Origin: a virus
Virus record (IMG/VR): IMGVR_UViG_3300023223_000422
Coordinates: 1 to 25,125 of that record
Length of the DNA: 25,125 nt
Direction: 5' to 3' (one strand)
The position numbers were made by a program, and so were the translations under genes. This document shows positions 1-25,125 of the stretch, piece by piece. The notes beneath the pieces are model-generated. The model saw only the letters and a program-made list of their open reading frames with translations. It searched no databases and was not told where the DNA came from. The first letter of the stretch is position 1. Each line of letters opens with the position of its first letter.

Positions 1-51
1 GAGAGACTTGACAGATTTATTAAAGGGATTAGTGGGCCAAAGCTATAAATC

Positions 52-150
52 AATGGTTCGTTTTTAGCGCGGCTTAAAATGCCATAGTTTTATTACCCTT
101 TTATTTAAGCATATTAGCTTAAAAGGGTAATTATTTAATGGTTCGTTTTT
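52..150. repeat. 14-bp direct repeat pair flanking an inverted repeat
   Basis: AATGGTTCGTTTTT occurs at 52-65 and again, without mismatch, at 137-150 (85-bp offset). The two copies bracket the inverted repeat at 93-130. The role is unknown. It could be left by a duplication or recombination event, or be a paired protein-binding site. Confidence 0.7.
93..130. repeat. Inverted repeat TTACCCTTTT / AAAAGGGTAA
   Basis: The left arm at 93-110 and the right arm at 117-130 share TTACCCTTTT...AAGC against GCTT...AAAAGGGTAA, with an extra four bases bulged in the left arm and a loop of about six bases. It could terminate a plus-strand gene ending at 48 or 66, but the downstream sequence TTATTTAATG is only moderately T-rich. 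It is symmetrical enough to work on either strand. Confidence 0.55.
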
Positions 151-168
151 CATTGTCAATGGGCTGTC

Positions 169-212
169 TTATATTTTATTTCAATATAAGTTATATTTTA
201 TTTCAGTATAAA
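169..212. repeat. Two tandem 22-bp AT-rich units, each a potential hairpin
   Basis: The unit TTATATTTTATTTCAATATA starts at 169 and is repeated from 191 with one A-to-G change. Each unit begins with TTATATT and ends with AATATAA or AGTATAA, so each can fold back on itself. Function unknown. Confidence 0.75.
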
Positions 213-247
213 TCATTCTGTGGTATTAGAATGCTCGAAATGCCCAC

Positions 248-293
248 TCCCATCAACCCAGAGATGGGAATCCCATCAACCCAGAGATGGGAA
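248..293. repeat. Two perfect tandem 23-bp units, each a 7-bp-stem hairpin
   Basis: Units 248-270 and 271-293 are identical. Each contains TCCCATC, an 8-base spacer, then GATGGGA, so it can form a 7-bp stem or pair with its neighbour. Identical adjacent units imply recent duplication or selection. They could be a binding site, an RNA processing element, or part of a packaging or replication signal. Confidence 0.85.
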
Positions 294-324
294 TAATACG
301 CTCTTTTTTGAGCTTAAAACGCTT

Positions 325-355
325 CCCCTACACTTTCAATATAAATTTGTAGGGG
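325..355 (-). terminator. Possible weak terminator hairpin of the structural operon
   Basis: CCCCTACA (325-332) pairs with TGTAGGGG (348-355), giving an 8-bp stem that starts about ten bases after the stop codon of the last virion gene. Read on the minus strand it is followed by GAAGCGTTTTAAG, which is only a weak U tract. The position suits an operon end, but the weak tail keeps confidence low. Confidence 0.4.
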
Positions 356-364
356 TGGATGAAG

Positions 365-3300
365 CTATTGAGCAGCAATGGTTTGCAAACTTACAATATT
401 TCTTGGATCGAATTGTTTCACGACCCCTCGCTGTTGCTCTATTACTCGCAACAATATACTGTTAGCTAACCGGGGATCATTCAACTTAATTCCTTGCCTT
501 ATTAAGCCCCGTATTCCGTCGAGTTCTATCAATGCTCCTTCAATAGTAATGGGCTGGCCAGCATCCTTAAGCTTGCCAACTTCCTCAATGAAAAATTGTT
601 TATCAATAACCCGGACATTAGTAAGTGTATTTGCATCTTTACTTTTGGGTACTTGAAAGTCTAACGGTATTGCCCGGACAATTATAGGCTCAACCCTTGC
701 TGCTAATTTTTCCCGGGCGGCTCTTGATCTTGATGCAGTAATGACTGACCTGATAATAGTCTCTTGGTTATTTATGATATTAGATTCAAGAGTTTTGACG
801 GTATCTGTAATACGCTGACTCTTATAAACGTTTAGCGCAGCATCAGATAAGCTAATACCTTCATTGCCTAATCCAAGTCTTGCATCTGTCGCTCTTGGGC
901 CTGGTCGATCACTAACAACTTGAAGGATTTTCTTTTTCTCAGCTAAGAATGCAGAACGTTGAGCCCCTTTTCCTTTTTTATTCCGTAATTCTTCCTCCCG
1001 TAACAGCCTGGATTCAAGGCCTTCTGTCTTAACCTCTTGTTTGGCTAGTACTTCCTGCTGCTCCTGGACGGCCTTGGATTGCTTGGCTTGGGCTTTTTGG
1101 ACTTCTTTGGCTTTCCGTCTTTGCGCTTTGGCATCTCGTTCCCTTGTCTTTATAATGTTATTATTTACCCGGTCTAAGTTAGATATTCCACGTATGATAG
1201 CGGAATTAGTAGCTAAATTTTTAGCTAACGGTGATAAGTTCTTTCCTGAGAGTGGGCTACCTGTCTCAGTATCAACCAATCCCAGCCGGGACAAAGCGCC
1301 GTGTGCTGTCTGTTGTATCGCGTTTTTAGTTGCTGGACGGTCACCAAGTTTTTGTAGAAATTCGACATTCGATTGATTGAACAGGCGATCAACATTGACA
1401 TCGAGGTAACGACTGACACCCCCGGTTAAATCTGAAATCTGATTTGCTTCTGGCGCTACTTTATTAAAGGCTTCTATCTCTCTGAGGAGATCACCCCCTA
1501 TTTGAACGCTTGGGCTTTCTGGATCACTGGCATCAATAGGGAAGCTTTTCCCGTCAGGATCAGTAAAATCTATAGCTACAGTCTGTATAATCTCCGGGTT
1601 GTTATTAACTAAGTCAGTTCCTACCCGATTGGTAAAGCGGTCGACTAAATCAGGAGTGATATTTTTATGAGAAGAGTCAACCCAGACCGTACCGTTTTCA
1701 TCCTCAAAAAATGCTCTCCCTTGGGGTGGTTGGCCTGTATCAAGTTCATGCTGAAATTTGAAAGTTTGATTATCCAATAGTCTGATATCCATATCAGCCC
1801 CGGCGAACGTCAGCATACTAAATAATGAACGGTCTTGCTTATTAAGACTTTGCAATAAAGAATTCTGAGCTTGCTGGCCTCGCTGCTGTAAAACGGTCGC
1901 TGCTGCCTGTTCAATTCGGGCCGGATCCACTATTGATTTAGCTATAGAAGGGGGTTTAGTTTTGGCCTGGAATGAGACAAAGGGTCTTGCCGGGGTTGGC
2001 TGTTGTGTCGGGGCTCTTGGGGCTCCCCGTTGTGCCTGTGGGGCTTGTATGGGTGGGCGTTGCTGCACTGCTCCCCTTGTTGGTGGCAAGACACCTGTAG
2101 GGGCGGCGGCTCCGGGAACTCGACCAATAGGCAAAGCTCCACCAAAAGCAAGGCCAGTACCTACAGCTTGCCCAATCGTTTCGGGGTCATCTGTGGCCAG
2201 TGTAGCCAATACACCCTGCAATGTCGCTGCTGATACACCATTAGCAACTGAGTTAAAAGCAATGTCTAGGGCTTTCTCCCCACCTGTCCCGGCTATGGAA
2301 ACTGCTCTCTTTACTGATTTCGATACGCTTGGATCTAAAAGGACAGCATCTAAAAATCTGATTTGCCGGGTCTGATCGCCCAATAGTTTCAATACTGTCG
2401 ACGCATCAACGGCTAAATCTGCAAACTTATCAGTGATAACCCTTCCGCCTGCTGCTGCCAGCTCTGCCTTACCCAATGAACCCAGAGCCGGGACGAATGG
2501 AGTACCAAATTTTGTGATGTTCTGGACCTGAGCGATTTCTTTGGGAGATAGTCCAAGTACTTTTGCAGTAATATTAGTTGCTGCTACTCTGGGTAAGCCT
2601 ACAACTTCTTCTGTAGCCCCTGCTAACTTGGAAACAATCCGTAATGGCTTTTCAGTAACTCGTACTGCCGTACCCAGCGCCCGGGCTCCTGCTTTGATCG
2701 TCTGCTTAACGCCCCGGCGGGTAAGGTTACTCGGTACATCTAAAATAGTGCCAGCACGTTCCGCCGCCTTACCTAATCGTGAAGCTTTTAATATCTTACC
2801 ACCCAAGCCGACACCTATTAAGTTTGTTGGATCTGCTATAACGCTGAATGCTTCTGACAATTGGGGCAATGTCTCTTCCTCTGAAAAGATAAGGCCTGCA
2901 CGCCTGATGTCTTGATCTTCAATGTCCTGCATGAAACGGTTGAACTGTCTCTCTATCGCTTGATCTTCTGGGACAAAAAGATCACCAGCCCGACCGCCTA
3001 TAGCTTCTCCGATTTCTGCAATATCAAATAATGATTTGGCAATACCCTCTGGCAGACTCTTTGCAATCTTGGAAAGCTCACCAGCACTTGCGGCTTGGGT
3101 TGTTTCACCCACTGCACCGACAGCGGTACGGCCCATCTGTAAAATACCCTGGCCAACTCCCGTAAAGAAATCCCCGGTCTTTTCGGTAAAGTCTTTCTGT
3201 TCGTCAAGCTTTGTCTTAGCTGTAAATTCCTCAAGTGTCATTTTCCTGGGATCAGAAAACTCTGTTTGAGGTCTTTTAACAGGTTCTACTTTGCCAATTT

Positions 3301-3397
3301 GCGCAAATATTTCCGCCGCTTCCTGTTCGGTTGGGGCTCGTTCTGCTTCTATTATTATCGCATCACCCTGAGACGGTTGTATTCTAAATGATGGCAT
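365..3397 (-). CDS. Large internal virion / DNA-ejection protein (1010 aa)
   Basis: This is the last and largest gene of the structural operon and probably the third ejection protein, in the position T7 gp16 holds after gp14 and gp15. No lysozyme or transglycosylase motif is visible. Residues about 70-420 are rich in Ala, Gly and amphipathic or weakly hydrophobic helices (for example 190-205 and 385-425). A Pro/Gln/Ala-rich linker covers about 427-474, and a Lys/Gln/Glu-rich coiled-coil-like helix covers about 743-825. Residues about 533-600 look like a mixed alpha/beta domain. Its ATG directly follows the TAG of the preceding gene with no clear Shine-Dalgarno, so translation is probably coupled. 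The ejection role is inferred from size, composition and position, not from sequence identity. Confidence 0.65.
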   Translation of the reverse strand: MPSFRIQPSQGDAIIIEAERAPTEQEAAEIFAQIGKVEPVKRPQTEFSDPRKMTLEEFTAKTKLDEQKDFTEKTGDFFTGVGQGILQMGRTAVGAVGETTQAASAGELSKIAKSLPEGIAKSLFDIAEIGEAIGGRAGDLFVPEDQAIERQFNRFMQDIEDQDIRRAGLIFSEEETLPQLSEAFSVIADPTNLIGVGLGGKILKASRLGKAAERAGTILDVPSNLTRRGVKQTIKAGARALGTAVRVTEKPLRIVSKLAGATEEVVGLPRVAATNITAKVLGLSPKEIAQVQNITKFGTPFVPALGSLGKAELAAAGGRVITDKFADLAVDASTVLKLLGDQTRQIRFLDAVLLDPSVSKSVKRAVSIAGTGGEKALDIAFNSVANGVSAATLQGVLATLATDDPETIGQAVGTGLAFGGALPIGRVPGAAAPTGVLPPTRGAVQQRPPIQAPQAQRGAPRAPTQQPTPARPFVSFQAKTKPPSIAKSIVDPARIEQAAATVLQQRGQQAQNSLLQSLNKQDRSLFSMLTFAGADMDIRLLDNQTFKFQHELDTGQPPQGRAFFEDENGTVWVDSSHKNITPDLVDRFTNRVGTDLVNNNPEIIQTVAIDFTDPDGKSFPIDASDPESPSVQIGGDLLREIEAFNKVAPEANQISDLTGGVSRYLDVNVDRLFNQSNVEFLQKLGDRPATKNAIQQTAHGALSRLGLVDTETGSPLSGKNLSPLAKNLATNSAIIRGISNLDRVNNNIIKTRERDAKAQRRKAKEVQKAQAKQSKAVQEQQEVLAKQEVKTEGLESRLLREEELRNKKGKGAQRSAFLAEKKKILQVVSDRPGPRATDARLGLGNEGISLSDAALNVYKSQRITDTVKTLESNIINNQETIIRSVITASRSRAAREKLAARVEPIIVRAIPLDFQVPKSKDANTLTNVRVIDKQFFIEEVGKLKDAGQPITIEGALIELDGIRGLIRQGIKLNDPRLANSILLRVIEQQRGVVKQFDPRNIVSLQTIAAQ

Positions 3398-4957
3398 CTA
3401 TTGAACAGGTGTAACAGTAAAGCTTAACCCGGTTGAGGTTCTGCCTTGGGCTGATGGGACTGGTAACGCTTCTGCTGTATCAACTCCAAACGCTGACGCT
3501 GTTGCCCGTAAGTTTCGATTAATAGCATTCTGTAATGTGATTAATGATGCTCTCGTTGCTGATGGGAATCTAAATATATCAGCAGGATTTGATATAATTG
3601 AACTGAGTATGGCTCTTTCCTGATCGCTAACAGCACCCGGCCCGATTAAAGCAAGTCGTAATTGACCTTTTAATGTTTCAGCTAATGCTGTCACTTTTGC
3701 ACGTCCAGCACGATCAAATATTAGACCGCCTGCCCCAATTTCATCAGTAGCATTAATCAAAAGGTCTAATGATTCGTCTGCTGGTACTATTTCAGCGACT
3801 AAAGAATTAACCTTGAACGCTCCTTCTTTGGTTGTCGCTAAGCCGCCAAAGAATGGGACTTCTCGTTCTATTGTTTTGGGATCGTTACCAGATAATTCCC
3901 TCAGCTTCAATTGATTTTCAAGCAAGGTCTGTTGCAAATTTGCTTTCTTGTCAGCAATTATTAACCCTTCTTTCTCTGTCTGTATCGGTAAATTTTTACC
4001 AGCTAAGTCAAAGATGCGTTGCAGCTCTTGAGGGTCCAGGTTTTCAGCTCCGGGAACTGACAGGATTGATTCAAGTACAGCCTCACGACTCAGCACAGGC
4101 GCTGGTACAGTGACTTCTCTTTCTTCAGCAATGACAGGTGACACCTCAGCTCGTTCTGCTGGCACTCCTGCTTGTCTCAGGAAACGACTTACATCAGGGA
4201 CCGCTTCAGGTTGGGCTTGATCTAAAAATATCTGTGGTTCTGTCGGTACTCTTCCTGCTTGCTCTCTGGTTGTAACCACGCCTCTTTTTAATTGGGCTTC
4301 AAGATCAGTTTGCAAATCACTTCTTTGTTGTTTTACTTCTGTTGAAGTGGTTTCCTTCCTGCGTCTTTTTGTCCCGCTGAAAGTTTTTGGAAATTGTTTA
4401 TTGACTTGAGCTTTAATAAAATCATCAACATCACGAATCGCTGCTGATCTCTGGGTTGCTGCTCTCCCTCGTCCTCGTCTTCCGGGCCTTGTCGTTTGCA
4501 ATAGTTCTGATGCCGCCGCTATATCTTCAGGTATTAAATCAAGATCAATAACAGGGTCAGGTACTTCTTCTATAAACTCTTGCGTTTCTATACCGCCAAA
4601 TTCAAAAGGCGCTTCCGGTGGTTGGGCCTCAAATCTCGCAAACGGTTCTGCTTCTGTCGGAATTAAACGAGTTTCTGTAGTGGGTTTTGCTGTGATTAAA
4701 CGATTAAGATTCTGAAATATATTACGCTGTGTTTCTCTTTTTGCTGCTCTGTTTAATCGCTCATCGCGCAAATCCAATATCTGCTCATCGCGCAATAGTT
4801 TATTTTGTTCAACCTGTTGCTGTCTAAGCTTAAAATCCTTTTCTCTGAATTCTAATTCTTGCTGACGGATTAAACGATTCTCACGAGTAGCTTCTCCACG
4901 AGCAATCCCTCGACCTACATCGCTTAACCCTTGAAATATGAATGATGCACCTGCCAT
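3398..4957 (-). CDS. Internal virion / ejection protein, helical (519 aa)
   Basis: The protein is mostly helical and charged, and contains no recognisable enzyme motif. After a short N-terminal hydrophobic stretch (residues 3-18) it runs into a long Arg/Gln/Glu-rich coiled coil (about 20-90), then an acidic, Pro-rich middle and a more globular C-terminal third (about 360-510). It is the middle of three large consecutive genes, the place of T7 gp15 in the ejection trio. An AGGT ribosome-binding sequence lies just before the ATG. The upstream gene ends four bases before it and the downstream gene starts at the next base. The function comes from gene order and composition; a tail-associated scaffold is a less likely alternative. 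Confidence 0.6.
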   Translation of the reverse strand: MAGASFIFQGLSDVGRGIARGEATRENRLIRQQELEFREKDFKLRQQQVEQNKLLRDEQILDLRDERLNRAAKRETQRNIFQNLNRLITAKPTTETRLIPTEAEPFARFEAQPPEAPFEFGGIETQEFIEEVPDPVIDLDLIPEDIAAASELLQTTRPGRRGRGRAATQRSAAIRDVDDFIKAQVNKQFPKTFSGTKRRRKETTSTEVKQQRSDLQTDLEAQLKRGVVTTREQAGRVPTEPQIFLDQAQPEAVPDVSRFLRQAGVPAERAEVSPVIAEEREVTVPAPVLSREAVLESILSVPGAENLDPQELQRIFDLAGKNLPIQTEKEGLIIADKKANLQQTLLENQLKLRELSGNDPKTIEREVPFFGGLATTKEGAFKVNSLVAEIVPADESLDLLINATDEIGAGGLIFDRAGRAKVTALAETLKGQLRLALIGPGAVSDQERAILSSIISNPADIFRFPSATRASLITLQNAINRNLRATASAFGVDTAEALPVPSAQGRTSTGLSFTVTPVQ

Positions 4958-4961
4958 GATA

Positions 4962-5957
4962 TTACCTGCCTACTATTTGGGGATTTTGAAAGCCGCCGCC
5001 GCCTAATTGTAATCTTGCCCTAGCTAAATTTGGATCTAAGCCGCCTCCGCCTCCGCTTAAAAATGAAGACCCGCCGCCAAAGCCGCCGCCTAATAAACTA
5101 AGCCCACCGCCTATAAGTGCATTACTGAAAGCATCGCCCCGTTGTTGTTGTGCTTGCGCTTGTTGGGATTCTAATCCAAGTCGTTGACTCTCCAATCCTA
5201 ACAATTGAGGATCAAGCAACGGAGCTTCACGAATTGATTGACCTGCTAAGCGGCCTGAGATACCAAGTTGCTGAGCGCCTGTTCCTGCTGCCTGTCTGGA
5301 TGCTCCCAAGATATTTAAAAATGGATTGATAGCAGCTTGACTTGTTTGCAATCCTAACTGAGCAGCACCACCTGCAAATTGACGGCGTTGGGCTTGTCTT
5401 TGTGTTGCGAATTGATTTCGGCCCAAGATTTCTTGTCCTACTGCAAAACGACCTGCTCCACGTCCACGAGCCCCGGTAGCTGCTCTTGCGGCCTGCTGTG
5501 ATTCTCGGATTTCTTCATCACTAAGACTTCTGCCTAATTGTAATTCAGAAAGCGCCTGTTCCTGTAATGTACCTGTAATATCCTGAGCACCAGCTAAAGC
5601 AGGGGATAGGCCTCTTAAGCCTTCCCTGAACTGTGGGCCGAATCGTTCTAACAAATTTATATCCCCGCCTAAAAATTGTCCTCTTTGTTGAATAAGAGAC
5701 GGGTTGATTTGCTGTTGCAGTAAAGTACTAATACCGCCTTGCGCTCCCTGCAATTGAGCAAGATTGGCTTGCAAAAATTGTGGGTCAAATTCAGCTCTTT
5801 GCTCCAATATCGCTGGGAACTGACGCCGCCGTAAACCTATTGTTTCGTCAGCTAATTCTGAGGCTGCTCTGGGTTGGGGCTGTCTAACATTGCCACGAGC
5901 AAATAAACCACCAATTAATGAACCGCCTCCTATTAATGCTGCTGCTCCAAGTGCCAT
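4962..5957 (-). CDS. Internal virion protein, Gln/Gly-rich, T7 gp14-like in position
   Basis: A 331-aa protein with a short hydrophobic N-terminal helix (residues 2-20, Ala/Gly/Leu), a long Gln-rich helical body (about 50-275) with repeated QQ and QRR patterns, a motif FGPQFREGL near residue 106, and a glycine-rich hydrophobic tail from about 283. An N-terminal membrane-active helix followed by Gln-rich helices is typical of small podoviral ejection proteins that form the first pore in the outer membrane. A strong AGGAGG lies inside the end of the upstream gene, and the first 25 bases overlap that gene. It heads the three-gene ejection block. Confidence 0.65.
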   Translation of the reverse strand: MALGAAALIGGGSLIGGLFARGNVRQPQPRAASELADETIGLRRRQFPAILEQRAEFDPQFLQANLAQLQGAQGGISTLLQQQINPSLIQQRGQFLGGDINLLERFGPQFREGLRGLSPALAGAQDITGTLQEQALSELQLGRSLSDEEIRESQQAARAATGARGRGAGRFAVGQEILGRNQFATQRQAQRRQFAGGAAQLGLQTSQAAINPFLNILGASRQAAGTGAQQLGISGRLAGQSIREAPLLDPQLLGLESQRLGLESQQAQAQQQRGDAFSNALIGGGLSLLGGGFGGGSSFLSGGGGGLDPNLARARLQLGGGGFQNPQIVGR

Positions 5958-6472
5958 AATTCTTGTACCTCCTGTATTTTTTGGGTTACTCTTAAATATT
6001 TTAAAATCTCAAAACGTTCTGCGCTAAAAGCGATATCGCCTAAAATATATTCATGTACTTTTTTAAAGTATTTTTTGTCTAAAAGATTCTCGAATGGGAT
6101 AACAATATTGTGAGTGTTTTTTTCAATTTGTTGTAATCCTGACAAGCACTCATCAATAATATAATTAGCATCTAAAGAATAATTCTTCATCGCCTTTTGA
6201 TATGAAACTCTGCATTCATCAACTGATCTTTTAATGATCAATATCTTAGAATAATTTGACTGCTCTATTACTTCTTCCGGGAATAAACAGAGGCCGCTAT
6301 CACTATCACCAGCAATTAAATCGTCGTGATCTAATGCATGTGCCATTTTATCAAAAGACTTGTACCTTAACAATCCTTCATGATGGCATATAGATAACCC
6401 TGGCATGGTGAAATAGTTTGCAAGCCATGCGGTTTGTGATCTGGGTAACCCTATGATAAAAAACTTATTCAT
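5933..6472 (-). CDS. Sulfotransferase-fold P-loop protein (179 aa)
   Basis: The N-terminus IIGLPRSQTAWL (residues 6-17) matches the 5'-phosphosulfate-binding loop of sulfotransferases (GLPRSGTTWL type). KRSVDECRVSY (81-91) matches the 3'-phosphate loop, with Arg82 and Ser90 in the expected places. At 179 aa it is shorter than typical sulfotransferases but keeps both cofactor elements. It would transfer sulfate from PAPS, or may only bind a nucleotide. It sits between the collar fibre and the ejection genes; its start overlaps the fibre stop (TAATG) and its end overlaps the next gene by 25 bases, so it is coexpressed with virion parts. The substrate is unknown: fibre tyrosines or surface glycans are guesses. 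Confidence 0.7.
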   Translation of the reverse strand: MNKFFIIGLPRSQTAWLANYFTMPGLSICHHEGLLRYKSFDKMAHALDHDDLIAGDSDSGLCLFPEEVIEQSNYSKILIIKRSVDECRVSYQKAMKNYSLDANYIIDECLSGLQQIEKNTHNIVIPFENLLDKKYFKKVHEYILGDIAFSAERFEILKYLRVTQKIQEVQELWHLEQQH

Positions 6473-7263
6473 TATAGTTTGATTATTACATTTGCGACCA
6501 TTGCGGGTGGTGTGTTTGTGTGCGCTGAACCACTGCCTGAAGCATCAACAGTAATTGTGACCGTATGAGTATGAGCCCCGGCGCTACTGGTTGGTAGCGT
6601 TGATGTGGTGGTTCCTAAATCTGCTGTGGGTAATCCTAAATTACCAGCAGCAGCACCGCCGCCTGCATGCGTAAAATAATTATGAGTATGAGCCCCAGCA
6701 GATGCAGCGGTTCCGCCTGATGTAGTATGTGTATGACTTGGACCCTCACCAGCAGTTAAAGCATGTTCTTCAACGCCTCCAAAGGCTGCTAAGGTTGCTC
6801 CGTCAACTTCTGATGCGCTGGCAGATGTTAAGCGTCCAGCAGCAGCCCCGCCCATATCATCTTTACCGAAAAATGAACGGCCTCGTGAATCTGGGGTGGG
6901 CAAACGAGAATCAATATTGAAATCCGCTAAGGCTGATGCACCCCTTGGGATATTGCTACCCGTACTATCCTCTAACTGCAATTCGCTATTAGTCGTTGCA
7001 TCCCATAATAGAGTAAATAAATCAAGTGTGTCTGAATTAGCTCGCTCTGTTGCCCCTGAGCTTGCATTACCTAATGTATTACCTGCACCTAATACATAAC
7101 CTGAAGGCGCTGTAGTACCAAAAAAGGGTAGGGCGATCCCGGTAGGTACAATATCCTCTGAATCAATAGTTGCATTTTGTAGAAAGTCATTGAGCTTTGA
7201 AGGCGTTACAGTTTCGCCTGATACCCAAACTCTCCCCGGTGTGATTGAAATTGTTGTTGCCAT
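6472..7263 (-). CDS. Tail-collar-type fibre with HxH tip motifs
   Basis: A 263-aa tail fibre of the Tail_Collar type. Residues 1-35 form an attachment segment common to short fibres (ITPGRVWVSGETVTPSKLN). About 38-135 is a collar domain with ALPFFGTTAPSGYVLG and the conserved PDSRGRSFFGKDDMGG segment. The distal third is Gly/Ala/Ser/Thr-rich and carries HTH triplets at 177-179, 192-194 and 231-233, plus His199 and His248, and ends with NTPPAMVANVIIKL, close to the usual fibre C-terminus. In T4 gp37 such HxH motifs coordinate iron ions along the trimer needle. The likely role is host receptor contact. It starts two bases after the nozzle gene and ends in a TAATG overlap with the sulfotransferase-fold gene. 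Confidence 0.85.
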   Translation of the reverse strand: MATTISITPGRVWVSGETVTPSKLNDFLQNATIDSEDIVPTGIALPFFGTTAPSGYVLGAGNTLGNASSGATERANSDTLDLFTLLWDATTNSELQLEDSTGSNIPRGASALADFNIDSRLPTPDSRGRSFFGKDDMGGAAAGRLTSASASEVDGATLAAFGGVEEHALTAGEGPSHTHTTSGGTAASAGAHTHNYFTHAGGGAAAGNLGLPTADLGTTTSTLPTSSAGAHTHTVTITVDASGSGSAHTNTPPAMVANVIIKL

Positions 7264-7265
7264 AA

Positions 7266-9818
7266 TTAAGAATATGAATTGTTTGACCGACCAAAATTAG
7301 TGCCTTCTATGGTCAACTGTCTGATGGTTGGTCTTCCTCCGGTAGTATCAATTTGTATTTGGGCTTCTCTTCCCCGTTGAGCTATCCTAAATCGTCGATG
7401 ATGATCGTTATCATCTGTAAAAGTATACGTTGCTAATACGCTTTTGGTATCCGGGTTTATTGTGATTGCAGTAACCTCAAGTGAATCATCTTGATCTGCT
7501 TCAAGTTCTATTGAGCCCCGGTTATATCTGTGGATATCAAAATCCTCATCAAAGGTGTAGCTCCTGGTAATCAATTGCCCCTGTATAGTTACAGGTACAA
7601 AAGGACCGCCGACCGGGCCGATATCATCATCCTCTAATTCCTCATATAATTGTAGAGCACCTTCTTTAGATGTAATAAACAATCTATCTTTACCGTCTTT
7701 TTGAACGACAACAAAATCATCTATGAAAGAACCTTCACCGCCAAATGTATCTATACTTTCCCATTTTTGATTCAAGAAATTATAGACAAATATAATATTA
7801 TTTCTTGTGCTTGCTGCTTTCGTCGATGTACCGAAAACAGTGATGGGTCCGACGGTAGCATTAGTATAAGTAAAACTATTTCTGCTTACTAATGAAATTG
7901 TAACAGTACCATTAAAACCAGCTGGTGTCATACCTGCGATTGTTATTGTATCACCTTCATTGAGAGTGTGATTTTTAACAGTAGTGACTGTCACCGTTGC
8001 ACCGTCCGTTGTCGCAGTCTGATTTTTAAGAATCTTTTCGCCTTCTGGAACTGCTAAATAATATCTATTGTTAAAATAAGTCGCTACGGCTTTATCTATA
8101 ACCTCTTTATTTAAAGAATTTATTTGATCCTCAATAGGCGCTGACAATGGAACATCTTGACCTTTTAAATTAATCTGGGGCGTTACCAGCAAAGAATAAA
8201 CGCCTTGCTCTGAAAGGAATAATAAACGACTGCCAATAACTACTGAGGTTTTGCGGGCCACACATCCAACTTCATCGGTGATCTGAAAAATGCTGCTGTT
8301 TTCTAATGACGGTAATGATATTCCGGTTACCAAATTAATAGAGTTTTTATAAAGCGCTATCAGGTTGTCATTTTGGAAATTATTAAATCCAATTAAAAAA
8401 TCATCTTTACCACGATTGATTCTAAATAAATTGTTAACAGGATCGTACGTTCTATGGTCCCGTAAATCTGATGCAATAAATTCGTCTCTGGCAGAAATCG
8501 TAAAAGTAATATTTGTACTAGTATCTGGACTAACGGGCGTGCCTAAAATCTCATAATCAAATGTGGTTGCAGTAGTATTTGTGATTTCAAATGTACCATT
8601 ATATTCAGCCTCATTTGCCCCATTGATTTCAACTTTGTCATTTATCCCTAACCCATGATTGAAAGCAGCAGTAGCTGTAACAGTTGTACCGCTTAATGTT
8701 AATGATGTTAAATCAGAGGTTGCGTTTTCCATAGGCACAATCACACGAGCTGATGTGTGATAATGTCCAAAAGAGGAAAACGGCATATCAATAAAAGTTG
8801 CAACACTACGAGCACCCATTAATTTAAATTGCGGTATCTTTACTGAAGTGATTGTACCTGTTGCCGGGGTAACTGGTGTAGTCGCAATAAAATAAGTGAA
8901 TTCGTCAAGCGCCGTAACACGGATGGAAAACTGCCCATTATAATCTGCTTGATCAGCACCAGCAATTAAGATTTCGTCGCCAGTTTGATATTTATGCTCA
9001 TCCTGAGTCGTTACAGTTACCAATATTCCTACTCGGGTAATTGAAAGTACGGTTTCAAGATCAGTATTAGAAATATTACCGTCCCATTCTAATTGTCGTA
9101 ACGCTCTCCCTCGAAAAATTATTAAGCCATCATTAACTTGTTCAACATCTGTACTACCAAATATTTCAGCTTCTTCACCAGCGGGATAAAATATCTCAAT
9201 AGGGTTTGCGAGATCATCAGGATTAATCAATATTGTTTTATCAAGTGTAACTTGAGCAACATATTCTTTATTAGTTAATGAGTCAGAAAATCTTGTTGAT
9301 GCAAAAACGCCATCGCTTGCATCTAATAAAACAGGGTGGTTTGTCGCTGTAATAGTTCCAGTTGCAGGTGTAGAAGGTGTGCCCGGGACTGTATAAGTAA
9401 ATACTGTGGCTGAAGGTGTAGTGGTAATGACCGTAATAAGGAATTCACCGTTATAATCAGTCTCGACGGCCCCAAGTATTTCAACAGTGTCGCCATCCTC
9501 ATAAGTATCAATTGGAGTACCTGATAATGTGACTGTTGCTGTTGATCCTGATCGAGTGATTGAACTGACAGCCTCGACTGTTCCTAAATCAAATGATAAT
9601 GTTAAAGGCTCTTCACCTGTGAATAAATCAGCAGTAAGCCTATCGATTCCTTTACGGGGTTGCGCTGCCTTGCTTTCTGATCGCATGTTCTGAGCGAATC
9701 TTGTAATCCCTGGTTCTAAAGAAGTAGGGCGGGAGCGAGTATCGAAGCCAATATATCCCGTGTCGCCATCGGTTAAAATGCCGTCATCTAATTGCCCTCC
9801 TGATCGGTAACGTGTCAT
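7266..9818 (-). CDS. Tail nozzle (beta-propeller-like) with four inserted Ig-like modules
   Basis: An 850-aa virion protein. The N-terminus (residues 20-60, with FAQNMRSESKAAQPRKGID) and the segments DEVGCVARKTSVVIGSRLLFLSEQ-GVYSLL (about 515-543), NRYYLAVPEG (584-593) and NNIIFVYNFLNQKWESIDTF (673-692) resemble the blade strands of podoviral nozzle proteins such as P22 gp10 and T7 gp12. Four copies of a roughly 70-75-residue module interrupt this scaffold at about 84-158, 256-325, 369-442 and 600-668. Each has a YNG- or FNG-type core and most end near PATGTIT. The modules probably decorate the outside of the tail. The ATG overlaps the stop of the holin-like gene (TAATG). The nozzle assignment is inferred from motif pattern and location. 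Confidence 0.7.
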   Translation of the reverse strand: MTRYRSGGQLDDGILTDGDTGYIGFDTRSRPTSLEPGITRFAQNMRSESKAAQPRKGIDRLTADLFTGEEPLTLSFDLGTVEAVSSITRSGSTATVTLSGTPIDTYEDGDTVEILGAVETDYNGEFLITVITTTPSATVFTYTVPGTPSTPATGTITATNHPVLLDASDGVFASTRFSDSLTNKEYVAQVTLDKTILINPDDLANPIEIFYPAGEEAEIFGSTDVEQVNDGLIIFRGRALRQLEWDGNISNTDLETVLSITRVGILVTVTTQDEHKYQTGDEILIAGADQADYNGQFSIRVTALDEFTYFIATTPVTPATGTITSVKIPQFKLMGARSVATFIDMPFSSFGHYHTSARVIVPMENATSDLTSLTLSGTTVTATAAFNHGLGINDKVEINGANEAEYNGTFEITNTTATTFDYEILGTPVSPDTSTNITFTISARDEFIASDLRDHRTYDPVNNLFRINRGKDDFLIGFNNFQNDNLIALYKNSINLVTGISLPSLENSSIFQITDEVGCVARKTSVVIGSRLLFLSEQGVYSLLVTPQINLKGQDVPLSAPIEDQINSLNKEVIDKAVATYFNNRYYLAVPEGEKILKNQTATTDGATVTVTTVKNHTLNEGDTITIAGMTPAGFNGTVTISLVSRNSFTYTNATVGPITVFGTSTKAASTRNNIIFVYNFLNQKWESIDTFGGEGSFIDDFVVVQKDGKDRLFITSKEGALQLYEELEDDDIGPVGGPFVPVTIQGQLITRSYTFDEDFDIHRYNRGSIELEADQDDSLEVTAITINPDTKSVLATYTFTDDNDHHRRFRIAQRGREAQIQIDTTGGRPTIRQLTIEGTNFGRSNNSYS

Positions 9819-9976
9819 TATTTCTTTTTCTTATCACGTTCCATCAAATACCATTTACGAGCCATGAACCCGATAGTTATCAAGCCTGCTAATGCTGCAA
9901 TAATCTCATTTGCATACATGATTGATATTGAAGACACCGTACCAATGATGCCGTATAATGCTGTTTTATCTGTCAT
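9818..9976 (-). CDS. Small two-helix membrane protein, holin-like (52 aa)
   Basis: The start is ATG at 9976 and the TAA stop overlaps the nozzle ATG. A first hydrophobic segment spans about residues 6-21 (LYGIIGTVSSISIMY). After a short polar turn (ANE) a second runs to about residue 38 (IIAALAGLITIGFMA). The C-terminus is strongly basic and charged (ERDKKKK). Two transmembrane helices, small size and a charged cytoplasmic tail fit small phage holins, which make the inner-membrane lesion that lets an endolysin out. No endolysin is recognisable next to it, so a virion or membrane accessory role is possible. It begins one base after the upstream lipobox gene stops, so the two are probably made together. 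Confidence 0.6.
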   Translation of the reverse strand: MTDKTALYGIIGTVSSISIMYANEIIAALAGLITIGFMARKWYLMERDKKKK

Positions 9977-9977
9977 T

Positions 9978-10397
9978 TTATAAGTCACCTTTTCCGTCGT
10001 TAAAACCTAATTTGTAACCCCACTTATTGCCTAAAATGAAACTACCATAAGCTAGGCCACTGGTTAGGGTTGCGATTAATACATAGTGGGCGTATTCCTC
10101 TATTAAGTAGCCTGTCATTGCACAACCTGCACCACCTGCAATTAAAATTGTTCCTGCATGTTTCGATGTGCCGAAAGCAAGCATTATAATACCAATCAAA
10201 GACAAACAACAGCCGCCCAAAACAAAATAACTAAGAGCTATACCAGTATTAGAAGTTGCATGGCCCATTGCTTGTATTTGAGCAGGCGATAACCCGTTCG
10301 CTTTATCCAATAACTGCTTAAATCCATTGCCGACTGATCCGCATCCACTGAGTAATGCGATTGGTATTATTATATTTAAATATTTTAAGGTATTCAT
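9978..10397 (-). CDS. Lipobox membrane protein (139 aa)
   Basis: The N-terminus is a lipoprotein signal: MNTLKY, a hydrophobic stretch, then LLSGC with Cys19 as the predicted acylation site. It is followed by about 30 polar residues and three probable transmembrane helices (about 52-75, 80-98 and 103-123). A lipid anchor combined with several membrane spans is unusual. It sits directly before the 52-aa holin-like gene. Candidate roles are lysis (an outer-membrane or spanin-like component), superinfection exclusion, or a virion-associated membrane factor. The motif and helices are visible in the sequence; no family was recognised. Confidence 0.6.
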   Translation of the reverse strand: MNTLKYLNIIIPIALLSGCGSVGNGFKQLLDKANGLSPAQIQAMGHATSNTGIALSYFVLGGCCLSLIGIIMLAFGTSKHAGTILIAGGAGCAMTGYLIEEYAHYVLIATLTSGLAYGSFILGNKWGYKLGFNDGKGDL

Positions 10398-11018
10398 TTA
10401 TACTCTTATTCCGTATCCAGTGATGTTAAATGCATCTACGCCTGTGAGATCATCCCGCACTGTAAAATTCAATCTGTCTCTGGTCCCTTTCCTCAGTCTC
10501 AGCCCCCACTGAATGCCAAAGATACGAGTAAAATCTATTGTTGGGAAATAACCCTCACTATTGCCTGATATATTTCCGGCTCTGAAAGCTGCTGTACCAT
10601 CTCCAAAAGCGGGATCGCCTTGCGCAAGACGGACAAACTCAAAATTACTAATTAAATCATCGGCAATAATTGTTGTGCCTACGTCTAAAGTAACATGCTC
10701 AAATAAAACCCCATTTGCTAATGCTCCAATATTGCCAAATTGATTCAGTGTTGCATTTTGATCTGAAATGACGGTGGAAATAGTTTTAATAAAAATATCT
10801 CTCTCTTGTTCTGCTGCTATGCAGAATTCAACAGGCACAACAGAACCATCAACCCTCATATCAGTAGCCCCTGTAATATCAGCAAAGGCTACACGGAAAG
10901 GAATAGTAAGTATGGCATCTTCCAAAGGTGGGTGGGGGTCCGTAACAACTCGCAATGCTCCTTCTGAATCAATGCGAGCAACATTACCATCACCATTTTC
11001 TAATGAAACCTTTAACAT
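10398..11018 (-). CDS. Phage virion protein of unknown function (206 aa)
   Basis: A beta-rich protein with no membrane segment. The N-terminal segment GDGNVARIDSEGALRV (residues 9-24) resembles GSSGNIAKVDTRNRLHT in the upstream gene. Such a short N-terminal motif is common on phage appendage proteins and may be an attachment element. PHPPLEDA follows at 28-35. The body alternates hydrophobic and polar residues, as in beta sandwiches or jelly rolls. The ATG overlaps the upstream stop (TAATG). The position between fibre-like genes and the tail nozzle suggests a structural appendage, but neither fibre nor decoration can be assigned. Confidence 0.55.
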   Translation of the reverse strand: MLKVSLENGDGNVARIDSEGALRVVTDPHPPLEDAILTIPFRVAFADITGATDMRVDGSVVPVEFCIAAEQERDIFIKTISTVISDQNATLNQFGNIGALANGVLFEHVTLDVGTTIIADDLISNFEFVRLAQGDPAFGDGTAAFRAGNISGNSEGYFPTIDFTRIFGIQWGLRLRKGTRDRLNFTVRDDLTGVDAFNITGYGIRV

Positions 11019-11605
11019 TATTCTTCAGTGTCCAGATTAACTTCTAAGGCAATTTGAACGTCCATGCTCGTATTGCCTGTTTGCGGCGTTATGTTAAATC
11101 CAATAGAAGATCCTTTGGGCAAAACGATTGTCCCGGGCTCTACTGTATTAATGAGAGCGTCACTCTGCAATGTTCCTAATTGGCTTGTGCCATCTGTAAA
11201 AGTGTTACCTTCTGCACCTTTGAAAGCGTCAACTGTAATTGTTTTACTAGAGCCGTTATTCCTATTAGAATTTATATCAACATCAGTTGCTCCACTCACT
11301 ATTGTCCCGGCGGTAGGATTTCTTAAAGCAGTAATATCAATGTCACCAGCCCCGCCTGTGCTCGCGCCTATAATATAAAAGATCCTTTTTATTATTAAAT
11401 CACGATCTTCATTATTTTTCAGATATAAGATTGCGCTTACAGTTGCAGTTGTAAGGTTGATAGTTCCTGAATTAATATTATAAGCATTGCCTACGATATT
11501 TTCATTTTCAGAAGAAGTTTTGATAAGAGCATCGGTATGCAGTCTATTCCGTGTATCGACTTTTGCAATATTGCCGCTTGAACCGTCTTTAATTGTTTCT
11601 GACAT
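11018..11605 (-). CDS. Phage virion protein, probable beta-sandwich (195 aa)
   Basis: The N-terminus KDGSSGNIAKVDTRNRL (residues 6-22) is followed by NAYNINSGTINLT and ILYLKNNEDRDLIIKRIFY (about 59-77), a pattern seen in phage structural proteins of unknown role. A loop (about 80-130) rich in Gly, Asn and Thr and an ITPQTGNTSMDVQIALEVN end (172-190) complete a likely single beta-sandwich domain. The ribosome-binding sequence AAAGG lies about seven bases before the ATG. It shares its N-terminal pattern with the next gene, suggesting paralogues that attach to the same partner. Confidence 0.55.
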   Translation of the reverse strand: MSETIKDGSSGNIAKVDTRNRLHTDALIKTSSENENIVGNAYNINSGTINLTTATVSAILYLKNNEDRDLIIKRIFYIIGASTGGAGDIDITALRNPTAGTIVSGATDVDINSNRNNGSSKTITVDAFKGAEGNTFTDGTSQLGTLQSDALINTVEPGTIVLPKGSSIGFNITPQTGNTSMDVQIALEVNLDTEE

Positions 11606-11614
11606 AATGAGCCT

Positions 11615-12307
11615 TTATTGATAAATTTTAGTTAATAGTTTTGTTTGTTTTTGTAATTCTGATAAAATATTATCTTGCCAATTTTCCGATTGATCTAGCG
11701 TCTGGCCCTGGCCTAATGATTCATTTAAAATATTATCAAGCGTAACGCCTTGGGCTAATGATTCTGCCAATTCCGCATCCTGAACAACACCCTGTGCCAA
11801 AAGTTCTGCTAACTCGCTGTCTTGAACAACACCTTGCGCAAGTAATTCTGTCAGTGTGCTATCAAGTGTTACACCCTGATCAAGCAACTCTGCTAACTGG
11901 CTGTCCTGCACAATGCCTTGCGCTAATAGTTCTGCCAGCGTACTATCAAGCGTGAGGCCTTGATCAATTAACTCATCTTCAATGTCTCCCAATACAACAG
12001 AATTTAATTCATCAGCTTCATATAATACATGCAACTGATCAGCGGCAGACATGCCACTTGTTGATGCATTAAGTTGTAATACGTTTGCGGTTATGTTTCC
12101 GCTTGTAGATGGGAATGCAGGATTATATAAAATCTCTCCCCGAGTATCATTAACGATTAATATGAAACTTATAAAATCAGTATCATTTATAGTTATCGTT
12201 TTTAAATTCGGATCAAAAGTAAAATCAAACGACAATTTCCCCCGCCTTGATGGCATCCCATCAGATACGCGGATTGTTTCATCACGTTGTTGACTTTCAT
12301 AAGACAT
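11615..12307 (-). CDS. Heptad-repeat coiled-coil fibre or linker protein (230 aa)
   Basis: The first about 100 residues form a small globular domain. Residues 110-207 are then seven nearly identical 14-residue units of the type LAELLAQGVVQDSE, that is two heptads each, with regular leucines, Gln-Gly turns and Asp/Ser positions. The C-terminal segment (208-230) is a further amphipathic helix ending KQTKLLTKIYQ. A regular coiled coil of this kind usually makes a trimeric rod in tail or head fibres. Its ATG follows the TAA of the YadA-like fibre gene at once, so the two probably assemble together. The structural role is inferred from the repeat pattern. Confidence 0.65.
   Translation of the reverse strand: MSYESQQRDETIRVSDGMPSRRGKLSFDFTFDPNLKTITINDTDFISFILIVNDTRGEILYNPAFPSTSGNITANVLQLNASTSGMSAADQLHVLYEADELNSVVLGDIEDELIDQGLTLDSTLAELLAQGIVQDSQLAELLDQGVTLDSTLTELLAQGVVQDSELAELLAQGVVQDAELAESLAQGVTLDNILNESLGQGQTLDQSENWQDNILSELQKQTKLLTKIYQ
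11687..11980 (-). repeat. In-frame 42-bp tandem repeats encoding 14-aa coiled-coil units
   Basis: Seven units of 42 bp (residues 110-207 of the coiled-coil gene) encode variants of LAELLAQGVVQDSE. Units alternate between an ending resembling VTLDST and one resembling VVQDSE. The DNA is close enough between units for unequal recombination to change copy number, and therefore rod length, in steps of two heptads. Confidence 0.8.
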
Positions 12308-13948
12308 TTATTGATCCCGGATCAGTTTCCCCTCAAAGAAGACTCTGAAAGTTTCGCTATCATTATTAGTTGCAGTAGTTATATCGAAGCTGATGGAAGT
12401 CACTCCATTGACTGAAGCAAAATCGGCCTTATTAAAAGTATCTCTGTCATCAGCTGCTACATTAGTGGTAGTTACTACAGTTTTTATAAAGTCATGATCG
12501 CCAGCATTAGCTGAGTCATTATTACCAGCTTCAAAGGATGGCTCGACGCCGCCACCGCCGCCTACTGTTCTTTCAATGATAATTACATCTAAGCCATCAG
12601 GATAAAAAACAGAATTCGCAGGGAACTCATAAACAAAGTTACTTAAAAGTGTGAGCGTAGACCCATTAGTATAATCAGTAGGAGTCGTCCCGGTTGCTAT
12701 GAATACAATCCCATTCGCATTACTCGCTGCACCTACATTAATAAAATCGTCAGTCGCTACATAAGTAGTAATTTCATACAACGCCCCAATTTCTAAAGTA
12801 CCAGAGGTTTGAGTATCGCCTACGGCTTGAGTTACATCAATAACATGAGAGCCCCTTACTGTGCTAGTTCCTGACTGTATTTCGCCATTTGGGGTTGCTG
12901 GTACTGCACCTATAATTGCGTTACCTCTGATTTGCCAGACATCAGCAAGATCAATATTTATATCCCCGCCTAAGCCAACGGAATGATCGCCGCTGACGTT
13001 TGCGGCGGCTACCTGTAACGCACCAGCCAAATCATTATCCCCGGCAATTGCTACGGCACACTCGCCAGTTGCTTGAGCGCCTGCTGATCGATTACCGCCT
13101 ATTGCGACTGCTCCCGCTTGTGTGGCATCTGAAAAAGCACCTAAAGAAACAGCAGCACCGCCAGACGCTAAAGCATTTAACGCCATTGCTAAGCTTCTTG
13201 CCCCCGCACCACTAGCGCCGCTGCCAATTTGTACACTAAGACCGCCGACACCAATAGCATTTTTACCAATAGACACATCTTCAGTCGTACCAAATGCGGC
13301 CTCACCTAAAACCACAGCAGAATCTGCTGCTATGACATCAGTGCCAATGGCGATTCCGAAAGCTCCTGAGGCTGTATTTGTTGGTGATACTGCCGATGTT
13401 ATAATAGTAATAGAATTTGCACCTAAAGCGGTTAATGAGCCTCCGGCATTATCAGTTTTCAGACCACCTATAAGTGATGTAACTGGCTTAGATTCTAATC
13501 CAAATTCTAAAGAATCAAGTTGCCCTGAACCATCGCCATCATCTGAACGTGTATCTATAACTAAAAATATTTCGTCTGTGTCACTAAATGCTGACCCGCC
13601 ACTGGCATCAAAGGCAACGCCAAGGGTAACAAAGGTTGTATTATCTGTAACTGTAGTTAAAAGAAAGTTCTGAAATTGCGCAGGATCATCAACAGACCTT
13701 ATTCGGAGAATAGCACCTGGCTTTAATTCCAATAAAACAGGTCTAATTGAAGTTAAATCCGTTGCCTCAGCATCGATGAATAATTCTGTAGCTGATGTCT
13801 GTGTTGCATTATTCCAGCGTAAACCAGATTGAACAGGCGGGGATGAGGTTCCCGCTGTATCTGCAAGTAGAGTATAAGCATTAGTGTTTCCGCCGCCGAT
13901 AGTTAAACCGCCGCCGCCTAATGGTGAAATAACAAAGCATCCTTGCAT
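12308..13948 (-). CDS. Fibre protein with YadA-like beta-roll repeats (546 aa)
   Basis: Residues about 192-305 contain short repeats of the form SxAIGxxAxAxG with alternating small residues (GIAIGTDVIAADSAVVLGEA, then GAVAIGG and others). This is the signature of the trimeric left-handed beta-roll of YadA-type adhesin heads. Residues about 385-432 match a small domain frequent in phage fibres (LEIGALYEITTYVATDDFIN, then GASNANGIVFIATGTTPTDY). The N-terminal 170 residues probably attach to the virion and the C-terminal 65 form a terminal beta domain. There is no signal peptide or membrane anchor, so this is a virion fibre and not a secreted adhesin. It probably contacts host surfaces. Confidence 0.75.
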   Translation of the reverse strand: MQGCFVISPLGGGGLTIGGGNTNAYTLLADTAGTSSPPVQSGLRWNNATQTSATELFIDAEATDLTSIRPVLLELKPGAILRIRSVDDPAQFQNFLLTTVTDNTTFVTLGVAFDASGGSAFSDTDEIFLVIDTRSDDGDGSGQLDSLEFGLESKPVTSLIGGLKTDNAGGSLTALGANSITIITSAVSPTNTASGAFGIAIGTDVIAADSAVVLGEAAFGTTEDVSIGKNAIGVGGLSVQIGSGASGAGARSLAMALNALASGGAAVSLGAFSDATQAGAVAIGGNRSAGAQATGECAVAIAGDNDLAGALQVAAANVSGDHSVGLGGDINIDLADVWQIRGNAIIGAVPATPNGEIQSGTSTVRGSHVIDVTQAVGDTQTSGTLEIGALYEITTYVATDDFINVGAASNANGIVFIATGTTPTDYTNGSTLTLLSNFVYEFPANSVFYPDGLDVIIIERTVGGGGGVEPSFEAGNNDSANAGDHDFIKTVVTTTNVAADDRDTFNKADFASVNGVTSISFDITTATNNDSETFRVFFEGKLIRDQ

Positions 13949-13950
13949 AA

Positions 13951-14295
13951 TTAAACCCGGTTAAATTCTGAAATTCTTAACGTGACATCTACAGTTTCGC
14001 GTATCCATCTTGCGGCCTGTACCATTTCTCTCGACCAAACGGCTGAAGTGTTTTCTAAAAACAAATGTCCATTTGATGTGCTTACCGGATCTGATCCGTC
14101 AAATGTCACACGAGCATCGCCGCCATCTAATGACCAAAAGACATTTTGAGTTGCACCCTTGTCGGCTAATGCAGTCGTCAACATCGCTACGGCGGCGGAA
14201 CTAACTGCTGTTGATTGATCTAATATCGGTGTAGCCGTTAAATCAAAAGCTGGTTTAAATTCACTTGCTAAATTTGTAATATATGCATTTCCCAT
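13951..14295 (-). CDS. Small phage structural protein (114 aa)
   Basis: The segment ARVTFDGSDPVSTSNGHLFLE (residues about 61-81), then WSREMVQAARWIRET, is a pattern met in small phage structural proteins of unknown function: a beta hairpin carrying a DGS-P-S turn followed by a helix. A strong GAGGGAG lies in the end of the upstream neck gene, nine bases before the ATG. The neighbours are the neck adaptor upstream and the YadA-like fibre downstream, so an attachment or joining protein is plausible. Family not named. Confidence 0.55.
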   Translation of the reverse strand: MGNAYITNLASEFKPAFDLTATPILDQSTAVSSAAVAMLTTALADKGATQNVFWSLDGGDARVTFDGSDPVSTSNGHLFLENTSAVWSREMVQAARWIRETVDVTLRISEFNRV

Positions 14296-14296
14296 A

Positions 14297-15121
14297 TTAT
14301 CTTACTCCCTCTAATCTTGTACTTGTTCTTGATGGTAGTTGCTGTTGCTGCTGACGTTCTAAACGATCAACTTCTATGTCTAGTACTGCTTCAGCTTCTA
14401 AACGTTTTGATTGTGATTTATTTTGTTGCCCTTCAGCTGCCAAGAAATCTGCAAAACATGCTGTTGCTAAATAATCCTGAAAAACAAACTCAACTGTTGC
14501 GGCTAAAGTTCCGTCAAATACAGTTTCATTTGCTCTATAAAAAATGAATGCGGTTGTTTTGGTTGATGTTATTGTTCCCGTCGCTGTATCTACAGGATCA
14601 GACGCCATTGTATATTCAAATGCGGTCGTAGAAGTTACAGTGATAACAAATGTACCGTTATAAGCTGCTTCATTTGCTCCTGCGATTATTGCTGAATCGC
14701 CTGTCAAATAGTTATGATCAACTGAAGTCGTGCATGTTGCCAATGTTCCAACACTCACAAGGGTAGCTACAGTTAAGCTATCTCCTTCTGCTGCGTCTGG
14801 GACAAAAACGCCGTCGCCTCGGATTGAATAACGTAAGGGCTTTGAATTTGAACTTGTGAAAGGATCGTCCGTAAAGACATCCAAAATATCTGCTATTGCT
14901 GTATCAGTAGAAAGATCAATAAATCCACTTGAATCAGGAACAAAACTATTTAAGGCAGTTGAAAATGGCCATTCTGCTCTTGCCCATGCAAACCTGTAAT
15001 TACGATTAAAGAATTGAATGAAAACAGTCGCATCAACAGGGATAATTGCATCAGGATCTAAACCCGCCAAAGCTGCGTATTTTTTTCTGACTTCTTCAAA
15101 TGTTGTGGTACGTGTTGCCAT
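14297..15121 (-). CDS. Head-tail adaptor (neck) protein with an inserted Ig-like module
   Basis: A 274-aa protein whose two ends look like a podoviral adaptor. The N-terminal helical part (residues 1-60, TTFEEVRKKYAALAG and the FFNRNYRFAWARAEWPF segment) is matched by a C-terminal helical part (about 208-262) beginning EFVFQDYLATACFADFLAAEG and running into a charged helix with VDRLERQQQQQ. Between them, at about 116-188, sits an Ig-like module (DHNYLTGDSAIIAGANEAAY, then NGTF) of the same type as the four in the nozzle. The adaptor would bridge portal and tail nozzle. It begins in a TAATG overlap with the preceding gene. The adaptor role is inferred from the helical ends and gene order. Confidence 0.6.
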   Translation of the reverse strand: MATRTTTFEEVRKKYAALAGLDPDAIIPVDATVFIQFFNRNYRFAWARAEWPFSTALNSFVPDSSGFIDLSTDTAIADILDVFTDDPFTSSNSKPLRYSIRGDGVFVPDAAEGDSLTVATLVSVGTLATCTTSVDHNYLTGDSAIIAGANEAAYNGTFVITVTSTTAFEYTMASDPVDTATGTITSTKTTAFIFYRANETVFDGTLAATVEFVFQDYLATACFADFLAAEGQQNKSQSKRLEAEAVLDIEVDRLERQQQQQLPSRTSTRLEGVR

Positions 15122-15516
15122 TATACTAATTTAATTAAAGGCTTTAGATCACACTCGGGGTTGTCTTTTAGATATGATTTAATATTTCCTTTGTCTGACC
15201 AAAAATGCGGGTCTTCCCGGGCAAATCCAAAATAAGATTTAGCATCAATTGTCGCCATCGGTCTTAAAGCAGCTTTTCTACTGATCCTTTGGCCTTTCCA
15301 ATTATCCCGAATTTTAGCCATACGTTTTTTATAATCTGCTTTTTGCTGCATTATTTTTAAATCAACGTCTTCATCACAAAGCATGCCCCGTTGAGCTAAG
15401 TTATGAACTATACCTTTTGCTTTATGGAATTCTTCGCCATGACGTATGCCACGTTCTAAACGGTCCATAAAACTTGTACCGTTACCGCCTTGAAATTTTG
15501 GTATAAAAATATTCAT
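15121..15516 (-). CDS. Unknown protein (131 aa) just after the capsid terminator
   Basis: A basic, mostly helical protein. Residues about 40-85 are Lys/Arg-rich (VDLKIMQQKADYKKRMAKIR), and the C-terminal part carries YFGFAREDPHFWSDKGNIKS (95-114). No family recognised. The ATG lies directly after the U tract of a strong terminator, and no Shine-Dalgarno precedes it. Met17 also has only a weak upstream signal, so the annotated start is uncertain. Expression must come from readthrough or from an unseen promoter. The stop overlaps the neck gene start (TAATG), so it is coupled to the neck module. A role in DNA packaging or completion is possible but not shown. Confidence 0.55.
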   Translation of the reverse strand: MNIFIPKFQGGNGTSFMDRLERGIRHGEEFHKAKGIVHNLAQRGMLCDEDVDLKIMQQKADYKKRMAKIRDNWKGQRISRKAALRPMATIDAKSYFGFAREDPHFWSDKGNIKSYLKDNPECDLKPLIKLV

Positions 15517-15518
15517 TT

Positions 15519-15554
15519 AAAAAAAAGGGGAGTGGTTTTAATTGCCACCCCCCC
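15519..15554 (-). terminator. Strong rho-independent terminator after the capsid/decoration block
   Basis: On the minus strand GGGGGGTGG pairs with CCACTCCCC (plus-strand arms 15545-15553 and 15527-15535, nine pairs with one G-T wobble), with a nine-base loop, and is followed at once by eight T residues (15526-15519). It ends messages 35 bases after the decoration stop and abuts the next ATG at 15516. It is the most convincing terminator inside the structural region. Confidence 0.9.
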
Positions 15555-15588
15555 TATTATGTTTCGCCAAAAACAATTATAGTTTGAG

Positions 15589-16053
15589 TTAGCCTACTGT
15601 GAGGCTGGTCAAATCGAATAGATGTAAATAAACCCAGACTTCGCCAACATCGATATCGACAAGAGATTTTGCCGACTGTGACCCAAATACTAGATCAACG
15701 GTGTCGACTATCTCATAAGCGAACGGTAATGTTGCTACTGAGTTTGCAGTTATTTTAGCCAAGACTTCAGTGCCATTAACATTTAACTGTGTTGCTGTAA
15801 GAAATCGGTTCGGATCATTACCGTCACCAACTTCTAACAATACAGTGTTAAAGGCTCCATCGCTGGCGTCTTCAAAAGGCGTAATCAAACGCATTGCACA
15901 ATTAGAAACTGCACTACCAATAACCGTTGGGGCTACCTCGATAGTTTGAGCTGTGTTTGCTGCTGTTTCAGTTAAGTCTGCTGCCAAGACTTTAATCACG
16001 TGGGTAAACCCGCTGACAGAGGCTTCATTTTCGGTTAATTTAAGTACTCTCAT
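15589..16053 (-). CDS. Probable capsid decoration protein (154 aa)
   Basis: A beta-rich, cysteine-poor protein directly after the major capsid gene. Its middle segment (residues about 57-92, TPFEDASDGAFNTVLLEVGD, then RFLTATQLN) is a pattern common in phage proteins encoded at this position. The N-terminus MRVLKLTENEASVSG is short and polar, and the C-terminus is hydrophobic. A clean AAAAAGGA ribosome site precedes the ATG. Decoration or cement is the likely role because it is the last gene before the capsid-block terminator. A head-completion role cannot be excluded. Confidence 0.6.
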   Translation of the reverse strand: MRVLKLTENEASVSGFTHVIKVLAADLTETAANTAQTIEVAPTVIGSAVSNCAMRLITPFEDASDGAFNTVLLEVGDGNDPNRFLTATQLNVNGTEVLAKITANSVATLPFAYEIVDTVDLVFGSQSAKSLVDIDVGEVWVYLHLFDLTSLTVG

Positions 16054-16085
16054 TATTTTTCCTTTTTAAATGTTGCTCTGTTGGT

Positions 16086-17057
16086 TTATACAAACTTGCC
16101 CAAGCCTTTTGGATTCTTGACGCAAAGTGTACCGATCAATTCGGCAAAACCACGTCGACCGCCGCCTTGATTTTCCAACTCGAATGAGGTTGGATTCTCC
16201 ATCATGGAAACATTAACCATTTCGGGGTTTATCAGATATCCACGCTCTCTTACAGTTGGGGTGATATCGCCGCCGTCTGTGCGTCCAAGAAATAGATCTG
16301 GTATCACTTGGATGGTTCCAAAATCAGAAACATACATAGTAATTGAAAAGATCAGTGTCTTAGTCGTGCTGTCGGTGATCACCTGCAACGGGGTTGCTGT
16401 GGTAGTTCCTTCTGCCCGGGCAAAGTTGGTGATTTTATTCTGAAGGGTTGGACCAGAAAACAAACGGAAAGCTTGAGTTTTACCGCTTTGCTCATAAGTC
16501 GATTGGATAACCGCATTCAAGGTTGCTTCAGTCAGTGTGGAAGTCGTGCCAATTGATGCAGTAGGCGTACGTATTCCAGCAGGAATATTAGTATTAGTGT
16601 CATCAATCCACTTGCCGAATCCGCGAAGTTTATCGCCTTGCGTCCCGCTGCCAATCTGTTCTTCGTTATCAGAACCAAGCGCTGACTCGATATCAGTGTT
16701 AAGTTCTGTCATGGCCTTACTTTTTGACCGGGCAAATTCTGAAGGAGCACCAGCAGTTTCAACCATTTCTTGCAATTGTGAAACGCCGTAAGAACGTCTT
16801 ATAATCTGGATGCGATTTCCGATACGTACGCGGTCTTTTGCTTTGTCGTCGAATACCGCCTGATCGGTCCCGTCTGCGATTCCGGGGAACGTAGGTAAAG
16901 TTAACTCATCGGCTTGCCATTCAAGATTGAGAGCTTTTGGCCCTCTCAATTTGGGCAAGGATGAAAACATTGGTGTAACCTCTGGGTCTACGGTCGCTAT
17001 GATGTCGAGTATGTCTTCTCTGTTCCCGACAGTGTCAAATGATGTTGCACTAGGCAT
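16086..17057 (-). CDS. Major capsid protein, DUF5309/SU10-like HK97 fold
   Basis: A 323-aa capsid protein. The N-terminal PSATSFDTVGNREDILDIIA and the region around residues 74-115 (RVRIGNRIQIIRRSYGVSQL, then ETAGAPSEFARSKSKAMTEL and NTDIESAL) follow the pattern of DUF5309-type major heads, with an A-domain-like region at about 225-323. DKLRGFGKWID (141-151) is also typical. Length and position after an acidic coiled-coil scaffold fit. A good ribosome site (AGAGGA) lies in the end of the scaffold gene. No protease gene is visible, so maturation by cleavage is not supported here. Confidence 0.88.
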   Translation of the reverse strand: MPSATSFDTVGNREDILDIIATVDPEVTPMFSSLPKLRGPKALNLEWQADELTLPTFPGIADGTDQAVFDDKAKDRVRIGNRIQIIRRSYGVSQLQEMVETAGAPSEFARSKSKAMTELNTDIESALGSDNEEQIGSGTQGDKLRGFGKWIDDTNTNIPAGIRTPTASIGTTSTLTEATLNAVIQSTYEQSGKTQAFRLFSGPTLQNKITNFARAEGTTTATPLQVITDSTTKTLIFSITMYVSDFGTIQVIPDLFLGRTDGGDITPTVRERGYLINPEMVNVSMMENPTSFELENQGGGRRGFAELIGTLCVKNPKGLGKFV

Positions 17058-17061
17058 GATA

Positions 17062-18159
17062 TTATCCTCTTTGTGAGTCGAAATAAGCTGTCAAGTTTGT
17101 GCCTGAGAGATTTCCGCTGCTTGTTAATTTTTGTCTGAGTTCTGATTCTTTGTCTTTATCAGATTTCCTTTGATTGGATGGAACAGCAGTATCATCAATG
17201 CCAGCTACATTCGGAGCGTCAGGGGTTTCCTTTTTGGGCGGCTTTTTCTTTTCGGGTTTATCTTCAGCCGCTTTTTGTTTTGCGGTAATTGATAAGTGAC
17301 CTTCAAGCGCAAGTGCTAAAATAAGTTTTCCGTTTGGCATCTGTAGTAATGGTTTATTGTCTTTACTCTTCATTTCTGAAGATAACCATTTAGACGCATT
17401 AGAATCTTTATCTTTAAACTCGGGGATAATTTCTTCTGCTAGTTTATCAAATTCTGCTCGCTTGCCTAAGAATGTTACTCGCTCTGGTATTGATGCCAGA
17501 ACTTCATCAGCGTTATCAAATATTTCATTGATGCGTTCATTTGAAAACTCTTGCCCTCTGTGTTCGACTGAATCCTTGCTTAAATGACCTTTAGCCCATC
17601 TTTTAGCCTCTTTAGCTTCCTCGATAATATTATCAAGTTCGTCTAAATCGTCCGTTGAATGAACAATGTCCAATAGTTGCCTATTGTTGTTATCAGGATT
17701 CTTGGACTTATTAGCTTTCGCTAATGCATCGGTCAAAGCCCTCAACTCAGAATTCAGAGAAGTGTTTTCCTCTTCGCCGCCTTTGGCTCGTGCAGTTAGC
17801 TTATTAATCTGCTTCTGCATCTTTTCAAAGGCTTTCTTTGAAAGAACAATTTTTGCACCGTCTGCTTGGACCTCTTTTTGATCCCCATCAGTTTCGCTTT
17901 CTTCTACTTCTCCCTCGGTAATTTTCGTGGGTTCTGTATAGTCGGGTACTTCTGAAGATTCAGGTGTTTCTGACTCGGGCAAATTCTCATCATTGAGGTT
18001 CTCGCCTTGGTCAACAGCATCATCTTTTTCAGGCTCTGCAACTGGTGGCTTTGCTTTTTCAAGCTCTGCCGCTGCTAAGTTTTGTAAAAGTTGAGTACTG
18101 GATAAGTTACTGACTGTTACATTTTCGGTTGCAACCTCACCATCATTTGCTTTTGCCAT
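17062..18159 (-). CDS. Capsid scaffold protein (365 aa)
   Basis: An acidic, low-complexity N-terminal half (residues about 30-100, many Glu, Asp, Pro and Ser) is followed by a helical coiled coil (about 105-160), a charged helical middle (165-300) and a Lys/Pro-rich segment (EKKKPPKKETPD at about 307-318). The C-terminus is short and polar. This composition, with its place between portal and major capsid, is that of a scaffolding protein that shapes the procapsid and is later lost. No protease motif is present. A GGA ribosome site lies seven bases before the ATG, in a 74-bp gap holding a hairpin. Confidence 0.75.
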   Translation of the reverse strand: MAKANDGEVATENVTVSNLSSTQLLQNLAAAELEKAKPPVAEPEKDDAVDQGENLNDENLPESETPESSEVPDYTEPTKITEGEVEESETDGDQKEVQADGAKIVLSKKAFEKMQKQINKLTARAKGGEEENTSLNSELRALTDALAKANKSKNPDNNNRQLLDIVHSTDDLDELDNIIEEAKEAKRWAKGHLSKDSVEHRGQEFSNERINEIFDNADEVLASIPERVTFLGKRAEFDKLAEEIIPEFKDKDSNASKWLSSEMKSKDNKPLLQMPNGKLILALALEGHLSITAKQKAAEDKPEKKKPPKKETPDAPNVAGIDDTAVPSNQRKSDKDKESELRQKLTSSGNLSGTNLTAYFDSQRG

Positions 18160-18204
18160 AATTCCAGATAGTTTTTTGCCTTATCAGTGGGCTATGGCTG
18201 GGAA

Positions 18205-18233
18205 TTATATCACCGTTTATTTATAAACGTGAT
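18205..18233. repeat. Bulged hairpin upstream of the scaffold gene
   Basis: On the minus strand ATCACGTTTAT pairs with ATAAACGGTGAT with one bulged G and an AA loop, giving eleven pairs, in the 74-bp gap between the 81-aa gene and the scaffold. No U tract follows, so it is not a typical terminator. It may act as an RNA processing or stability element in the head-gene message. Confidence 0.6.
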
Positions 18234-18479
18234 TTACTCATTAAATTTCTGGCTGAAGACGTCTTCGATTGGTTCTATTATTTCATCAAGTACACCAACT
18301 GTATGAATCAATTGTCCTTGAATAATTGGCTTATCAAGATTTTCTTGTTGATAGGCTTGTCGTATTAAATCTTCCCTAATATCGACTAAACAATTTGCAT
18401 AGTCTTTAAAATGCGAATCATTGGCCATTAATACTATCAGCTCACGCAACTTTTGTACTTGCGCGTAATCTACTCTCAT
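18234..18479 (-). CDS. Small helical protein between portal and scaffold (81 aa)
   Basis: The start overlaps the portal stop (ATGA, 18476-18479), so it is translated from the portal message by coupling. The protein is almost entirely amphipathic helix with one Cys30 and no membrane segment or recognised family. Segments at residues 8-20 and 30-45 could form a helical pair. The position suggests an assembly helper or a small head protein. Function not known. Confidence 0.6.
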   Translation of the reverse strand: MRVDYAQVQKLRELIVLMANDSHFKDYANCLVDIREDLIRQAYQQENLDKPIIQGQLIHTVGVLDEIIEPIEDVFSQKFNE

Positions 18480-20581
18480 AAGCTTGTTGCAACACCAGTG
18501 CCTTCTTCAGCGCCCAATGCACCAGTCCGGGCGTTTTGCTGTTGAATTATTTGCTGGTTTAATTGTTGAGTATAATTTTCTACACGACTCCTAAAAAATT
18601 CGTCGCCCTGAAAGCGTTCTTGTACGTCTTCTGCTGGTATGGCTTCAGACCCTTGTAAATATTGCTCTACTGTTTGCAGTCTTAATTGAGCATTAGCCTG
18701 TAATGGAGCATTGACATGTTGGCCGCTTGCAATTTTTGCCAAATCATTTTGGGTTTCTTCGATTTCTCTATTACTGGCAGTTTCAGCAGGTATTAATAAA
18801 TTATCGGCCAATACGGGGTCAATAGTCTCAATTGCAATACGCAAAAGTTCCCCAAAGTTGGATTGCCCACCACGATCAAAACGGCCCATTAATTCACCGA
18901 TCTTTTCAATTTTTACTAATTGTAAATCTGCGTCTTGATTCATTACGTTGAAATCCAAATAGAAATCAAATTTTTCTGCATTATTAGATTTAATATACCG
19001 TTGGGGCGAATCTTCTACCTGCCCGACAACTCTAAAAAATTCTTCTTCTGGCCCAAATTGATTATGTAACTGCCAAACGTGGGTATATGCTTCTTTCCAT
19101 CCTTCTAACCAATCATCAATACTTTTTTGGTTTTTGATTTGGGCCTGAATCGCATCAGCATCAGTTGTCGCATTACCAAAATATTTATTAATGGAAGTCA
19201 TTATATTAGCCTCCATCTCAATCGACCCCTGATCAAAAGGCGGGATTTCTGCGAATCCGTATTCACCACGTCGACGGGTTGGTAAATATGTACCTGGCCC
19301 CCAATCTTTAGGCTTACGGCCCAATGGGTATTCTCGGGGTGGACAAGTTGCTAATTGAGCCCGGTCGATACGGCTATCCCTCTGTACTTTGATTTCACTT
19401 TGCCAACCTCGCGCAATCTCAGGAATGCCCCTTGTGTCTAAGATTCGCCGGGATCGTCTTTCTCTTGGAAACTCAACAAAAGGGTAGCGCAATGGCTCAT
19501 AATTAAATAATTCATGCACGCCCCAAGTTCCCAAATCTGGATGGAAGACAGTATACCAAATACCGGGAATTCCGTCTTCGTCGACTCCACGCTCATAAGC
19601 GCAAACTACCCGGGCTAAGTTATCCGGGTTATCAAAGCCAAAAATTTTATCCCGGCCAATTGTACGCGAACTGCTATCAACGGGAGCATCCTTAAGATCT
19701 TTGCCCAAGCCTTTTTCAATGACTTCATCAACAAAATCTTCGTTCCAATTCTCAGTGATTACCTTATTTCTCAATTGATCAGCCGTAAAATATTCAGCCA
19801 TAAATATAAATGGTGCGGCCTGTAGACTTGTCGAATTAATTGGGAAAAAGAAATCATCGTCTAAAGTGAACGCACGTAGGCGGGGGCGGTTACGGGTCAA
19901 TTGAGGACTTGGTATTTTTGCAATCCCTTTATTTTTCAGATCCGATATCACACGCCCCGCCTGTCGCCTGTTTAAAGAGGGGAAAGCAACTTGTAGCATT
20001 TGTATTGCAGTATCCTTTAATAAAGGATCTTGAATAAGCTGCTCAAGTTCCGGGCTTTCTTCAACCAATTGTTCAATCGTTAGATCGACTCTTATTAGCT
20101 CGACTTTTCGCTCCCAGAAGATGCCTAAGACACCCATGCCTTTTTCTTCACGATAGTTAGCTAATATTTCGGCTTCCCTGCGTATTTCTGTAATTTGGCT
20201 TTTGATAAGCCAAGTCATAAAATTGGAAACAAGTTTTGCTCTCCGGGTGTCGCTGCCCTCCACTGGTATACCGGTAAAACGTGAGCGCAATAATGCATTG
20301 GTTAATTGCCCAACACTTGTATTTATAATTTCATCAACTAAAAATGTTTTTAAATCGCTTGCACCGTCCCAAGGGAAAGGAGGATTATTTTCCGGGCCGT
20401 GTTTCCGTTGGTCTTCAGTTTGTCCCGCCCAAATATTATGGCGGACTTCAAAGTTAAGTCTTGATTGGTCGACTAATGCACCCAAGTCGGATAAAGTAGA
20501 CTTATAAGCGTCTTGTAATCCTGGTAAATCTGGCTCTGTGGGTGTTGAAGATAAAATATTCTCTTCATTTTCTTTAGGCAT
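18476..20581 (-). CDS. Portal protein (701 aa)
   Basis: The dodecameric vertex channel through which DNA is packaged and ejected. The N-terminal quarter carries IWAGQTEDQRKHGPENNPPF followed by PWDGASDLKTFLVDEII (residues about 50-86), a hallmark of portals in podoviruses and related marine phages. Large alpha-helical and beta segments follow, and a long Gln-rich helical C-terminus (about 610-690, YTQQLNQQIIQQQ), typical of portal barrels. It lies directly after the large terminase and before the scaffold. There is no strong Shine-Dalgarno, and a short ATCAC/GTGAT hairpin occupies the 37-bp gap. The identification rests on motifs, length and gene order. Confidence 0.88.
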   Translation of the reverse strand: MPKENEENILSSTPTEPDLPGLQDAYKSTLSDLGALVDQSRLNFEVRHNIWAGQTEDQRKHGPENNPPFPWDGASDLKTFLVDEIINTSVGQLTNALLRSRFTGIPVEGSDTRRAKLVSNFMTWLIKSQITEIRREAEILANYREEKGMGVLGIFWERKVELIRVDLTIEQLVEESPELEQLIQDPLLKDTAIQMLQVAFPSLNRRQAGRVISDLKNKGIAKIPSPQLTRNRPRLRAFTLDDDFFFPINSTSLQAAPFIFMAEYFTADQLRNKVITENWNEDFVDEVIEKGLGKDLKDAPVDSSSRTIGRDKIFGFDNPDNLARVVCAYERGVDEDGIPGIWYTVFHPDLGTWGVHELFNYEPLRYPFVEFPRERRSRRILDTRGIPEIARGWQSEIKVQRDSRIDRAQLATCPPREYPLGRKPKDWGPGTYLPTRRRGEYGFAEIPPFDQGSIEMEANIMTSINKYFGNATTDADAIQAQIKNQKSIDDWLEGWKEAYTHVWQLHNQFGPEEEFFRVVGQVEDSPQRYIKSNNAEKFDFYLDFNVMNQDADLQLVKIEKIGELMGRFDRGGQSNFGELLRIAIETIDPVLADNLLIPAETASNREIEETQNDLAKIASGQHVNAPLQANAQLRLQTVEQYLQGSEAIPAEDVQERFQGDEFFRSRVENYTQQLNQQIIQQQNARTGALGAEEGTGVATSL

Positions 20582-20618
20582 TAAGAAAGTATATCACAGA
20601 AAATATATATTCGTGATT

Positions 20619-22256
20619 TTAGTACCTGTTGCGAACCGTACCCCAGTAATCTTCTTTTGAAATATGTTGAATATCTGAAATCGCAAAGTACCTAAGACAA
20701 TCGATTGGGTCTTTAGTAGGCTCATCCTTCCCAAGTGTACCAGTGTATTCTTCCATCGCATAAATCAATTGTTCGCATCGATCGCTAATATATAATTTAG
20801 GATGGTTCATGCTATCAACCGGGCGATCGTTGTCATAAGCTAACCAAGAATTTATTTTCTGTAGCCCGTTTTCAATAGATGCCATGTTGTCAGAAATATT
20901 AGCGGGGATGACCTCCATTCCATTTTCTTGCAAGTCATCTAATATAGAAGTGACACCTTCTTTATTTTGAATAGTTGCAACACCCATTCTCGGGTCAATT
21001 ATTCTTTCCAATGGTTCCCGGTCGTTTTCAATATCCAATACAAGATCGATGTAATCTTTGATACCGAAACCATTAGGCCGACAAGCATCTCCGGGCCGAC
21101 CTTTTGACCCTTTACTCATATCAGCCCATAATCCATGCCCTATGTCTGGCCATTCAGCCCATATATAGACAGCCTGGGGCGTGACTCCCGCCCATAGCAT
21201 AAACCAAGGCTTTGAGCCAGAAGGGTCGATACAATGATAATAGGTAACAGAACTATCCTTGTCTTTGATAAACGGTATCTCTTCATGCTTAACTATATTT
21301 ACATCAGGATGAAATTTAGGAAACTTCCCGCCTATGGGTTTTGTCGCAACTCCATAAGCTCGCATCAAAATCTCTTCTCTTGGGGCTCCGTCAAGTTGCC
21401 TTTCAAGATTTTTATAATTGCCAATAGGGTAGGGATTATCTTTTGTCCAAAAATAAACTATCCGGCTATTCTTTCTCATTGGCTGCTGAACTATTGGCAG
21501 CACTTGATTATTTAATAATGCTGCCTTACGTGATTTAATAGTTCTTGCCCCATTCAAATAACTTTTAACTACGCTCGTATATCCATCTTTCGGGGTAAAC
21601 GTAACCAACATTTTTGCGCCATAACTAATTAAACGATATCTCAATGTATCAATCCATTCCTCAGCCCCATTAACATATGCTTCATCCAACCACACGCCGA
21701 TGTTATGAAAATTGACTTCTGGACCGCCTAATTTTGCACCTTCTACAGTTGCGATATCCTGGCTTAAATTTCTGAAAGTGCATTCAGATCCATTAGGCAA
21801 AACAAATTTTGAATCAGTAAAGCCACGTTTAACACTATATTTTACGTACCCAACTTTCCCTTTACCTAATGTTTTATATTCTGTGGGCAAATAATTATAG
21901 ACCTCTTTTTGCTGCATGCTCACGCTGTTTTCATGTGTTGTCTGATAGCACCAAATTATAGTATTGGGATTCTGGACTAATGCATTAACAATAAGCCATG
22001 CAGCAAAACGGCTCTTGCCGGACCTGTTGCCGCCCATAATAAGCACTTCATCAACTTCATCGAAACAGTTGTTTGCTATTTTCCAGGAGTTAAGAAAAAA
22101 CCCATAATTATAGGGGTCTTCCATTTCTCTTTCTATAAGTATTTCACGCGACTTATAGCGTTCAAGCTTTTGCTCAGGCGTTAATATTTCAAATTCGTGA
22201 GGCTCGGGTATTGCTAATATAGGGTGGGGCGTCCACTGGAATTCATCGTCATTCAC
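20619..22256 (-). CDS. terL: Terminase large subunit (545 aa)
   Basis: The packaging motor ATPase and headful nuclease. Walker A is GGNRSGKS (residues 75-82), Walker B ends VWLDEAY with Asp191 and Glu192, and the coupling motif is MLVTFTPKDG (216-225). The C-terminal nuclease is marked by CIDPSG with Asp344, IIDPRMG with Asp421, and KDPIDCLRYF with Asp516 and Asp519, a plausible acidic metal-binding set. The length is normal for the family. The start overlaps the preceding helix-turn-helix gene by eight bases. It moves concatemeric DNA through the portal encoded next. Confidence 0.95.
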   Translation of the reverse strand: MNDDEFQWTPHPILAIPEPHEFEILTPEQKLERYKSREILIEREMEDPYNYGFFLNSWKIANNCFDEVDEVLIMGGNRSGKSRFAAWLIVNALVQNPNTIIWCYQTTHENSVSMQQKEVYNYLPTEYKTLGKGKVGYVKYSVKRGFTDSKFVLPNGSECTFRNLSQDIATVEGAKLGGPEVNFHNIGVWLDEAYVNGAEEWIDTLRYRLISYGAKMLVTFTPKDGYTSVVKSYLNGARTIKSRKAALLNNQVLPIVQQPMRKNSRIVYFWTKDNPYPIGNYKNLERQLDGAPREEILMRAYGVATKPIGGKFPKFHPDVNIVKHEEIPFIKDKDSSVTYYHCIDPSGSKPWFMLWAGVTPQAVYIWAEWPDIGHGLWADMSKGSKGRPGDACRPNGFGIKDYIDLVLDIENDREPLERIIDPRMGVATIQNKEGVTSILDDLQENGMEVIPANISDNMASIENGLQKINSWLAYDNDRPVDSMNHPKLYISDRCEQLIYAMEEYTGTLGKDEPTKDPIDCLRYFAISDIQHISKEDYWGTVRNRY

Positions 22257-22458
22257 ACAACAATCTCATTTTATATAATAAACGGTCCAGAAGGTTTTTT
22301 ACGGTGATGCGATCTACCCCACAATGTTCCGCTATCTCTTCATTGCTATAAGGACGAATTGTTCTATTAGAAAATAAATAAGTTAAAGCCGCCCAAAATC
22401 TATCACTTTTTTCAATGACTGTTTCTTCACGCTTTAAAAAACCTCTGGGATCTCTCAT
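22249..22458 (-). CDS. Small helix-turn-helix protein, small-terminase candidate (69 aa)
   Basis: Residues about 37-67 (YSNEEIAEHCGVDRITVKNL, then LDRLLYKMRLL) form a clear helix-turn-helix. The first 35 residues are basic with a short hydrophobic helix (FWAALTYLF). The gene overlaps its upstream neighbour by ATGA and terL by eight bases, so the three are made together. A tiny DNA-binding protein beside terL is where a small terminase subunit is expected, but most are longer and carry an oligomerisation domain, so a regulatory protein is an alternative. No family is claimed. Confidence 0.6.
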   Translation of the reverse strand: MRDPRGFLKREETVIEKSDRFWAALTYLFSNRTIRPYSNEEIAEHCGVDRITVKNLLDRLLYKMRLLCE

Positions 22459-22841
22459 ATTATCGAGGTATAAAGATCATCACTTATATGATTGATTAAA
22501 ATCATATTGCCCGGTCGGTACAGTCGCCGCATTTTCTGCTTAACTATAACCCTACAGACAACACCATTTACATCAGCCAGCACCAAGCGTTTATTATTGG
22601 GCAACTTGACTATCTTAACCTCTTTGGGCCATTCAGAAGAATCAGGAGTAAATTCGATTTCCTGCTGGTCAAGGGCCTCTTTGATTATGTCGACGCCTTT
22701 GGGGTATATCAGCCATGTATCGTCGGCATTGGACCGCCTGTAGTGCTTCCGCTTGATTAAATGCTTTGTAAGGACTGCATGTAACCGTGTAGGCGATATT
22801 TTAAGTTGCTCCGCTAAGTCTGTAAATAAGGTCGACCGCAT
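22455..22841 (-). CDS. DNA-binding protein, small-terminase candidate (128 aa)
   Basis: Residues about 8-28 (DLAEQLKISPTRLHAVLTKH) form a helix-turn-helix, followed by a basic stretch (KRKHYRRSN) and a compact C-terminal domain (about 70-128) with alternating strands. The ATG has no clear ribosome site, and a palindromic CATATC array begins about 14 bases upstream, which could be its operator or the packaging site. Placed first in the packaging operon, it could be the small terminase, an autoregulator, or both. The motif and site are visible; the link between them is inference. Confidence 0.55.
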   Translation of the reverse strand: MRSTLFTDLAEQLKISPTRLHAVLTKHLIKRKHYRRSNADDTWLIYPKGVDIIKEALDQQEIEFTPDSSEWPKEVKIVKLPNNKRLVLADVNGVVCRVIVKQKMRRLYRPGNMILINHISDDLYTSII

Positions 22842-22894
22842 TTTGTAATATCAACATATCATGATATGATGATATGACAATGCAACAAAAAAAA
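22842..22894 (-). promoter_or_regulatory. CATATC half-site array, operator or packaging-site candidate
   Basis: Positions 22855-22868 (CATATCATGATATG) are a perfect 14-bp palindrome, extended by ATGATATG to 22876, so three CATATC half-sites lie in 22 bp. On the minus strand TTGTCA and, 16 bases on, TATGTT are possible -35 and -10 boxes overlapping the array, with the start codon close behind. Autorepression by one of the two helix-turn-helix genes, or recognition by a small terminase, would both fit. The promoter match is weak; the repeats are certain. Confidence 0.5.
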
Positions 22895-23371
22895 CTATTT
22901 ATTTAAGTCAGGATCTAAAAAGCCCATATATTCTTCATGGGCTAAATGCTTATGACCCTGAATTTCATGATGTAAAATGATCAATCGTTCATAATTATCT
23001 ATAGCCTTTTTAGCATTAGAAATTGCTGATAAGGATAGAATAACCATCAATATCCAGACGATACCCAATAAATCTATTAAATGACCATTAATGCCTCTAA
23101 ATAAATACCAAATAACTAAGCTTATAGATATATAAGTCACTATTCTACATCGTATTATATATTTAATATAATAAGTAATGGAAGAGTTAAAATATTCTAA
23201 ATTCCATTCGCCTTCATATTTTAAACGCTTTTTTGACTGAGATAAATTATAAGCGCTAATCGGTAGAGTTATAGCTATAAGCGAAAATGTAAACAATGCT
23301 GAAAAAATAGGGCTAACCGCACCAGTTATCCAGTATACAATACACCCAAATAATAGCGTTAATCCGATCAT
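22895..23371 (-). CDS. Small polytopic membrane protein of unknown function (158 aa)
   Basis: Four probable transmembrane helices: about residues 2-20 and 22-43 as a tight pair, then 74-92 and 98-118. A basic loop after the first pair contains SQSKKRLKYEGEW. The C-terminal 40 residues are soluble, helical and His/Glu-rich (HHEIQGHKHLAHEEYMGFLD). No family recognised. The gene is divergent from the RadC-like gene and separated from the packaging genes by the CATATC array. The AT-rich sequence and isolated position suggest an accessory gene, for example a membrane-acting exclusion or defence factor. Only weak start signals are visible (AAGTGAA before the ATG). Confidence 0.55.
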   Translation of the reverse strand: MIGLTLLFGCIVYWITGAVSPIFSALFTFSLIAITLPISAYNLSQSKKRLKYEGEWNLEYFNSSITYYIKYIIRCRIVTYISISLVIWYLFRGINGHLIDLLGIVWILMVILSLSAISNAKKAIDNYERLIILHHEIQGHKHLAHEEYMGFLDPDLNK

Positions 23372-23556
23372 TTCACTTGAATTTCCTATATGTTCCTATA
23401 TCTTGCATATTGAAGTATATATTAGGATATATTTTAGGGGCTGCGCAACACCCTTTTAGAAAAAAATCATTTGCCTCGGCATTCTTAGTTCATCCCATTT
23501 TGAAGTAGTAGGGATGGTTGCGCACTAAGGGTGTCGGGGCATTTTGGTAACTAGAC
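23372..23556. promoter_or_regulatory. Divergent intergenic region with tandem and inverted repeats
   Basis: This is the 185-bp gap between the membrane protein gene (minus) and the RadC-like gene (plus). TTCCTATAT occurs twice (383-391 and 393-401 after 23000). A weak plus-strand promoter candidate is TTGCAT at 23403-23408 and TATATT at 23428-23433 (19-bp spacing). TGCGCAA (23442-23448) is inverted at 23518-23524, and ACACCCTT (23448-23455) is inverted at 23527-23534, and these pairs interlock rather than nest. CATCCC/GGGATG forms a further hairpin (23491-23516). This looks like a regulated divergent promoter region. No factor is known. Confidence 0.5.
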
Positions 23557-23979
23557 ATGAATATAAAAATGAAGATTATACGCGATGAAGAGCACGCAAA
23601 AATAATAGTAAATAAGAGCCCTGAAGTATTAATACAATATTTCAATGATATACCAAGGGGCGAACATAGCAATGAATATTGGTTGCTATTATTCTCTGAA
23701 GTTAAAGGAGAAACAGAGGGTTATGTATTCCCGATGAATGAGACAATGAATTCCAGGCAAGTCTTTGGAATCGCTCAACTTGAGAATGCAGAATCAATCA
23801 TTATCGTTGGATATCATGAAAGAGCATTAGAACCCGATGCAAAAGAGGTTGTTGCTATCCAGGCATTATTAGCAGTAGGCGAATTCCTTGGTATACCCAT
23901 TCAAGATTTCCTGATTATCGGAAAAACAGATACTGACGCCTATTATTCGTTTAAAGAACGTCAGTTGATTAATAACTAA
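23557..23979 (+). CDS. RadC-like JAB domain protein with a degenerate active site (140 aa)
   Basis: The only plus-strand gene well supported in the window. The C-terminal half follows the RadC/JAB pattern: SRQVFGIAQLENAESIIIVG (residues 66-85), then EPDAKEVVAIQALLAVGEF, LGIPIQDFLIIG and YYSFKERQLI, matching the usual REVF, LG(I)-(L)LDH-(L/I)IIG and Y-S(F)-E-x-(G)L features. In canonical RadC/JAMM proteins HxHPSG and a later SxxD supply metal ligands. Here the aligned place reads VGYHER and the Ser/Asp places are Asp94 and Glu97, so a normal metalloprotease site is unlikely. The N-terminal part (SPEVLIQYF, then EYWLLLF) also fits the family. No strong Shine-Dalgarno is visible and the ATG at 23569 is an alternative start. 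A strong terminator follows. Confidence 0.75.
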   Translation: MNIKMKIIRDEEHAKIIVNKSPEVLIQYFNDIPRGEHSNEYWLLLFSEVKGETEGYVFPMNETMNSRQVFGIAQLENAESIIIVGYHERALEPDAKEVVAIQALLAVGEFLGIPIQDFLIIGKTDTDAYYSFKERQLINN

Positions 23980-24002
23980 ACGCCTTATAGTGGCATAAGC
24001 TG

Positions 24003-24031
24003 AGGGCCGTCTGTAATGGGCGGCCCTTTTT
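24003..24031 (+). terminator. Strong rho-independent terminator after the RadC-like gene
   Basis: AGGGCCGTC (24003-24011) pairs with GGCGGCCCT (24019-24027), nine pairs with one G-T wobble, a seven-base loop and a run of T residues (24027-24031). It lies 24 bases after the stop codon. It closes the single-gene plus-strand cassette and faces the minus-strand genes. Confidence 0.9.
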
Positions 24032-24040
24032 ATGAACAAA

Positions 24041-24071
24041 AAAAAGCTACCAGCAAACGAATCACTGGTAA
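24041..24071 (-). terminator. Second minus-strand terminator
   Basis: Read on the minus strand, TTACCAG pairs with CTGGTAG (7 bp with one G-T pair; plus-strand arms 24047-24053 and 24065-24071), followed by a run of nine T residues (A-run at 24037-24045 on the plus strand). It sits about 95 bases beyond the first minus-strand terminator and next to the plus-strand terminator, so it acts as a second barrier. Confidence 0.7.
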
Positions 24072-24165
24072 CCTTAACTAGCCATTTTGCATTGCTTATA
24101 GTGATGCAAATCAAATTTATAAAAGTAGTCAAAAGTGATAGTATAGACGTGGCAACTAAAAATGC

Positions 24166-24212
24166 AAAAAAAAGAGGCTAATTTAAGTCAACTTTCCCTC
24201 AATTAGCCCCTC
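24166..24212 (-). terminator. Strong rho-independent terminator of the right-hand operon
   Basis: On the minus strand GAGG(G)GCTAATT (24212-24201) pairs with AATTAGCCTC (24183-24174) across a 17-base loop, followed by eight T residues (24173-24166). It lies 62 bases after the stop of the 116-aa gene. It should end transcripts of the small right-hand genes before the RadC-like gene. Confidence 0.85.
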
Positions 24213-24274
24213 AAAACAATATATACCGTCTATGCATATGAGTATAAATGCCTAAATATCTGGTAATGTCAAGG

Positions 24275-24625
24275 TTAAGGTTTTTTGGACTCTTGCAATA
24301 TTTCTGACCGGACCCTTGCACACATTTCCTCATGCATTGCTAAGGCTTGTTTTCTTGTGCCGCTACAACGATCCTGTTCTTGATCCATTTTATGGTCCTT
24401 ATATTTGCCGCTACAAAAGATCATCGTTTCCCATAGGATAGGGGCTCCAGTGCCGCAAAAGTTATGATTTAATCCTAAAAAGACTGTTGAAACTTTGATG
24501 TCATCAATATCCTCTTGTTTAACAATTCTGATGCCTTTTTCACTTTCAATCCATCGCGCCCATTTCATTAAATCAGGTTCCGGTTTAGGCTTCCCATTTT
24601 TATCTAAAATATATCTACCGCTCAT
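24275..24625 (-). CDS. Phage protein of a widespread uncharacterised family (116 aa)
   Basis: The segment VSTVFLGLNHNFCGTGAPIL, then WETMIF (residues about 45-70), followed by DQEQDRCSGTRKQALAMHEE with a final short helix, is a pattern I know from many phage genomes (short early-gene proteins, typically TVFLGLxH and LxETMxF, then a Y/C-S-T-x-x-A-x-xGH-like tail). Function is not established. Cys57, Cys71 and Cys87 are present but no zinc-finger spacing is obvious. It overlaps the upstream gene by ATGA and ends 62 bases before a strong terminator, so it is the last gene of this small operon. Confidence 0.7.
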   Translation of the reverse strand: MSGRYILDKNGKPKPEPDLMKWARWIESEKGIRIVKQEDIDDIKVSTVFLGLNHNFCGTGAPILWETMIFCSGKYKDHKMDQEQDRCSGTRKQALAMHEEMCARVRSEILQESKKP

Positions 24626-24804
24626 GATTTCTTATCATCCTTTTTCGGGCTCAACTCCAACTTAAATATCACCACGCCTTTAACCGGGTCGATATACCAC
24701 TTATCATAAATTATATGATTATTTTTATCCTTATACCCATCAAGAAAATGTTTCATGATAGTATCTAAGCTGACTTCTAATATCCTTGTCTTTATTTCAC
24801 TCAT
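24622..24804 (-). CDS. Small unknown protein (60 aa)
   Basis: A good ribosome site (GAAAGGTAACG) precedes the ATG. The sequence mixes charged and hydrophobic residues (for example YIDPVKGVVIFKLELSPKKD at residues 37-56), suggesting a small alpha/beta domain. It overlaps the preceding gene by eight bases and the next gene by four (ATGA), so it is part of the same operon. No family recognised. Confidence 0.6.
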   Translation of the reverse strand: MSEIKTRILEVSLDTIMKHFLDGYKDKNNHIIYDKWYIDPVKGVVIFKLELSPKKDDKKS

Positions 24805-25015
24805 CGTTACCTTTCAATAAATCAATATCCCGCTGTTGAGCAAATGCAATCATATCTTGAACACCTTGCATATAGCATGAGCTTGCCAAAAAAGGTATGT
24901 CCCAATTACCTTGTCGACGCCAATAGGATTGGACGTGCAAAGATACCCGGTCTTTCGCCATTTCAGCAAAAGAGATTGGTACTTGCTTGGTTACTATTCT
25001 GTCTTTATTCGGCAT
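24797..25015 (-). CDS. Small unknown protein (72 aa)
   Basis: I place the start at ATG 25015, eight bases after GGAGG. A TTG at 25018 in the same frame has five-base spacing and is possible. The sequence is helical with a Cys33-type core (VQSYWRRQGNWDIPFLASSC) and a charged C-terminus. No family recognised. The preceding gene's TGA stop is at 25019-25021, immediately before the TTG, so the two are coupled. Confidence 0.6.
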   Translation of the reverse strand: MPNKDRIVTKQVPISFAEMAKDRVSLHVQSYWRRQGNWDIPFLASSCYMQGVQDMIAFAQQRDIDLLKGNDE

Positions 25016-25018
25016 CAA

Positions 25019-25125
25019 TCATTCCTCCTCAATCTCAAAAACAGGAAGCGGTTCAATATCAATTAGCTTAATATTAAAATTCTTGCTACCATTCAAGTCG
25101 TCGATGTAACGAGCCCGGTCATCAT
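25019..25125 (-). CDS. 3' end of a gene running off the window edge
   Basis: The frame is open from the right edge to TGA at 25021-25019, encoding DDRARYIDDLNGSKNFNIKL, then IDIEPLPVFEIEEE. The acidic C-terminus carries the GAGGAGGAA that serves the next gene's start. The gene is truncated at its 5' side. Family not recognised from 34 residues. Confidence 0.55.
   Translation of the reverse strand, partial: DDRARYIDDLNGSKNFNIKLIDIEPLPVFEIEEE

Follow-up and report, generated by a model that had tools for sequence, protein, structure and literature searches.

A solo RadC-like JAB domain protein with an incomplete JAMM motif encoded by a viral contig

In JAMM enzymes, two His residues and an Asp bind zinc, a Glu acts as the base and orients the water, and a Ser stabilises the intermediate (PMC300881). 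The JAB/MPN fold is also found in eukaryotic MPN-minus domains (Csn6, Rpn8, and ABRO1/KIAA0157), in which the JAMM motif is incomplete. Such domains are often found paired with MPN-plus enzymes, and the MPN-minus domain of Csn6 is dispensable for activity (PMC3431379). For RadC, nucleic-acid processing was argued for and a groove for the ubiquitin tail argued against by Iyer et al. (PMC5512222), and the sensitivity of E. coli radC mutants to DNA damage is given as normal in a 2025 review (PMC11981726).

The RadC-like protein studied here, P0001, was compared with these systems. Its best full-length relative was WP_234875817.1 from Terrisporobacter petrolearius plasmid pTPHSE1 (33% identity, 97% of the query, E 1e-8), which resembles P0001 in length, fold and one-domain architecture. 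However, WP_234875817.1 carries the full HNHPSG..PSxxD, whereas P0001 has GYHERA..PDAKE and two loop deletions. The top fold match of the P0001 model was the C-terminal domain of Chlorobium tepidum RadC (PDB 2QLC, TM 0.68-0.81), which shares 22-24% identity with P0001 and, unlike it, has a complete JAMM motif. The MPN-minus domains are like P0001 in combining the JAB/MPN fold with an incomplete JAMM motif, but they belong to a different clade and showed only weak structural similarity (E 0.008, TM ~0.4).

Location and surroundings of the RadC-like gene

The window, that is, the whole stretch of DNA analysed, is a 25,125-bp viral record of IMG/VR and is probably a fragment. Its late genes, among them a packaging and head module (terminase, portal, and major head protein), all lie on the minus strand. 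The closest named phage is Phage C75C1 (OQ984151). The gene encoding P0001 adjoins the packaging genes, and the following features were assigned to it and its surroundings.

23557..23979, plus strand: gene for P0001, a RadC-like solo JAB domain protein of 140 aa with a degenerate JAMM motif (ORF call, profile and fold matches)
24002..24031, plus strand: intrinsic terminator of the P0001 gene, stem-loop plus T5 (z = -3.4)
23372..23556, no strand: divergent intergenic region common to P0001 and the membrane-protein gene (gene calls, folding)
23472..23541, no strand: extended imperfect hairpin whose end lies 15 nt ahead of the P0001 start codon (folding z-scores)
22895..23371, minus strand: gene divergent from P0001, whose hydrophobic product of 158 aa has several probable membrane segments and no assigned family

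The open reading frame of P0001 was intact, with 140 codons and neither stops nor frameshifts, and its codon use resembled that of the late genes of the contig. It is a real gene. Gene calls across the 25-kb contig placed it as the sole plus-strand gene, every other called gene being on the minus strand, and this agrees with the sequence-only reading, which had described it as opposite to all other genes. The strong terminator attributed to the gene by that reading was also recovered (GAGGGCCGTCTGTAATGGGCGGCCCTTTTT), and 0 of 200 shuffles were as stable. The structured intergenic region said to be shared with an unknown membrane protein was found as well, measuring 185 nt and including the hairpin. 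The z value of the hairpin as DNA was -5.4 for the chosen stretch, and that of the entire intergenic region as RNA was -2.85. A search of the hairpin against Rfam gave no match that reached the gathering score, and none of the weaker ones was meaningful. No significant DNA relatives of the hairpin or the intergenic region were found in phages or plasmids, where a mobile repeat was looked for. The hairpin was also considered as attC-like, but its box sequences, inspected by eye, did not fit and this reading was rejected. Upstream of P0001, sigma-70-like sites were present at chance number and none was convincing. The membrane-protein gene matched no Pfam or PHROG family, and the search made for it returned no relatives.

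Homologues of P0001, the membrane-protein gene and the further upstream genes were detected in none of nine related viral records and Phage C75C1, most of these records being short fragments. L005, L010 and C75C1 extend upstream of the packaging genes, where they carry other genes. Such a layout fits an accessory region. A moron-like cassette had been proposed, and such a position was supported by the opposite strand, the separate terminator and the lack of a detected counterpart in the related phages, mostly short records. A terminase search for a prophage host gave one weak and uninformative match.

Other features were observed in the window and in related phages. Two tandem terminators (24211-24173 and 24075-24043) were found on the minus strand of the window within 24030-24215, with a sigma-70-like site (24168-24140, minus) between them; this region may encode a small RNA of ~100 nt. 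A palindrome at 22842-22894 (TTGTAATATCAACATATCA / TGATATGATGATATGACAA, 89% complementary) lies directly upstream of the HTH gene 22455-22841 and is a possible operator. Different late proteins encoded on the minus strand at 7266-9818 and 14297-15121 have a common repeated module of ~45 aa (...YNGTF.ITV....F.Y......PATGTIT), and the larger of them matched Pfam E1_FCCH at 29.8 bits. Window gene 15589-16053, present in one copy, has two adjacent paralogues in the related phage L004, at 6557-7024 and 7028-7552. In the large terminase of L010 (4723-7404, plus strand; same in L008), the P-loop (GGNR/C...HN/SGKS) is interrupted by an intein-like insertion of 326 aa (nt 5029-6006). An HNH endonuclease gene (5129-5872, minus strand; Pfam HNH_3, E 2e-10) lies entirely within this insertion on the opposite strand, both strands being open. 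An intein with an antisense-coded endonuclease, as suggested for L010 and L008, would be unusual.

RadC-like identity and state of the JAMM site

P0001 matched Pfam PF04002 (RadC) with an E value of 5.5e-9 (36.5 bits, above the curated cut-off of 22.1), PHROG 10276 with 1.6e-7, and the sequence of the RadC structure 2QLC with 0.0022. With 70 aligned viral relatives as input, AF2 gave a model with a pLDDT of 81 and a pTM of 0.77; single-sequence prediction failed (pLDDT 47), so this model depends on the aligned RadC sequences. In a Foldseek search with this model, 2QLC was the first hit (E 4e-8), followed by the far weaker BRCC36/KIAA0157 and cytidine deaminases, which is the expected JAB-fold neighbourhood. 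The RadC-like identity proposed from the letters was therefore borne out by Pfam, PHROG, the 2QLC sequence and the modelled fold. On the other hand, P0001 scored far below the RadC equivalog cut-offs (27.9 bits vs 180 for NF000642 and 22.8 bits vs 133.85 for TIGR00608). It has no N-terminal HhH part, and the matches to these two models begin at profile position 139-146 of 212-218. P0001 is a solo RadC-like JAB domain.

The reference JAMM motif was E...HxHPSG..PSxxD, and column counts were taken from an alignment of 71 RadC-like sequences (P0001 vs 70 relatives). The positions of the motif in P0001 were as follows.

23674..23676, plus strand: Glu40, at the JAMM catalytic Glu position, kept (E in 69 of 70 aligned relatives; role from PMC300881)
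23809..23811, plus strand: Gly85, replacing the first zinc His (H in 70 of 70 relatives)
23815..23817, plus strand: His87, second zinc His, kept (H in 69 of 70 relatives)
23836..23838, plus strand: Asp94, replacing the JAMM Ser (S in 69 of 70 relatives)
23845..23847, plus strand: Glu97, a conservative replacement of the zinc Asp (D in 70 of 70 relatives)

The residue alignments given earlier, with HNH at G85 Y86 H87, Ser at D94 and Asp at E97, were right. In place of the two His and one Asp that serve as zinc ligands in JAMM/MPN-plus enzymes, P0001 has G85, H87 and E97. Its motif is incomplete, with HERA for HPSG and no HNHPSG signature; the VHP loop adjoining HNHPSG was deleted, and the His87-Pro93 loop was one residue shorter. 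A nearly invariant Thr was replaced by Ile101 and the conserved DH by DF (D117-F118), while Pro93, Asp117 and Ser131 were kept. The metal ligands had been described as missing. This holds for the first His, which is lost in G85, but H87 is kept, the change from Asp to E97 is conservative, and the catalytic Glu40 is retained. The aligned residues thus indicate that the JAMM site of P0001 is damaged, less completely than the sequence-only reading states.

The loss of conserved columns is beyond chance. P0001 keeps 16 of the 38 columns conserved in at least 75% of the 71 RadC-like sequences, compared with a family median of 36; 20 are kept in L051, a viral sequence considered below, and at least 32 in every other sequence. 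Hydrophobic residues were found at 26 of 31 core columns (hypergeometric P 1e-6), in a test that reuses the RadC alignment and so favours matching, whereas only 8 of 22 invariant polar, Gly or Pro columns were kept. This is consistent with the earlier view of a JAB/RadC scaffold retained with the catalytic signature lost. Since the losses hit polar columns and the hydrophobicity of the core was kept, a folded non-catalytic protein would fit better than random decay.

Rarity of JAMM loss among viral relatives

HxH..S..D was kept in 80 of 80 viral RadC-like loci, which were fetched by similarity and by patterns outside the JAMM motif. Because these loci were those that scored best against a canonical query, a second viral sample was collected with a DNA pattern independent of the JAMM motif (R-E-[IVM]-F..A...N-A..[IVM][IVM]). 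All 116 RadC-like proteins of this sample, which overlaps with the first, also kept HxH..S..D. The JAMM loss of P0001 is exceptional among its viral relatives.

The pattern GIxxxDF..IxG gave 38 loci, among which only L051 and L055, representing one lineage, were RadC-like. This viral lineage shows a different JAMM loss, from Glu to Ser and from the second His to Asn, and its protein still matches RadC strongly (92 bits). This protein resembles P0001 in being RadC-like and phage-encoded and in combining a broken JAMM motif with DF for DH; unlike P0001, it retains HNNPSG and PSxxD. In the tree, P0001 and L051 had the longest tip branches of all, and the L051/L055 lineage and P0001 were not close. 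ATPase-like and VWA-type genes were seen by eye near the RadC-like gene of L051 (5042-5482).

Relatives sharing the substitutions of P0001, which had been named as a check on the sequence-only reading, were found in neither viral nor prokaryotic genome collections. Peptide patterns returned no close relative with the same substitutions from viral and prokaryotic genome contigs, and the alignment query returned no close relative. The only locus recovered with the DNA pattern RxxF..A..NA..[IVM][IVM][IVM]x(not C-starting codon)xH lay in an unrelated tail-like gene and matched by chance.

Possible roles of the protein

Because the core is kept and the polar site is damaged, a non-catalytic role in binding is the most likely reading of P0001, if a tentative one. 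P0001 would have given up ordinary JAMM zinc catalysis and retained the fold. An active RadC-like JAB protein, belonging to the host or to a rival element, may have in P0001 a partner or competitor without catalysis of its own, which would either pair with that protein or occupy its nucleic-acid or protein substrate, in parallel to the MPN-minus domains that accompany MPN-plus enzymes. The independent L051/L055 lineage, which lost other JAMM residues yet keeps a strong RadC match, speaks for binding; the retention of Glu40 and His87 and the conservative Glu97 speak against it, as a protein with a structural role only would have no use for them. No second JAB gene that could serve as a partner was found on the 25,125-bp contig, pairing of the MPN-plus/MPN-minus sort is not established for RadC in the papers cited here, and the dispensability of the Csn6 MPN-minus domain likewise counts against a binding role. 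By analogy, P0001 could be a RadC pseudoenzyme, a phage counterpart of MPN-minus domains that pairs or competes with active RadC-like proteins during infection, but this more specific proposal is doubtful.

As the JAMM site was lost only in part, metal binding via His87, Glu97, Asp94 and Glu40 may remain, and P0001 might be a divergent RadC-like enzyme that holds metal in a shifted site. The kept catalytic Glu40 and second His, the conservative change of Asp to Glu, the acidic Asp94 at the Ser position and the conserved Asp117 and Ser131 are in line with such remodelling. However, Gly stands where the first His would be and the vicinity offers no other His, the His87-Pro93 loop is shorter by one residue and the VHP loop deleted, and Thr101 to Ile and DH to DF (Phe118) take away further conserved residues. 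A remodelled enzyme appears somewhat unlikely. The very long branch and the many invariant residues lost could instead reflect decay, in which a once active phage RadC-like gene is drifting and not yet broken by a stop; the failure to find relatives and the absence of the gene from the related phages examined would agree. Against this, phage genomes shed useless genes fast, and here the 140-codon frame is open without stops or frameshifts, codon usage is in line with late genes, and the strong terminator and the hydrophobic core pattern are kept. We consider decay improbable.

The accessory placement and the non-catalytic scaffold would also fit a counter-defence decoy, an inactive JAB that would bind a host immune component and block it, for instance a ubiquitin-like protein or the JAB deconjugase of an anti-phage system, and mobile elements do have RadC domains in their conflict proteins (PMC5512222). 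But JABs of the RadC clade were argued to be without a groove for the ubiquitin tail (PMC5512222), and P0001 matched no defence or anti-defence family. At E <= 1, the only PADLOC match among P0001 and its neighbours was a weak one to the HTH gene, and the RadC literature (PMC5512222, PMC11981726) proposes nucleic-acid processing with no demonstrated anti-host function. A decoy role is the least probable of these readings, and the part in countering host systems suggested by the sequence-only reading is speculative and got no support from any test.

Phages and plasmids commonly carry RadC-like JAB genes. Folded RadC-like proteins without the catalytic motif would be useful natural mutants, since what they bind would point to the substrate or partner of RadC, and the rarity of JAMM-degenerate versions among the sampled viral sequences makes each of them informative. 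If P0001 is indeed a RadC pseudoenzyme, it would be a prokaryotic parallel to the eukaryotic MPN-plus/MPN-minus pairs and would offer a handle on the role of RadC.
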